From positions 1 through 60,730 of IMG/VR virus record IMGVR_UViG_3300028844_003505: 60,730 nucleotides of DNA; one strand, 5' to 3'. Of the stretch, positions 1 to 60,730 are shown piece after piece. A model generated the notes under the pieces. The model saw only the letters and a list, made by a program, of their open reading frames with translations, had not been told where the DNA came from and ran no database searches. Position 1 is the first letter of the stretch. Every line of letters starts with the position of its first letter. The stretch is from a virus. The position numbers were made by a program, and so were the translations under genes.

Positions 1-237
1 GATGACGATGACGATGAAGACATGGACGAAAATGTAGCTGGTAAAAAAAGATCAGCCGCACAAAGAGTAGCCGCAGGACGTGAACGAAAAAAGAAAGATG
101 CAAAGAAAATTAAGAAAAACAAAAAACTGAAACGGGTTCGTAAAACTGCCGCATTCAAAGTCAAAGTTAAGAAACGTGAAAAACTTAATGTTGGTAAGAA
201 AGCCAGAACTGCACGAAGACGTGAACAGGAACGATAA
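1..237 (+). CDS. C-terminal part of a charged prohead-core-like protein (5' truncated)
   Basis: The frame is open from base 1. Seven acidic codons (D/E) precede the first Met at 22, so the real start is probably left of the window. The visible 78 residues change from an acidic stretch to a very Lys/Arg-rich tail with no hydrophobic core. It lies directly upstream of the head genes. In T4 the small charged prohead core proteins gp67 and gp68 lie between the portal and the protease, so a core or scaffold-associated role is inferred from position and charge only. Confidence 0.5.
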   Translation, partial: DDDDDEDMDENVAGKKRSAAQRVAAGRERKKKDAKKIKKNKKLKRVRKTAAFKVKVKKREKLNVGKKARTARRREQER

Positions 238-240
238 TCT

Positions 241-519
241 ATGAAAAAATTAGACAAGTTTTTAAATGAAGTTAGATTAGACGAAGCTACTAGAGATATG
301 TCTTTTGCGGATAGAAAAACCAAAGAAGCTATGGAAAGTCGAATCCAAGAATTATCTGATATTCACGATAAAATGATAAATCTCAATAAACGTACAATAA
401 GTCTTATGAAATCTTCAGATGTTATAAATGATAAACAAACTAATATGTTTAATAAACACATGAGAACAGCTATTGCACATATCAATAGCGCACTAAACCA
501 ACAATTTCTAGAGAAATAA
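241..519 (+). CDS. Putative internal head protein with capsid-targeting N-terminus (copy 1)
   Basis: 92 residues of unknown fold, mostly helical and charged. The N-terminus MKKLDKFLNE resembles the capsid-targeting peptide of T4 internal protein III (MKTYQEFIAE). It contains LNE (residues 8-10) and LDE (13-15), which fit the (L/I)xE site cut by the gp21 protease. The first 28 bases are identical to those of the next gene, so the targeting peptide looks duplicated. It is the first of three such genes in tight series before the protease gene. Packaging into the prohead is inferred; no enzymatic motif is visible. Confidence 0.6.
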   Translation: MKKLDKFLNEVRLDEATRDMSFADRKTKEAMESRIQELSDIHDKMINLNKRTISLMKSSDVINDKQTNMFNKHMRTAIAHINSALNQQFLEK

Positions 520-750
520 ATGAAAAAATTAGACAAGTTTTTAAATGGGATTCGGTTGGATGAAGTAAAAAAGAATATTAAAGTTTCGCTGGGTCAAAAA
601 ACTCCAATTGTTGGTAAAATGGTTGATCCAGCAACTGGAGAAATTAAATACAATGTACCCCGCAAACCCGGTTGGATCAAATATAACGAATTAACCAAAG
701 CGGAAAAAGATGCGATTGATAAAGTTCCATTTCCCAAAAACCAAAGGTAA
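520..750 (+). CDS. Putative internal head protein with capsid-targeting N-terminus (copy 2)
   Basis: 76 residues starting immediately after the previous stop. Bases 520-547 repeat bases 241-268 exactly, giving the same leader MKKLDKFLN and an LDE motif at residues 13-15. The rest is not related to copy 1: it is basic and proline-containing with a 'PATGEIKYNVPRKPGW' stretch. The same leader joined to different bodies fits a shared targeting signal used by different internal head proteins, as in T4 IPI-III and Alt. The body has no recognisable function. Confidence 0.6.
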   Translation: MKKLDKFLNGIRLDEVKKNIKVSLGQKTPIVGKMVDPATGEIKYNVPRKPGWIKYNELTKAEKDAIDKVPFPKNQR

Positions 751-753
751 TCT

Positions 754-1011
754 ATGAAAAATCTTAAATCATTTTTAAACGAAGTTAGAGGCGAAGTTAT
801 TCTCACAGAAGATAAAAAACAAGCACAACAAATATTTTCCAAACTAGCAAAACAAAGATTGAAAGTTGATAAAGAAGCAGGAATACTTATAAATATTGTA
901 GATACAACACTACTTAATAGAGGATTTAATATAGTAGATTTAGAATCTACTTTAAATGAATGGGATAATATTGTTGATAATATACTAAACCAACTAAAAG
1001 AACTCAAATAA
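754..1011 (+). CDS. Putative internal head protein with capsid-targeting N-terminus (copy 3)
   Basis: 85 residues beginning MKNLKSFLNE, a diverged version of the leader in the two genes upstream. It has LNE at residues 8-10 and a later LTE, both possible gp21 cut sites. The body is helical and charged with no known motif. It is packed against the protease gene, whose start codon is the next base after this stop, so co-translation with the head genes is likely. Its role as a packaged protein is an inference. Confidence 0.55.
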   Translation: MKNLKSFLNEVRGEVILTEDKKQAQQIFSKLAKQRLKVDKEAGILINIVDTTLLNRGFNIVDLESTLNEWDNIVDNILNQLKELK

Positions 1012-1668
1012 ATGAAATTAATTACCGAACAAAAATTCAACGACATCCACACTGGGTACGAACTAAACGAAGCCACTGGTAAAAAACGACTTCATATCGA
1101 AGGTATATTCATGCAATCGGATGTTCAAAACCAGAACGGACGTATATACCCATATCAAACATTAGTTCGTGAAGTCAACAACTTCTCTGCAAATCTCGTT
1201 GCTAAAAAACGAGCCGTAGGAGAATTAAATCATCCAGAATCTCCGACTATCAATCTTGATCGAGTATCACATTTGATTACCGATTTACGAGTAGAAGGTA
1301 AAAATTTTACTGGCAAAGCTATGATTACAGATACTCCAATGGGTAAAATTGCGGCTGGTCTACTTGGTGATGGTGTTCAACTTGGAGTATCTTCACGAGG
1401 TATGGGAACAGTTGTAAAAAATAAATCCGGTGTTGATGAAGTACAAGGCGACTTTCGACTTGCCACTATTGATATCGTAGCTGATCCATCTGCACCAGAA
1501 GCATTCGTTAATGGAATCATGGAAGGTGTTGAATGGGTTAACAAAAACGGCATTTGGTCGGAAGAACAAATCTATACGGCAAAAAAACATATAAATAATA
1601 CGGCAAGTAGAAATCTACAAGAAGAGACCGTAAAAGTGTTTCACGCATTTTTGACAGAGTTACAATAA
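1012..1668 (+). CDS. 21: Prohead core protein protease, T4 gp21 family
   Basis: Serine protease (peptidase family S77) that matures the prohead by cutting scaffold, capsid and internal proteins after (L/I)xE. At 218 residues it matches the T4 length (212). Catalytic motifs are present: GELNHP with His73, and GVSSRG with Ser127/128. The core also has the family pattern around 'IEGIFMQSDVQNQNGRIYP'. LNE (residues 18-20) followed by Ala offers a self-cleavage site. It lies directly upstream of scaffold and capsid genes, as in T4. Confidence 0.95.
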   Translation: MKLITEQKFNDIHTGYELNEATGKKRLHIEGIFMQSDVQNQNGRIYPYQTLVREVNNFSANLVAKKRAVGELNHPESPTINLDRVSHLITDLRVEGKNFTGKAMITDTPMGKIAAGLLGDGVQLGVSSRGMGTVVKNKSGVDEVQGDFRLATIDIVADPSAPEAFVNGIMEGVEWVNKNGIWSEEQIYTAKKHINNTASRNLQEETVKVFHAFLTELQ

Positions 1669-1675
1669 GAATTTT

Positions 1676-1683
1676 TATAAATA
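1676..1683 (+). promoter_or_regulatory. T4-type late promoter before the scaffold gene
   Basis: Exact TATAAATA, the -10-like element read by gp55-RNA polymerase in T4, 43 bases before the scaffold start and followed by an AGGAGAT ribosome-binding site. The window encodes gp55 itself. Confidence 0.8.
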
Positions 1684-1726
1684 CTATATAACAACTATAT
1701 AAAACACACAGGAGATATTTTTTAAG

Positions 1727-2788
1727 ATGTTAGAAAAAATCAAAGAATTAATGGCAGAAGGCAAAACCAACGATGAAATCATCGATCAACTTGGTTTGTC
1801 TGAAGAAGACGTTAGAAGTCTTCGAGCAGAATCCGAGGATAAAACTTCTGATAAATTTCTTGGAATAGATAAGCCAAAAGTTAAAGGCAAAAAACAACCA
1901 ACGAATGAAGAAGACGATGACGATGACGATGAAGAAGACTCTGATGAAGAAGATGGAGATAAAAAGAAAAAAGAAAATCCATTCAAAAAAGAAGATATTG
2001 AACTTATTCAAATTTCTACTAATGATTTAGAAATTGATGAAGAAGTTTCTAGTCTTCTAGGGTCTGATCAAACTCTTTCAGAGGAAGTACGAGACAAAAC
2101 ACGGATATTGTTTGAAACGGCAGTTGTTAATGCAGTAAATACTCAATTAGCTAACGTACAAGAACAATATAACGACTTGTTAGAAGCCCAATTAGAAGAA
2201 AAATCTTCTGAATTAGTTAATCAAGTTGATTCATACATGGATCATATCATCGATACTTGGATGGAAGAAAATAAACTAGCTGTTGAAAATGGTATTCGTA
2301 CCGAACTAGCGGAAAGTTTAATCAATGACATCAAAGAAGTATTCGAAAGTCATCAGATCGAAATTCCAGAAGCAAGTGTTTCTGATCTAGAAGACTTAGC
2401 GGAAGTTGCTACTGATCTAGAAGATAAATTAGACGAAGAAATCAAAACTAATATTTCTCTGAAAAAAGAAATCACTGATATGAAAAAGGAAAAAGCTTTT
2501 TCACTTGTAAGTGAAAATCTTACTGATTCAGAAGTAGATAAATTAGTTAAATTGGTTTCTCATGTTGATTATGTTGATGACGACACATACGTAACTTCTT
2601 TGGCTACTATCAAAGAAAGTATGTTCAACAAGTCTACTGATCTTCCTGAAAAAGTACTTAATGAAAATATTGATACCGATCTAGATACTGCTGGAACAAA
2701 CAAGAATTTAAATGAAGATGATTCAAATGAAGATAAAAACAAAACTTCGATTTACTCTAAGGCAATTTCCCAAAGCGTAAAGCGTTAA
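1727..2788 (+). CDS. 22: Prohead scaffold protein, T4 gp22 family
   Basis: 353 residues, very acidic, with a long Asp/Glu run near residues 60-80, predicted almost entirely helical with coiled-coil segments. The N-terminus (about 1-35) looks like a small helix-turn-helix-type fold seen in other phage scaffolds. It sits between the gp21 protease and the major capsid gene, the invariant T4 order. The scaffold assembles inside the prohead and is degraded by gp21 before packaging. It has its own late promoter and a good Shine-Dalgarno site. The family call rests on composition and position more than on residue motifs. Confidence 0.85.
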   Translation: MLEKIKELMAEGKTNDEIIDQLGLSEEDVRSLRAESEDKTSDKFLGIDKPKVKGKKQPTNEEDDDDDDEEDSDEEDGDKKKKENPFKKEDIELIQISTNDLEIDEEVSSLLGSDQTLSEEVRDKTRILFETAVVNAVNTQLANVQEQYNDLLEAQLEEKSSELVNQVDSYMDHIIDTWMEENKLAVENGIRTELAESLINDIKEVFESHQIEIPEASVSDLEDLAEVATDLEDKLDEEIKTNISLKKEITDMKKEKAFSLVSENLTDSEVDKLVKLVSHVDYVDDDTYVTSLATIKESMFNKSTDLPEKVLNENIDTDLDTAGTNKNLNEDDSNEDKNKTSIYSKAISQSVKR

Positions 2789-2800
2789 ACTTCGAAATAT

Positions 2801-2808
2801 TATAAATA
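2801..2808 (+). promoter_or_regulatory. T4-type late promoter before the major capsid gene
   Basis: Exact TATAAATA 43 bases before the capsid start codon, with AAAGGAG just before the ATG. The distance equals that at the scaffold gene. Confidence 0.85.
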
Positions 2809-2850
2809 ATAGTACAAAACTTTTATATAAACAAAAAGGAGATTTAAAAG

Positions 2851-4281
2851 ATGTATCTTGCTGAAAACAATATTGATCGAACAGAAGCGGTTAGAAACAA
2901 ATGGACTGAAAATGGAGTCCTAGAGCATTCTGACTTAGCTCCTATTAACGATCCTTACAAACGGGATGCCACACTTCGACTCTTAGAAAACCAAGAGAAG
3001 TTTTTGAGTGAAGCACCTACAAACATAATTGGGGATGATCCTACAAATACGGGTAATGTACGAACATGGGACCCAATTTTAATTAGCCTAGTTAGACGAA
3101 CTATTCCTAACTTGATTGCCTTCGATGTAGTTGGCGTTCAACCTATGTCTGGACCTACTGGTTTGGTGTTCGCAATGAAAGCGAATTACACCAGTTCTGG
3201 TGGAGCAGAGGCTAGTGGACAATCAGAGTACGATACTGATTTCTCTGGTCAGAATGCTCTAACGGCTGGTGGACCTGCCAATACTTTAGGTTCTCCATTG
3301 CATGTTGACACAGATGATACCAACAATCCATTTGCTGGTACATGGTTAACTGGTACAGGAATGTTAACATCGGAGTCTGAAGCGTTAGGTGATGCTACGG
3401 ATAACCATTTCCAAGAAATGGCATTCAGCATCGAGAAGACTTCCGTTGAAGCAAAATCACGAGCATTGAAAGCTGAATACTCTCTTGAATTGCAACAAGA
3501 TTTACGAGCAGTTCATGGTTTGGATGCAGAAACCGAATTAGCAAATATTCTTTCACAAGAAATCACTGGAGAAATCAATCGGGAAATCATCCGAATGGTA
3601 TACACAGTTGCTAAACCGGGAGCGCAAAAGAACACACAATCAGCAGGAACATTTGATCTAGACACAGATGCCAATGGTAGATGGTCTGTTGAAAAATACA
3701 AAGGTCTTATGATGCAGATTGAACGAGAAGCAAACGCTATCGCTAAAGAAACACGAAGAGGAAGAGGTAATATCATTATCTGTTCATCAGATGTAGCTTC
3801 TGCTCTAGCTATGACAGGAAAATTAGATATCAACCATGCGCTTTCAACTGGTCTAGAAGTAGACGATACTGGACGAACTTTTGCTGGTGTTCTTAACGGA
3901 CGTTACAAAGTTTATATTGATCCGTATTGGACTGTAAACAACACAGAAATCGCAGTAGTTGGTTATAAAGGTACTTCTTCACCAATGGATGCTGGTGTAT
4001 TCTATGCTCCATATGTTCCATTACAAATGGTTCGTGCAGTTGGGGAAAATACTTTCCAACCAAAAATTGCGTTTAAAACACGATACGGTCTTGTTAACAA
4101 TCCTTTCTTCAAAGGTGTTAATGCTACTGTTGGTGTTAAAACACGATACGGTCTTGTTAACAATCCTTTCTTCAAAGGTGTTAATGCTACTGTTGGTGGT
4201 GATACTAGTAACCCTTGGGCGGCTGGTTCTAAAAATGTTAACGCATATTACAGAAAAATAGCGATTAAGAACATTCTATAA
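2851..4281 (+). CDS. 23: Major capsid protein, T4 gp23 family
   Basis: 476 residues, forming the hexameric shell. Family signatures are strong: 'RRTIPNLIAFDVVGVQPM', 'KSRALKAEYSLELQQDLRAV' and 'FKTRYGLVNNPF'. FLSE ends at residue 54 and is followed by Ala; it aligns with the T4 gp23 maturation site FLTE-A, so gp21 removal of the N-terminal peptide is expected. Near the C-terminus a 21-residue block (KTRYGLVNNPFFKGVNATVG plus V) occurs twice in tandem; T4 gp23 has the corresponding motif once. A late promoter lies upstream and a terminator downstream. Confidence 0.97.
   Translation: MYLAENNIDRTEAVRNKWTENGVLEHSDLAPINDPYKRDATLRLLENQEKFLSEAPTNIIGDDPTNTGNVRTWDPILISLVRRTIPNLIAFDVVGVQPMSGPTGLVFAMKANYTSSGGAEASGQSEYDTDFSGQNALTAGGPANTLGSPLHVDTDDTNNPFAGTWLTGTGMLTSESEALGDATDNHFQEMAFSIEKTSVEAKSRALKAEYSLELQQDLRAVHGLDAETELANILSQEITGEINREIIRMVYTVAKPGAQKNTQSAGTFDLDTDANGRWSVEKYKGLMMQIEREANAIAKETRRGRGNIIICSSDVASALAMTGKLDINHALSTGLEVDDTGRTFAGVLNGRYKVYIDPYWTVNNTEIAVVGYKGTSSPMDAGVFYAPYVPLQMVRAVGENTFQPKIAFKTRYGLVNNPFFKGVNATVGVKTRYGLVNNPFFKGVNATVGGDTSNPWAAGSKNVNAYYRKIAIKNIL
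4073..4198 (+). repeat. Perfect 63-bp tandem duplication inside the capsid gene
   Basis: Bases 4073-4135 and 4136-4198 are identical and in frame (21 codons). No silent change has accumulated, so the duplication is very recent or an assembly artefact. Confidence 0.95.
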
Positions 4282-4306
4282 ACAGTTTTTAATAGCACAT
4301 ATATTA

Positions 4307-4342
4307 AGAGGGGAGAGTCCTAACGGGCTTTCCCCTTTTTTT
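4307..4342 (+). terminator. Intrinsic terminator after the major capsid gene
   Basis: GC-rich hairpin (AGGGGAGAGTCC / GGGCTTTCCCCT, with two wobble pairs) followed by seven Ts, about 25 bases after the capsid stop codon. Confidence 0.9.
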
Positions 4343-4559
4343 ATGATGCAACGTTAATTACTATAGTAGGCAGTATAGCACAAAACATATAAAGTGAAAG
4401 TTAGCCCCCGTAACTTTCACTTCGACACAAATTTTATTTTACCATCTCCAGAAACCACCATTTAGACATACCTTTTGACAAACAATCGTTTAAAATCATA
4501 TACTTAGAGTAAAAAAAAAGGTATGAGTTATAAGACTCTTTTAAATGGGTGTTTTTTTC
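4343..4559. other. Non-coding gap between the head and early regions, with one strong hairpin
   Basis: No gene is visible. Bases 4392-4403 and 4411-4422 form a perfect 12-bp hairpin (AAGTGAAAGTTA / TAACTTTCACTT) with a C-rich loop and no T run, so it is not a standard terminator. The rest is AT-rich and ends in a T tract before the promoter at 4560. Confidence 0.6.
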
Positions 4560-4587
4560 TTGACATCGAATAAAAATCTGGTATACT
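4560..4587 (+). promoter_or_regulatory. Sigma70-like early promoter
   Basis: TTGACA, 16-bp spacer ending TGG, TATACT. It is the first of a group of near-consensus host-type promoters before short early genes. Confidence 0.85.
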
Positions 4588-4623
4588 GTTTACATGATAA
4601 ACAATGATTCAGGAGACAAATTG

Positions 4624-4818
4624 ATGAAGATCAAACAAATGGAAAGTGCAACTGCTAGTCTTAAAGAGATTGTTAGTATTCGAAATGCTGTTACCGACAT
4701 CGGTATTCGATTGACTCGTATTTGTGATGATCTCAATCAAGATGATTATTATGAAATGCTTCGACATCTTACCGACATTAAATGTGGACTTTTGCGGGAA
4801 GAAACACTTCGAAAATAA
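4624..4818 (+). CDS. Small helical early protein, unknown
   Basis: 64 residues. The start at 4624 is chosen because CAGGAGA lies eight bases upstream; an in-frame ATG at 4594 sits too close to the promoter. The sequence is helical and amphipathic with no known motif. It is the first gene of an early transcript starting near 4594. Confidence 0.6.
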   Translation: MKIKQMESATASLKEIVSIRNAVTDIGIRLTRICDDLNQDDYYEMLRHLTDIKCGLLREETLRK

Positions 4819-4831
4819 TGGAGAAAATGTA

Positions 4832-5014
4832 ATGGTTAGAAAAAGTTGGAAAAAAGAATATGACGAATTAGCAGAAGTTCATGCTAAAATGGTTGAAGAT
4901 AATAAGGTAGAATCCCAACGTAAGTATAATAAATATGTAATTATGGCAACTGATAAAGACGAAGAAATCAAAAGACTCAAAGAATGTGTTAAAACATTAA
5001 TATCATATATATAG
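4832..5014 (+). CDS. Small charged coiled-coil early protein, unknown
   Basis: 60 residues, Lys/Glu rich, with heptad-like spacing suggesting a short coiled coil. The start at 4832 follows a TGGAGA site. An earlier in-frame Met at 4724 would overlap the previous gene by 95 bases and is less likely. Function unknown. Confidence 0.6.
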   Translation: MVRKSWKKEYDELAEVHAKMVEDNKVESQRKYNKYVIMATDKDEEIKRLKECVKTLISYI

Positions 5015-5026
5015 GGAATCAAAACT

Positions 5027-5188
5027 ATGATGGGACATCGAAGTATCAAAGGTCTTGCTAATTGTTTCTGTAAGTATTGTTATGGTGGGTACATCTACAA
5101 ACATCGAGTCAAAAAAGAATATTCCAGACTCAAACGCCGAAGTGATAAACACGAATTGAACAAGGAGTTGAAATTGGATGTTAGATAA
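5027..5188 (+). CDS. Small basic Cys-containing protein, unknown
   Basis: 53 residues with a CFCKYC cluster near residues 13-18 and a very basic C-terminal half. The cluster could bind a metal, but the second ligand pair of a zinc finger is not obvious. A weak GGGAA site precedes the start. It overlaps the next gene by 11 bases. Confidence 0.5.
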   Translation: MMGHRSIKGLANCFCKYCYGGYIYKHRVKKEYSRLKRRSDKHELNKELKLDVR

Positions 5189-5348
5189 TTATTGGATGTT
5201 AGATTGTAGACCAAAAGATATGAAATATCTCTGGTGTTCACATAACCATGAATACTACTGGATTGATGGTATGGCATGGTCTTTTTTGCATGACTATATG
5301 GAGGTCTCTTATTATGACCCATATACAGGAGAATGGCTATGTGGGTAA
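5178..5348 (+). CDS. Small Trp/Tyr-rich protein, unknown
   Basis: 56 residues, rich in Trp and Tyr. AAGGAG at 5162-5167, inside the preceding gene, is well placed for the ATG at 5178, so the pair is probably translationally coupled. No family is recognised. Confidence 0.55.
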   Translation: MLDNYWMLDCRPKDMKYLWCSHNHEYYWIDGMAWSFLHDYMEVSYYDPYTGEWLCG

Positions 5349-5412
5349 TATTGTATCAAAATTACTGCAAATGTCGAGCATTTTTAAAAATAAAAATTTA
5401 AGGAAATGAATT

Positions 5413-5658
5413 GTGATAAAATTTCACGATAAAAATATTGATTTCGAAAATCAAAATTGTGGAACTTGTATTTCGTGTCAAGGTGCGGTAACTCTTTGGT
5501 GCGTGAATGATGAAGCCGTAGAAGAAAATAAGTGTAACATGCCAAACATAATCAAACTATGTCGCCATTGGTGTCCTAATAACATCGATGATTTTTTCAT
5601 CGAATATCATTGGTGGTATCGAGTTAAAATGGCATGGAAAGAAATTCTTGGTATTTAA
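5413..5658 (+). CDS. Cys-rich small protein, possible metal binder, GTG start
   Basis: 81 residues with six Cys in two groups (CGTCISC near residues 17-23; a second set near 36-53), a layout compatible with zinc binding. The GTG start at 5413 follows AAGGA at a normal distance. An ATG at 5406 is in another frame. Function unknown. Confidence 0.55.
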   Translation: MIKFHDKNIDFENQNCGTCISCQGAVTLWCVNDEAVEENKCNMPNIIKLCRHWCPNNIDDFFIEYHWWYRVKMAWKEILGI

Positions 5659-5684
5659 TAAAAAGTATAATGGGAGATAAAACA

Positions 5685-5858
5685 ATGGGTATTCAAGACG
5701 ATATTTTTGATGTGTCTGGTGATGTAAGAGACACTGACACTGGAGAAGCATTCGACAGAATTTGTAAATGGGCTTTTGATATGGAAGAACAAATTGAGGT
5801 GCTAGAACAACGTGAAGAACAATTAATAACCACAATAAAAGTTTTAAGATCATTATAA
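5685..5858 (+). CDS. Small acidic helical protein, unknown
   Basis: 57 residues, acidic, with a Glu-rich amphipathic helix in the second half. The start at 5685 follows GGGAGAT. It is the last gene of this early transcript, followed at once by a terminator. Confidence 0.55.
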   Translation: MGIQDDIFDVSGDVRDTDTGEAFDRICKWAFDMEEQIEVLEQREEQLITTIKVLRSL

Positions 5859-5896
5859 CCCCCTTTAAATCAACCATTTAGAAGGGTGTTTTTTTC
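5859..5896 (+). terminator. Terminator directly before the next promoter
   Basis: Imperfect hairpin (CCCTTTAAAT / ATTTAGAAGGG) followed by a run of seven Ts that reaches the TTGACA of the next promoter. Confidence 0.7.
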
Positions 5897-5962
5897 TTGA
5901 CATTATCATTCATTCTGATATACTAGTCTCGTAAGTGAGGTTAATAACTCTTTCATGGAGAT
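5897..5962 (+). promoter_or_regulatory. Early promoter plus conserved 32-nt leader, copy 1
   Basis: TTGACA, 16-bp spacer, TATACT (5897-5924), then a leader whose bases 5931-5962 recur exactly at two later genes. The leader holds a small hairpin (GAGgTT-AAT-AACTC) and ends in the GGAGA ribosome-binding site. Confidence 0.85.
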
Positions 5963-5966
5963 GATA

Positions 5967-6359
5967 ATGAAAACGATTCAAGACGTTCCCCAAGACAGCC
6001 GATATCCCCTTCCGATTTTCAAAGTTGGTGATGGAGCCACCTACCGTATGTACTCCGATGCAAAAGCTGGTACGATTATCGAAGTTTCGAAGTCCGGCAA
6101 ACAGGTAGTCATGCAGAAAGACAAGGCAACTCTAGACCCAAATTTCAAACCTGATATTGTTCCCGGTGGATTCTCTGGTCATTGTGTCAATCAGAATGAC
6201 CAAACATACACTTATGAAGCCGATCCCGAAGGATCAACGATCAAGTTTACTGTTCGAAAATGGCGTGGGCGATATGTCTGGACGGTTGCTGGAACTACTC
6301 CTGATGGTAGAATGCAACTTGGCGAAGGTCGAAACGAGTTCTACGATTACAACTTCTAA
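5967..6359 (+). CDS. Conserved phage protein of unknown function (cassette-driven)
   Basis: 130 residues. The start at 5967 is chosen for its spacing from GGAGA at 5957-5961; in-frame ATGs at 5955 and 5961 overlap that site. It contains 'VGDGATYRMYSD', then a segment 'SGKQVVMQKDKATLD', then a Tyr-rich C-terminal part ending in FYDYNF. I recall this arrangement from small unnamed proteins of many tailed phages; no activity is known to me. The strong promoter and leader imply high early expression. Confidence 0.7.
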   Translation: MKTIQDVPQDSRYPLPIFKVGDGATYRMYSDAKAGTIIEVSKSGKQVVMQKDKATLDPNFKPDIVPGGFSGHCVNQNDQTYTYEADPEGSTIKFTVRKWRGRYVWTVAGTTPDGRMQLGEGRNEFYDYNF

Positions 6360-6401
6360 TAACCGGGGGATTTATTCCCCCAATACAACGGGATTATTAA
6401 A

Positions 6402-6569
6402 ATGGATAAAGATACTTTACCACCATTAATATTTTTTATATTCGTGATGTTATCAGTTTTTGTATTGTATCATCAGGCAATAAATGATGGTACTATGGAA
6501 ATATTAAGAGAAAAATATGAAAATTCTTCATCATCAATTAATTTTCTAAAAACAGTATATTTCCGTTGA
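6402..6569 (+). CDS. Small single-span membrane protein
   Basis: 55 residues with one hydrophobic segment (about 7-24, Leu/Ile/Phe/Val rich) followed by a polar tail. The ribosome-binding site is weak. Its last codons overlap the -35 box of the next promoter, an unusual degree of compaction. A GGGGGA/TCCCC hairpin at about 6363-6381 lies just upstream. Confidence 0.45.
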   Translation: MDKDTLPPLIFFIFVMLSVFVLYHQAINDGTMEILREKYENSSSSINFLKTVYFR

Positions 6570-6631
6570 CATTGAATCTTATTCTGGTATACTATCTTTG
6601 TAAGTGAGGTTAATAACTCTTTCATGGAGAT
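6566..6631 (+). promoter_or_regulatory. Early promoter plus conserved leader, copy 2
   Basis: TTGACA at 6566 (overlapping the preceding stop codon), 16-bp spacer, TATACT at 6588, and the same 32-nt leader at 6600-6631. Confidence 0.85.
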
Positions 6632-6637
6632 GTTGAA

Positions 6638-6928
6638 ATGCTTAAATACGAACACATTGAACCGGGTCAAAAAATTAGAGCGTATGACTTCGAGCCATAT
6701 GGTGATTGGAGAGATGATATGTATATAGAAGGTGTTGTGGTTTCTCATGATCATCATCATGAAGCAAAAGTTCTGGTAGTTGAATGTAAGAAAGACTGTG
6801 GGCCAAAAGCCCATGAGCAATTTGGCCCAAACCGTCCTAGTAGAGTTGGTAATACTATTTTCGTTCCAATGGAAATAGCATTTCTTGAATGGGATGGTCG
6901 TGTCATTGATTTGATGGAAGCTGAATGA
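6638..6928 (+). CDS. Conserved phage protein of unknown function (cassette-driven)
   Basis: 96 residues. 'KIRAYDFEP' near the N-terminus, a central His-rich turn (SHDHHHEAK) and 'VFVPMEIAFLEWDGRV'-like C-terminal wording resemble a small family found in many tailed phages, whose function I do not know. The GGAGA at the end of the conserved leader sets the start. It follows the same promoter cassette as the genes on either side. Confidence 0.65.
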   Translation: MLKYEHIEPGQKIRAYDFEPYGDWRDDMYIEGVVVSHDHHHEAKVLVVECKKDCGPKAHEQFGPNRPSRVGNTIFVPMEIAFLEWDGRVIDLMEAE

Positions 6929-6938
6929 TTTTTTTATC

Positions 6939-7004
6939 TTGACATCTACAAAAATTATGGTAAACTAGTCTCGTAAGTGAGGTTAATAACTCTTTCATGG
7001 AGAT
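6939..7004 (+). promoter_or_regulatory. Early promoter plus conserved leader, copy 3
   Basis: TTGACA at 6939, 16-bp spacer, TAAACT at 6961, and the 32-nt leader at 6973-7004. Confidence 0.85.
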
Positions 7005-7011
7005 AATGACG

Positions 7012-7863
7012 ATGAAAAACACGATCACATACAAGATTTCTTCTGGCAAAAAAAATGCTCAGTACACCCTCTGGGAAGAAAGATTTTGTCCGGCTGGAAT
7101 GGATCGGTATTCCCGAAATTATGCTAACTACATTTGTAATTTGGGAATCGATAAAGACAAAGCGATTGCCAAAGCTACCGAGATCGTAAAATCATCTGAA
7201 ATTCAATATGCCAATACCGATGTTGAAATCATCAATGCTCTGAATACAGAATTCAAACTTAATAAATATGGTGAAGGTCCAGTTGATGTTTGGGATGCTG
7301 AAAATCTTCACGAAGTTGAAGTCAACGGATGGTTTCCTTTCGGCAAACATTCTGGAGTAAAATTTGAAGATGCTCCTGATACCTATGTTCTCTGGTGGGC
7401 TGAAAAAGATTTAACCAACGAAAAGAAAAAAGGAATTATCGCACTGGTTAACGCATGTAAGAAAGTTGCGGAAAATAAAAACCTGTTTGAAAAACGAGAT
7501 GCGGAAATTGCAGAAAAGAAACGATTAAAAGACCTTGAACCAAAAAGTGAGCATGTTGGTAATGTTGGAGATCGTCAGGAATTCGAGATGACCATTGATT
7601 TTCTGAAACACTTTGATACTCAATTTGGGACTTCCTCTGTTGTCAAAGGAAAAAACTCCGATGGAAACATTGTTGTTTACTTCGGAACTGCGGAATTGGG
7701 AGTTGTTGGAGATACGGTTAAATTCTCTGCCAAAATCAAAACGCATGATGAATTTCGTGACGACAAACAAACCATCGTTGCACGTCCTACCAAAATCAAG
7801 ATCACGGAAAAAGGCGAAGCAACTCTTAAAAACGAAGAACAACAGGAGTTGTTAAATGTATAA
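7012..7863 (+). CDS. Conserved phage protein with DUF3820-like segment and OB-fold-like C-terminus
   Basis: 283 residues. The middle part 'WFPFGKHSGVKFEDAPDTYVLWW' (about 107-129) resembles the DUF3820 pattern (FGKyKG..dvPdsYl.Wl). The C-terminal 90 residues, with 'FGTSSVVKGKNSDGNIVVYF', 'VGDTVKFSAKIKTHDE' and 'KQTIVARPTKIKI', look like the OB-fold-like tail found in many phage proteins suspected to bind nucleic acid. The start at 7012 has the best spacing from the leader GGAGA; 7006 is possible. No catalytic residues can be assigned. Confidence 0.65.
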   Translation: MKNTITYKISSGKKNAQYTLWEERFCPAGMDRYSRNYANYICNLGIDKDKAIAKATEIVKSSEIQYANTDVEIINALNTEFKLNKYGEGPVDVWDAENLHEVEVNGWFPFGKHSGVKFEDAPDTYVLWWAEKDLTNEKKKGIIALVNACKKVAENKNLFEKRDAEIAEKKRLKDLEPKSEHVGNVGDRQEFEMTIDFLKHFDTQFGTSSVVKGKNSDGNIVVYFGTAELGVVGDTVKFSAKIKTHDEFRDDKQTIVARPTKIKITEKGEATLKNEEQQELLNV

Positions 7864-7930
7864 TAAATTTTCAAAAATACTTAATAATTATATGACGATA
7901 TCCGCATCAAAAATATAAAATGGGGAAACT

Positions 7931-8236
7931 ATGAAAATTGAAGATATGGAATCAAAACATTCAGAGGAATTAAAAATTCATCTATCGACATACGATACCG
8001 TAATTGATATCCAGATGGTAGGATACCTTGATATGTACGGAGATGGATCAAGGAACTATGTAGTATATCTGTACGACACCTTGGCTGAATGTTTTGTCCT
8101 ATCAAATTTTGAATATTACATCACACAAAAACGATGGATGTTAAGTGATATGAAACGATTTGATAAAACTGGAAAAGAGATTCCAAAACAAAAACCTAAA
8201 AAGTGGAAACACAAAAATGAAAATGATTCAATGTAG
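7931..8236 (+). CDS. Unknown protein
   Basis: 101 residues, acidic N-terminal half with alternating beta-type segments and a Lys-rich tail. A GGGGAAA site precedes the start. It overlaps the next gene by 20 bases. No family recognised. Confidence 0.5.
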   Translation: MKIEDMESKHSEELKIHLSTYDTVIDIQMVGYLDMYGDGSRNYVVYLYDTLAECFVLSNFEYYITQKRWMLSDMKRFDKTGKEIPKQKPKKWKHKNENDSM

Positions 8237-8432
8237 TATCTGCAATACAATAGAACGAGATGAAGACATTCGCATAAAATTCAAATTTTCAACCGGAGAA
8301 TATGAATGCCGGATGCAACTCCTTGGATTTCCAAATACCGAAGAAGACTTATGCACAAAATGTTTGTATTTATTTATTAAGAAACATTTTGAAGAAAAAA
8401 TCAAAAAACTATATCCACCACCATATAAATAA
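8217..8432 (+). CDS. Small zinc-ribbon-like protein
   Basis: 71 residues with CSIC near the N-terminus and CTKC near residue 50, the two knuckles of a simple zinc ribbon. The start could be 8217 or 8223; neither has a strong ribosome-binding site. Longer versions reaching further into the previous gene are unlikely. Confidence 0.5.
   Translation: MKMIQCSICNTIERDEDIRIKFKFSTGEYECRMQLLGFPNTEEDLCTKCLYLFIKKHFEEKIKKLYPPPYK
8424..8431 (+). promoter_or_regulatory. Possible late promoter
   Basis: TATAAATA overlapping the preceding gene's end, 27 bases before the next start codon. Confidence 0.5.
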
Positions 8433-8457
8433 CCCATTTCAATAAAGGAAGTTTATT

Positions 8458-8649
8458 ATGATTAATACATATATTCTAGATGCCATTGTGTCTACCATTT
8501 GTGTGATTTTATCAACAATAGTAACATGGGGAGTTGTTACTAAGATATTAGGATTTACATTTAATCTATATTTAGTATTTACCGCTATTTGTTTATATGA
8601 AATAGTTTTTTATATTATAAAATATAAATCACTGGAGGTTCAAACTTGA
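8458..8649 (+). CDS. Small membrane protein, two predicted spans
   Basis: 63 residues, almost wholly hydrophobic: spans at about 8-27 and 33-53 with a very short turn. AAGGAAG lies upstream. Possible late expression from TATAAATA at 8424. Function unknown. Confidence 0.55.
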   Translation: MINTYILDAIVSTICVILSTIVTWGVVTKILGFTFNLYLVFTAICLYEIVFYIIKYKSLEVQT

Positions 8650-8675
8650 CATGAATACTCAATTGATTTACTAAT

Positions 8676-8709
8676 AAAAAAGACTCCTAGTTTTCTGGGA
8701 GTCTTTTTT
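8676..8709. terminator. Bidirectional intrinsic terminator
   Basis: Hairpin AAAAAAGACTCCTAG / CTGGGAGTCTTTTTT, with an A run on one side and a T run on the other, so it can work on either strand. Confidence 0.9.
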
Positions 8710-8723
8710 GCGTTTAAACGACA

Positions 8724-8731
8724 TATAAATA
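8724..8731 (+). promoter_or_regulatory. T4-type late promoter
   Basis: Exact TATAAATA 15 bases after the terminator and 38 bases before the next start codon. Confidence 0.8.
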
Positions 8732-8768
8732 ATACAGATGGATAATAATTATTATATAGGAGAACAAA

Positions 8769-8972
8769 ATGTCATCATGTGGATGTAACGGAAATTGTAA
8801 CGAACCATCTTGGAGCATTTTCGAAACACAGGAAGAATTAGAATCATACGAAAAATCTAGATGGAGAACTCTATACAAGAAAGAAGATAAGACAACAAAA
8901 TGTCCAAACTGTGGATGCAATCTTGATGAATCAACATCAAAGACATCACCCAAATATTTAACAGAAGAATAA
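8769..8972 (+). CDS. Small Cys-rich late protein, possible zinc binder
   Basis: 67 residues with CGCNGNC at the N-terminus and CPNCGC near residue 45, giving enough Cys for one zinc site or more. ATAGGAGAA precedes the ATG, and a clear late promoter lies upstream. It is followed one base later by a putative tail protein, suggesting a late two-gene unit. No known family. Confidence 0.6.
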   Translation: MSSCGCNGNCNEPSWSIFETQEELESYEKSRWRTLYKKEDKTTKCPNCGCNLDESTSKTSPKYLTEE

Positions 8973-8973
8973 T

Positions 8974-9486
8974 ATGTCGATAACAAAAAATACACCAGAC
9001 AATATTAATATAACGTCACCCATAAATTTTAAAATGCAATTCACCAGATTACCGGAAGTGGAATTCTTTATACAACGTGTATCAATTCCCGCTATGGTTC
9101 TTGGTGAACTATTACAACCAACGTCATTTATAGACGAACCAAATATAGGTGATAAAATAACATTTGATCAATTGACTATCGGAATTATTGTGGATGAAGA
9201 ATTACGAAATTACGAGGCGATATATGATTGGATGGTAGGTCTAGGATTTCCAGAAGGATTTGCACAATTTAATGAATTGGAAACTTCTCCAGATGGATTA
9301 GACTCTGATGCAACTTTACACATATTAACCAATTCAGGAAATCCAATTGTGTCTATGAATTTTCAAAACATACACCCGGTATTATTAAGTTCTTTGGATT
9401 TTGATTCTTCGCTTGACGAAAATCCGATTATTATTGACGTAGGTTTTAAGTTCTCTGGAGTATTCCAAATAGATAGAAATATATAA
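8974..9486 (+). CDS. Putative tail structural protein (tail-tube-like fold)
   Basis: 170 residues. The pattern 'FKMQFTRLPEVEFFIQRVSIPAMVLGE', then 'PTSFIDEPNIGDKITFDQLTIG', then 'VDEELRNYEAIYDWMVGLGFPE' matches a class of T4-like virion proteins thought to share the tail-tube (gp19/gp54-type) fold; I recall this class but cannot fix which member it is. Late transcription from 8724 agrees with a structural role. No cleavage or membrane signals. Confidence 0.6.
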   Translation: MSITKNTPDNINITSPINFKMQFTRLPEVEFFIQRVSIPAMVLGELLQPTSFIDEPNIGDKITFDQLTIGIIVDEELRNYEAIYDWMVGLGFPEGFAQFNELETSPDGLDSDATLHILTNSGNPIVSMNFQNIHPVLLSSLDFDSSLDENPIIIDVGFKFSGVFQIDRNI

Positions 9487-9495
9487 AATAATATC

Positions 9496-9523
9496 TTGAC
9501 ATTTTCACAATATATGGTACACT
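9496..9523 (+). promoter_or_regulatory. Sigma70-like early promoter
   Basis: TTGACA, 16-bp spacer ending TGG, TACACT. Confidence 0.8.
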
Positions 9524-9568
9524 ATAATAGTAGGACTATAATATAAATTTTTTATGGAGAATGATTTA

Positions 9569-9775
9569 ATGGCATTACCTAAAGTTGGTCAACCTAAAGC
9601 AGGAACCAAATACGCAAGACGATTGACAAGACGTGAATCCGAAATTACTGGATACACACGAACCACAGTGATTGAAGCTACTAAAGATGGCGATATTGTC
9701 TTTACAAAGAAAAACGAACCTATTGTTCGTGGATCAAAGACAGCTACAAAAAAATTACTGAAATTCTGGGCATAA
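9569..9775 (+). CDS. Small basic protein, unknown
   Basis: 68 residues, strongly basic, Arg/Lys/Thr rich, compatible with nucleic-acid binding but without a recognised motif. The start at 9569 follows TGGAGA at a good distance. It is transcribed from the promoter at 9496 and is followed by a large structured RNA. Confidence 0.55.
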   Translation: MALPKVGQPKAGTKYARRLTRRESEITGYTRTTVIEATKDGDIVFTKKNEPIVRGSKTATKKLLKFWA

Positions 9776-9784
9776 CCCACATAT

Positions 9785-9879
9785 AGACCACTCTTATATT
9801 CGACTATCATATTCTTTCCATTCCCGAAAATGGTAAATGATATTTGGAAATTCCTTTACACGAAATATAAGAGTGGTCT
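9785..9879 (+). ncRNA. Long nested hairpin between an early gene and uvsY
   Basis: A perfect 16-bp outer stem (9785-9800 with 9864-9879, AGACCACTCTTATATT and its complement) encloses an inner stem TATCAT/ATGATA and a hairpin CCATT-CCCGAA-AATGG. The T-rich tail runs straight into the ribosome-binding site of uvsY. It may be a terminator, a 5'-UTR regulator or an independent RNA. Confidence 0.6.
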
Positions 9880-9897
9880 TTCCTTTATGGAGAACAG

Positions 9898-10326
9898 ATG
9901 ATACCAAAAGAAATTTTTAAAGAAGCAGAACAAGACGTAAAATACGGAACAGACTTAGCATCCGAGTCGTTAAAAATTCCAGAACTTCACTCAAAATATC
10001 TAAACAGACATTATTATGAAAAAGGTAAATTGAGAGAACTAACAGCAAAATTCAAAAAACTCAAAAAAGAAAAAGAATTATACTACGATGGAAAAGCTGA
10101 TCCCGAAGTTTACAAACAAAAGCCATTCCCCCTCAAATTAAACAAGATACAAATCAAACAACATATAGAGAGTGATGATGATGTTATCGACATGCAAAAA
10201 GATATTGACGATACAAATGATCTCATAGATTTTTATAAAGATGTAGTTTCCGATATAAACAAAAGATCGTACTCAATAACGAATGCGATTAAATGGAAAG
10301 AATTTACCAGTGGTAAAAACGGTTGA
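9898..10326 (+). CDS. uvsY: Recombination mediator, UvsY-like
   Basis: 142 residues, close to T4 UvsY (137). UvsY loads UvsX recombinase onto gp32-coated single-stranded DNA. Similarity to T4 lies in the pattern 'SKYLNRHYYEKGKLRELTAKFKKLKKEKELYYDGKADPE' against the T4 'SKWLNKHS...KKVALKARLDYYSGRGD', and in the C-terminal 'IDFYKDVVSDINKRSYSITNAIKWKEF'. It sits directly before uvsW as in T4. The 5'-UTR contains the nested hairpin at 9785-9879. Confidence 0.85.
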   Translation: MIPKEIFKEAEQDVKYGTDLASESLKIPELHSKYLNRHYYEKGKLRELTAKFKKLKKEKELYYDGKADPEVYKQKPFPLKLNKIQIKQHIESDDDVIDMQKDIDDTNDLIDFYKDVVSDINKRSYSITNAIKWKEFTSGKNG

Positions 10327-11797
10327 TCTATCAATAACCAAAGTTAATGAAGTTTACATACACATAGACTGTGAAGATGGGATATCAAGAGAACTCCGAG
10401 AACATTTTACTTTTGAAGTGCCAAATTTCAAATTCATGCCGAAGTACAAATCTGGATTGTGGGATGGCAAAATCCGACTATTTCAATACAATAATACGAT
10501 ATATCTTGGACTGATCGAAAAGATCAAGAAATTCTGTGATATTTTTCAGTATACTTACGAAATAGAACCATCTTTATTGGTGACTTTTCCAGAAGATGCA
10601 ACATCATGGATTAAGTCATTAGATTTGTATTATAAACAAAAACCTATCGAAGCCTATTGGTATCAAATAAAAGCCGTTAATTCTGGCGTACAGGCTCCCA
10701 GAAGCACCTTTGAGTGTCCTACCGGGAGTGGTAAATCATTGATGATATACGCATGGCTAAGATGGTTCCTACCAAAGACAAAAAAGAAGCTATTATTGAT
10801 CGTTCCAAGTCAACAATTGGTGGAACAAATGTACTCCGATTTCAACCATTATTCATACAAAAATGGGTGGGATACAGATAAATATTGCTATCGACAATAT
10901 TCTGGACAAGAAAAACAACTTGACAAGAAAATATGGATAACAACTTGGCAGAGTATTTACAAACAACCAACAAAATTCTTTGATCAATTTGAAGTGTGTA
11001 TTGGTGATGAAGCGCATCATGCAACAGCACAATCATTAACAAATATTCTTACTCGACTAGAAAAGTGTCCAGTTAAAATTGGAACAACTGGTAGTCTTTC
11101 AGAGTCAACTACTCATAAATTAGTGGTGGAAGGATTATTCGGTCCCATACATAAAGTAGTAAATACCAAACAATTGATGGATGAAGGATATCTGGCTAAC
11201 TTAAAAATAAAATGTGTTCTGATTCGTCATAATGATACAATATCGAAACAGGTACGAGGTTTAAAGTATGCAGAAGAAATAAAATTTCTAATGGAGTATC
11301 AGAAACGAAATAACTTTGTAAAGAAACTTGCGCTATCGCTTCAGGGTAATACATTAATATTGTTTAATTTAGTTGACACACATGGTAAAATATTATATAA
11401 TGATATAAAGAATGCTACATCTAGACCAGTATATATTATTCATGGTAAGGCTGGAGAAATAAAGGCTAAGGATCGTGAAATAATAAGAGAACAAATGGAA
11501 TCAGAATCTGATGCTATTTTACTGGCTTCTTATGGAGTGTTTTCAACTGGTGTGAATATTAAGAATCTACAGAATTTAATATTAGCACATCCATTTAAAT
11601 CACAAATAAGAATCCTTCAATCTATCGGTAGAGTCCTAAGACTGGATGAAAAAGATAATGAAGCTGTATTATATGATATAGCTGATAACTGTTCTTTAGG
11701 AAAAACAGCTAACTTTACCTTGAAACATTGGATGAAAAGAATGGAATTATATAATCAACAAGACTTTGATTATGAAGTATTTAACTTTACTTTCTAG
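10283..11797 (+). CDS. uvsW: DNA/RNA-DNA helicase, UvsW-like
   Basis: 504 residues, superfamily 2 helicase that unwinds branched DNA and R-loops and helps switch replication mode. Motifs: TGSGKS near residue 147, GDEAHHA near 241, 'GTTGSLS' (motif III), 'ASYGVFSTGVNIKNL' and 'QSIGRVLR' (motif VI). T4 UvsW similarity runs from 'HIDCED..RELREHFTFE' to the end. The ATG at 10283 overlaps uvsY by 44 bases; GTG at 10310 with a GGAAAG site aligns better with the T4 start and is a real alternative. Confidence 0.95.
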   Translation: MRLNGKNLPVVKTVDLSITKVNEVYIHIDCEDGISRELREHFTFEVPNFKFMPKYKSGLWDGKIRLFQYNNTIYLGLIEKIKKFCDIFQYTYEIEPSLLVTFPEDATSWIKSLDLYYKQKPIEAYWYQIKAVNSGVQAPRSTFECPTGSGKSLMIYAWLRWFLPKTKKKLLLIVPSQQLVEQMYSDFNHYSYKNGWDTDKYCYRQYSGQEKQLDKKIWITTWQSIYKQPTKFFDQFEVCIGDEAHHATAQSLTNILTRLEKCPVKIGTTGSLSESTTHKLVVEGLFGPIHKVVNTKQLMDEGYLANLKIKCVLIRHNDTISKQVRGLKYAEEIKFLMEYQKRNNFVKKLALSLQGNTLILFNLVDTHGKILYNDIKNATSRPVYIIHGKAGEIKAKDREIIREQMESESDAILLASYGVFSTGVNIKNLQNLILAHPFKSQIRILQSIGRVLRLDEKDNEAVLYDIADNCSLGKTANFTLKHWMKRMELYNQQDFDYEVFNFTF

Positions 11798-11807
11798 GAG
11801 AGATATT

Positions 11808-12026
11808 ATGAAATTAAATAATACTATTATATGTGAACGGTGTGCATCATCAGATGTTGATCATGTATCGGATGGAATAACTAATTATAAAGTGGTTGTT
11901 GATTATGTTTGTTCTGATTGTGATTTATTCTTTACTGTACCAACCAAAGTATCAATACAAGATTATGTTGCTAATGAAAAGATTATATCAGAAGTTGATA
12001 TTTATATCAATCGAGGATTGATATAA
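11808..12026 (+). CDS. Small zinc-ribbon protein
   Basis: 72 residues with CERC at about 9-12 and CSDC near 35-38, a classic two-knuckle zinc ribbon. AGGAGAGA precedes the ATG at 11808. No partner or function can be named. The 158 bases that follow hold a possible 25-residue reading frame (12027-12104) without a ribosome-binding site; I see nothing else in them. Confidence 0.6.
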   Translation: MKLNNTIICERCASSDVDHVSDGITNYKVVVDYVCSDCDLFFTVPTKVSIQDYVANEKIISEVDIYINRGLI

Positions 12027-12184
12027 ATGAGTATCTGTGATATGCAACATGTTAATAACAGACTACTAAAAAGTAACAGACTGTTTAAAATAGAACTTAT
12101 ATAACTTAAACCAGAACATAAACAGGATAACAGGTTTGGGTGCCTTTGTCAAGATATTATTTTATAATTTGAAAGGAAGCTATA

Positions 12185-12706
12185 ATGGAAGACTTTGATA
12201 AATTGAAAGAAGAGAAGAACAGAGTATTAGAAAATGAAGAAATGACAAAACGAATAGTTAAAGTTGGAATAAAATATGATGGTGCATCGGAGAATATTCC
12301 CAGAAGACAGACTAAGTTTTCTTCTGGTATGGATGTGTGTGCTTATATTAAAGAAGGTGGATGGATTGATATACCACCAAGAGAAACAGTACTTATAAAA
12401 ACTGGTATGTATTTGGATATCCCGAAGGGATATGAAGTACATATTAGAGGTAGATCAGGAATGGCTATTAGAGATGGTATTTTGTGTCATTACGGAACTA
12501 TCGATTCAGATTATCATGATGAAGTAGGAATTATATTACACAACACAACAAATGAAGAATTTACTATATATGATAAAAATAGAATTGCTCAAATGTTTAT
12601 ACAACCAGTATATAATATTGAGTGGAATTTTGTATCAGATGCACAATTTGAATTATCAAAAAAGAATACCCGAAATGGAGGATTTGGATCAACTGGAAAG
12701 ACATAA
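12185..12706 (+). CDS. dut: Deoxyuridine triphosphatase (dUTPase)
   Basis: 173 residues, trimeric dUTPase that turns dUTP into dUMP, lowering uracil misincorporation and feeding dTMP synthesis. All five motifs are present: SSGMDV (I), GRSGMA (II), GTIDSDYHDEVGIILHN (III), RIAQMFIQPV (IV) and the P-loop-like RNGGFGSTG (V). The N-terminal 25 residues are an extra charged helix. AAAGGAAG lies before the start. T4 uses another enzyme (gp56) for this step, so this is the cellular-type solution. Confidence 0.95.
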   Translation: MEDFDKLKEEKNRVLENEEMTKRIVKVGIKYDGASENIPRRQTKFSSGMDVCAYIKEGGWIDIPPRETVLIKTGMYLDIPKGYEVHIRGRSGMAIRDGILCHYGTIDSDYHDEVGIILHNTTNEEFTIYDKNRIAQMFIQPVYNIEWNFVSDAQFELSKKNTRNGGFGSTGKT

Positions 12707-12723
12707 ACAGTTGATGCTTTTAC

Positions 12724-13284
12724 ATGGAAGATAACCATTATGTAGACAACAAAAAATTCTTAACTGCATTAAAACAATACAAAGATATTGTGGATGAAGC
12801 TGAGAATTCTGGTGATGAAAAACCAGAGGTTCCAGAGTACATAGCAGAATGTATTATTAAAATCGCAGAGGCATTATCATACAAACAGAATTTTTTGAAT
12901 TACACTTTCAAAGAGGATATGATTTCTGATGGTATTGAAAATTGTTTGACGTATGTTTCTAATTTTGATCCTATAAAATATAGTAACCCATTTGCGTATT
13001 TTACACAGATTGCTTATTATGCTTTTGTAAGACGAATCACTAGAGAGAAAAAACAATATTATATAAAATATAAGTTGATAGAAAATTCTGGAGTTATGGA
13101 CAATCTTGTTGGATATCAAGAACAAGATGAAAATGAATATATGTTAAATTCTTATAAGGAATATTTGCGTAGTCACGCAACGTATAATGATTATTATGAA
13201 AAAGAACAAATTAAAAAACAAAGACGAAAGCAACAAAGAAAAGATAAAAACGCAAGTACAAAAAATATCAAAAAAAGCAAGTGA
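12724..13284 (+). CDS. 55: Late-transcription sigma factor, T4 gp55 family
   Basis: 186 residues (T4 gp55 is 185). It directs RNA polymerase to TATAAATA promoters. The conserved core 'FKEDMISDGIENCLTYVSNFDPIKYSNPFAYFTQIAYYAFVRRITREKK' parallels T4 '[49 protein letters not shown]', the sigma region 2 remnant. The C-terminus is unusually basic (KKQRRKQQRKDK). Its end is overlapped by the next gene. Late promoters with the expected sequence occur throughout the window. Confidence 0.93.
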   Translation: MEDNHYVDNKKFLTALKQYKDIVDEAENSGDEKPEVPEYIAECIIKIAEALSYKQNFLNYTFKEDMISDGIENCLTYVSNFDPIKYSNPFAYFTQIAYYAFVRRITREKKQYYIKYKLIENSGVMDNLVGYQEQDENEYMLNSYKEYLRSHATYNDYYEKEQIKKQRRKQQRKDKNASTKNIKKSK

Positions 13285-14104
13285 TTGGTATAATGAAAAT
13301 TCTGGGGAGTTAGATTGTGAAGGTTCTGATATATTTGAATCTATATTTGAAGTTTTAACATATATGGAGGATATTATTTCTGAGCTGTATGAAGTCAAAG
13401 ATGAAGCTATTACACTACGAAGCGATTTAGAAAAAAAGATCAAACTGTACAAAAAAATTGTACAATATCATGATATATTAGATGTTGAAAATCAAAAAAT
13501 TGGAAAACAATCTGCGGCGTATTTGGATATTATTGATTGGTGTATAAATCAATTACGAGATAAAGAAAAAATAGATCAAATATTGGATAAGCTTAGTAAA
13601 GTTACTGAAATAAATTTTGCTAATATCCTACCAACACCTATTCAATTAGATGATGGCACTTTCTCTGTTCAATTTAATGAAAATATGGATTTATCTGATT
13701 CTGCAAATTGGATAATGCATAGTCAAAAGTCGAATCATTTGTGGAATGATCTTGATAAAATAGAACCACAAACAGAACCACAAACAGAACCACAAACAGA
13801 ACCACAAACAGAACCACAAACAGAACCAATTAACCCAATTAATGGAGAGGTCCATGTCATCAATCATAATGGAGATGTCGTAGCGGGTGCATATGTACAA
13901 ATAATTAATAATTATGGTACTATTCCAATAGCATCTGCTATTACTAATCAGTTTGGCAAGTGTAATCTAATAATTCCAAGTCCCTTATATCACTCAGATT
14001 TATCAATAGAAGTATCAGAAACATCAAAGAGTGGATTTGTAAAAAACAATATTAAAACCACTATATTTCCTGCAACAGATTTTTCTGTAAGAATAATTAT
14101 ATGA
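13187..14104 (+). CDS. Protein with EPQT repeat linker and Ig/CNA-B-like C-terminal domain
   Basis: 305 residues, unknown. Residues about 1-190 are helical and charged. Residues about 193-214 are five and a half EPQT repeats, and the last 85 residues ('GEVHVINHNGDVVAGAYVQIINNYG...') look like a beta-sandwich of the carboxypeptidase-regulatory/CNA-B type. The only usable ATGs (13187, 13196) give a 90-98 base overlap with gene 55, so the exact start is doubtful. It lies between gene 55 and gene 47 and overlaps the latter by four bases. Confidence 0.55.
   Translation: MIIMKKNKLKNKDESNKEKIKTQVQKISKKASDWYNENSGELDCEGSDIFESIFEVLTYMEDIISELYEVKDEAITLRSDLEKKIKLYKKIVQYHDILDVENQKIGKQSAAYLDIIDWCINQLRDKEKIDQILDKLSKVTEINFANILPTPIQLDDGTFSVQFNENMDLSDSANWIMHSQKSNHLWNDLDKIEPQTEPQTEPQTEPQTEPQTEPINPINGEVHVINHNGDVVAGAYVQIINNYGTIPIASAITNQFGKCNLIIPSPLYHSDLSIEVSETSKSGFVKNNIKTTIFPATDFSVRIII
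13763..13828 (+). repeat. 12-bp tandem repeat encoding EPQT
   Basis: Five exact copies of GAACCACAAACA plus a half copy, in frame, forming a likely flexible linker. Such perfect repeats easily change copy number. Confidence 0.95.
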
Positions 14105-15168
14105 AAATAGCAATAATTACCGACACACATTTTGGAGCAAAGAATGATTCTCTGATATTTTCTAATTATATTATGAATTTTTATTTGAATATATTTTTTC
14201 CATACCTGATCAAACATAAAATAACACATGTAATTCATTTGGGAGATATGTTTGATCGAAGAAAATATATAAATTTTGAAATTCTAGAACGGTTTGAAAA
14301 TATGTTTATGAAGCAGTTATATAATCACCAGATTAATCTAACTATATTAACTGGAAATCATGATGTATATTATAAAAATACAAACAGATTAAATTCCTTG
14401 GATTTGTTATTGAGAGAGGGTTTGTATCAAGATTTATTAGTTTTGAATCATACACACACAATAAAATTGAATAACACTGAAATACTTTTAATTCCTTGGA
14501 TCAATGAAGAAAATTATAATGAAACTATACAAAGTATAAAGAACTCGAAAGCTAAAATTGTTCTTGGTCATTTAGAACTTGCTGGGTTTCCTATGTATAA
14601 AGGAATGACTAATCAAGAGGGTATGGATACAACTATATTTAAAAAATTTGATTTGGTTTGTTCAGGACATTTTCATCATAGATCAACAAAAGGAAACATT
14701 CATTATTTAGGATGCCCGTATGAAATTACATGGGCTGATTTTAACGATCCAAAGGGATTTCATATACTTGATACAACAACACAAGATTTAGAGTTCGTTG
14801 AAAATCCATTGAAGTTGTTTTATAAAATAATATATGATGATAAAACGACTGACTATATGACAGAACCTGTAGACATTTATAAAAACAGATATGTGAAACT
14901 TATTGTGAAGAATAAAGGGTGTGATAAGATGTATGATTATTTTGTTAATAACCTATATAATATTAATCCTGCAAACGTGGTAATATTAGATAATCTTGAT
15001 GATTATTCAGTAAGACAACATCAAACAAAGGATGTTGATGTAGAGGATACTTCAAAATTTATTACTAATTATGTTGGTGATATGGATTTGGTAGATGATC
15101 ACAAAAAAGAACTGGACGATAGATTATTAAACACTTATACGAAAGCATTGAAAATAGATAGCGAATGA
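14101..15168 (+). CDS. 47: Recombination endonuclease subunit, T4 gp47 (Mre11-like)
   Basis: 355 residues, the nuclease subunit of the SbcCD/Mre11-Rad50-type complex that resects DNA ends for recombination-dependent replication. Calcineurin-type metal motifs: D8-x-H10, GD at 48-49 (GDMFDRR), GNHD at 85-88, GHLE near 159 and GHFHHR near 184. The ATG overlaps the preceding stop (ATGA), and the stop overlaps the start of gene 46, so the three genes are coupled. Confidence 0.96.
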   Translation: MKIAIITDTHFGAKNDSLIFSNYIMNFYLNIFFPYLIKHKITHVIHLGDMFDRRKYINFEILERFENMFMKQLYNHQINLTILTGNHDVYYKNTNRLNSLDLLLREGLYQDLLVLNHTHTIKLNNTEILLIPWINEENYNETIQSIKNSKAKIVLGHLELAGFPMYKGMTNQEGMDTTIFKKFDLVCSGHFHHRSTKGNIHYLGCPYEITWADFNDPKGFHILDTTTQDLEFVENPLKLFYKIIYDDKTTDYMTEPVDIYKNRYVKLIVKNKGCDKMYDYFVNNLYNINPANVVILDNLDDYSVRQHQTKDVDVEDTSKFITNYVGDMDLVDDHKKELDDRLLNTYTKALKIDSE

Positions 15169-16868
15169 TAACATTAAAAAGTATAAAATTTAAAAATTTC
15201 TTATCAGTTGGAAATACATTTGAGACTGTTTATTTAAACAAATATCCTTCCGTATTAATCAGAGGAAAAAATGGACAGGGAAAATCATTGGTTATAGATG
15301 CAATAACTTTTGCATTATTTGGAAAACCATTTAAGAAGATAAACAAACCACAGATGGTTAATTCTATAAATGGAAAAAACCTTGAAGTGCAATTGGAATT
15401 TTCTATAGGAACCAAAGAATATAAAGTTGTGCGGGGAATCAAGCCTGTTATGTTTGAGATATGGTGTGATGATATATTAATCAATCAAGATTCTAAAGCA
15501 AGAGATTATCAAAAGTTCTTAGAAGAATCTGTATTGAAATTGAATTATAAATCATTCACACAAATTGTAGTTCTTGGGTCTGCTTCTTTCGTTCCTTTTA
15601 TGCAACTAACGCCAAATGATCGAAGAATCATAATTGAAGATATTTTGGATATAAAAATATTCTCTGTTATGAAAGATATTGTAAAGGCTGATAGTGGTAT
15701 TATAAAGGAGCAACTGGAGAATATTGCTAATCAATTGGAGTTGACTAAAGAAAAAATAAAAATTCAACAACATCATATCAATATCCGAAACAAAGATAAT
15801 CAAGAGCGTATAGATGAACTAACAAAGGAATCGGATAAGTTAGATGATGTTATAGCAGATTGTATAGCTAAGAACGTACAGTACGAAAATGATATAGATT
15901 CGTTTGTTCTTACCGATGTAAGACTGCAAAGTAAACAGTTGAACAAACTTAATAATTTAAAATACACAATCGAAAATAATATCAATAATCACAAAACCCA
16001 GAAAAGTTTTTATGAAAATAATAGTGAGTGTCCGTCCTGTATGCAAGATATTACTAATGATTATAAAGAACTTATGATCGAAAAAAATTCCAGTGATATT
16101 TTGGAAATGGAAGTCGCTATTAAAAATATTGATGAAGCTATACGGGGGTGTACTATTGCTATACAGTTACATAATAATAATACGAGTGCTATAAATGATA
16201 TTCATAATAAAATTACACAAAATAATTTTGTAATAAATACATCAACAAATAGTAAAAAAAATATAGCTGAAGAAATTGTTGGATTGAGTTCTATTAAGAA
16301 TAATAGTTTTGAAGATAATCTTACAGATTTACAAAAGACATCTGTTGACCTATTAGATAAAAAAACTAACCACCTTGATGATAAATTCTACACAGATATT
16401 ATGTTGAACGTGTTAAATGATTCTGGTATTAGAACAAGAATTATTGATAATTATATACCCATAATAAATACACGAGTAAATGAATATCTTAGTGATATGG
16501 ATTTTTTTGCAAATTTTGAACTTGATAAACATTTTAATGAAACTATAAAGAGTAGATATCGAGATGAATTTTCGTACAATTCATTTTCCGAGGGAGAAAA
16601 GAAACGAATTGATATTGCTTTGTTGTTAACATGGAGAGATATTGCAACCATTAAAAATTCAGTCAATATTAATTTACTTATAATGGATGAAGTATTTGAT
16701 TCTTCTTTGGATGAATTAGGAGTAGAAGATTTATCTAAACTGTTTTATAATTTGAAAAATACTAACTTGTTTATTATTTCTCATAGAGGGGATTTACTCG
16801 AAGATAAATTTCAAAATAAAATTGATGTGGCGAAAGTTAAAAATTTCACTGTATATAAGGAGTCTTAA
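15165..16868 (+). CDS. 46: Recombination endonuclease subunit, T4 gp46 (Rad50-like)
   Basis: 567 residues, the ATPase partner of gp47. Walker A GKNGQGKS at about 34-41; a long coiled coil interrupted by a zinc-hook CPSC at 289-292; signature motif 'SFSEGEKKRIDIALLL' and Walker B/D-loop 'LLIMDEVFDSSLD' near the C-terminus. It overlaps gene 47 by four bases. Length and motif order match the T4 protein (560). Confidence 0.96.
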   Translation: MITLKSIKFKNFLSVGNTFETVYLNKYPSVLIRGKNGQGKSLVIDAITFALFGKPFKKINKPQMVNSINGKNLEVQLEFSIGTKEYKVVRGIKPVMFEIWCDDILINQDSKARDYQKFLEESVLKLNYKSFTQIVVLGSASFVPFMQLTPNDRRIIIEDILDIKIFSVMKDIVKADSGIIKEQLENIANQLELTKEKIKIQQHHINIRNKDNQERIDELTKESDKLDDVIADCIAKNVQYENDIDSFVLTDVRLQSKQLNKLNNLKYTIENNINNHKTQKSFYENNSECPSCMQDITNDYKELMIEKNSSDILEMEVAIKNIDEAIRGCTIAIQLHNNNTSAINDIHNKITQNNFVINTSTNSKKNIAEEIVGLSSIKNNSFEDNLTDLQKTSVDLLDKKTNHLDDKFYTDIMLNVLNDSGIRTRIIDNYIPIINTRVNEYLSDMDFFANFELDKHFNETIKSRYRDEFSYNSFSEGEKKRIDIALLLTWRDIATIKNSVNINLLIMDEVFDSSLDELGVEDLSKLFYNLKNTNLFIISHRGDLLEDKFQNKIDVAKVKNFTVYKES

Positions 16869-16870
16869 TA

Positions 16871-17059
16871 ATGCCATCATATACATACAAATGTAATAAG
16901 TGTAAAAAAGAAAGTGTACATTACATACCGATCCAAGATAGAAACAAACTATTAAAATGTAAGTGCAAAGGATCATTGAAGCGTCAAGTAGATAGCTTTT
17001 CTTTTATATTGAAAGGTAGTGGGTGGGCCAGAGATGGTTATAGTAATAAAAACCAATAG
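16871..17059 (+). CDS. FmdB-type zinc-ribbon protein
   Basis: 62 residues. It starts MPSYTYKCNKCKK, the typical N-terminus of the FmdB/CxxC zinc-ribbon family, with a second CKC cluster at about 35-37. FmdB proteins are putative regulators of unknown mechanism. It starts two bases after gene 46, so it probably shares that transcript. Confidence 0.7.
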   Translation: MPSYTYKCNKCKKESVHYIPIQDRNKLLKCKCKGSLKRQVDSFSFILKGSGWARDGYSNKNQ

Positions 17060-17062
17060 AAC

Positions 17063-17093
17063 TTGACTTTAGGTAATTTAAATCTTATATAAT
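17063..17093 (+). promoter_or_regulatory. Weak sigma70-like promoter before Hsp20
   Basis: TTGACT and TATAAT, with a long 19-bp spacer (or 17 bp to TATATA). It lies in the only gap upstream of the Hsp20 gene. Confidence 0.5.
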
Positions 17094-17133
17094 ACGGACC
17101 ACAATTACAAACATTATAATAGGAGATAACCGT

Positions 17134-17454
17134 ATGTGGGATTTAGTAAGAGAATATGATAATAGACCAAAATATAAACTAAGAACTAATTATACAGTAC
17201 TTGATAAAGATGGTTCGTATGATATAGAAATAGAAGTGCCGAGATACAAAAATGAAAATTTATCAATTGAAGTAAATCAAAATATTATAGAGGTTGTTGG
17301 GAATATAAATGATGAAGTTGGATTTATTAAAAGATTTCGGTTGACATCTGATATGGACGGTGATAATATAACCAGTAACTTAGCTTATGGAGTGTTAACT
17401 ATAAATATACCATTGAATATTGAAGCAAAACCTAAGCAAATCCAAATAAAATAA
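17134..17454 (+). CDS. Small heat-shock protein (Hsp20/alpha-crystallin)
   Basis: 106 residues, essentially a bare alpha-crystallin domain: 'YDIEIEVPRYKNENLSIEVNQNIIEVVG', then 'FIKRFRLTSDMDGDNITSNLAYGVLTINIPL', which carries the G-x-L-type motif, and a short C-terminal tail. Such proteins hold unfolding proteins in solution. Hsp20 genes are common in T4-like phages of marine hosts. GGAGAT precedes the ATG. Confidence 0.92.
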   Translation: MWDLVREYDNRPKYKLRTNYTVLDKDGSYDIEIEVPRYKNENLSIEVNQNIIEVVGNINDEVGFIKRFRLTSDMDGDNITSNLAYGVLTINIPLNIEAKPKQIQIK

Positions 17455-17458
17455 TATG

Positions 17459-17487
17459 TTGACATTTTGGTAAAAATTTGTTACACT
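17459..17487 (+). promoter_or_regulatory. Sigma70-like promoter before the VWA gene
   Basis: TTGACA, 17-bp spacer, TACACT. The predicted start of transcription near 17494 leaves a leader of about 110 nt that contains the long hairpin at 17508-17577. Confidence 0.8.
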
Positions 17488-17507
17488 ATAGTACAAGATT
17501 ATGAATA

Positions 17508-17577
17508 GATACTACAAACCAGTTCTATACTTTTTAATTTCTCCTTTTTGTATATAAATTAACTGGTTTGTAGTATC
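17508..17577 (+). promoter_or_regulatory. 17-bp perfect hairpin in the leader of the VWA gene
   Basis: GATACTACAAACCAGTT (17508-17524) pairs with 17561-17577 without a mismatch around a 36-nt pyrimidine-rich loop. The loop has CCTTT that could pair with the AAAGG ribosome-binding site at 17591-17595, so control of translation is possible. Confidence 0.65.
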
Positions 17578-17605
17578 GGTTTTGATAATGAAAGGTTTAT
17601 ATATT

Positions 17606-19837
17606 ATGGCAACTAGCTCAAAATCCAGACGAAAAAAACGACTTAATGTTAGAAGAAAAGATGTTAGTACTACAAGTAAAGGTATCTTAGCCAAATTACT
17701 TGCTTCTGAAAATATCGAAATTCAACATCATGCTCACGCTCATACTGCATCTTTCGATGTTGTTAATCGAGTATTGACCCTTCCTGTTTTTAAAAACATG
17801 TCTAAAGAAATGTATGACTGGTTTATCGGTCATGAAGTTGGACATGCTTTATTTACTCCGAACTACTTACCCGAAAATTTTACAGACCCAACGTACAAAG
17901 AATATATTAATGTAGTGGAAGATATTCGAGTTGATAAAAAGATTCAACGAAAATATCCCGGTCTGAAATTTGATTATTCAAAAGGTAAAACCGATTTCTT
18001 GAAAATGCAGGAAAAGCATTTTCAAGATGCTAAGAAAAAAAACAAAAATAAAACTCATGTTGATATGTTGGACGGTATGAAGAAATTTATTGACCGAATC
18101 AATATCAGTTCAAAGGTTCCAGAAAGTCTTTATAAAGTTGACTTCACAAAAGAAGAACAAAAGTGGGTTGATCGAATCAACGATGCTGAATCTTTTAGTG
18201 ATGCTGAAATTATTTCAAAAGAATTGTTTGAGTATTGCCAAGAAGAACTTAGAAAAGAACAAGAAGAGTTGGAACAAGAACAAAATCAGAACCAACAGTC
18301 TTCTAGTAATTCTGGAAATTCTGGGGCTAGTTGTGATATTGGTGATCCATCTGGTAGTGCAAACGACACTACCAAATTAGAAGAAGATGAAAATGAATCT
18401 AAAACAACTTCCGATGAAGAAGAGAAAGAAGAAGAAGAAGAGAAAGAAGAAGATTCTGATGAAAATGAAGATGAAGAAGATTCTGATGAAGATGAAGATG
18501 AAGATTCCGATGAAGTAGAAGAAGATGAAAATGATAGTAGTTCTGGCAATTGCGGTGGAGTTGGGAATGGAACTAATAGTATTGCTCCACAAAGTACAAA
18601 ATATTTTGAAGACCTAAAAGATAAACAGGTTGATTATAATGCAAAGGTACAAATATATACTGAAATTCCTTCGCACAATATTGCAAACTTAATTGTTGGT
18701 CATAAAACTCTACATAATTCTATCTCTACATATTACAAAAATAATAAGAACAACTGTGGACCATTTCTTACTGATGTTAAAAAGAATGTAGAGAATTTTA
18801 AAACCAATAATAAAGCTATTGTAAATTCTTTTTATAAAGAGTTTGAAATGAAAAAAAGAGCGGAACAATACGCTAAAACAAGAGAATCTAAAAGTGGTGT
18901 TATTGATACCAACAAATTATCTTCTTATAAGTTTAAAGATGATATTTTTAGACGTGGTGAAATAGTACCAAATTCTAAAAATCATGGATTGGTTATGTTT
19001 GTTGATTGGTCTGGTTCTATGTCGGATGTTATTGTTTCTGTTATGGAGCAGATTACTATTCTAGTTTTGTTTTGTAGAAAAGCTGGTATCAAGTTTCAAG
19101 TATTAGCTTTTAGTGATTCTTATCATAATCGTAGTTCGAAACCTATGTATAAAAATTGCCAAGCTTCAAATACATATTTGGAATTTGGTGATTTTAAATT
19201 ATTAGAACTTTTTAATTCTAATATGAGTTCCAGAGAATTTTCTACAGCTATGTTTAATTCTAGTGCGGTTGCTATGGCATGTCGATCATATGGACATCAA
19301 CCATCTAATATGGGTTTGGGTGGAACCCCATTAAATAGTTGTATTGTTTCTGCTACTGAATGTATTGAGTTGTTTAAAAAACAAAACAATATCGAGATCA
19401 TTAATACCATTTTTCTAACTGATGGTGCATCTAATTGGGGATATTCAGTAACAAAAAATAAACGTCCTATTACTTTTGATCGGGATCGTGATAAACTTCT
19501 AGTTAAAGGTGTGAATGGTTTTACACCTGTTGATGCATCTGGTGGTAATATGACAGAAAATTTATTAACGAGATTGCAAGGTGAAATTGATACCAATGTT
19601 ATTGGTTTCTTTCTAACCAAAAATTCGAGGTCAAAAGTAAATGATGGATATACTGTCAAGGAAAATAAAGGCGGGTATAATAAATTATTTACAATTAATG
19701 CTAGTAATTTCAGTAGTGGTAGGTTACAATTAACTAAGAAAACTTACGATGACTTGTTACTTGAAATGAAAAAGAACCAAAGAAGTATCAAAGGTCAACG
19801 GGCTTTTGTTAAAAGTTTTATTGAATTGATTGCTTAA
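17606..19837 (+). CDS. CobT-like VWA protein with HEVGH metalloprotease-like motif
   Basis: 743 residues. An N-terminal domain carries GHEVGHALF (near residue 80), a zinc-metalloprotease-like HExxH. A very acidic Glu/Asp/Ser region spans about 240-310, and a C-terminal von Willebrand A domain has the MIDAS motif DWSGSMS (near 467) and 'FLTDGAS'. This order resembles CobT-type partners of CobS/MoxR AAA ATPases, and the next gene is such an ATPase. The start at 17606 follows GAAAGG. The pair probably remodels a metal-dependent target; the substrate is unknown. Confidence 0.8.
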   Translation: MATSSKSRRKKRLNVRRKDVSTTSKGILAKLLASENIEIQHHAHAHTASFDVVNRVLTLPVFKNMSKEMYDWFIGHEVGHALFTPNYLPENFTDPTYKEYINVVEDIRVDKKIQRKYPGLKFDYSKGKTDFLKMQEKHFQDAKKKNKNKTHVDMLDGMKKFIDRINISSKVPESLYKVDFTKEEQKWVDRINDAESFSDAEIISKELFEYCQEELRKEQEELEQEQNQNQQSSSNSGNSGASCDIGDPSGSANDTTKLEEDENESKTTSDEEEKEEEEEKEEDSDENEDEEDSDEDEDEDSDEVEEDENDSSSGNCGGVGNGTNSIAPQSTKYFEDLKDKQVDYNAKVQIYTEIPSHNIANLIVGHKTLHNSISTYYKNNKNNCGPFLTDVKKNVENFKTNNKAIVNSFYKEFEMKKRAEQYAKTRESKSGVIDTNKLSSYKFKDDIFRRGEIVPNSKNHGLVMFVDWSGSMSDVIVSVMEQITILVLFCRKAGIKFQVLAFSDSYHNRSSKPMYKNCQASNTYLEFGDFKLLELFNSNMSSREFSTAMFNSSAVAMACRSYGHQPSNMGLGGTPLNSCIVSATECIELFKKQNNIEIINTIFLTDGASNWGYSVTKNKRPITFDRDRDKLLVKGVNGFTPVDASGGNMTENLLTRLQGEIDTNVIGFFLTKNSRSKVNDGYTVKENKGGYNKLFTINASNFSSGRLQLTKKTYDDLLLEMKKNQRSIKGQRAFVKSFIELIA

Positions 19838-19866
19838 ATTATTAAAGAGAATTGGAGAATTATATT

Positions 19867-21054
19867 ATGGTAAAGAAATCTGCAATAGCTGGATTGAAGC
19901 GAAATAGTACTAAAGAATTTATTGAAAGTGCGGAAACGGAATATGGGAAACGTACTCATGGAATTGAAAAATTATCAAGAGCCGAAATTATTCATATTCG
20001 GGATAAGTACAAATTAGCTCTACCTGCTGGAACATTTTTGAAATGTAGAATTGATCGTGGTGAATTTGATTTGTCTAAACTTAAAGGAGATTATGATATG
20101 GAAAATGAAGAAGTTGTTGAAACCGAAGCGGTATTCTCAAACGCACTTCCCAAAGGGGATTTTCAGAGTGATCTTATCCCGGCAAAAGATAAACAGTATG
20201 TACCTTGGGGAAATTATAAAGATGTAAAAAAGATTGTCGAAAGTAAAGTTTTTGCTCCAGTATTTATCACTGGACTTTCTGGAAATGGTAAAACTTCGAT
20301 GGTAGAGCAAGTGTGTGCTAATACTGGTCGAGAATATATCCGGGTTAACATCACCATTGAAACTGATGAAGATGATCTTATGGGTGGGTTTCGTTTGGTT
20401 AATGGGGAAACTAAATGGTTCGATGGACCAGTTCCAGTTGCTATGGAACGTGGAGCGGTTTTACTTATTGATGAAATCGATCTTGGTGGAAATCGGTTGA
20501 TGTGTTTGCAACCTGTATTGGAAGGTAAACCCATTTACATGAAAAAAGTAAATCGAATGGTTATCCCAAAAGCAGGATTTACTATTGTGGCAACAGCCAA
20601 CACCAAAGGTAAATCTGATGATACCGGAAATTTCATTGGTACTAACGTATTGAATGAAGCATTTTTGGATCGATTTAAATTTACCATGATGCAACATTAC
20701 CCAAACAAGACGATTGAGAAAAACATCTTGACTAAAATCGCCACAAAATTGAAAATGGATAAAACGGTTTCAGATGAATTTATTGCACATCTAATCGTTT
20801 GGGCGCAAGGTACTAGAAATCTTTATCATGATGGTGAGTTGGAAGATGTTATCACCACTCGAAGATTGGTAAACATTCTTGAATCATTTAAGATTTTTGG
20901 AACGAAGAAAAAAGCTATCCAAATGTGTCTTGAACGATTTGACGATCATACCAAACAAGCTTATGTTGATTTTTACAAAAAACTTGACGAAGGTGCTGAT
21001 CCGTTTGATGAAAAAGCTCAATCAGAATCTACTGATACAGATAGTGACGAATAG
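19867..21054 (+). CDS. CobS/MoxR-type AAA+ ATPase
   Basis: 395 residues. Walker A GLSGNGKTS near 138, Walker B 'GAVLLIDEIDLG' near 198, and sensor 1 'FTIVATANT' near 238, the CobS/MoxR clade pattern. Residues 1-75 are a separate charged N-terminal domain, and the C-terminus is acidic. The start at 19867 follows TTGGAGAA. It partners with the upstream CobT-like VWA protein as in CobS-CobT and MoxR-VWA chaperone pairs. CobS-like genes occur in cyanophages, but no cobalamin genes are visible here, so chelation is not implied. Confidence 0.85.
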   Translation: MVKKSAIAGLKRNSTKEFIESAETEYGKRTHGIEKLSRAEIIHIRDKYKLALPAGTFLKCRIDRGEFDLSKLKGDYDMENEEVVETEAVFSNALPKGDFQSDLIPAKDKQYVPWGNYKDVKKIVESKVFAPVFITGLSGNGKTSMVEQVCANTGREYIRVNITIETDEDDLMGGFRLVNGETKWFDGPVPVAMERGAVLLIDEIDLGGNRLMCLQPVLEGKPIYMKKVNRMVIPKAGFTIVATANTKGKSDDTGNFIGTNVLNEAFLDRFKFTMMQHYPNKTIEKNILTKIATKLKMDKTVSDEFIAHLIVWAQGTRNLYHDGELEDVITTRRLVNILESFKIFGTKKKAIQMCLERFDDHTKQAYVDFYKKLDEGADPFDEKAQSESTDTDSDE

Positions 21055-21066
21055 CATGTAGTATTT

Positions 21067-21074
21067 TATAAATA
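21067..21074 (+). promoter_or_regulatory. TATAAATA element before the clamp gene
   Basis: Exact late-promoter sequence six bases before a terminator-like hairpin; its transcript would begin at that hairpin. Confidence 0.5.
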
Positions 21075-21079
21075 TTATG

Positions 21080-21113
21080 AAAACGGTACTTGGTATATCC
21101 AAGTACCGTTTTT
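21080..21113 (+). terminator. Intrinsic terminator between cobS-like and clamp genes
   Basis: Perfect 14-bp stem AAAACGGTACTTGG / CCAAGTACCGTTTT with a 5-nt loop and a T run. It rules out the upstream ATG at 21077 as the clamp start. Confidence 0.85.
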
Positions 21114-21133
21114 GTGTTCTCGATTGGAATAAT

Positions 21134-21829
21134 ATGAAGATAACAGAAAAAACAAAACAACTATTACATAATTTTAGATTAATAAGTAATTCTATTGTAT
21201 TTACACCCGGAAACACAATTTCCATTGTACATAACAATAGAGTTGCATCAGCCGAAGCAACTATTTCTGAAACATTTCCTCAAGAATTTGCAATATCCGA
21301 TCTTAAAAAGTTTCTAGATATTTTAAAAACAGATGTGGAATGTGATGTTGAGTTTCATGATAATCATGTAGAGATAAGACAATCTGATAAAGGGAAATTA
21401 TTGAGTACAACGAATGTTATATATGCAAACAAAAATTTCATCCAACACAAAACTGGTGTTAGTGTTCCGACCAATGATTTAGTAACAGTTAAATTATCTG
21501 CATCTAATATAAAAGAGATATACCGAATTAGTAATGTATTGATGTTAGAAGACATGCTTATCACTGGTGATGAAAAAAATATCACATTGAAGTTGGTAAA
21601 TAAAAGTGTAAAGGGGTTGAATGATTCTTTTGAGTTGGATTTGGGAGAAAATAAATCTGGATATATATTTAGAGTGTATTTTAAAATAATGCACCTTAGA
21701 TTATTGGAGGGGGATTATACATTGCATATTAGAGATACCTTTACTGAATTTGTATTGGATAGCGAACCTGTAAAATATTGGTTGTCAAATGAACAAGATA
21801 GCGTATTTAAGGAAATAGAACATGGATAA
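21134..21829 (+). CDS. 45: Sliding clamp, T4 gp45 family
   Basis: 231 residues (T4 228). The trimeric clamp tethers gp43 to DNA and, in T4, activates late promoters with gp33 and gp55. The start at 21134 (MKITEKTKQLLHNFRLI) lines up with T4 MKLSKDTTALLKNFATI; the reading frame is open upstream, but that part is a terminator hairpin. The fold-typical pattern 'DLKKFLDILKTDVECDVEFHDNHVEI' is present. It overlaps gene 44 by eight bases. Confidence 0.92.
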   Translation: MKITEKTKQLLHNFRLISNSIVFTPGNTISIVHNNRVASAEATISETFPQEFAISDLKKFLDILKTDVECDVEFHDNHVEIRQSDKGKLLSTTNVIYANKNFIQHKTGVSVPTNDLVTVKLSASNIKEIYRISNVLMLEDMLITGDEKNITLKLVNKSVKGLNDSFELDLGENKSGYIFRVYFKIMHLRLLEGDYTLHIRDTFTEFVLDSEPVKYWLSNEQDSVFKEIEHG

Positions 21830-22763
21830 TAAACCCGTTGAAAAGATATGGTTTGAAAAATACAGACCAAAAAAATTAGAAGATTGTATATTACCAAATA
21901 ATTTATATACCGACTTTGATAATATGATCAAGAAAGGTGACTTCCCGCATTTATTATTAACAGGTTCTCCGGGTATCGGAAAGACAACAGTAGCAAAAAT
22001 ATTGGCTACTAGTCTAGGATCAGATTATATTGTTATAAATGCATCAAAGGATAGAAACATTGATACTCTTAGACATGAGATTACCAATTTTGCATCGAGT
22101 GTAAGTTTGAATGGCAAGGAAAAAGTTATCATACTTGATGAAGGTGATTATTTAAATCCACAATCAACACAACCTGCTTTACGTGGGTTGTTAGAACAGT
22201 ATGCTAATAATTGTAGATTTATTTTCACCTGTAATTATAAAAACAAAATCTTAGAAGCATTACATTCCAGAACTTCCATCAAGTCGTTTAAAATTGATAA
22301 AGAAGAACGTGGGAAGATTGCTGTAAAATTTTTAAAGCGGATATGTGATATTCTTGATGCTGAAAATATTGTATATGATAAACAAAGTGTAGCTACACTT
22401 ATATTGAGACATCTTCCAGATTTTAGAAGAGTGTTTAATGAGCTACAAGATTCATGTTCTACGGGCGTGTACATACACAAGATAGATAAAGAATCTAATG
22501 ATGTCCAAGACTTGGTTGTACATTTAAAAGTAAAAGATTTTACGGCTATGAAGACGTGGGTTCATGAAAACATAGACAATGATCCAACTTATTTCTTCAA
22601 TATTTTATATACACATTTATATGATGTTATGAAAAAAGAGTCTATTCCACAAGCGGTAGTAATCATGGCAGATTATCAATATAAATCAGCATTCGTGATA
22701 AATCAGGAAATAAATATGGTTTCTTGCTTGACCGAAATTATGAATGAGTGTCGATTTATTTAA
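21822..22763 (+). CDS. 44: Clamp loader large subunit, T4 gp44
   Basis: 313 residues, AAA+ ATPase that opens gp45 and loads it at primer ends with gp62. Walker A GSPGIGKT at 48-55, Walker B 'VIILDEGD' near 106, and an SRT arginine-finger motif near 149. 'WFEKYRPKKLEDCILP' is the usual clamp-loader N-terminus. It overlaps gene 45. The C-terminal collar domain is present and length matches T4 (319). Confidence 0.97.
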   Translation: MDNKPVEKIWFEKYRPKKLEDCILPNNLYTDFDNMIKKGDFPHLLLTGSPGIGKTTVAKILATSLGSDYIVINASKDRNIDTLRHEITNFASSVSLNGKEKVIILDEGDYLNPQSTQPALRGLLEQYANNCRFIFTCNYKNKILEALHSRTSIKSFKIDKEERGKIAVKFLKRICDILDAENIVYDKQSVATLILRHLPDFRRVFNELQDSCSTGVYIHKIDKESNDVQDLVVHLKVKDFTAMKTWVHENIDNDPTYFFNILYTHLYDVMKKESIPQAVVIMADYQYKSAFVINQEINMVSCLTEIMNECRFI

Positions 22764-22783
22764 TATCTTACGACAGTTTGTTA

Positions 22784-22791
22784 TATAAATA
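22784..22791 (+). promoter_or_regulatory. T4-type late promoter
   Basis: Exact TATAAATA, 38 bases upstream of the next start codon, in the short gap after gene 44. Confidence 0.65.
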
Positions 22792-22821
22792 TTATGTAAC
22801 CCATTTCATATAGGAGAACAT

Positions 22822-23175
22822 ATGTCGGAAGATCAACATAAAAAGAATTTTGATATTGAGCTAAATGATAGTGCAATTATTATCAGAAAAACAGGTCATG
22901 TCGAAGTTATAGCATATAAGCCTAGAGATAATGATGAAATTACTGATAGTGAAGAACTGGCACTTGCATTTACTCTTGTATTGAATAATGCCGAATTATA
23001 TGAAATGGTTATGGAAAATTATGAAAATGTAATGTTGGAAGCAGAATCTGAAAATGAAGATATTGTTGGTAAAGAACTTGAAATAATAATAGAAAATGAA
23101 CAAACAAAAGATCGAGTAGCTTTGCCATTCAATAGAACTGAATATGGAAACTATGGATTTGATAATTTAAATTAA
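22822..23175 (+). CDS. Acidic protein of unknown function between genes 44 and 62
   Basis: 117 residues, acidic. 'SAIIIRKTGHVEVIAYKPRD' and 'SEELALAFTLVLNNAELYEMVMENY' suggest a small alpha/beta protein. I recall similar unnamed proteins beside the clamp-loader genes of T4-like phages of marine hosts. A good TAGGAGAA site and its own late promoter distinguish its expression from that of its neighbours. Confidence 0.6.
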   Translation: MSEDQHKKNFDIELNDSAIIIRKTGHVEVIAYKPRDNDEITDSEELALAFTLVLNNAELYEMVMENYENVMLEAESENEDIVGKELEIIIENEQTKDRVALPFNRTEYGNYGFDNLN

Positions 23176-23183
23176 GGATTTTA

Positions 23184-23585
23184 ATGAACGTATTTGATTT
23201 TGTAAATGATATATCACATGAAAAGAATTATATATTCACAGATGAAGTATCTGGAGATTATAGTATATATTTAGTAAACAAAGCTTTTAGTTATTATGTA
23301 GACACTATATATCTTATAAATGAAATTAATAAGTACCCTTCAATTTCTAAAAAGATGCATTTTGATTATTTGTTTAATACAGTTAGATCAAGAAAGCGAT
23401 TTGCTACATGGAATAAATATGTTGAAAATGAAGATTTAGATTTGATTTCAGAATATTACAATTGCAATATACATAAAGCTAAACAGATTTTAAGATTATT
23501 AACTAAGCAAGACTTAACTGAGATAACAAATTACTTAGATGTTGGTGGTATAAGTAATGTCTCCCCAAATATAGAAAGGTATTAA
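23184..23585 (+). CDS. 62: Clamp loader small subunit, gp62-like
   Basis: 133 residues. 'YLVNKAFSYYVDTIYLINEINKYPSISKKMHFDYLFNTVRSRKRFATWNKY' matches the core of gp62 in marine T4-like phages (N-R/K-A/G-L/F-S-Y-F.D...NEMN...K.Q..FL...R.RKRFAKW.K). It is shorter than T4 gp62 (187). It sits between gene 44 and regA. It has no ATPase motif, as expected for the clamp subunit that braces the gp44 tetramer. Confidence 0.85.
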   Translation: MNVFDFVNDISHEKNYIFTDEVSGDYSIYLVNKAFSYYVDTIYLINEINKYPSISKKMHFDYLFNTVRSRKRFATWNKYVENEDLDLISEYYNCNIHKAKQILRLLTKQDLTEITNYLDVGGISNVSPNIERY

Positions 23586-23589
23586 CAAG

Positions 23590-24015
23590 ATGAATCAAGA
23601 ATTGTTAGATGTGGATTGGGGTGTTGATAACATGCTAGAAGTGCAAATCAAAGAGTACGATGATTTTTCAAAAATACGAGAAACGTTGACTCGAATGGGA
23701 ATTGCTTCTAAACGAAAAGATGAAAAAATTCTTTATCAATCTTGTCATATCCTACATAAAAAACAGAAGTATTACATAGTACATTTTAAAGAATTATTTG
23801 CATTAGACGGTAAGCCGACTAATATTTCTGATAATGATATTGCCAGAAGAAATAGAATCACTGATCTTTTGAATCAATGGAATTTAGTTGAACTCCCACA
23901 CGAAATAGAGGGAGAGTTGGTTCCTGTCAGTGAAATAAAAATAATTCCTTACAAAGAAAAAGAATTTTGGGACTTACAACCAAAATATAATATAGGGAAT
24001 GATAAAAGAGGATAA
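23590..24015 (+). CDS. regA: Translational repressor RegA
   Basis: 141 residues (T4 122). RegA binds start regions of early mRNAs and blocks ribosome access. The conserved core 'IRETLTRMGIASKRKDEKILYQSCHILHKKQKYYIVHFKELFALDG' parallels T4 'VKETLTRMGIANNKDKVLYQSCHILQKKGLYYIVHFKEMLRMDG' almost residue by residue. It is placed between gene 62 and the polymerase as in T4, with the C-terminal 'PKYNIGN' retained. Confidence 0.97.
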   Translation: MNQELLDVDWGVDNMLEVQIKEYDDFSKIRETLTRMGIASKRKDEKILYQSCHILHKKQKYYIVHFKELFALDGKPTNISDNDIARRNRITDLLNQWNLVELPHEIEGELVPVSEIKIIPYKEKEFWDLQPKYNIGNDKRG

Positions 24016-24022
24016 TTACTAA

Positions 24023-24430
24023 ATGAAAAAATATTTTTCTATTGTGATAATATTTTTTACATTATTAGTTTCTACCATTACTTATGCACATCACATTAGT
24101 TCTGAAATTGTATTTCAAACATTACACAAACTTATAAACGATACCGAATTTGAAAATGTAGGAGAGATGCATTGGAAAAATGGTAATGATAGTGGTCGTG
24201 TAGGATTGCATATAGGAATTATAAACAAACAATTAGGTAAGCCTTGTAGGATATTTGAATTAGAACATAATTTAGATGGTCTTGTATATACTGCCGAAGG
24301 TTTGTTATGTTTGGATGAATCTGGTAGTTGGGAATTGGTATCACTTATACCTGATCCAAAAAATCCAAAATTTAAACCATTAGATAAATCGCATTACAAA
24401 GAACAATATGAGGCGAATAAAAATTATTAG
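24023..24430 (+). CDS. Exported protein resembling bacterial surface-antigen C-termini
   Basis: 135 residues with a clear signal peptide (MKKYFSIVIIFFTLLVSTITYA, cut near residue 22). The body with 'MHWKNGNDSGRVGLHIG', 'GKPCRIFEL' and 'AEGLLCLDESGSWELV' resembles the C-terminal part of small surface antigens (RT0821/17-kDa type), in which 'CREF...G.aC...dG.W' recurs. An exported protein inside the replication operon is odd and suggests a gene gained from a host. The role is unknown. Confidence 0.6.
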   Translation: MKKYFSIVIIFFTLLVSTITYAHHISSEIVFQTLHKLINDTEFENVGEMHWKNGNDSGRVGLHIGIINKQLGKPCRIFELEHNLDGLVYTAEGLLCLDESGSWELVSLIPDPKNPKFKPLDKSHYKEQYEANKNY

Positions 24431-24461
24431 TCTTACTTTATAACTTTGATTGAAAGGTATT

Positions 24462-24752
24462 ATGTTAAAAATTCTTAGCTTAGTAAACGGAAATGAAATC
24501 ATGGGGCATGTGACGGAAGTATCAGAAAACCTATTAAAAATAGAAAAGCCATTGATACTGGCTATGAATCCAAAGGAACGGCAAATTATTTTTCTTGATT
24601 TGTTGTTGTATTCGGATGAAAAGGAAATTGAAATTAAACGAGATCATATTGTGTTTATGTCAGAACCCTTAGAGAGTATGAAAGAAAAACACAATGATTT
24701 TTGGGGGCAAGGTTCTGAAATTGTAGTACCAGATTCTACTATCATTTCTTAA
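24462..24752 (+). CDS. Sm-like (LSm-type) small phage protein
   Basis: 96 residues. 'LKILSLVNGNEIMGHVTEVSENLLKIEKPLIL' has the strand-turn pattern of an Sm1 motif, followed by 'LLLYSDEKEIEIKRDHIVFMSEP' as the second half. I recall such proteins next to polymerase genes in marine T4-like phages. RNA binding or ring formation is inferred from the fold pattern only. The start at 24462 follows GAAAGG. Confidence 0.65.
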   Translation: MLKILSLVNGNEIMGHVTEVSENLLKIEKPLILAMNPKERQIIFLDLLLYSDEKEIEIKRDHIVFMSEPLESMKEKHNDFWGQGSEIVVPDSTIIS

Positions 24753-24767
24753 ATATAAAATAATTTC

Positions 24768-24796
24768 TTGTTATTAACAACATATTATGGTACAAT
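24768..24796 (+). promoter_or_regulatory. Sigma70-like promoter immediately before the polymerase gene
   Basis: TTGTTA, 17-bp spacer ending TGG, TACAAT. The -10 ends six bases before the polymerase ATG. Confidence 0.6.
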
Positions 24797-24802
24797 ATTA
24801 TT

Positions 24803-27307
24803 ATGATCCGAAAATTTTATACGAATGTATTTCCACTTAAAGGTAAAATATACGAGAGGTTTATAGACGACAATGGTTTAAAACAATTTACCAGTGTTAA
24901 CTATAAACCTTCTCTTTTTGAAGACGAATATTTACGATCCGATGGTTCTATGACACCATCTGGTTATGAAACTATTGATAAAAGACCTGCCAAAAAAATA
25001 GATTTTAAATCAATATATCAAGCCAAGCAATGGATAAAAGATAATAAAGGAATCGATAACCACAACATATATGGAAACGTGGATTTTCAATATCCATATA
25101 TTTCTGATATGTATCCTGATACTATTAATTATGATATTTCCAAGGTAGATATATTATTTTTTGATATTGAGGTAACAGCGAACAATGGATTTCCTAACGT
25201 TGATGATCCAGAAGATTCAGTTACTTCTATAACAGCACATTTAAATGGTAAATATCATGTTTTTGGTTTAGAGCAGTATACACCAAAAAGTTCCAATGTA
25301 GATTATACACTATGTTCCAGCGAACAAGATTTGTTATTTAAATTTATCACATTTTGGTCTAACGCAAAACCAGATATTGTTACTGGATGGTTTATTAAAC
25401 TGTTTGATATTCCTTATCTGATCGGTAGATGTATAAAGATTGGAATGAAAGATGAAATGAAATATCTTTCGCCTGTCAAGACAATCTTTGAAAAGTATGT
25501 ACATTTAAATAATAAAGATAATAGATGCTTCGATATATATGGAATATCTATATTAGATTATTATGACCTATATAAAAAATTCTCTCCTAAAAAACAAGAA
25601 TCATATAAATTAGGTTATATCGGATATGCCGAATTAGGATTGGACAAAATCCAAGATGATGAAATTGCTGGTTATAATTTATATAAAACAGATTATGAAA
25701 AGTTCATTGACTATAACATAAGAGATGTTGAAATTGTAGTTGAATTAGAGAGTAAATTAAAGATGATCGAATTGGTAATGTTTATAGCCTATCATGCAAA
25801 GGTTAATTACCAAGATGTTTTTTCTCCCGTTAAGACGTGGGATACCATCATTTTTAATTATCTAAAACAACATAAAATTGTTATTCCCCATAAAGATGCA
25901 AAAAGAAAAGATGCTAAATATGAGGGGGCATATGTAAAGGAGCCGAATTGTGGACGATATAATAATATATTATTATATGATTTCACATCACTATATCCCA
26001 GAATTATTTGTAGTTTGAATATAGGACCAGAAACAAAACGAGAGTATTATGATTTTGGAAGAGGTATTCAAGATGAATTGAATGGAGCAATTTCAAATAT
26101 AGATGTTGAATCAGTTCTAGAAAAAACAATGGACTTAGATGTTTTGAAGAAAGTTGGTTGTGGGATTGGTGTGAATGGTACATTATACGATAATTCGTTT
26201 CCGGGTATGTTGTCTATATTGATTAAAAAATTATCTAGTGATAGAACTGAGGCTCAAGAAAAAATGTTTGGATATCGGATTGAAGATGAATTTGGTTATG
26301 CATCTGAAATATCTTATTTGGATGTCAAACAACAGGCATTGAAAATTCTTCTTAACTCCCTGTATGGGGGATTAGGAAACCAATATTTTAGATTTTATGA
26401 TATCGACAATGCGGAAGCTGTTACTGTCACAGGACAAGCCTTGATTCAATGGGTAGAACGAAACATAAACAAGTTTTTGAATACATATTTTAATACAACT
26501 GATTTTGAATATGCATTTTATTGTGATACTGATTCTGTATTCTTAACAATACCAGATATTGATGTAGATAAATTAAAAGAATTTGGTAATAATATAATCA
26601 CTCCAAAGATAAAAGAATTGGTTGCCGAAGCTAGTGAATATTTAAATATGTATGAAAACTTTTTGTCAATGGGAATGGAAATAATAGCTAACACGGGTAT
26701 ATGGACTGCTAAGAAGCGATACATGATGAATGTTGTTCATAAGGATGGAAAGGATTATGACGAAGCTAGATTGAAGATAATGGGTATAGAGTCGGTAAGA
26801 ACATCAACACCAGAAATAGTACGCAAACGTATTGAAGAATGTATTACAATTATTTTAAGAAAGGAAAAGGCTGATGTTGAAAAATTCGTTCTTGATTTTG
26901 AAAAGGAATTTTCGTCATTACCTCCAGAAGATATTGCATTTCCAACCTCGATAAATGATATAGGCAAATATAAAAGTGATGATCTGTATTATCGTCTATA
27001 TGAAAAAGGAACTCCCATACATGTGCGGGGGAGTATTCTTTATAACAATCAGTTAACCGAACATGGGTTGACTCAATGGTATAATGAAATTAGAGATGGA
27101 GATAAAATTAAATTTGTGTATTTGATGTTGCCTAATGGTATTGGGGAGAATGTTATTTCATTTCCTTCAATACTACCAGAAGAATATGACTTACATAATT
27201 ATATAGATTATAAAACACAATTTCAAAAAACTTTTTTAGAACCAATAGAAAGAATAACAGATATTATTAATTGGAGAATTAACGGAACTCCATCGTTACC
27301 ATTTTAA
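24803..27307 (+). CDS. 43: DNA polymerase, T4 gp43 (family B)
   Basis: 834 residues (T4 898). Exonuclease motif I 'DILFFDIEVTANNGFP' near 115-130; polymerase motif A 'DFTSLYPRIICSLNIGPE' near 393; motif B 'KQQALKILLNSLYGGLGN'; motif C YCDTDS near 574 (T4 has GDTDS). Both replicative and proofreading activities should be intact. No Shine-Dalgarno site precedes the ATG, and a promoter -10 box ends six bases upstream, so a leaderless transcript is possible. Confidence 0.97.
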   Translation: MIRKFYTNVFPLKGKIYERFIDDNGLKQFTSVNYKPSLFEDEYLRSDGSMTPSGYETIDKRPAKKIDFKSIYQAKQWIKDNKGIDNHNIYGNVDFQYPYISDMYPDTINYDISKVDILFFDIEVTANNGFPNVDDPEDSVTSITAHLNGKYHVFGLEQYTPKSSNVDYTLCSSEQDLLFKFITFWSNAKPDIVTGWFIKLFDIPYLIGRCIKIGMKDEMKYLSPVKTIFEKYVHLNNKDNRCFDIYGISILDYYDLYKKFSPKKQESYKLGYIGYAELGLDKIQDDEIAGYNLYKTDYEKFIDYNIRDVEIVVELESKLKMIELVMFIAYHAKVNYQDVFSPVKTWDTIIFNYLKQHKIVIPHKDAKRKDAKYEGAYVKEPNCGRYNNILLYDFTSLYPRIICSLNIGPETKREYYDFGRGIQDELNGAISNIDVESVLEKTMDLDVLKKVGCGIGVNGTLYDNSFPGMLSILIKKLSSDRTEAQEKMFGYRIEDEFGYASEISYLDVKQQALKILLNSLYGGLGNQYFRFYDIDNAEAVTVTGQALIQWVERNINKFLNTYFNTTDFEYAFYCDTDSVFLTIPDIDVDKLKEFGNNIITPKIKELVAEASEYLNMYENFLSMGMEIIANTGIWTAKKRYMMNVVHKDGKDYDEARLKIMGIESVRTSTPEIVRKRIEECITIILRKEKADVEKFVLDFEKEFSSLPPEDIAFPTSINDIGKYKSDDLYYRLYEKGTPIHVRGSILYNNQLTEHGLTQWYNEIRDGDKIKFVYLMLPNGIGENVISFPSILPEEYDLHNYIDYKTQFQKTFLEPIERITDIINWRINGTPSLPF

Positions 27308-27319
27308 GGAATCTATATT

Positions 27320-28636
27320 ATGAATGATGTATTGAAAATATTAAATGAGATATCATCTACACCAAAGAAGAATTTAAAAATTGAAATATTAAAAAGGTAT
27401 CATCATTTTAAAATTTTAAAAAAAGTGTTGGTAGCTACTTACGACCCAAACATAACATATTATATTAAAAAAATTCCAGAATATACTGCTTCGGGTGATC
27501 ATGATCTTCGATGGGCTATGGATAGATTGATAAAATTGTCTGACAGAACCTATACTGGACATGATGGTATTGAGTGGTTGAAAAAAACTCTTGAAGGAGT
27601 TTCTTATACCACAGCTATAGTAATTGAACGTATTATCAAACGAGATTTGAGATGTGGGTTTTCTGCATCTACTATTAATAAAGTTTGGACTGACCTTATA
27701 CCAAAATATAAGTTGATGTTGGCGTACCCTCGTAAGGGTCATGTTTTTACTTATCCTCAAATGGCAGAGGTTAAATCAGATGGTATGCGGTGTAATGTAT
27801 TCGTTTCTGGTGATGAAATAAATTTTATCAGTAGAAGTGGAAAGCCATTAAAAATGTACGACCACATGAAAAAAGAATTTAGTATGATGGTTGCTGGTCC
27901 TGATTATGATAATGGAGATTGGGTGTTTGATGGTGAGTTGATGGTTATGAAAAATGGAGAGTTATTGGATAGAAAAACTGGAAACGGAATTTTAAATAAG
28001 GCGGTGAAGAATACTATAACCAAAGAAGAAGTTAAAGATGTTGTTATGGTGTTGTGGGATGCAGTACCACTTGCAGACTTTAATGCTGGAATATGTCGTA
28101 TCGAAGCATCTACAAGATATCATTACGTTATATGTGGAACCGCTCATATAGATTATGTATATGAGAACGAAGCAAGGCCACATTCCCCATTATTTGCAAC
28201 TGAAAATTGGATTATAAATTCAGAAGAAGAACTTGATGCTTTGTTTGAAAAAGTAATACAAGAGGGTAAAGAAGGATTGATTGTAAAAAATCCAAACGGA
28301 TTTTGGAAAAATAAGAAATCCAAAGATTGGATTAAGATGAAGTTGGAAAAGGATATAGAGTTGGTAGTTACTGGTTGGGAATATGGAAAAGCTGGAACTA
28401 AATATGAAAAGATGATGGGTGCGTTGATAGTAGAAAATCGTGATGGTACTTTGAAAGTGAGTATTGGTGGTGGTTGGAGTGACCATGATAGAGAAACCAT
28501 TACCAAATCATGTATTGGGGAAATTATAACCGTTAAATATAACACACGAATAACAAGCAAATCCTCTGATATTGAAAGTCTCTACTTACCTAGATTTGAA
28601 GAGTTTCGATATGACAAGGATGAAGCAGATTTATAG
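27320..28636 (+). CDS. 30: ATP-dependent DNA ligase, T4 gp30 family
   Basis: 438 residues (T4 487). It joins Okazaki fragments and repairs nicks. Adenylation motif I is VKSDGMR near 150-156 (the Lys takes AMP); motif III 'FDGELMV', motif IV 'KEGLIVK' and motif V 'WIKMK' follow in order. The N-terminal 130 residues match the DNA-binding domain of phage ligases. It sits between polymerase and UvsX genes with an AAGGA site. Confidence 0.95.
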   Translation: MNDVLKILNEISSTPKKNLKIEILKRYHHFKILKKVLVATYDPNITYYIKKIPEYTASGDHDLRWAMDRLIKLSDRTYTGHDGIEWLKKTLEGVSYTTAIVIERIIKRDLRCGFSASTINKVWTDLIPKYKLMLAYPRKGHVFTYPQMAEVKSDGMRCNVFVSGDEINFISRSGKPLKMYDHMKKEFSMMVAGPDYDNGDWVFDGELMVMKNGELLDRKTGNGILNKAVKNTITKEEVKDVVMVLWDAVPLADFNAGICRIEASTRYHYVICGTAHIDYVYENEARPHSPLFATENWIINSEEELDALFEKVIQEGKEGLIVKNPNGFWKNKKSKDWIKMKLEKDIELVVTGWEYGKAGTKYEKMMGALIVENRDGTLKVSIGGGWSDHDRETITKSCIGEIITVKYNTRITSKSSDIESLYLPRFEEFRYDKDEADL

Positions 28637-28644
28637 GAGAAGTA

Positions 28645-29700
28645 ATGTCTTTAAAAGATGAAATAGCAAGTATGTTGAAAGCATCTAAGAATGAGTTGGC
28701 AACATTGGTTGGAAAAGATGGGATCGTTGGTGAGGAAATGGAATTTATTGATACTGGTTCTTATATATTAAATGCTCAATTATCAGCATCTATATTTGGT
28801 GGATTGCCAAACAATTTAATTACTGTATTGTCTGGTAATGAAAGTGTTGGTAAAACTTATATGGCTTTACAAATGGCTAAAAACTTTCAGGATCAATATG
28901 ATACTGGTGTTATAGGATATTACGAAACAGAACATGCATTGATGACTAAAATGTTGGTTGATCGTGGGATTGATACTAATCGATGGATGCACCATCCTGT
29001 AGCAACTGTAGAAGCTTTTAGAACTCAAGCTGTAAAGGAATTAGAAAATTATAAAAAAACCTCTGAAATGAAATTGATGATGGTGCTTGATTCACTTGGA
29101 AATTTATCTACTAATAAAGAAATGGGAGATATACTTAGTGGTGATGATAAGCGAGATATGACAAGAGCCGCATTAATCAAAGGCGCATTTAGAGTATTAG
29201 CAATGGAACTTGGAAATTTAGGTGTTCCTTTAATCGTTACAAATCATGTATACGAAACTATGGCACTGTATTCATCTAAACAACAATCTGGCGGTTCTGG
29301 TGTTAGGTATGGTGCGGATACTATTTTAGAGATATCTAAGGCTCAAAACAAGGATAAAGCAAAGAATGTTATTGGTAGCATCCTAACTTTCAAAGCCGCA
29401 AAATCAAGATTGACAAGAGAAAAGTCTGTTGTTAAATCTAGATTATTTTATGATACTGGATTGGATAGATATTATGGTCTGATTGATCTTGGTGCTATTG
29501 GTGGATTGTTTAAAAAAGTTGGTAATAAGTGGGAGTGGCCTGATGGAACTTCTGAAACTGAAAACAAAATTTATGATAACCCAGCAAAATTTTTCACTTC
29601 AGATATATTATTATCGCTAGATGAAATAGCTAAAGACGTTTTTAGTTATCAATCGTCTAAAGAATTATTAGTGGTTGAAGAGGATGAAGAAATTTCTTAA
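28645..29700 (+). CDS. uvsX: RecA-like recombinase UvsX
   Basis: 351 residues (T4 391). It forms filaments on single-stranded DNA and drives strand exchange. Walker A GNESVGKT at 64-71; 'GYYETEHALMTKMLVDRGID' is the motif after strand 2; Walker B 'LMMVLDSLGNLST'; 'VTNHVYET' is the conserved loop. GGAGAAGTA precedes the start. UvsY, gp41 and gp46/47 in this window complete a recombination-dependent replication set. Confidence 0.96.
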   Translation: MSLKDEIASMLKASKNELATLVGKDGIVGEEMEFIDTGSYILNAQLSASIFGGLPNNLITVLSGNESVGKTYMALQMAKNFQDQYDTGVIGYYETEHALMTKMLVDRGIDTNRWMHHPVATVEAFRTQAVKELENYKKTSEMKLMMVLDSLGNLSTNKEMGDILSGDDKRDMTRAALIKGAFRVLAMELGNLGVPLIVTNHVYETMALYSSKQQSGGSGVRYGADTILEISKAQNKDKAKNVIGSILTFKAAKSRLTREKSVVKSRLFYDTGLDRYYGLIDLGAIGGLFKKVGNKWEWPDGTSETENKIYDNPAKFFTSDILLSLDEIAKDVFSYQSSKELLVVEEDEEIS

Positions 29701-29980
29701 AATAGGAAAATTTATTGAGTGGCTTAAATATGATTGGGTCCATCACAAGTTTCGATTTTTTATGGAAACGATTGGAACTATATTCATGTTTATATTTATG
29801 ATACTTTTGAGTTGGTATGGCAACACAATAAATGTTGCGGTATTATTATTATTCGAAGGACTTGGTTGTATTTGCCACTGTATAAATGGATACCTTAGAC
29901 AAAGTATAAATATAATGATTCTGAACATAGTAGCATTCTTAATTGTTGTATTTGGGATATTAAAATATTTTTGGAGTTGA
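29684..29980 (+). CDS. Small three-span membrane protein
   Basis: 98 residues with hydrophobic segments at about 27-44, 47-65 and 73-95. The start at 29684 overlaps the uvsX end and has GAAGAGG just upstream. No motif. A membrane protein inside the recombination/replication operon has no obvious reason to be there. Confidence 0.55.
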   Translation: MKKFLKIGKFIEWLKYDWVHHKFRFFMETIGTIFMFIFMILLSWYGNTINVAVLLLFEGLGCICHCINGYLRQSINIMILNIVAFLIVVFGILKYFWS

Positions 29981-29981
29981 T

Positions 29982-30194
29982 ATGAAATTTATATGTAATG
30001 GGGATCGGGTATGGAAACCTAAATTTAGAAAGGTGTATGATGATAACCACAATAAAAAATGGGATAATGTTTTACATGAGTTAGTCACGTTATTAAAAGA
30101 GGAACGATATGAGGATTCTAATATTATGTGGTCTCATTATCAATGTGATTGTTGTAAATCATTATTTTGGGAAAGTGACCCAATAAATGGTTAA
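29982..30194 (+). CDS. Small Trp-rich protein with CDCC motif, unknown
   Basis: 70 residues. 'QCDCCKSLFWESD' at the C-terminus could bind a metal with Cys6, but evidence is thin. It overlaps the next gene by eight bases. Unknown. Confidence 0.5.
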   Translation: MKFICNGDRVWKPKFRKVYDDNHNKKWDNVLHELVTLLKEERYEDSNIMWSHYQCDCCKSLFWESDPING

Positions 30195-30456
30195 ATATTC
30201 TTTTGTAGATAATTCCGAAGATGGAATCACTCATATTAGAATAGAAGAGGGTGTGTTTGTTGGTATCGTGTATAAATATGGAAAAGTTTCTTTTGGTGAA
30301 GATACTGGCAAAGGCCATTGTGATTTAAATTTTGCGTATTATATGGTTGATAATGCAAACATGATAATAAATGAACATAATGGAAAGGAATTTATAAACG
30401 TAATAGGAGATATTTTAGTAGATATTATTGAGAAACAAATACAACAATCAAAATAG
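30187..30456 (+). CDS. Unknown protein found beside the helicase gene
   Basis: 89 residues, alpha/beta: 'HIRIEEGVFVGIVYKYGKVSFGEDTGKGHCDLNFAYYMVDNAN'. The 'YKYGKV.F.E..G...L.F.Y' wording is familiar from unnamed proteins of T4-like phages, without a known role. It is tightly packed between two genes of the same transcript. Confidence 0.5.
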   Translation: MVKYSFVDNSEDGITHIRIEEGVFVGIVYKYGKVSFGEDTGKGHCDLNFAYYMVDNANMIINEHNGKEFINVIGDILVDIIEKQIQQSK

Positions 30457-30469
30457 AATGGGAGTTTTA

Positions 30470-31822
30470 GTGTCTAATATTAAGTTGACAGAAAAGATTA
30501 TTTTAGAAAATTTGATGTATGATTTAGAGTATATGCGAGTGATGTCTGGTTTTTTAGTATCAGATTGGTTTAGCGATAATAATAAAATTGTTTTCTTGAA
30601 AATAAAGGAACACTTCGACAAATATAATACACCACCAACAGAAGATGTTTTATTGTTGGCTATTGATAACGATGCTTCATTAAATGAAAGTGTATTTAAA
30701 GATTGTACTAATATTATACAATCATTAACTGCAACTAGTCAGAATTTGAATTGGTTGACAGATACAACAGAAAGTTGGGGAAGATCGCAAGCCATATATA
30801 ATGGGGTTCTCACTACCATTGATATTATGGACAAGGAAAAGAAAAACGAAAAATCAAAACGGTCTAGTGACGAAATACCAAATATATTATCAGATGCTAT
30901 TTCAACTGCAATTGATAAATCAGTTGGACATGATTATATTGAAGATGCTGATGCTAGATATGAGTCTTATCATAATCAGGAAGATCGTATTATGTTTGGG
31001 TTGGAATATTTCAATATAATTACCAATGGTGGGTTATTACGAAAAACACTTAATGTTATTTTAGGATCGACTGGTGGTGGAAAAACTTTAACCAAGTGTC
31101 ATCTTGCGGCTGATGCGCTTACATTAGGATATAATGTATTATATATAACACTAGAAATGTCGGAGGAAAAGATAGCAGAACGTATTGATGCTAATTTGTT
31201 AGATGTCGCCGTTGAAGATATTCCTCTTATACCGAAGTCGAATTTCAAAAGAAAGATCGAAGCATTAAAACAAAAGAAGGTTGGTAAGTTGAAGATTAAA
31301 GAGTATCCAACTGCAAATGCTAACGTAAATCATTTTAGGTTTTTACTAAACGAATTAAAAGTAAAACAGGATTTTATACCTGATATTATTTTTGTTGATT
31401 ATATTAATATTTGTTCTAGTACCAGAATAATATCTGGACAATCTCATAATACCTTCGTGTATGTGAAAGCAATAGCAGAAGAGTTGCGGGGATTAGGTCA
31501 AGAGTTTAACGTTCCTATTGTTACGTCATCACAATTTAATAGAGATGGTATGAATAGCTCTGATCCTTCGTTGACAAATACTTCTGAATCTATTGGATTA
31601 CCATTTACGGCTGATTTAATGATGGCAGTAATTATGACTGATGAATTAAAGAAGATGGGGCAAGTGCGGTATAAGCAATTAAAAAATAGATATAATGATG
31701 TTGCAAATCCTTCTAGTTTTTTAGTCGGATGTGATATTACAAAATTTAGATTATATGATATCAAACAAAGTCTGACCGGGGGTTCACAACAAAACACTAA
31801 ATTTTCGGGGTTTATTGTCTAA
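30470..31822 (+). CDS. 41: Replicative DNA helicase, T4 gp41 (DnaB-like), GTG start
   Basis: 450 residues (T4 475). Hexameric helicase that opens the fork and works with the primase. Walker A GSTGGGKT near 200; Walker B 'IIFVDYINICSS' near 305; 'VTSSQFNRDGMNSS' is the DnaB-family sensor region. The GTG at 30470 is chosen because TGGGAG lies at 30459-30464; an ATG at 30458 overlaps that site. The primase gene (61) is not evident nearby. Confidence 0.94.
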   Translation: MSNIKLTEKIILENLMYDLEYMRVMSGFLVSDWFSDNNKIVFLKIKEHFDKYNTPPTEDVLLLAIDNDASLNESVFKDCTNIIQSLTATSQNLNWLTDTTESWGRSQAIYNGVLTTIDIMDKEKKNEKSKRSSDEIPNILSDAISTAIDKSVGHDYIEDADARYESYHNQEDRIMFGLEYFNIITNGGLLRKTLNVILGSTGGGKTLTKCHLAADALTLGYNVLYITLEMSEEKIAERIDANLLDVAVEDIPLIPKSNFKRKIEALKQKKVGKLKIKEYPTANANVNHFRFLLNELKVKQDFIPDIIFVDYINICSSTRIISGQSHNTFVYVKAIAEELRGLGQEFNVPIVTSSQFNRDGMNSSDPSLTNTSESIGLPFTADLMMAVIMTDELKKMGQVRYKQLKNRYNDVANPSSFLVGCDITKFRLYDIKQSLTGGSQQNTKFSGFIV

Positions 31823-32052
31823 TGCAATTACAAGTAACAAAGGAACGAATAGAAAATATGGTCAATCATTTGTACGCTCATGGAATAGATAGCGAGTCTT
31901 GGTCCGAAGATGATGTGTATTTTCTAAATATAGAAAAGATTGCTGTGTTGGAAAAAGTTAATTATATGAGTTGGATAAAAACATGGTTTCCTGCCACAGA
32001 ATTAATTGAGGAAACTGATACTATTATAAAATTATTATTAGCAGTTGAATAG
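31822..32052 (+). CDS. Small acidic protein, unknown
   Basis: 76 residues; the ATG overlaps the helicase stop (TAATG). Helical and acidic with several Trp. No motif. Confidence 0.5.
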   Translation: MQLQVTKERIENMVNHLYAHGIDSESWSEDDVYFLNIEKIAVLEKVNYMSWIKTWFPATELIEETDTIIKLLLAVE

Positions 32053-32060
32053 GAATTATT

Positions 32061-32822
32061 ATGAATATAAAATTGATGTCTGATATTCATTTGGAATATA
32101 ATCCAAAAACAATGTTTCAAGCCTATGTGGGTTCTGGAGAAACTCTGATTTTGGCTGGGGATATTACAGATACCCATAATATAAAACGAGATTTTGAGTG
32201 GATTACTTCTCTGGACTATGAACACATTATTTTTGTATGTGGAAACCATGAATTTTATCACGGCGATTTGCAGGAAACCCGAGAAAAGATTTCTGATATT
32301 GCCTCTAAATGGAACAAACTCCATTTCTTAGATAATGATACGGTAGAGATTGATGGTATAAAATTCATAGGCACGACCTTATGGACTAATTATGATAATG
32401 AAAATCCTGTGGTTGAAACAGCTTGTATGAAAATTATGAATGATTTTTATGTGATTGATAATGGGGCAAGAGGGGTGTCTATCGAAGATTTTAAAAATGA
32501 AAATAAAGTAGCAAAGAAATTTCTTACAGACGAATTAACGAATTTAGAAAATCCTGAAAAGACGGTAGTGATTACACATCATACACCATCATGGAGATCG
32601 TGTTCCAAAGAATTCCAAGGTAGTTTAGTTAATGGGTCTTTTCATAATAAACTTGACGAATTGATAATGGACACACAACCTAAATATTGGTGTCATGGTC
32701 ATACTCATTCAGTTATGGATTATAATATTGGAGACACGAATGTAATGTGTAATCCTTTAGGGTTACGTGATATTCAAGATTCTAATACAGGGTTTAACAT
32801 CAACTGGAGTATAAATATATAA
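32061..32822 (+). CDS. Calcineurin-like metallophosphoesterase
   Basis: 253 residues. Metal-binding motifs run in order: SDIHLE (near 7-12), AGDITD (near 33), CGNHEFYHG (near 61), THHTP (near 173) and WCHGHTHS (near 213). This is a complete active site of the calcineurin-like fold. Phage members may act on nucleotides, RNA ends or phosphoproteins; the substrate cannot be told. GGAATT precedes the ATG. Confidence 0.88.
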   Translation: MNIKLMSDIHLEYNPKTMFQAYVGSGETLILAGDITDTHNIKRDFEWITSLDYEHIIFVCGNHEFYHGDLQETREKISDIASKWNKLHFLDNDTVEIDGIKFIGTTLWTNYDNENPVVETACMKIMNDFYVIDNGARGVSIEDFKNENKVAKKFLTDELTNLENPEKTVVITHHTPSWRSCSKEFQGSLVNGSFHNKLDELIMDTQPKYWCHGHTHSVMDYNIGDTNVMCNPLGLRDIQDSNTGFNINWSINI

Positions 32823-32823
32823 C

Positions 32824-33396
32824 ATGGCTACTATTACAACATCATCTGGCAATATATTAAAGGATGGGGAATTATGTACTATAGCTTCTACTGATATACT
32901 ACAGATGGCTTCTGGGTCTACATCGGTAACATTTAATATTGATTATGAGGGAACTGTTAAAGGAAATTATATTATGAATAACTCGAAAAAGGTGAATGAT
33001 GCATTAGAAAAAGAATTACAAAATGTTATTGGGTTTACGATGTCTCAAGTATTAATGAAATTTCAAAATGATTCTTGGAGTGTAGCGGCTGTTGACCATT
33101 CGATACACGATGCACAAGAATCAAAAAACCATGCTATGAAACATTCTCCGGCTGGAACTAAGTTTCAAATCTTTTCATTTCCTAATGTAAATGGGAAAAT
33201 TAGTATCGATGATCTAGAAAATATAAAGATATCACCTAAAGATAATATATCTAATGAAGATATCACAGAATTAACGAATATAAAAGAACTGGCAGATCAA
33301 GTAGTTTGTTGTGATGATGAATTTTGTATGTCGTATCAATTGGAAAAAAATACTAACTGGTTATTAACATTTATTGAAAAATATTTTAAAATATGA
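32824..33396 (+). CDS. Unknown protein
   Basis: 190 residues starting two bases after the phosphoesterase. It is Ser/Thr-rich at the N-terminus, with a 'VVCCDDEFC' cluster near residue 160. A TATAAATA lies seven bases before the start but inside the previous gene, probably by chance. No family recognised. Confidence 0.5.
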   Translation: MATITTSSGNILKDGELCTIASTDILQMASGSTSVTFNIDYEGTVKGNYIMNNSKKVNDALEKELQNVIGFTMSQVLMKFQNDSWSVAAVDHSIHDAQESKNHAMKHSPAGTKFQIFSFPNVNGKISIDDLENIKISPKDNISNEDITELTNIKELADQVVCCDDEFCMSYQLEKNTNWLLTFIEKYFKI

Positions 33397-33551
33397 AAAA
33401 TAAAAAAACAAAAAAAGAATTTTCCGAAACACTAATGTCTATAAAATTGAAGGAAGCAATTGATAATATTGCAAAAGAGAAATTAAATAATCTTTCTAAG
33501 AAGGATGAATATTTTAAACGATTGAAAGATATACAAGACAATAAAAAATAA
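33393..33551 (+). CDS. Small Lys-rich protein
   Basis: 52 residues, about one third Lys, helical. It overlaps the previous stop by four bases (ATGA). No clear ribosome-binding site; coupling by overlap is plausible. Unknown. Confidence 0.4.
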   Translation: MKNKKTKKEFSETLMSIKLKEAIDNIAKEKLNNLSKKDEYFKRLKDIQDNKK

Positions 33552-33577
33552 TTATTAATAGGGAATGGAGACTGTAA

Positions 33578-35170
33578 TTGAAATATATAAAATTTAGTGA
33601 AGTACAAAAAGAAATATTAGATGTATATATAAAATTATTTAAGAAGGATAGAATACGTCCGGCAACTTCTCAATTGCGGGAAATGGATGTAACTAAAGAT
33701 AGAATAAAAAGACATTTCGGGAATATGTCTAAGTTGTTTGAAGCTAGTAAAATATATGATCCTGATTTTCATAAAACATTATTTGATGATAGTAAATTTT
33801 TATCAGAAAAATATTTTGCAACGATAAAGAAAAAGGTAAAGAAACATAAGAAATTTGTAGTAACTACGGCGATATCTTGTTGTGATATCAACAAACAATT
33901 TTTAGAAACTATAGAAAATTATTGTAAACTCAATAACGCCTTGTTATTAATAATTCCTGTTTATGATAATACCAATAACATCAATCAAAATTTTGATCCT
34001 CTATTGAATAATAAAAATATCGTTTCTAATGAACTACTTCTAAATTCTAATGTGTGTATAAGTGATATTAAAATATCTCCAAAATTTGTCGATCCAGTAA
34101 CTAGTTTAGATCGTCTTGGAAATAGAGATCATTCATTTATATATGGCTCACCAAAACAAAGACTAACATTTGTACCAAACGAGAATGATAAATATCCATT
34201 AGCATTGATGACTACAGGTGCTATCACGAATCCTTCTTATTTAACAACATCATCTAAAAATACTAAATCATCTTATATGGCTAAGAATGATCATATTATG
34301 GGTGGGGTAATTATTGAATTAATAGATGATAAATTTTTTCACTTCAGACAAATTCAACTGGATGATAGTGGAGGTTTTTATGATTTGGGTAAATACTATA
34401 ATAAAAAACGGGTTAAGAAAAATAAAGCATCTGCTTTTGTGCTTGGAGATTATCATTCTGGGGAAACGGATAAAGTCGTTGATTCTTGTTGGAAAGAAGT
34501 CATCAAAGAAGTAGGTGTAAAAAATTTAGTATTGCATGATGCTTATAATGGATTATCTATTAATCATCATGATCAACATAAAATAATTACATTAGCTAAA
34601 AAAGCAAATAATAATAAATTGAATTTAAAAAATGAAGTAAAGCAATTATCAGATGATCTTAATAAATTATCTCCGTTGGTAGATAATATCATAATTGCAA
34701 AATCTAACCATGACGAAGTATTGGCTAGATATTTACAAGAATGTAGATTCCGACACGATCCAGAAAATTTTGAATATGCTTTGGAACTTGCATTGGAGAT
34801 GGTTCGACATAATGATCCATTGAAATATGCAGTAGAAAATCAAGGATTAAATAATAAAAAGAAAATACAATGGTTGAAGCGAGATGAAAGTTTTAAAATA
34901 TGTGGTATAGAGTTGGGAGATCATGGAGACAAAGGTTCAAATGGTTCTTATGGTAATTTAAAGCAAATGGAACGAGCATATGGTAATTCTGTTACCGGAC
35001 ATACGCACGTACCAGAAATATTACGTGGTGCATTTAGAGTAGGAACTTCCAGTATATTTGATTTGGATTATAAGAGTGGGTTATCTAGTTGGATGCATAC
35101 ATCATGTCTTGTATATCCAAACGGGAACCGACAATTAATAAACGTGATTAATGGTACTTGGAAGTTATAA
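33578..35170 (+). CDS. Phosphoesterase-like protein resembling phage T5 A1, TTG start
   Basis: 530 residues. 'VLGDYHSGETD' (near 287), 'AKSNHDEV' (near 374), 'ELGDHGDKGSNGS' and 'SVTGHTHVPEI' form the pattern of a metallophosphoesterase domain. The C-terminal 'GTSSIFDLDYKSGLSSWMHTSCLVYPNGNRQLI' reminds me of A1-type proteins, linked in T5 to host DNA destruction during infection; this is recall, not a search. The start is TTG at 33578 behind GGAATGGAG; no in-frame ATG is better placed. Confidence 0.6.
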   Translation: MKYIKFSEVQKEILDVYIKLFKKDRIRPATSQLREMDVTKDRIKRHFGNMSKLFEASKIYDPDFHKTLFDDSKFLSEKYFATIKKKVKKHKKFVVTTAISCCDINKQFLETIENYCKLNNALLLIIPVYDNTNNINQNFDPLLNNKNIVSNELLLNSNVCISDIKISPKFVDPVTSLDRLGNRDHSFIYGSPKQRLTFVPNENDKYPLALMTTGAITNPSYLTTSSKNTKSSYMAKNDHIMGGVIIELIDDKFFHFRQIQLDDSGGFYDLGKYYNKKRVKKNKASAFVLGDYHSGETDKVVDSCWKEVIKEVGVKNLVLHDAYNGLSINHHDQHKIITLAKKANNNKLNLKNEVKQLSDDLNKLSPLVDNIIIAKSNHDEVLARYLQECRFRHDPENFEYALELALEMVRHNDPLKYAVENQGLNNKKKIQWLKRDESFKICGIELGDHGDKGSNGSYGNLKQMERAYGNSVTGHTHVPEILRGAFRVGTSSIFDLDYKSGLSSWMHTSCLVYPNGNRQLINVINGTWKL

Positions 35171-35215
35171 TTATGATATTTTTTGATTATTCTGATATTT
35201 TACGAAAAAATGTTA

Positions 35216-35223
35216 TATAAATA
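35216..35223 (+). promoter_or_regulatory. T4-type late promoter
   Basis: Exact TATAAATA, 45 bases before a small gene and followed by a strong CAGGAGAG site. Confidence 0.75.
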
Positions 35224-35260
35224 TTAGGTACAATAACTTTAACTTTTACAGGAGAGTACA

Positions 35261-35371
35261 ATGGAATGGCTTAAAAGTATGTACGAAATGTGGAAAGAAC
35301 ATCCGATAGAATGTGGCGCAACTGCTTGTGTTGGATATGCTATTTCCTGCATTGTTGGGTTAATACTATAA
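35261..35371 (+). CDS. Small single-span membrane peptide (36 residues)
   Basis: 36 residues: a charged N-terminal half (MEWLKSMYEMWKEHPIECG) and a hydrophobic C-terminal segment (ATACVGYAISCIVGLIL). CAGGAGAG is well placed, and a late promoter is at 35216. A tail-anchored membrane peptide made late could be a lysis regulator or a virion component; there is no further evidence. Confidence 0.6.
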   Translation: MEWLKSMYEMWKEHPIECGATACVGYAISCIVGLIL

Positions 35372-35379
35372 AAAAATAA

Positions 35380-35419
35380 GAATAGGAATATATATATATC
35401 ACAGTATATATTCCTATTC
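35380..35419 (+). promoter_or_regulatory. 15-bp perfect inverted repeat before the repeat-protein gene
   Basis: GAATAGGAATATATA (35380-35394) pairs with 35405-35419 around a 10-nt loop. There is no T run, so it is more likely an mRNA 5' structure or processing site than a terminator. Confidence 0.55.
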
Positions 35420-35497
35420 CAACTACTGTTAAAGTTAAACTAGAAATTAATATAATATAACTTAAAAATATAAACACAAAAGAGGATTCATACAAAA

Positions 35498-37657
35498 ATG
35501 ACTTTATGGGGAACAAACACATCGGCTGTACTTGCTTCAGCTAATATCAAAATAGAAACACAACCTGTCGCTGGTGATATTGTTAGAATTGGTGCTGATC
35601 CAGCAAATACACTTACCTATCAGTTTGTAGCATCCTCTCCCGGTGCGACTGCTGGTGGAATTGTTCAAGTTCTGATCGGATCAGATGTAAATGATACTAC
35701 CGATAATCTTGTATCTGCTATTTCTGATGCTGGTGTGGGTGGTGGTGTTGAAGGTACAGATTTTGGAGTTACCACAACAGCACATTCAGAAGTTACACCA
35801 ACATGGCCCGGATCAGTAAATATTATTACTTTAACTGCGGTTGCGGGTGGACGATTAGGAAGAGAAGTTAAATTATTTTCTTCATCTGAAGGAATTGCTT
35901 TAGATGCGGAAAGACTTCAAGGTGGGATTAATGCTGATGAAGGGAAACCAAAAAATTATAGTACTCCAGAAAAATCATTGATATTTGGTTCTGAATCTGG
36001 ATGGTCAAAACGAGTACATATATCCTCACGAGCAGAACAGGAGTTACCTTTTGTAACGATTCCTGCTGACACAGAAACAGTTGTAATTGGAGCCAAAACT
36101 TATACATTCCAAACAACGTTGACTGATGTAAATGGAAACGTACAAATCGTAGCTGGTAATATTGATGCTACTGTAGAAAATCTTGTTCGAGCTATCAATC
36201 TAACTGGAACTCCCGGTACAGATTATGCAACTTCGATGACAAAAAATACAGATGTTACGGCGGTTAAATCCACAAATAACATCCTGAAAATTTCTGCTAT
36301 CGATAGTGGAACTCGATCAAATGGACTAGCTCTTTCAGCTACTACAACGGATGGTTGGACACAAGTTGCGCTTGAAGGTGGACAAAATTTCAGAGGATCA
36401 CCTGCTAAAGGCGAATTGACATTTTCTGGAAATCCAGCAAATGGAGAAACCGTTTCTATTGATCAAAGAGATGGAAGTGCTAAAGTTTATACTTTCCAAA
36501 CTGTATTGACTGATTCAGATGGTAATGTTCATAGAGGTGGGGATGCAACAGCATCAATGAATAATTTAATAAATGCTATTAATCTTGGTGCGGGTGCGGG
36601 AGTTGATTATGCTACTTCTACAACACTTCATAATTTAGCTAAAGCTTCACGAAGTAATAAAGTTGGTGATATCATGAACATCGAAGCTAAGGAAATTGGA
36701 GACCATGTTAACCAAGGAAACTTAACAGAGACTGGCGCAAATTTAGCATGGACAAATGCAACATACACTGGTGGTCATACTGAAAAAGAAGTTCTAGTTG
36801 ATATTGGTGGATTGGATGTTACATTAGGGGTTGTAAACGTAACTGGAATTACTCTTACTAATGTACCTGCCGATAAACAATATTCAAATACAACTCTTGA
36901 TAAAATTATTGTCCGGGTTGCATATAATGAAAAAGTTGTATACAACGGAGTGGGATCGCCAACAGTTGGTCTAACATTCTCTGGTAATGATCCAGCGCAA
37001 AGTGTAACAGCATCAATTATATCCGTTGCAGGACAAGCATTGCCATACATGGAATTTGAATATGTGGTAGGAGCTATTGGAGTTCAAGCCACAGAAACAT
37101 TTAGTATTCCAAACAACAATTTTGTTAATAACGAAACAATCACAATTAATTCTGTTGTGTATACATTTAAAACTACATTGACTCCTGCAAATGGAGAAAT
37201 TTTAATTGGAGCAACTGCCGCCGAAACTAGAGACAATATTGTAAGCGCAATTGAAGGAACAACAGCAGGGGCTGATGTAACTTATGGTGTGGGTGCATCT
37301 TCTCCACACGGAACAGTTACGGCAGTTGCCGATGGAGCCGATGTAGATATTACGGCGGTTGATCCGGGTACTGGACCAAACTCATTTGGTACAACGGATA
37401 CAATTACCGATGCTGGATTGATTTGGGGTGCGGCATCAATGTCTGGTGGAACAAATGGAATATTCGCTCTTGCGGGTGAAGTTGCATTGAACGGAACTTC
37501 TATTACTCTTGGTGGTGGTGGAATTTTTGAAGCAGATAGCGAAGGTGTTGCAACTGCACAAGCTGTACCAAATGACTTTACGGCTGGTGGTGCTGATGGA
37601 GCAACAAATATTGTTACGCCATTCAATGCGAGTGTTGCAGAAGTTCTAGTTAATTAA
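35498..37657 (+). CDS. Large protein of repeated beta modules, likely virion decoration or fibre protein
   Basis: 719 residues. At least four diverged modules of about 110-150 residues share the wording 'G(E/D)xVxIGxxxYTFQTTLTDxxGNVxIGxxxxxTxxNLVxAINLTGTPGTDYATSTT..HxxVTAV' followed by 'GGTN/GGQN' (near 25-135, 170-305, 305-425 and 545-650). Such modules recur in structural proteins of many phages. Low Cys and Lys and high Thr/Gly/Ala also fit. AGAGGAT precedes the ATG, and late expression is likely. Head decoration versus fibre cannot be decided. Confidence 0.65.
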   Translation: MTLWGTNTSAVLASANIKIETQPVAGDIVRIGADPANTLTYQFVASSPGATAGGIVQVLIGSDVNDTTDNLVSAISDAGVGGGVEGTDFGVTTTAHSEVTPTWPGSVNIITLTAVAGGRLGREVKLFSSSEGIALDAERLQGGINADEGKPKNYSTPEKSLIFGSESGWSKRVHISSRAEQELPFVTIPADTETVVIGAKTYTFQTTLTDVNGNVQIVAGNIDATVENLVRAINLTGTPGTDYATSMTKNTDVTAVKSTNNILKISAIDSGTRSNGLALSATTTDGWTQVALEGGQNFRGSPAKGELTFSGNPANGETVSIDQRDGSAKVYTFQTVLTDSDGNVHRGGDATASMNNLINAINLGAGAGVDYATSTTLHNLAKASRSNKVGDIMNIEAKEIGDHVNQGNLTETGANLAWTNATYTGGHTEKEVLVDIGGLDVTLGVVNVTGITLTNVPADKQYSNTTLDKIIVRVAYNEKVVYNGVGSPTVGLTFSGNDPAQSVTASIISVAGQALPYMEFEYVVGAIGVQATETFSIPNNNFVNNETITINSVVYTFKTTLTPANGEILIGATAAETRDNIVSAIEGTTAGADVTYGVGASSPHGTVTAVADGADVDITAVDPGTGPNSFGTTDTITDAGLIWGAASMSGGTNGIFALAGEVALNGTSITLGGGGIFEADSEGVATAQAVPNDFTAGGADGATNIVTPFNASVAEVLVN

Positions 37658-37677
37658 AATTATTATTTGGAGGTATT

Positions 37678-38043
37678 ATGTCAGTAGATTTTACAAAATA
37701 TCCTCCACCTTGGGCTAAGGATGCAATCGCAACTAAGTCTGGGTGGATGGATAAACAAACTGGTGAAGTTTTAGTAGCAGTTAGTAATCTTGATTTGAAA
37801 AAACTAAATAAGAAACCTGTTTCTAAAAAACCAAAAGCTAAATTGGTTAAGAAGTCAAAGAAACCTGCAAAATTTTTGGTGACACATCCTGATGGTAAGA
37901 AAGAAAAAATATCAGAATTGAAATCATTTGCAGAACAACATGAGCTACAACCAACTCACCTATACAAGGTGATATCTGGTAAATTAAAGCACCATAAGAA
38001 CTTTAAAATCAGTAAAATTGGGGCGAAAACTAAAGATAAATAA
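37678..38043 (+). CDS. Basic protein with NUMOD-like DNA-binding C-terminus
   Basis: 121 residues. N-terminal 'YPPPWAKDAIATKSGWMDKQTGEVLV', then a Lys/Pro linker (50-68). The C-terminal 50 residues, 'FLVTHPDGKKEKISELKSFAEQH', 'LYKVISGKLKHHKNFKI', match the helix-turn-helix module of homing-endonuclease DNA-binding repeats (NUMOD1-type). No nuclease domain is present. It may be a domesticated remnant or a DNA/RNA-binding structural accessory. TTGGAGG precedes the start. Confidence 0.55.
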   Translation: MSVDFTKYPPPWAKDAIATKSGWMDKQTGEVLVAVSNLDLKKLNKKPVSKKPKAKLVKKSKKPAKFLVTHPDGKKEKISELKSFAEQHELQPTHLYKVISGKLKHHKNFKISKIGAKTKDK

Positions 38044-38048
38044 TTGTA

Positions 38049-38077
38049 TTGACACTAATACTGTATTATGGTACATT
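38049..38077 (+). promoter_or_regulatory. Sigma70-like promoter
   Basis: TTGACA, 17-bp spacer ending TGG, TACATT, 35 bases before an exported-protein gene. Confidence 0.75.
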
Positions 38078-38111
38078 ATTACTGTATCTAATACTTTATT
38101 AGGAGTCTGTG

Positions 38112-38630
38112 ATGTTTAAGAAAGTATTCTTTCTTGTGTTACTGATTTTAACTGTGTTTACAAATACCTGTTTGGGGTTTGATGATCCAGAAGTACCAGA
38201 AGATAAATATATTGTTAGTGTTGATATCGATACGATGCCAGCTAACATAGCATTTTATTATGATACTGATGCAGACGGAACCGTTGATATCATTTTTTAT
38301 TTTCCGTTAGTTTCTCCGGCTCTCAATAGTGCGTATAGTGAAAATCCAAATCCTAAACGATGTAAGTGGAAAACATATGAAGAAGATTTTTACCCAATAT
38401 GCGAATCTGTTATAGATCACGGAGATTTTTGGTTTGTTTATATGGTAGCTCCAACAGTATCGGAACAATCGGTTTATATGGTTATTAAAAAATTTACTGC
38501 ATATGAATATGCGGCAACTCCATCAGGTAACATTCAAGGTGCTGAAAACACGTACAAGGATATTAAAGAATATGATCCTAGTGCTGATCCACAGTATAAT
38601 GAATTGATGGATTTTACAGAAGCCCAATAA
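38112..38630 (+). CDS. Exported protein of unknown function
   Basis: 172 residues with a signal peptide (MFKKVFFLVLLILTVFTNTCLGF, cut near 20-22; the Cys is not in a good lipobox). The mature part is acidic, with two Cys pairs that could form disulfides (CKWKTYEEDFYPIC). The ATG at 38112 follows AGGAGTCT; the overlapping GTG at 38109 is less likely. It has its own early promoter, suggesting the phage modifies the cell envelope early. Confidence 0.6.
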   Translation: MFKKVFFLVLLILTVFTNTCLGFDDPEVPEDKYIVSVDIDTMPANIAFYYDTDADGTVDIIFYFPLVSPALNSAYSENPNPKRCKWKTYEEDFYPICESVIDHGDFWFVYMVAPTVSEQSVYMVIKKFTAYEYAATPSGNIQGAENTYKDIKEYDPSADPQYNELMDFTEAQ

Positions 38631-38633
38631 TGA

Positions 38634-39029
38634 ATGAGCAACTTCCAAAATATTACAGACTCTAATTATTTGTTATACGCAATGCGAGGATATGAAAATC
38701 CTCATTGTGTTGATGTTCTAGAATTTGATGAAGACCTAAAGAAAATAAAATATCTCAAAAAATTATTCTCTCTGTATCGAAAAGATGGAGAACTCAAAGA
38801 ACGACTAATCCTAAATCATCTGATTACATTTTTCAATGTATTTGAATTTGAACATGCGATACGGATTCTTTTTTTACGAGTAGACGAATCACATTATTCT
38901 TTACTTAAAAGTTTTTTAGTGTATCTTAATAAAATGCCAGATGAAGTTTGTGGTATAAATGGAAAAAATATCAATCGAGAAGATTTAGTAATCGAAGAAA
39001 ATATATTACAAATATTAAGGAAACTATAA
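38634..39029 (+). CDS. Conserved T4-like phage protein of unknown function
   Basis: 131 residues. 'VLEFDEDLKKIKYLKKLFSLYRKDGELKERLILNHLITFFNVFEFEHAIRILFLRVDE' is a helical pattern I recall from a protein family conserved in marine T4-like phages, without assigned function. It begins the second head-type gene group and its last base is the first base of the next gene. Confidence 0.6.
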   Translation: MSNFQNITDSNYLLYAMRGYENPHCVDVLEFDEDLKKIKYLKKLFSLYRKDGELKERLILNHLITFFNVFEFEHAIRILFLRVDESHYSLLKSFLVYLNKMPDEVCGINGKNINREDLVIEENILQILRKL

Positions 39030-39466
39030 TGAAAACATACAAAGAATTGATGGAAGAACTTAATGAAGCTAAAGAAAATCAATTAGCAAATACAGTAAGA
39101 ATTGATCCAAATACAAGTTCATTTCGTAGTGGAGAATCTTTTAAAGGTTATACAGATGCAGATATTGTTGCAACGATAAAACAGAAACACACAAAGGCCG
39201 GAAATTATCAATATTTGTTTAGAATTAAAAACAGTCGTGATAATTCAGAATTCAAACCGGGATCAGGATTTACTTTAGTTAGAATTTCTAATCCATTAAC
39301 ATCTCATGATGGTAGTGCTTCTATTGCCAGAATTGATTTAAAAACTGGTAGAATTTCGTTTGTTGATGATGCACATTATACCGCTACAGACGAAGTGAAG
39401 TGGGAACGATTTTTTAAATTCACTGATTTACTAGTGGTGCAACCTAAATATTTTGGAATTAATTAA
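39029..39466 (+). CDS. Putative internal head protein with capsid-targeting N-terminus
   Basis: 145 residues. It begins MKTYKELMEELNEA, close to the T4 IPIII leader MKTYQEFIAEA, with LNE-A as a gp21-type cut site at residues 11-13. The body has beta-type sequence ('YQYLFRIKNSRDNSEFKPGSGFTLVRI'). The start at 39029 follows AAGG; upstream in-frame Mets overlap the previous gene. Packaging is inferred from the leader. Confidence 0.6.
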   Translation: MKTYKELMEELNEAKENQLANTVRIDPNTSSFRSGESFKGYTDADIVATIKQKHTKAGNYQYLFRIKNSRDNSEFKPGSGFTLVRISNPLTSHDGSASIARIDLKTGRISFVDDAHYTATDEVKWERFFKFTDLLVVQPKYFGIN

Positions 39467-40053
39467 TGGCTGGATCATTTGATTTATTTGTTGCATATAA
39501 ATTCATTAAAATATTGACGACACCTTGGGAAGAACAAGAAGCTTTTGCTTTTGGTATCATCGATGACAAAGGAAAATTTCTAAGAAAATCGAGATCACTA
39601 AAGACACGAGAGGAAAGAAATTCTTTTACAGTTTTCCATCGACTTATATTTAACATAAAGAGGTTACTGGAAAAAACTGGAATTGGTAAGTCTAAATTAT
39701 TTACATTTACTGCCGGATTATTCTTACTCAAAGAAGGAAAACTCGACACAACTTTTGAAGATTTGGATTGGACTGAATTTGAAGATATTGATATAAACGA
39801 GTTAGAAAATCAACTACCTTCATTTTTAGACTTCATCAAAGAAGATGCCGAAGTTTTACGAAAGGGTACTTACAAACTGGTAAACGATGTATTTGCTGAT
39901 GAAACCAAAATCGGAAATCTGGGTGATTTGGTAACAGTTCCTAAAAATACCAAGGCTATTGGAAATCTACTAGGTCAACCAGTATTTGATGTATTTCACA
40001 AGAAAACAAAACAACTTATCAAAGTATCTCTTGAAGATATTATCGAGGTATGA
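39466..40053 (+). CDS. T4-like conserved protein, probably virion-associated
   Basis: 195 residues. 'YKFIKILTTPWEEQEAFAFGIIDDKGKFLRKSRSLKTREERNSFTVFHRLIFNIKRLLEKTGIGKSKLFTFTAGLFLLKEG' belongs to a family conserved in T4-like phages of marine hosts, often listed as structural. No motif explains its role. It lies among putative internal head proteins and overlaps its neighbour by one base. Confidence 0.65.
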   Translation: MAGSFDLFVAYKFIKILTTPWEEQEAFAFGIIDDKGKFLRKSRSLKTREERNSFTVFHRLIFNIKRLLEKTGIGKSKLFTFTAGLFLLKEGKLDTTFEDLDWTEFEDIDINELENQLPSFLDFIKEDAEVLRKGTYKLVNDVFADETKIGNLGDLVTVPKNTKAIGNLLGQPVFDVFHKKTKQLIKVSLEDIIEV

Positions 40054-40085
40054 TATGGTTAAAATATTAAATAAAACGAGTTTAA

Positions 40086-40517
40086 ATGAAGACATTTAAG
40101 CAATACCTGTACGAAGCCTGTGATGTTGATAAAGAAGTGACTAGAAGCGATCTCAAGGCGTTAGAACGGCAATTAGATGCCATGTGGAAAGTCCTAAAAA
40201 TCGATATAGAGTTTCCCGGTCACTTTTTCGATAGAATCAATGATCCTAGAAACGATAAGCAAATTACCGTGTGCGATGTGTTTGATTTATTTAAGAAATT
40301 ATTCGGAAAATCTGGTAAGAAAATATCGAATCAGGTATTCAAAATCAAGACCGGAAAAGATTTTCAAGCAGTTGCCAAGGATATAAATACTAATGTGAAT
40401 ATACCATTCACTCTAGAATGGAATCCCAGATCAGAAGAAATGGAACTGATCACAAAAACTATCATTCGAAAAAAGAATTTTAAATCTGCTTCTGATGATA
40501 AGAAATTTGAGGTATAG
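40086..40517 (+). CDS. Putative internal head protein with capsid-targeting N-terminus, conserved body
   Basis: 143 residues. Leader MKTFKQYLYEA, with LYE-A as the likely cut site, matches the IPIII-type leader. The body 'FPGHFFDRINDPRNDKQITVCDVFDLFKKLF' is a conserved T4-like sequence of unknown function, perhaps RNase-toxin-like in fold given the His/Arg pattern, though I cannot show that. Confidence 0.6.
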   Translation: MKTFKQYLYEACDVDKEVTRSDLKALERQLDAMWKVLKIDIEFPGHFFDRINDPRNDKQITVCDVFDLFKKLFGKSGKKISNQVFKIKTGKDFQAVAKDINTNVNIPFTLEWNPRSEEMELITKTIIRKKNFKSASDDKKFEV

Positions 40518-40519
40518 TT

Positions 40520-40684
40520 ATGGAAAAACAACTCAGTCCAGAATGGTTTGAAGAGACCGACAACGAACCCGAAACTTGGCATGACGAAGAAAATGATAAG
40601 TGGTATTGGGTGTCTGATGGTCATTTTTTCGAATGCAATCCCGAAATAGAACAACCTACAAAAAGAGAGATCGATGAAATTTAA
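40520..40684 (+). CDS. Small acidic Trp-rich protein
   Basis: 54 residues, strongly acidic with six Trp. It starts two bases after the previous stop and overlaps the next gene by 11 bases. The ribosome-binding site is TTGAGG. Unknown. Confidence 0.5.
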   Translation: MEKQLSPEWFEETDNEPETWHDEENDKWYWVSDGHFFECNPEIEQPTKREIDEI

Positions 40685-42836
40685 AGATTATTTAAAAGAA
40701 ATTAAAATAAAAGATATAGCTACTAAAGAAAAAGAACTTTTTGGTGGAAATGAAATAGTTAAAGCCGCAAGAAAAATTAAAAAAGAAATAAAAAAAGATA
40801 AATCCGATGATCTAGTTGTTTTTGGAATTACAACAAAGGGTGGGTTGCGAGTAGCACGAATAAAAAAAGACGATAAAATAGAACCGGGATTTCAAATTGT
40901 AGAATCTTCTTTAATTGAAGAATTTATAAACGAAGCATTTAAACCTAATCCACTTACTAAAATGAACACCGTAAATACATTTTATGCTCAATCATTTACG
41001 AATGGTGATATGATATTTGCTTTTACTTGGGCAACAAATAAAAATGGTGGATTTCTAGCAGTAACATACGAAACTGATAGAAAAGTTGCTAAGACTGCTA
41101 ATATTGCTCCTGCATTTTTTGATTTATGGAGTCCTATTAAACCATCCGAAATTAAGAAATTAGACAATAAAGCATTATCTAAAATGGAAAAGGTAATTGA
41201 AAAATTACAAAAAAAAGATCAATCTCCGGTTTCTGGATTTGATTTTGCTCCGGGGATACTTAGTGATTCTGTCATAAACGAAGACCTAAAGCTTAGTAAA
41301 AAGGATAACGCTGTTATTGATGCGTTCATTGATGGCAAATCTGCTACATCTAAAAAATTAGATACAGACGGAAAAACTCTTGACGGTCTTTGGATGGGTG
41401 GTTCTGGAATTGCTGGTAAAGATTCTTCTGGAAAAATTGTCATGGGTCCAATAGGTGGTCGGTCTGGACAAACCGTACAGAAAAAATTACGGAAGCTTGC
41501 TCCAAAGAATGATATCAAGGAGTCGGCAAATTCATTTAAAGATTTTGTTACAGAGGGAAAAGAAACTAGAGTTTTAAAAATTGCATTGCTTGATAATAAT
41601 CAAATTACTTTAGATTTTTTTGAGCCACCAAATTTCAAATTTCCTGATAAATCTGCTGATAAAATGATAAAATGGAAAGATGTTCCAGATATAGTAAAAA
41701 AACAAGCTATCGGAAAGATAACTACTAGTAATAAATTTGCAAAAAATAATTCAATGAAGGTTAAAGATTTTACATCTAGTTTTAAATCTAGAAATATAAA
41801 AGAGATGCCTAAACAAATAAAAAGAATATCTTTTATAGATGATAGTTTTAAAAAAACTGTACATTTATATTTTTTTGAAGTTGATTTTTCTATTACTGAA
41901 GGAAAGGGATCGAAAAAATACATCAAGGAAGTAGCAGAACCCAAAGGTATTAAAGACATGTTATTAATGTTTAAAAATCCTGAAGCATTATATGTATTTA
42001 ATGTTGGTGGTAAAACATTATCGATATCTACCGTTAAGGGAAGAATTAAAGATGTAAGTGATAATCAAAACAATCTCCGTATGATTGGAAATTCAAATCC
42101 TATAACATGGCGGGATGTTCCAGATTTTGTTGCAAAGGAAGTAGTAAAATATATAAAAAATGGATTAACCGAAGATGCTCCTACAAACAGTGCATCGTCT
42201 GGAAATATAGATTTTACTCCGACTAAAAAGAAAAAACGAGACAAGTTTGCAGAGCATACCATATTCGAAGTTGATTGTGAAACATTCTCTAAAGTAAAAC
42301 GAGAAAAAATAACTTTCGAGCGTATGGCAAAACACTTCAACATTCAAGATGGTGTTGGAGCAGAGATACATAAATTTAACAGAACACATCCATACGAGGG
42401 TATTGTACTCCAAGACGAACAATCAAAAGCCATGATGTTCTTCAAACGAAAAAGAAATAAGCCAGTAAAAGAAAGTATTAACGAAGCGAAATTGAATAGT
42501 TCTGATTTCTTATCTAAAGGAATTTATAATATGCAGGGTAGAAAAGTACAAGGAACTAGATCAGCGAATTTATCTTTAAATGCATTGATGAAAGATGGAG
42601 AAACATTACAGCCGTTGACATGGAAAGAATATAAAAGTTTAAATGTTCCTGAATCAGCATCTGAATTTAGTAAAGAACAGTTTGTAAATTCTCTATTTTC
42701 TAAAGAAAAGAATTTTGGAAAGAAAGTAGACTTCAATGCATTGAATCGTAGAAATGCTTCTTTTGAAGAAAAAATAGATTGGATATTGAAAAACACAAGT
42801 ATAAAATTAACTAAAAAGGGAATCCCTAGTATTTAA
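40674..42836 (+). CDS. Putative polyprotein of internal head proteins
   Basis: 720 residues. It starts with a targeting-type leader (MKFKDYLKE). (L/I/V)xE motifs followed by A, G or D occur at residues 85-87 (INE-A), 201-203 (INE-D), 292-294 (VTE-G), 407-409 (ITE-G), 498-500 (LTE-D) and 602-604 (INE-A), spaced 91-116 residues. Two segments are related to each other (IKWKDVPDIVKK near 332-343; ITWRDVPDFVAK near 477-488). 'SFKDFVTE' and 'ESINEA' look like internal copies of the leader. gp21 could cut it into about seven peptides. No enzyme motifs are seen. Confidence 0.6.
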   Translation: MKFKDYLKEIKIKDIATKEKELFGGNEIVKAARKIKKEIKKDKSDDLVVFGITTKGGLRVARIKKDDKIEPGFQIVESSLIEEFINEAFKPNPLTKMNTVNTFYAQSFTNGDMIFAFTWATNKNGGFLAVTYETDRKVAKTANIAPAFFDLWSPIKPSEIKKLDNKALSKMEKVIEKLQKKDQSPVSGFDFAPGILSDSVINEDLKLSKKDNAVIDAFIDGKSATSKKLDTDGKTLDGLWMGGSGIAGKDSSGKIVMGPIGGRSGQTVQKKLRKLAPKNDIKESANSFKDFVTEGKETRVLKIALLDNNQITLDFFEPPNFKFPDKSADKMIKWKDVPDIVKKQAIGKITTSNKFAKNNSMKVKDFTSSFKSRNIKEMPKQIKRISFIDDSFKKTVHLYFFEVDFSITEGKGSKKYIKEVAEPKGIKDMLLMFKNPEALYVFNVGGKTLSISTVKGRIKDVSDNQNNLRMIGNSNPITWRDVPDFVAKEVVKYIKNGLTEDAPTNSASSGNIDFTPTKKKKRDKFAEHTIFEVDCETFSKVKREKITFERMAKHFNIQDGVGAEIHKFNRTHPYEGIVLQDEQSKAMMFFKRKRNKPVKESINEAKLNSSDFLSKGIYNMQGRKVQGTRSANLSLNALMKDGETLQPLTWKEYKSLNVPESASEFSKEQFVNSLFSKEKNFGKKVDFNALNRRNASFEEKIDWILKNTSIKLTKKGIPSI

Positions 42837-42856
42837 TCGGGGAGAAATTAAATATT

Positions 42857-43342
42857 ATGCCACCATTTCTTGCTGGTCTAGCTGGTAAACTAATAATCGG
42901 AGCCGTTGTTGTATCTTCGTTGTTTGGATATTGGATGCATCTAAAATCTGAAATATCTACTCTCGAAAAAAACAATATGACTCTGAAAATAAATACTGGT
43001 AAGTTAGATGATGCTATTGCAGTACAAAAATCTACCATTGAAAAAATGAAGAAAGATTTTGTCAACATTGAGAAATCAAAAAACAAAATAGAAGCGGAAA
43101 AAAAGAAATCAGAAAAAAAAGTTGTTGCTTTGAAGAAAAAATTTAACAAAATTACCAAATCTGGTAAGAAACGTGACCTAAATAATATTGCACAACGAAA
43201 ACCTAAGATGTTTGAAAAAATCATAAACAGAGCCTCTATATTTAGAAATAGATGTCTAGAAATAGCTACTGGTTCTCTAGTAACTGAATCAGATTCTAAA
43301 AATACAGTATGTCCAGAGTTGGTGAAGCCCAATGTGGAATAA
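42857..43342 (+). CDS. Inner-membrane spanin (Rz-like)
   Basis: 161 residues: one N-terminal membrane span (about 8-26), then a long Lys/Glu coiled coil (about 30-115), and a C-terminal periplasmic segment with two Cys (RCLEIATGSLVTE...TVCPEL) like those of Rz proteins in marine T4-like phages. It pairs with the overlapping lipoprotein gene to fuse inner and outer membranes at lysis. This implies a Gram-negative host. Confidence 0.85.
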   Translation: MPPFLAGLAGKLIIGAVVVSSLFGYWMHLKSEISTLEKNNMTLKINTGKLDDAIAVQKSTIEKMKKDFVNIEKSKNKIEAEKKKSEKKVVALKKKFNKITKSGKKRDLNNIAQRKPKMFEKIINRASIFRNRCLEIATGSLVTESDSKNTVCPELVKPNVE

Positions 43343-43670
43343 ATTAATTATGATTCTTGTAACACTGTTTATTTTAGTTGGGTGTGCAACATCATTAGAA
43401 AAAAAAGTAAAGATTATTAATCACGAAGTAAAAAAGACACCATTGAATATTCCAAGTCTTTCTCCTTTACATATAGAAAATGTAAAATGGTATGTGGTGG
43501 AATATGATGGAAAATGGTATATTGCCTATGTTGTTGAAGATTATGAAACCATTTCAAGTAATATGGAAAAACTCCAGAATTATATATTGGAGCAAAATCT
43601 AATTATCAATCAATATAAACAATATTACGAAACAGAAAGTAATGAACCAAAACTTAAACATGGAAACTAG
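43332..43670 (+). CDS. Outer-membrane lipoprotein spanin (Rz1-like)
   Basis: 112 residues with a lipoprotein signal (MWNKLIMILVTLFILVGC; lipobox LVGC, Cys18). The mature part has 'LNIPSLSPLHIENVKWYVV', a Pro/Leu pattern typical of o-spanins in marine phages. It overlaps the Rz-like gene by 11 bases, the usual partial overlap of spanin pairs. Confidence 0.85.
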   Translation: MWNKLIMILVTLFILVGCATSLEKKVKIINHEVKKTPLNIPSLSPLHIENVKWYVVEYDGKWYIAYVVEDYETISSNMEKLQNYILEQNLIINQYKQYYETESNEPKLKHGN

Positions 43671-44148
43671 AGTTGCTTTATTAGAAAAAGATATGGGACA
43701 AGTATCGAATCTATTGGATAAATTGGATAGTACCATAGAATCTATAGAAAGACTGACTCATAGCTTATCTAGTGGTATAAGTCTCCATGAATTAAAATTA
43801 GGAGATTCAGAACGTACTAATAAAGATATAGTTAATCTGGTGGAAACTCGTAGAGTCGAAGCCGTGAATAATAATAATATGGTTCATGATAGATTAAATA
43901 CATATATCAAGGAAAATGCAGAGCGACATGAAAAATTTGAAAAAGATTTGAACAATTCAATAAACAGTATGCGTACATGCATGAGCGAATCTAATAATAA
44001 ATTTAGAACTGAATTGCGGGACGAACTAAAAGAGTTAAGTAAGTCGAGAAATATTATTTTGGGAATAGGACTGGCGATTATAACCATCCTGAATTTACTT
44101 CCCACAATTTATAATTGGCTTTCAACTACAGGGGTTCCTGTACCATAA
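43642..44148 (+). CDS. Coiled-coil protein with C-terminal membrane anchor, possible holin
   Basis: 168 residues (or 162 if the Met at 43660 is used). Residues 1-130 are a long coiled coil beginning 'ETRVALLEKDMGQVSNLLDKLD'; the last 25 residues are hydrophobic ('IILGIGLAIITILNLLPTIY'). This layout resembles XhlA-type and other coiled-coil holin-like proteins, and the gene directly follows the spanins. The endolysin is not visible in this window. Confidence 0.5.
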   Translation: MNQNLNMETRVALLEKDMGQVSNLLDKLDSTIESIERLTHSLSSGISLHELKLGDSERTNKDIVNLVETRRVEAVNNNNMVHDRLNTYIKENAERHEKFEKDLNNSINSMRTCMSESNNKFRTELRDELKELSKSRNIILGIGLAIITILNLLPTIYNWLSTTGVPVP

Positions 44149-44154
44149 CATAAT

Positions 44155-44211
44155 AGACCAAAACGACTTATTTTAAACCCCTAGATCGTTTTGGTCTAGG
44201 GGTTTTTTTAT
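44155..44211 (+). terminator. Terminator overlapped by an alternative or pseudoknot stem
   Basis: AAACCCCTAGA (44175-44185) pairs with TCTAGGGGTTT (44195-44205), followed by a T run. Separately, AGACCAAAACGA (44155-44166) pairs perfectly with TCGTTTTGGTCT (44186-44197). The two helices interlock and share three bases, so they compete or form a pseudoknot. Confidence 0.8.
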
Positions 44212-44212
44212 G

Positions 44213-44241
44213 TTGACAAATGACTACATGTTTGCTATCAT
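44213..44241 (+). promoter_or_regulatory. Sigma70-like promoter opening the tRNA island
   Basis: TTGACA, 17-bp spacer, TATCAT. Transcription should begin near 44248, at the first base of the tRNA-like element. Confidence 0.75.
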
Positions 44242-44251
44242 GTGTACATAA

Positions 44252-44320
44252 GTCTTGGAGATGTTGGTTCGATTCCATCCCTGACGAAGAGTAGCATAAT
44301 ATGGCCTAATGCGCCAAGAC
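44252..44320 (+). ncRNA. Permuted tRNA-like element, acceptor stem incomplete
   Basis: In tRNA terms the order is anticodon-stem 3' strand CTTGG (44254-44258), variable AGAT, T arm GTTGG-TTCGATT-CCATC (one mismatch), then 12 bases, then TA, D arm GCAT-loop with GG-ATGC (44294-44312), G, and anticodon-stem 5' strand CCAAG (44314-44318). CTTGG and CCAAG pair perfectly, extended to GTCTTGG/CCAAGAC. The 12 bases between T and D arms are too few for a normal acceptor stem. Confidence 0.5.
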
Positions 44321-44352
44321 GATTTTTGAAGATTTTATCTGGAGAGTGTATT

Positions 44353-44556
44353 ATGGAAATGGAAAAAGATTATAGTACGATGGATGTTGATGAATTGAAA
44401 GCGGTAAAAGCCGAATTGGAAAAAAGTATCGAAGATGGAAATAACTTCCTAAATACCTGTGGAGCAACCAATCTTTGGAGAAAGAATGTAGAATTTGTAA
44501 TGGATGAAGAAAAAATTGAACTCCAACACGTCAATAATTTACTTAATTATTTATAA
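44353..44556 (+). CDS. Small acidic helical protein, unknown
   Basis: 67 residues, acidic and helical. The start at 44353 follows TGGAGAG. An upstream in-frame ATG (44242) would run through the tRNA-like element and is rejected. Transcribed from the promoter at 44213. Confidence 0.6.
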   Translation: MEMEKDYSTMDVDELKAVKAELEKSIEDGNNFLNTCGATNLWRKNVEFVMDEEKIELQHVNNLLNYL

Positions 44557-44565
44557 AATAATATC

Positions 44566-44594
44566 TTGACATTCTCCCAATAATTTGTTAGAAT
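44566..44594 (+). promoter_or_regulatory. Sigma70-like promoter
   Basis: TTGACA, 17-bp spacer, TAGAAT. The 15 bases upstream (AAAATAATATCTTGAC) also occur at the promoters near 9496 and 54739. Confidence 0.8.
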
Positions 44595-44629
44595 GGTATT
44601 TCAAGATTAGCAATTTGTTGGGAGTCTTT

Positions 44630-44830
44630 ATGGGAAGAACCAGAATATATAAAGAAGTTGATTCTAAGGAATTTGTTAAACAATTAAAAGCAAATAATAA
44701 AAAGATAGATTTGAGTCGAGTATCGTGGAAAATAATATACGATACAAAACTCAGCAGTAAAGTCGAAATTCCAAGGATAGTTGAAACTATGAAAGTACGA
44801 CATGGAGTTTACGACTTGAGTAGAGTGTAA
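44630..44830 (+). CDS. Small basic protein, unknown
   Basis: 66 residues, basic. 'KKIDLSRVSWKI' and 'HGVYDLSRV' repeat a DLSRV pentad. TGGGAG precedes the ATG at 44630. Unknown. Confidence 0.55.
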   Translation: MGRTRIYKEVDSKEFVKQLKANNKKIDLSRVSWKIIYDTKLSSKVEIPRIVETMKVRHGVYDLSRV

Positions 44831-45559
44831 TTACTAACCCTAAAATTTGAATAATCAGATTGGAGGTAGCCGATGAATTTCATGGCTTGCACTATACGAA
44901 GTTTAATTTAAATTTTTACAACTAACTTATAAATTAAACTAAACTAGAGACTAGGGGTACAATTTTCGGATTTAATATTCATAACTAGTACTGATAAATA
45001 CGCTATCCATTAGAGGATAGAAAAGGAGGTTAGATTCCTTCACAATCGTAGAGAGATTGTTAGTATAATGCAGGGAAACTTATAGTTTATCATAAAAATC
45101 CAATCAAGATAGAATTTTCTTTTGGTTGAAGTCCACAAAAAATCGGGGTTTGTATAATGATCCTAAAATCCCAAATCAATATGCATATAATGAGATGATA
45201 TAGAAGTAATAATAGAAGGTATACAGGCTATGGGGCTAATAACCTGAAAGAATGGTGATGACCTTTCTTTAAAGCCCCAAAAATTCGGTATAAATTTTAC
45301 AGGCCGGGGAGTCAGTATCGCCGGGTGGGTCGGGTAGCTTGGGGGCTACCAAAGGTTTTCTGGTTTATCCTTGGGCAAGAAAAACCAGACAAAAATTTTT
45401 ATCTTCCCTTGCAAACGGAAGTGGTTCAGGTGTATGAGTTAAGTGGTTCTCATATAAATAAAAAACCACCAGAAAATTATGTCTTCGTGCAAAAGAAGGG
45501 CCTACGCAGATATGAGTTTGGAAGTTCTCATATAAAACAAAAACTATCCACCAAATTTT
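44831..45559 (+). other. 729-base non-coding, hairpin-rich region before the first tRNAs
   Basis: No convincing gene. Local hairpins include CTATCC/GGATAG (45003-45020), ACAATC/GATTGT (45042-45060) flanked by a T-arm-like GGAGG-TTAGATT-CCTTC and a D-arm-like TAGTATAATG, GGGGCT/AGCCCC (45231-45278), GGTAGC/GCTACC (about 45334-45350), TCTGGTTT/AAACCAGA, and two copies of a TATGAG...CTCATATAAA hairpin (about 45432-45457 and 45510-45536). It looks like one or more stable RNAs or decayed tRNA genes. Confidence 0.5.
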
Positions 45560-45635
45560 TGTAGTGTAGTATAATCGGTATTGCGCCTGTCTGTTAAACA
45601 GTAAGATGTAGGTTCGAGTCCTACCACTACAGCCA
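45560..45635 (+). tRNA. tRNA-Asn (GTT)
   Basis: Acceptor TGTAGTG/CACTACA, anticodon loop CTGTTAA, T arm GTAGG-TTCGAGT-CCTAC, encoded CCA. Confidence 0.93.
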
Positions 45636-45639
45636 ATAT

Positions 45640-45715
45640 GTACCTGTAGCTCAGTTGGTAGAGCGTTTGTCTGTTAAACAAATGGTCGTAGGTTCAAGTC
45701 CTACCGGGTACTCCA
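45640..45715 (+). tRNA. tRNA-Asn (GTT), second copy
   Basis: Acceptor GTACCTG/CGGGTAC, anticodon stem TTTGT/ACAAA with loop CTGTTAA, T arm GTAGG-TTCAAGT-CCTAC, encoded CCA. Same anticodon as the preceding tRNA but a different body. Confidence 0.93.
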
Positions 45716-45728
45716 AAAGAGAAATAAT

Positions 45729-45884
45729 ATGGAACAAGAAATAAAAAAATTCTTCGACAAAACATTGGTTCCAGCTTTAGAAAATATGACCAAAGAAGAA
45801 TTGTTAAAATTGGATTGGTTTACAATAGAGGTTCCAGATAATAATGTCCGAAGTGGGATGAGAGATGATAACACCGTCCGTTAG
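45729..45884 (+). CDS. Small acidic protein, unknown
   Basis: 51 residues, beginning MEQEIKKFFDKTLVPALENMTKEELLKLDWFTIEV. The ribosome-binding site is weak (AGAGAAA). Its last 38 bases lie inside a large hairpin structure. Unknown. Confidence 0.45.
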   Translation: MEQEIKKFFDKTLVPALENMTKEELLKLDWFTIEVPDNNVRSGMRDDNTVR

Positions 45885-45937
45885 GTAGCACCTACACACG
45901 CTAGGGGTAGTGTCCTAGCCTTCGGAATCATTTTTTT
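45847..45937 (+). terminator. tRNA-sized structured element ending in a T run
   Basis: TCCGAAG (45847-45853) pairs with CTTCGGA (45920-45926), enclosing TAGGT-AGC-ACCTA and GCTAGG/CCTAGC hairpins, followed by seven Ts (45931-45937). It may act as a terminator; the closing stem and size also resemble a degenerate tRNA. Confidence 0.45.
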
Positions 45938-45993
45938 ATAAGAGTATATTACGAACAATTGGAAAGATGAATGGGTTGGTATTGAAAAAACAC

Positions 45994-46021
45994 TTGACAA
46001 ATAATTTATATATGATAGGAT
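45994..46021 (+). promoter_or_regulatory. Sigma70-like promoter very close to the start codon
   Basis: TTGACA, 16-bp spacer, TAGGAT. The -10 ends eight bases before the ATG at 46029, and its AGGA could double as the ribosome-binding site. Confidence 0.6.
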
Positions 46022-46028
46022 ATAAATC

Positions 46029-46514
46029 ATGAAAACTATAAACGAAACATTGGAATTTATCAAAGAAGCCCACAAAGGTCAAATTGACAAATCGGGTATT
46101 GAATACTGGAAACATCCACTACAAGTTATGTTGTTACTTCCTCCGAATGCTACTATTACCGAACAATATGTAGCATTACTTCATGATGTTTTAGAAGATA
46201 CGGAGTATACAGAAAAAGATTTGCTTAATCTTGGATACACACAACAAATTGTCGATGCAGTAAAATTAGTTTCGAGAGATAAAAATCAAACTTATAATGA
46301 ATTTATCAATAGTATTATTGATAGTAATAACATAACCGCAATAGTAGTTAAAATTACTGATATGGTTCATAATATGTCAGAAGAAAGATTTGAAAAGTTA
46401 TCTGAAGAAAATAAGATAAAACAAAATGAAATCAATGAAAAAAGATATAAACCAAATATGAAAAAATTAGCTAATAAATTAGTAGAACTTGTCAAGTTAG
46501 GAATAAAATTATAA
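46029..46514 (+). CDS. HD-domain (p)ppGpp hydrolase-like protein
   Basis: 161 residues. 'EFIKEAHKGQIDKSGIEYWKHPLQV' (His near 12 and 27), 'VALLHDVLEDTEYTEKDLLNLG' (the HD pair) and 'AVKLVSRDKNQTYNEF' follow the pattern of the hydrolase domain of RelA/SpoT and of small alarmone hydrolases (MESH1-like). A synthetase domain is absent. It probably removes (p)ppGpp or a related nucleotide, which could blunt the stringent response or alarmone-based defence. Confidence 0.8.
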   Translation: MKTINETLEFIKEAHKGQIDKSGIEYWKHPLQVMLLLPPNATITEQYVALLHDVLEDTEYTEKDLLNLGYTQQIVDAVKLVSRDKNQTYNEFINSIIDSNNITAIVVKITDMVHNMSEERFEKLSEENKIKQNEINEKRYKPNMKKLANKLVELVKLGIKL

Positions 46515-46518
46515 TTTT

Positions 46519-46593
46519 CCCTCTATAGTGTAATGGACAACACAGGAGTTTTCTACACTTTTAATTCGGGTTCGAATCCTGATAGGGGGTCCA
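46519..46593 (+). tRNA. tRNA-Arg (TCT)
   Basis: Acceptor CCCTCTA/TAGGGGG, anticodon stem GGAGT/ACTTT (two G-T pairs) with loop TTTCTAC, T arm TCGGG-TTCGAAT-CCTGA, encoded CCA. An alternative folding one base earlier would read TTC (Glu) but leaves a U at position 37. Confidence 0.8.
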
Positions 46594-46603
46594 AAAATAA
46601 AAT

Positions 46604-46668
46604 GGTAGAGTTCCCCGGAGGGGGGGATATAGTACTGTAGGTGGTTCGATCCCATCACTCTATCGCCA
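46604..46668 (+). ncRNA. Truncated tRNA-like RNA with T arm and CCA
   Basis: 8-bp acceptor GGTAGAGT/ACTCTATC, T arm GGTGG-TTCGATC-CCATC, G then CCA. The D arm is replaced by a CCCC-GGAG-GGGG hairpin, and no proper anticodon arm remains in about 65 nt. Likely a degenerate tRNA or a tRNA-like RNA. Confidence 0.5.
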
Positions 46669-46675
46669 AATATCA

Positions 46676-46734
46676 TGCGAGATTAGTAGGAGTGACCATA
46701 CTAGTTAAACGGATACTTCTACTGTCACGCACCA
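46676..46734 (+). ncRNA. CCA-ended tRNA-like unit 1 of an array
   Basis: TGCG/CGCA then CCA. AGTAGGAGT/ACTTCTACT forms a hairpin around the shared core ATACTAGTTAAACGGAT. An alternative closing stem is GAGTGAC/GTCACGC. There is no T arm. The linker ATATCATG precedes and follows it. Confidence 0.45.
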
Positions 46735-46742
46735 CATATCAT

Positions 46743-46806
46743 GTGCCAAGGTTTTTTGTAATCATTTTATACTAGTTACGGATGTTGAGAAATACTTGGC
46801 ACACCA
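46743..46806 (+). ncRNA. CCA-ended tRNA-like unit 2 of an array
   Basis: Perfect 8-bp closing stem GTGCCAAG/CTTGGCAC, then A and CCA, in 64 nt. It contains the core in the form ATACTAGTTACGGAT and no T arm. Confidence 0.5.
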
Positions 46807-46814
46807 AATATCAT

Positions 46815-46891
46815 GAGGGGTTCTTGTCTAACTCATACTAGTTAAACGGATGAAGACGGATTAAGATGGTTAATAGCCAGAACCCTCACCA
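46815..46891 (+). ncRNA. CCA-ended tRNA-like unit 3 of an array
   Basis: Closing stem GAGGGGTTC/GAACCCTC (one bulge), then A and CCA, in 77 nt. It has the full core ATACTAGTTAAACGGAT plus an ATTAA/TTAAT hairpin; no T arm. Confidence 0.5.
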
Positions 46892-46893
46892 AA

Positions 46894-46992
46894 TTTTGAG
46901 TTATATCTAAAACAGGATTGCATGGGTGGCATCTGTGTAAGCGGGTTGACGTTGGGCCTAAGCCAAGGCGAGCAACTATTTATAACTCAAAA
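46894..46992 (+). ncRNA. Structured RNA closed by a perfect 12-bp stem
   Basis: TTTTGAGTTATA (46894-46905) pairs with TATAACTCAAAA (46981-46992). Inside are GATTGC/GCATC and TTGG/CCAA hairpins. It is not a tRNA. It fills the space between the array and tRNA-Asp. Confidence 0.55.
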
Positions 46993-47006
46993 ACAATTTT
47001 TTACAT

Positions 47007-47081
47007 GGTCCTATCGTTTAGTGGTTAGGACTCTTGATTGTCGATCAAGTAGCCGGAGTTCGATTCTCCGTAGGACCGCCA
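47007..47081 (+). tRNA. tRNA-Asp (GTC)
   Basis: Acceptor GGTCCTA/TAGGACC, anticodon stem CTTGA/TCAAG with loop TTGTCGA, T arm CGGAG-TTCGATT-CTCCG, G73, encoded CCA. Confidence 0.96.
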
Positions 47082-47102
47082 TTTATTATATAAAGGAATT
47101 AT

Positions 47103-47345
47103 ATGTTTTATCCAATTAAGGTTTATTCAGGGAAAGAATTAGAAGATTATACAAAAGAATCTGGTGATATTATGTCTTCTAAAGTTAGGAAAAATAAAAA
47201 AGGTAAAATAATTTCTCCTAAGCAACTGGATAAAGAATATTGGAACGAATTTGAAAAACAAGAAAAAATATTAAAGGATTTGTCAGTTGGTGTTGTTGAT
47301 GTAAAACAACCAGCCGTTCCTTATAATGATGTGTATTACGAATAA
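47103..47345 (+). CDS. Small basic protein, unknown
   Basis: 80 residues, Lys-rich in the middle (KVRKNKKGKIISPKQ). AAAGGAAT precedes the ATG. It lies between two tRNA genes. Unknown. Confidence 0.6.
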   Translation: MFYPIKVYSGKELEDYTKESGDIMSSKVRKNKKGKIISPKQLDKEYWNEFEKQEKILKDLSVGVVDVKQPAVPYNDVYYE

Positions 47346-47354
47346 AATTATTAA

Positions 47355-47430
47355 GCCTTCATAGCTCCAATGGTAGAGCAGGAACTTTGTAAGTTCATGG
47401 TTGGGAGTTCGAATCTCTCTGAAGGCTCCA
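47355..47430 (+). tRNA. tRNA-Thr (TGT)
   Basis: Acceptor GCCTTCA/TGAAGGC, anticodon stem GAAC/GTTC with loop TTTGTAA, T arm GGGAG-TTCGAAT-CTCTC, encoded CCA. Confidence 0.94.
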
Positions 47431-47453
47431 TTTTTTATCAAAAAGGAATATAT

Positions 47454-47645
47454 ATGCAAAATTATAATATAGCTACAACAACCAAAATGTGTACGATGAT
47501 TATTGCAGATTATAATGAACATATGAAACGAAGTATTCCAGAAGTACAAGAACAGTTTCCAGAAATGGATGACAAAGAAATTTTATATTTACTATTACAA
47601 AAATCGATGGAAATATTTGAACAAAACGATTGTCTTTGGAATTAA
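47454..47645 (+). CDS. Small acidic protein, unknown
   Basis: 63 residues, Met- and Glu-rich, helical. The start at 47454 follows AAAAGGAAT; upstream Mets would read through tRNA-Thr. Unknown. Confidence 0.55.
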   Translation: MQNYNIATTTKMCTMIIADYNEHMKRSIPEVQEQFPEMDDKEILYLLLQKSMEIFEQNDCLWN

Positions 47646-47716
47646 TAATAGAATAAACTCAATAGAGAAGGTTCGATCATGACACAATTTAACACATACA
47701 AACACAAACCATAGCC

Positions 47717-47748
47717 TGTACACCATGCGCCTTGCGTATACGTGTACA
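47717..47748 (+). repeat. Inverted repeat with nested palindrome
   Basis: TGTACAC (47717-47723) pairs with GTGTACA (47742-47748), enclosing ATGCG/GCGTAT. It lies just before tRNA-Lys in otherwise featureless sequence. Confidence 0.5.
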
Positions 47749-47761
47749 TGCGTATTAACGT

Positions 47762-47838
47762 GGGCTGTTGGTGTCAATGGTTAGCACATCCGACTTTTAA
47801 TCGGTAAGGTGTAGGTTCGAATCCTATACGGCCTACCA
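47762..47838 (+). tRNA. tRNA-Lys (TTT)
   Basis: Acceptor GGGCTGT/ACGGCCT, anticodon stem CCGA/TCGG with loop CTTTTAA, T arm GTAGG-TTCGAAT-CCTAT, encoded CCA. Confidence 0.94.
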
Positions 47839-47847
47839 ATTTTTTTG

Positions 47848-47876
47848 TTGACAAAGAATAAAAATGAGGTTATATT
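47848..47876 (+). promoter_or_regulatory. Sigma70-like promoter overlapping a ribosome-binding site
   Basis: TTGACA, 17-bp spacer, TATATT ending three bases before the next ATG. GAGG inside the spacer could serve translation from a read-through transcript. Confidence 0.5.
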
Positions 47877-47879
47877 GTT

Positions 47880-48170
47880 ATGGACAAATTAAAAATAGAA
47901 TCTGATGGTGAAAAAAAAGATATTCTTCGAGGAAGATCATTTAAAACATATTGCTTCAATTGTGAATATATAATTAAAGCATCTGAATATAGGGGAAGAG
48001 TTCATTTATGTTCTATAGTAGGTCTTACTTCATATGTTGGAACATATGCAGAGATGCAACCATGTTCGGATGTTAATCTTCATGGGGATTGTGAAGAATA
48101 TAAGCAAGTAAAAATACCAGAAGCAAAACCGGGATTCATCGATACTGTTATACAATGGTTTAAAGAATGA
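47880..48170 (+). CDS. Cys-rich small protein, possible metal binder
   Basis: 96 residues with five Cys (C25-x2-C28 plus three more near 44, 62 and 71). It could bind zinc. GAGG lies 10 bases before the ATG, inside the spacer of a promoter-like sequence. It overlaps the next micro-gene by four bases. Unknown. Confidence 0.55.
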   Translation: MDKLKIESDGEKKDILRGRSFKTYCFNCEYIIKASEYRGRVHLCSIVGLTSYVGTYAEMQPCSDVNLHGDCEEYKQVKIPEAKPGFIDTVIQWFKE

Positions 48171-48235
48171 GAAGATTGTGGTTAATAATAGTTATCATAA
48201 TTATCTCGATAATAATGTTACTTAAAAATTTATAG
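48167..48235 (+). CDS. 22-residue membrane micropeptide
   Basis: MRRLWLIIVIIIISIIMLLKNL: positive N-terminus, one membrane span, and a Lys near the end. Its ATG overlaps the previous stop (ATGA), so coupling would give translation. Too short for homology; it could be incidental. Confidence 0.4.
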   Translation: MRRLWLIIVIIIISIIMLLKNL

Positions 48236-48246
48236 GAGAATATGAT

Positions 48247-48723
48247 ATGAATACATCTGAAACACCAACAAAAGACAACGTACTAAGGAGAACCATCCAT
48301 CTACGAGAAAGACTTAATGGCGTAGTCCAACCGACAGGTGGCGCAACGGTTACTTGTGATTACGACAAAGATACCAAACAACTCAGGTTTGCAGTTGCTT
48401 TGTGTTCGACCAAAGATGGGTTTTGTAAGAAAAAAGGTCGATTAATCTCACAAGGAAGACTGGTTACTGGGTTTGTTGCTGATGATCCATATACAATGAT
48501 CGCCGGACATCGGTTTGTTTTTCGTGCTACTGTTCCTGAAAATGTTAGGTTTGTAAATGTTATTTATGATACTATTCAGGATGTATTGAAAAATGATAAA
48601 TGGATCAAAGAACCAGATGTAAGCAATCTGGAAGATATTGCGTATCTTTGCGAAGATACTATCCATTACACAACACAGAAATATACAGAAGAAAATCTAT
48701 TGACACAGCCAATAGATTATTAA
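48247..48723 (+). CDS. Unknown phage protein
   Basis: 158 residues. 'VQPTGGATVTCDYDKDTKQLRFAVALCSTKDGFCKKKGRLISQGRLVTG' suggests a beta-rich fold, the second half helical. TAGGAGAA precedes the ATG. Codon use is similar to the promoter-cassette genes near 6-8 kb. No known function. Confidence 0.6.
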   Translation: MNTSETPTKDNVLRRTIHLRERLNGVVQPTGGATVTCDYDKDTKQLRFAVALCSTKDGFCKKKGRLISQGRLVTGFVADDPYTMIAGHRFVFRATVPENVRFVNVIYDTIQDVLKNDKWIKEPDVSNLEDIAYLCEDTIHYTTQKYTEENLLTQPIDY

Positions 48724-48729
48724 AAACTA

Positions 48730-48808
48730 TGCGAGTTCGCCTAGTCTGGTCTAAGGCATCTGTTTCATACGCAGATTAACGTTGGTTCAAATCCAACACT
48801 CGCAACCA
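48730..48808 (+). tRNA. tRNA with CAT anticodon (Met, or Ile if lysidine-modified)
   Basis: Acceptor TGCGAGT/ACTCGCA, anticodon stem ATCTGT/GCAGAT with loop TTCATAC, T arm GTTGG-TTCAAAT-CCAAC, encoded CCA. The decoded amino acid depends on modification of C34. Confidence 0.9.
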
Positions 48809-48816
48809 AAATATGA

Positions 48817-48972
48817 GAGAGTGTGTATCGGTTTATACTATGGGAGTGGAGAAAGTTCTGTTAGTAATAGTCACTTATAAGGTTACTAATGTAGTGTTCA
48901 TAATCCCGCAAGATATTGATAGCATGTTATTATATATCAGCCGTTAGCGAATATCCAACAATACACATTCTC
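48817..48972 (+). ncRNA. 156-nt multibranched RNA closed by a 12-bp stem
   Basis: GAGAGTGTGTAT (48817-48828) pairs with ATACACATTCTC (48961-48972). Inside are TTAGTAA/TTACTAA, GGGA/TCCC and TGATA/TATCA helices. It lies between tRNA-Met and tRNA-His without a reading frame. Confidence 0.6.
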
Positions 48973-48982
48973 CCTTTTTAAT

Positions 48983-49057
48983 GGTGGATATAGTTCAAGT
49001 AGAACGGTTCGGTTGTGACCCGGATTGTTGTGGGTTCAAGTCCCATTATTCACCCCA
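48983..49057 (+). tRNA. tRNA-His (GTG)
   Basis: Extra G-1 opposite C73 (the His identity pair), acceptor GTGGATA/TATTCAC, anticodon loop TTGTGAC, T arm GTGGG-TTCAAGT-CCCAT, encoded CCA. Confidence 0.95.
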
Positions 49058-49093
49058 ATTAATTTAATAACTTAAACCTTTGAGGATTTTATT

Positions 49094-50245
49094 ATGAGCG
49101 AAAATGAAACCATTACAAAAAAGTTTGTACCAACAAATCACAATGTACTGAAAACGGATAATGATAATCATATCGTTGCCAAAAATATTAGCAGTACGGT
49201 AGAACTTAATTCATCATTTCATGAGATGGATGTCTATGGTATTATCAACATGAGATCGTTGAAAAATTTTGATGATTTCTTGAAAGAGTTTCCAAGTAAA
49301 GAGTTTACTGCAAACTTCGATGATTCTTTCAATCTGAAATTGGATTATACTTCGGTTTATAATATTGTAAAGAATTTTGGAGAACTGGCATTATATCAAA
49401 ATCGGTATTACTCGAAATATAAAAATTGTTTGTGTTTGTTTAATATAGATGCTGATTCTAAGAAAACTCAGTTTTCGTATGATATTTATGGTCATGATAT
49501 GACTGAAGTTTTGTCGGTTGCAAACGAGTTTTATAAATCTATCGAAACTTATATTTTTGATGAAAACCATATCAATCTTAAATGGTTGTATATGGACGAA
49601 AATAAACAGTCGAGAGATCATGATGTACAAGTAAAGTATGACGATGTTGTGTTGGCAGAAGCATATCCATTTATTGAAAACTTCTCCAACTACATCGATA
49701 ACTATTTGAATAGTGAAGAAACTATTCTGGTATTGCAGGGAGAACCGGGAACTGGTAAGACTCGATTGATTCGACAGTTGTTAACGGCAATGTCTAAGTT
49801 CCACAATGGTAATAAATATTTTGGATTCACAACATCACCAGAGTTGATTGACAAAGAAACTTTTTACATGCAGTTTTTGTTAAGTGATGGTTATGGTGGA
49901 ATGGTTCTTGAAGATTCTGATACCAGTATTACTTCAAGAAAAAAAATCAGCGAGAACACAACGATCAGTAAAATGTTATTTGCTTCTGATGGATTTATTC
50001 CGCATAATAAGAAAATTATTTTGAGTACAAATCTTGATGTAACAGACATCGATGATGCGATTACTCGAAGTGGACGATGTTATGATTTTGTAAAGACTCG
50101 AAAATTGAGTCCAACCGAAATCAGAACTTTCATGGATGCATACAACAAGAAATTTAATTTGAGTGTCGAGATTCGAGAATTTCATCAAGATGCTCCGTTG
50201 TGTGATGTTTATAAAGCAATAAAGAATACAACAGAAAAGAAATAA
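49094..50245 (+). CDS. AAA ATPase of unknown function
   Basis: 383 residues. Walker A QGEPGTGKTR near 215-224, Walker B-like 'GGMVLEDSD' near 275, sensor 'IILSTNLDVTDIDDAITRSGRCYDF' near 315-340, the last resembling second-region-of-homology Arg residues of BCS1/FtsH-type AAA proteins. The first 200 residues are a separate domain without known relatives. It lies between tRNA-His and tRNA-Pro. It may unfold a protein target; no partner is visible. Confidence 0.75.
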   Translation: MSENETITKKFVPTNHNVLKTDNDNHIVAKNISSTVELNSSFHEMDVYGIINMRSLKNFDDFLKEFPSKEFTANFDDSFNLKLDYTSVYNIVKNFGELALYQNRYYSKYKNCLCLFNIDADSKKTQFSYDIYGHDMTEVLSVANEFYKSIETYIFDENHINLKWLYMDENKQSRDHDVQVKYDDVVLAEAYPFIENFSNYIDNYLNSEETILVLQGEPGTGKTRLIRQLLTAMSKFHNGNKYFGFTTSPELIDKETFYMQFLLSDGYGGMVLEDSDTSITSRKKISENTTISKMLFASDGFIPHNKKIILSTNLDVTDIDDAITRSGRCYDFVKTRKLSPTEIRTFMDAYNKKFNLSVEIREFHQDAPLCDVYKAIKNTTEKK

Positions 50246-50252
50246 GTTTAAT

Positions 50253-50330
50253 CGGAGTGTAGCACAGTCTGGTCAGCGCACATGCTTTGGGAGCATGGGG
50301 TCGTAGGTTCGAATCCTACCACTCCGACCA
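50253..50330 (+). tRNA. tRNA-Pro (TGG)
   Basis: Acceptor CGGAGTG/CACTCCG, anticodon stem ATGC/GCAT with loop TTTGGGA, T arm GTAGG-TTCGAAT-CCTAC, encoded CCA. Confidence 0.96.
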
Positions 50331-50345
50331 AATTAATTTAGAAAG

Positions 50346-50422
50346 TCTGGAATGTAGGTGTTGAATCCTACCATCAAAATAGAGTTATGGATGTTTCGAT
50401 GTAGTTTAAGAAAAACACCAGC
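50346..50422 (+). ncRNA. Permuted tRNA candidate A (3' half before 5' half), diverged
   Basis: 3' half: TCTGG (50346-50350), AAT, T stem GTAGG/CCTAC with 8-nt loop, acceptor CATCAAA (50372-50378). 5' half: acceptor TTCGATG (50395-50401), TA, D stem GTTT/AAAC, anticodon strand CCAGC (50418-50422). Acceptor strands pair 6 of 7, anticodon strands 4 of 5. The D loop lacks GG, so decay is likely. Confidence 0.45.
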
Positions 50423-50436
50423 TTAGAATTAAAAGA

Positions 50437-50543
50437 GCCGAGAGTATGGGTTCGAATCCCATTATGTAATTAAAGTGTATGCCTATCCATAACTATTTAT
50501 ATATTTATCATATAGTTTAATTGGTAGAACATCGGCGTTTACC
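50437..50543 (+). ncRNA. Permuted tRNA candidate B (3' half before 5' half)
   Basis: 3' half: GCCGA (50437-50441), GAGT, T arm ATGGG-TTCGAAT-CCCAT, acceptor TATGTAA (50463-50469). 5' half: acceptor TTAtCATA (50505-50512, one bulge), TA, D arm GTTT-AATTGGTA-GAAC, A, anticodon strand TCGGC (50532-50536). The anticodon strands pair 5 of 5. A separate 9-bp helix GTTATGGAT/ATCCATAAC (50384-50392 with 50485-50493) encloses the junction with candidate A. Confidence 0.55.
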
Positions 50544-50602
50544 TTTCGCTAGGGTGTAGTGTAACAGAACATAAACAATTATTTAAGTTAGGGGGTCTAA
50601 CT

Positions 50603-51733
50603 ATGAATAAATTTAAAGCACCAGAAGAAGCATCTAACATATATATAGACCATGTTAGCAAAAAAGCAAAGTTTGATTATTTGATTTATATTGGAAGATT
50701 TCAACCATTTCATAATGGACACAAGAAAGTAGTTGAAACTGGTTGTGCTATTTCAGATAAAGTGATTATATTGTGTGGTTCGTGTAATGTTCCTAGAACT
50801 ATTAAGAATCCATTTATATTTGAAGAACGAAAGAATTATATAGAGAAAACATTCGAGCATACTGAATATAAAGATCAGGTTATTATTAGAGGTCTTAATG
50901 ATATGGCATCTAATTCCGAATGGATAATTCAAGTCCAAAATATAATTAATGCATTGACAGAAGCTAATATCTCTGAAAATGTAAAGATTGGAATTATTGG
51001 ACATATGAAAGATGAATCATCTTGGTATCTGGAAAAATTGAATCTAGAATTTATTGAAGTTGGTATTTACAAAGACAGTACAAATATTGCAAATAAAAAA
51101 GTAGATTCTACTGATATTAGGAATCATATTTTTACAAATGAGCAGTACGAGTATAAAAATATAATTTCTGATGCAATGCAATATTGGCTTGAAGATTGGA
51201 AACGAGAAAAATGGGATGTGTATGAACATCTTCAAAAAGAGTATAAATTCAATAAAGAATATAAAAAGCAATGGGAAGGTTCTCCATTCCCTGTTCAATT
51301 TGTAACTGTTGATGCAGTAGTAGTTCAAAATGGACATATTCTTCTAATACAAAGAAAAACACAACCGGGTAAAGATTTATGGGCATTGCCGGGTGGGTTT
51401 TTAAATGAAGATGAAACATTACGTGAAGGAGTTTTACGAGAACTTAAAGAAGAAACACAATTAAAAGTTCCATCTAAGATTTTAGCAACACATATTCAAA
51501 ATCAAAATTCAATAGCTTTTGATAATCCACATAGATCGTTGAGGGGTAGAACAATTACTCACGTATTTGTTTTTAACTTACAACCTGATCCAGAAACTGG
51601 ATTATCTAATATCAAAGGCTCCGATGATGCGAAAGATGCTAAATGGGTTCCTTTGAACGAGTTCGACAAGATGGCAAAGGAAATGTTTGAAGATCATTAT
51701 TTTATTGCCGAGCATTTTATTAAACAATTATAA
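50603..51733 (+). CDS. natV: Bifunctional NMN adenylyltransferase / Nudix hydrolase
   Basis: 376 residues. An N-terminal nucleotidyltransferase with GRFQPFHNGH (31-40; the HxGH motif) and 'STDIRNHI' makes NAD from NMN and ATP. A C-terminal Nudix domain has the box G-x5-E-x7-REL-x-EE (near 264-284), in enzymes of this type acting on ADP-ribose. The same fusion occurs in Vibrio phage KVP40 (NatV). AGGGGGTC precedes the ATG. It is adjacent to the NAMPT gene, giving a two-step route from nicotinamide to NAD. Confidence 0.93.
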   Translation: MNKFKAPEEASNIYIDHVSKKAKFDYLIYIGRFQPFHNGHKKVVETGCAISDKVIILCGSCNVPRTIKNPFIFEERKNYIEKTFEHTEYKDQVIIRGLNDMASNSEWIIQVQNIINALTEANISENVKIGIIGHMKDESSWYLEKLNLEFIEVGIYKDSTNIANKKVDSTDIRNHIFTNEQYEYKNIISDAMQYWLEDWKREKWDVYEHLQKEYKFNKEYKKQWEGSPFPVQFVTVDAVVVQNGHILLIQRKTQPGKDLWALPGGFLNEDETLREGVLRELKEETQLKVPSKILATHIQNQNSIAFDNPHRSLRGRTITHVFVFNLQPDPETGLSNIKGSDDAKDAKWVPLNEFDKMAKEMFEDHYFIAEHFIKQL

Positions 51734-51770
51734 TTACAATATTAATAACTTATTTTAAGGGGGTCTTAAA

Positions 51771-53204
51771 ATGAATAAACGAAATATTATTTTAAATACT
51801 GATAGTTATAAACTTAGTCACTATAAACAATATCCAAAAGACACACAAACGATTTACTCTTATATTGAAAGTCGTGGTGGTCGATTTGATAAAACATTAT
51901 TCTTTGGTTTGCAAATGTTTATTAAAGAATATTTACAGAAACCGATCACCGCAGTAGATATTCTTGAAGCAAAAGATGTTGCAGAAAAACATGGTCTTTC
52001 CTTTAATGAGGAAGGATGGAATTACATTCTTAAAGAACATGGTGGCAAACTACCATTAAAAATCAGAGCAGTTAATGAAGGTGTTCTTGTTCCAGTATCT
52101 AATGTGATGGTGACGATGGAAAATACTGATCCGAAATGTTTTTGGCTAACTAACTATATCGAAACAGCACTGTTGCGAGCAATTTGGTATCCAACCACAG
52201 TAGCTACACAGAGTTATGAGATAAAGAAAATGATTTATAAATACTTAGAGGAAACTTCTGATGATCCAGATACAGAGATTGGTTTCAAATTACATGATTT
52301 TGGTGCAAGGGGAGTATCTAGCTTTGAGTCTGCTGGTATTGGTGGACTTGCACATCTTATAAATTTTATGGGTACAGATACGCTTACGGCTCTCCTGTAC
52401 GCCCGTGAATATTATAATGAAGATATGGCGGGATTTTCTTGTAACGCATCCGAACATTCTACTATTACTGCATGGGGTCGTAAGTTCGAGCGAGAAGCAT
52501 ACGAGAATATGATAAATCAGTATGGTGGCGAGGGTAAGATGTTTGCTTGTGTATCTGATTCTTATGATATCTATAATGCAGTAAACAATATTTGGGGAAA
52601 TCAACTAAAAGAAAAGGTTATTAATAATGGTGCTAGATTAATTATCAGACCTGATTCTGGAGTTCCAGAAAAAGTTGTTCCGCAAATTTTAAAAGACCTT
52701 ATGAACCATTTTGGTTCTACCAAAAATTCTAAAGGATATTTGGTATTGCCGGATTATGTTCGAGTTATTCAAGGTGATGGAATTAATTTTGATTCTATTA
52801 AACGTATTCTTGAAAAACTAAAAGAATGTGGAATTAGTGCCGACAACGTTGCGTTTGGTATGGGTGGAGCATTGTTGCAACAGTTAGACAGAGATACACA
52901 ACAATTTGCAATGAAATGTTCTGCTATCTTGAGAGATAATAAATGGGAAGATGTTTACAAAGAACCAGTGACTGATGCTGGTATGTCTTTTCAGAAAAAA
53001 TCTAAGCCGGGAAGATTGACTCTGATTTGGGATAATGTCAAGAAAAAACACAGAACAGAAAGATATCCATTAGCACACCAACCTTGGCAAGCAGGACCAG
53101 CTAATGAATGGTCTCATATGGAAGTAATGCATACTGTTTTTGAAAATGGAAAACTAGTTGCAGAATCTTCTTTGAAAGATATTCGTAGTAGAGTTAAATT
53201 ATAA
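51771..53204 (+). CDS. nadV: Nicotinamide phosphoribosyltransferase (NAMPT)
   Basis: 477 residues, full length. It joins nicotinamide and PRPP to give NMN. Family signatures: 'NTDSYKLSHYKQYP' at the N-terminus, 'LHDFGARGVSSFESAGIGG' (active site), 'RPDSGVPEKVV' (phosphate and ribose binding), 'QGDGINFDSIKRIL' and 'GMGGALLQQ'. Human and phage NAMPT share this order. It is paired with the natV gene (37-base gap), both behind AGGGGGTCT-type sites. Confidence 0.97.
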   Translation: MNKRNIILNTDSYKLSHYKQYPKDTQTIYSYIESRGGRFDKTLFFGLQMFIKEYLQKPITAVDILEAKDVAEKHGLSFNEEGWNYILKEHGGKLPLKIRAVNEGVLVPVSNVMVTMENTDPKCFWLTNYIETALLRAIWYPTTVATQSYEIKKMIYKYLEETSDDPDTEIGFKLHDFGARGVSSFESAGIGGLAHLINFMGTDTLTALLYAREYYNEDMAGFSCNASEHSTITAWGRKFEREAYENMINQYGGEGKMFACVSDSYDIYNAVNNIWGNQLKEKVINNGARLIIRPDSGVPEKVVPQILKDLMNHFGSTKNSKGYLVLPDYVRVIQGDGINFDSIKRILEKLKECGISADNVAFGMGGALLQQLDRDTQQFAMKCSAILRDNKWEDVYKEPVTDAGMSFQKKSKPGRLTLIWDNVKKKHRTERYPLAHQPWQAGPANEWSHMEVMHTVFENGKLVAESSLKDIRSRVKL

Positions 53205-53290
53205 ATAATAATCTTGGATGGCGTTTTATGAAAAAAAATCTATTTGTGAAGGATAATATCAAATCAGAGATATACGGGAGCATGAAATAT

Positions 53291-53362
53291 GCTCCCGTAG
53301 CTCAATGGCAGTAGCGGTCTCCTTATAAGAGATTGACGTAGGTTCGAATCCTACCGGGAGCA
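53291..53362 (+). tRNA. tRNA-Ile (TAT), CCA not encoded
   Basis: Acceptor GCTCCCG/CGGGAGC, anticodon stem TCTC/GAGA with loop CTTATAA (UAU reads AUA), T arm GTAGG-TTCGAAT-CCTAC. After A73 comes TAA, so CCA must be added by an enzyme. A copy of GGGAGCAT just upstream could pair with the 5' end. Confidence 0.9.
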
Positions 53363-53397
53363 TAATTTATGCTCATAAAATTTAAAGGGGTATAATT

Positions 53398-53856
53398 ATG
53401 ATTGATAAATTTGAAGGTGATTATAGATTTTTATCTAATTTTTGGGAGTGTCCTATTCTTTGGAATGGTGTTACATATAAATCAGCAGAACATTTTTATC
53501 AAGCTAGAAAAGCAATAACACCAGAAGATCACGAAAAAATTCGTAATGCTTCAGTCTCTGAATGCAAACGAATTGGTAATAGAATAGATATTCGTGATGA
53601 TTGGGATAGTATTAAAATTCGTGTCATGGATGATGTTGTGTTTTTAAAGTTTACACAGAACAAAGATTTACAAATAAAACTCATGAAAACATTTCCTTCT
53701 CGATTAGTTGAAGGTAATACATGGCATGATAATTTTTGGGGAAATTGTACTTGTAAAAAATGCAGTAAACAATTTGGAAAGAATTATTTAGGACAAACTC
53801 TAGAACATTGGAGACAAATGTTTATTGTGGATATGATAGAAAAATTGGGGTCGTAG
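53398..53856 (+). CDS. NADAR/YbiA-family protein
   Basis: 152 residues. 'FEGDYRFLSNFWECPILWNGVTYKSAEHFYQARKA' and 'GNTWHDNFWGNCTCKKC...GKNYLGQTLEHWR' are the signatures of YbiA-like (DUF1768/NADAR) proteins: N-glycosidases acting on riboflavin intermediates, and, in some members, enzymes that remove ADP-ribose from guanine in DNA. A CTCKKC insert could bind zinc. The stop codon TAG at 53854-53856 is also bases 8-10 of tRNA-Ala. Next to NAD salvage genes, an ADP-ribose-related role is attractive. Confidence 0.88.
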   Translation: MIDKFEGDYRFLSNFWECPILWNGVTYKSAEHFYQARKAITPEDHEKIRNASVSECKRIGNRIDIRDDWDSIKIRVMDDVVFLKFTQNKDLQIKLMKTFPSRLVEGNTWHDNFWGNCTCKKCSKQFGKNYLGQTLEHWRQMFIVDMIEKLGS

Positions 53857-53923
53857 CTAAATTGGGAAAGCACCTGCTTTGCACGTAGAAGATGTGAGAG
53901 TTCGAATCTCTCCGACTCCACCA
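53847..53923 (+). tRNA. tRNA-Ala (TGC)
   Basis: Acceptor GGGGTCG/CGACTCC, anticodon stem CTGC/GTAG with loop TTTGCAC, T arm GAGAG-TTCGAAT-CTCTC, encoded CCA. Its first ten bases overlap the end of the preceding gene. Confidence 0.94.
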
Positions 53924-53984
53924 AATTATTTAATAAGAAAGTATCGAAATTGATATTTATTAATTTAAACGAAAGTGAATACGT

Positions 53985-54629
53985 ATGAAAAAAAATTATA
54001 GTAAACTTGTTTACATCATGGATCGATCTGGTTCTATGCATGGATTGACTGAAAAATCTGTAGAAGGATTTAATTCTTTTGTTCAAGATCAAAAGAAAAT
54101 TGAAGGAACCGCAGATTTAACTCTTGCAATTTTTGATACTGAATATGAAACAGTATTTGAAGATGTAGATATTAAATCTGTTCATCCAATCACGGAAAAA
54201 GATATTTATGCAAGAGGTATGACAGCATTGTTGGATGCTATTGGTAGAACAATCGATTCTGTAGGATCAAAGATAGATAAACTTGGGGAAAATCAAAAAC
54301 CAGAACATGTTGTAGTTGTGGTTATGACAGATGGACACGAAAATTCCTCACAAGAATACAATAGAGAACAAATTAAAAAGTTGATTACCCAACAGGAAGA
54401 TGTTTATAATTGGAATTTTCTATTCATGGGAGCAAATCAAGACTCATTTGCTACTGGTGGTGGTCTAGGATTTAAGAGCGGAAATATTTCAAATTTTGAC
54501 GCATCTATTCAAGGAGCCGCAACTGCATATTCAACAACTTCAAATTTTGTTGGTAATCTTCGATGTAAGGTAGAAAATAAATCTTTGTCAGATACATACA
54601 AAGACGAAGAAGAAAAATTATCAAAATAA
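53985..54629 (+). CDS. Von Willebrand factor A domain protein (TerY-like)
   Basis: 214 residues, nearly a single VWA domain. MIDAS motif DRSGSM near 13-18, 'ARGMTALLDAI' near 78 and 'VVVVMTDGHENSS' near 105-117 (second and third metal contacts). The C-terminus is a short charged tail. Such proteins bind partners through a metal ion. It differs from the large VWA protein at 17.6 kb. Partner unknown. Confidence 0.85.
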   Translation: MKKNYSKLVYIMDRSGSMHGLTEKSVEGFNSFVQDQKKIEGTADLTLAIFDTEYETVFEDVDIKSVHPITEKDIYARGMTALLDAIGRTIDSVGSKIDKLGENQKPEHVVVVVMTDGHENSSQEYNREQIKKLITQQEDVYNWNFLFMGANQDSFATGGGLGFKSGNISNFDASIQGAATAYSTTSNFVGNLRCKVENKSLSDTYKDEEEKLSK

Positions 54630-54634
54630 CTTGT

Positions 54635-54708
54635 AGGGAATTAGTATAATGGTAGTACGTTTCTTTTACATGGAAAATGCGGGGGTTCGATACCCTCATT
54701 CCCTACCA
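54635..54708 (+). tRNA. tRNA-Val (TAC)
   Basis: Acceptor AGGGAAT/ATTCCCT, anticodon stem TTTCT/GGAAA with loop TTTACAT, T arm GGGGG-TTCGATA-CCCTC, encoded CCA. Confidence 0.92.
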
Positions 54709-54738
54709 TTTTGATGTGGAAAAATATAAAATAATATC

Positions 54739-54767
54739 TTGACGTATCAATGAAGTTGTGTTACACT
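54739..54767 (+). promoter_or_regulatory. Sigma70-like promoter before tRNA-Gly
   Basis: TTGACG, 17-bp spacer, TACACT. The predicted transcript starts about 15 bases before tRNA-Gly. Confidence 0.75.
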
Positions 54768-54787
54768 GTATTATAACAATCAAACAA

Positions 54788-54862
54788 GCGGGTATAGTTC
54801 AATTGGTAGAACTACTGCCTTCCAAGCAGAAGACATCGGTTCGATTCCGGTTATCCGCTCCA
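54788..54862 (+). tRNA. tRNA-Gly (TCC)
   Basis: Acceptor GCGGGTA/TATCCGC, anticodon stem CTGC/GCAG with loop CTTCCAA, T arm TCGG-TTCGATT-CCGG, encoded CCA. Confidence 0.95.
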
Positions 54863-54884
54863 TATAACTGTCAGGAGACTAATT

Positions 54885-55034
54885 ATGGTAAATGATTTAG
54901 ATACAATACACACCAAAAAAATTAATTCTGGTCTTATGGTTCATGTTAACGGACACCCATTGAGTGTAGAAGAAGAAAAGAAGTTGAAAAAATGTATTAA
55001 GAAATCAAGAAAATCATTGAATATAAAGAAGTAG
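54885..55034 (+). CDS. Small Lys-rich protein
   Basis: 49 residues with a basic C-terminal half (KKLKKCIKKSRKSL). CAGGAGAC is well placed before the ATG. Unknown; nucleic-acid binding is possible from charge alone. Confidence 0.5.
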   Translation: MVNDLDTIHTKKINSGLMVHVNGHPLSVEEEKKLKKCIKKSRKSLNIKK

Positions 55035-55041
55035 ATATTAT

Positions 55042-55102
55042 GCCTTGAAGCTATTTATAATTTCATACATGTCGGTATGGATGGAATAGTGGATAGGCTC
55101 CA
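55042..55102 (+). ncRNA. Small CCA-ended tRNA-like element
   Basis: GCCT/AGGC closes 61 nt ending T-CCA. AGCTATT pairs with AATAGT, and CATAC-ATGTCG-GTATG forms a hairpin. It has no T arm or anticodon arm. Confidence 0.35.
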
Positions 55103-55110
55103 AATAACTT

Positions 55111-55186
55111 TCCAAGGTAGCTTACATGGTGAAAGCATTCGGTTGAAGCCCGATAGAGGTGGGATCGTTACCTACCCTTGGAACCA
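55111..55186 (+). tRNA. tRNA-Phe (GAA)
   Basis: Acceptor TCCAAGG/CCTTGGA, anticodon stem TCGG/CCGA with loop TTGAAGC, T stem GTGGG/CCTAC, encoded CCA. The T loop ATCGTTA is unusual (A at the first position instead of T). Confidence 0.88.
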
Positions 55187-55223
55187 AATTTATTATTAAT
55201 TTTTTAATCATGGAGAAATGATT

Positions 55224-60730: not shown

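Follow-up and report, generated by a model that had tools for sequence, protein, structure and literature searches.

Permuted tRNA-like elements in a viral tRNA array and their possible role as tRNA mimics

We show that two elements in the tRNA array of the window (the whole stretch of DNA analysed, a viral contig of 60,730 nt) carry the parts of a tRNA in permuted order with complementary stem strands, and that the same architecture is present in other genomes. The stretch 50346-50536, which includes one of these elements (B) and a more doubtful neighbour (A), is tentatively best explained as tandem permuted tRNA-like modules of a phage tRNA array that most likely function, unspliced, as tRNA mimics. 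Each module would run, 5' to 3', from an anticodon-type stem strand through a T arm, an acceptor hairpin with the linker as its loop, and a D arm to the second stem strand; B would have intact stems, A would be a decayed copy, and the second element (C) would provide a third, clean example. All three are probably co-transcribed with the tRNAs of the array and may exist in vivo in the closed-loop form, in which they could mimic tRNA, for example by decoying or scaffolding enzymes that recognise its T/acceptor/D face, as bacterial YrlA Y RNAs do.

The window carries T4-type genes (Gp23 capsid protein, prohead protease, UvsY, UvsW and a family B polymerase), and its 20 ARAGORN tRNAs all lie within 45.5-59.7 kb. 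The A/B locus is located 3' of tRNA-Pro (50253-50330), flanked by genes for an ATPase and for NadM-Nudix, and the order 3'A-5'A-3'B-5'B of the original prediction is indeed present after this tRNA. Scans of 50200-50620 for promoters and terminators gave no signal above shuffles.

Permuted elements of the tRNA array

All parts of A, B and C lie on the plus strand. The 3' part of B (50437..50469) opens with the anticodon-stem strand GCCGA (50437-50441), continues with a T stem at 50446-50462 (ATGGG/CCCAT, 5/5 pairs, loop TTCGAAT) and ends with the acceptor strand TATGTAA (50463-50469). It is followed by a linker, or end loop (50470..50504), and by the 5' part (50505..50536), which consists of the acceptor strand TTATCATA (50505-50512, T50508 bulged), a D stem at 50515-50530 (GTTT/GAAC, 4/4, GG in the loop) and the anticodon-stem strand TCGGC (50532-50536). 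The anticodon stem TCGGC/GCCGA pairs 5/5 and the acceptor reaches 7 bp if T50508 is bulged; CCA is not encoded. In C (56091..56167), CATTA is followed by the T arm, the acceptor strand CCCAGCC, T73, CCA (ending at 56127) and a 10-nt linker, after which the 5' part supplies the acceptor strand GGCTGGG (56138-56144), the D arm and TAATG. Every stem of C is complete and CCA is encoded, making it the cleanest permuted element of the window. By eye, a possible basal helix (56079..56188) would pair CAGACCC (56079-56085) with GGGACTG (56182-56188) around C, with one A-A mismatch.

In the circularised scan, segments of the window were doubled, which brings the parts of a permuted element into ordinary order, and ARAGORN was then run with an anticodon-loop intron allowed. 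This returned 16 rows, 14 of which were edge effects on annotated tRNAs; the remaining two are B and C, and 200 dinucleotide shuffles of the window yielded one such call altogether. A covariance model of permuted order (R1), which excludes the anticodon arm and was built from 22 ordinary tRNAs that had been permuted artificially, scored C at 59.9 bits and B at 40.9 bits. R1 alone is not decisive, because ordinary tandem tRNA pairs score as well, with maxima of 41.3 bits for the window and 54.6 bits for phage DLP6 (L100). What is decisive for B and C is their orphan status, both lying outside annotated tRNAs, together with anticodon stems that are independent of R1 (5/5 each). Judged by its paired strands, B is a real permuted tRNA-like element, and C is supported as an independent second case of the permuted order. 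An anticodon assignment for B and C was dropped, the cut point being free.

The 3' part of A (50346..50378) comprises the anticodon-stem strand TCTGG (50346-50350), a T stem at 50354-50371 (GTAGG/CCTAC, 5/5, with an 8-nt loop and preceded by a 3-nt variable loop) and the acceptor strand CATCAAA (50372-50378), and has GAATCCTACCA in common with tRNA-Pro. A linker, again an end loop (50379..50394), leads to the 5' part (50395..50422), with the acceptor strand TTCGATG (50395-50401), a D stem at 50404-50416 (GTTT/AAAC, 4/4, its 5-nt loop lacking GG) and the anticodon-stem strand CCAGC (50418-50422). By coordinate, 6/7 acceptor, 5/5 T, 4/4 D and 4/5 anticodon pairs are formed. A permissive scan of 16.7 kb finds A, C and one further place, against a chance expectation of 0.33 per shuffle. 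The suggestion that A is a diverged permuted candidate is weakly supported: neither circularised ARAGORN nor R1, even with filters off, recovered it, and what speaks for A is therefore its place next to B and the likeness of its sequence to parts of tRNAs. A is plausible only as a decayed permuted copy.

In the predicted minimum free energy fold, the two halves of A are paired (P 0.87 for the acceptor and 0.89 for the anticodon stem) and the anticodon stem of B is formed (P 0.95); an alternative hairpin (50468-50481/50509-50522) displaces the acceptor and D arm of B. A, B and C do not stand out by their folding energies, with z between -1.2 and -1.6.

The defects of A and B fit another origin, in which duplicated tandem tRNAs shed their outer halves and left a 3' half followed by a 5' half with no function. 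The D loop of A lacks GG and its T loop has 8 nt, B lacks CCA and has a bulged acceptor, and the tRNA at 56210 looks imperfect too. Adjoining ordinary tRNAs with matching acceptors, from which such debris could derive, do exist (at 27116 and 19706 in L100, and the tandem tRNA-Phe of L167). However, C retains all stems and CCA, deletion is not expected to yield the linker hairpin of DLP6 or the TTCG-closed acceptor of the viral contig L148 (both described below), and a tandem pair in Herpetosiphon has been kept in four species. These counterpoints bear on the architecture and less on A and B themselves, for which we regard decay as a serious and live rival, somewhat doubtful as the full account.

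An inverted repeat between the two linkers

The linkers of A and B share a perfect inverted repeat, with arm 1 (AGTTATGGAT, 50383..50392) at the centre of the A linker and arm 2 (ATCCATAACT, 50485..50494) inside the B linker. A perfect 9-bp helix had been proposed here; the repeat is present, with a length of 10 bp. A perfect inverted repeat of at least 10 bp turned up in 12 of 300 shuffles of 50331-50560, and 27 of 264 window tiles, each 230 nt long, contained one as well. Such a length is common in the window, and the repeat is weak evidence.

The helix was further proposed to sort the halves into matching pairs, or keep wrong ones apart, through its nesting. This role is contradicted by the positions of the pairs, which cross the acceptor (50372-50378/50395-50401) and anticodon stems (50346-50350/50418-50422) of A as well as the acceptor (50463-50469/50505-50512) and anticodon stems (50437-50441/50532-50536) of B. 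Because it crosses the stems of both modules, the helix cannot fence off mismatched halves while matching halves pair, and a nested helix would exclude A and B as modules altogether. Secondary-structure prediction, which had been put forward as a check, did not favour the helix either: its probability in the pseudoknot-free ensemble is 0.037, and the fold with the helix forced has -42.7 kcal/mol compared with a minimum of -44.8, that is, 2.1 kcal/mol above the minimum.

The helix can enclose 5'A and 3'B, as had been claimed, without crossing only in an ordinary-order layout, where 50395-50470 (5'A plus 3'B) would be a degenerate tRNA and the 10-bp helix its leader-trailer stem. Rfam scores this layout at 29.3 bits with RF00005, against a cut-off of 29, and the helix nests around it. 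Yet 2/7 acceptor and 2/5 anticodon pairs would be broken, the anticodon loop would be enlarged, ARAGORN makes no call, and the strands of B pair 5/5 with their own partners, all of which makes an ordinary-order tRNA very unlikely.

For the permuted modules, the complementarity of the linkers may provide at most a loop-loop contact between A and B, probably a weak one and perhaps accidental. It is quite unlikely, in our view, that phage tRNA arrays harbour a so far undescribed class of permuted tRNA mimics that work without Ro60, of which the two modules here would dock end to end via a 10-bp kissing contact of their acceptor-end loops. By eye, linker-linker complementarity of this sort was not seen in the short linkers of the tandem Herpetosiphon pairs.

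Similar elements in phages, viral contigs and Herpetosiphon

The T4-like phage DLP6 has NadM-Nudix, NAMPT and a tRNA array in a like neighbourhood. Its authors give 30 tRNAs by tRNAscan-SE (PMC5349666), and between tRNA-Pro and tRNA-Leu we find a permuted element (L100 28223-28301) with 7/7 acceptor, 5/5 T and 4/4 D pairs. The linker forms an extra 13-bp hairpin that closes or prolongs the acceptor, and the minimum free energy is lower than in 500/500 shuffles. Phage X1 holds a further element (L112 31778-31856; acceptor 7/7, T 5/5, D 4/4, anticodon 5/5; fold z -1.45), and the elements of DLP6 and X1 are both without annotation in their records. A permuted tRNA-like element at 2056-2175 of a 355-kb viral contig (L148) has a 6/7 acceptor with TTCG as its closing loop, together with a basal repeat GGAATTCA/TGAATTCC; its folding energy is not low (z +0.36), and we make no claim about its D arm. 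Closed acceptor hairpins in some of these elements favour YrlA-type mimics over tRNAs that are to be spliced. C encodes CCA, which would be needless for a closed hairpin and stands as a counterpoint to such a mimic.

We also searched for the RNA-ligase families RtcB, Rnl1-type and Rnl2-type. None of the three was found in the complete DLP6 genome, which argues against splicing by phage enzymes in DLP6, and none in the window fragment, an incomplete genome; two of the three (Rnl1-type and Rnl2-type) had matches in both X1 and the L148 record.

In the surveyed phage regions, a candidate was retained when it recurred over scan windows. The DLP6 survey gave four candidate rows, of which the 11-window row was retained and three single-window rows, along with one artefact row, were dropped. 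Among the seven rows of a further phage survey, X1 31826 was retained (12 windows) and five single-window rows were dropped; XacN1 9401 is a weak candidate, present in 9 windows with a 4/7 acceptor. No candidate recurred over windows in the AAS21, Phosso, Mosig, RVTF4 and nepoznato regions, and the candidate rows of L019 came from one window each. Viral loci with tandem tRNAs (244 tRNAs) contained a candidate in one of 31, with rows of fewer than three windows left out.

Relatives of A, B and C themselves were found neither in phage records nor, by exact patterns, in viral contigs, where the C acceptor pattern and the B pattern each gave 0 matches and the DLP6 pattern gave three, all without a tRNA or permuted call. 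Searches with the neighbouring genes for the ATPase and NadM-Nudix likewise gave no relatives in viral contigs. A NAMPT search led to 11 loci, of which 8 had no tRNAs, and a gp23 search to 80 short loci; these protein-relative loci (L009 onward; 695 kb and 53 tRNAs, including L100 and L019) are weak controls.

In bacterial genomes, a relaxed form of the C acceptor pattern gave 16 matches. Permuted elements were present at four, all from Herpetosiphon; one other match was the ordinary tandem tRNA-Phe pair (L167), and 11 were without any permuted call. The four loci (L158, L160, L161 and L172) come from different Herpetosiphon species, and in every one a pair of permuted elements, both with encoded CCA, stands in tandem. 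The pair, which in L160 lies at 4115-4544 on the minus strand, has a strong hairpin after it. Most of this 430-nt segment is kept across the four species, the linker of the first element being among the variable places. Rfam gave 0 matches at E<=0.01 on the four loci. At the level of whole genomes, a TROVE-family match is present in all four.

Comparison with known RNAs and possible roles

The tRNA-like domain of YrlA consists of a T arm, a loop-closed acceptor stem and a D arm, in that order, enclosed by a stem (PMC8394870). B and C, and partly A, are alike in having a permuted T arm, closed acceptor and D arm; unlike YrlA (RF02553), the phage elements lie inside a tRNA array, and C encodes CCA. 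The YrlA model covers C over its full length (1-114) at 26.8 bits, where the gathering cut-off is 69 and an ordinary tandem tRNA-Asn pair receives 36.1 bits; this low-scoring alignment (56078-56192) spans the region of the possible basal helix, which, by sequence, could correspond to the stem at the base of YrlA that binds Rsr. For B, the model gave no match at E<=5. The phage elements therefore resemble the YrlA tRNA-like domain in shape, without reaching the cut-off that defines the family. A gene for TROVE (Ro60/Rsr) was found in none of 10 phage or viral records (the window, DLP6 and eight more, some of them fragments), and the host could supply the protein. One YrlA in a prophage is among those listed in PMC8190616, and PMC7824862 mentions that some jumbo phages have a TROVE protein.

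Circularly permuted tRNA genes of the kind described for six algae and one archaeon (34 genes with BHB junctions as of 2014; PMC3978253) likewise place the 3' half first and split in the anticodon loop, as B and C do. If the viral elements were such genes, the ends in the anticodon loop would be joined, RNase P would open the resulting circle, and the tRNA would then be charged. Joining does give a complete cloverleaf with CCA for C and nearly so for B, which has a bulge (A is not called), with the joint within the anticodon loop in both, and ARAGORN lists no leucine, serine or cysteine tRNA for the window. However, the joined anticodon loops are ambiguous, with ARAGORN offering tta, tag and att, B lacks CCA, the acceptor ends of DLP6 and L148 are closed by hairpins, and the ligase families are missing from DLP6, as they are from the incomplete window fragment. 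We consider genes for spliced, charged tRNAs an unlikely explanation. In the portions of the literature available to us, we found no phage described as having a permuted tRNA.

The permuted (two-piece) tmRNA (RF04321) also has a CCA end and a short linker followed by the 5' acceptor strand. It differs in that D stems are complete here (4/4 in B, C and DLP6) and C lacks G3-U70, and it was rejected with 11.7 bits for C and 20.4 bits for DLP6 against a cut-off of 47. Low-score Rfam matches to miRNA, snoRNA and similar families were taken as chance.

Finders built for ordinary order overlook permuted elements. If the elements considered here are made and stable, they would be phage-encoded tRNA mimics that lack the Ro60 partner found in bacteria, and could decoy the nucleases with which an infected host cleaves tRNA. 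Should they be debris, they would point to duplication and loss as a route by which permuted tRNA genes arise.

Several other features of the array region were noticed. The stretch 5' of the array (44830-45560) has few clear genes and appears hairpin-rich by eye. The stretch 46604-46664 resembles a tRNA in its T arm and its acceptor (GGTAGAG/CTCTATC, with GCCA) but lacks normal D and anticodon arms, and 46666-46895 holds three consecutive hairpins, each with an ACCA end, that have a CATACTAGTTA-like core in common and receive no ARAGORN tRNA call. Long closing stems occur in apparently non-coding DNA between tRNAs at 46896-46990 (TTTGAGTTATA/TATAACTCAAA) and 48816-48976 (GAGAGTGTGTAT/ATACACATTCTC). 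Directly 3' of C, ARAGORN calls a tRNA-??? at 56210-56284, whose acceptor is imperfect and whose anticodon loop is unusual. Finally, just 5' of tRNA-Ile, the sequence at 53270-53299 repeats the 3' acceptor strand of that tRNA and can pair with its 5' strand.
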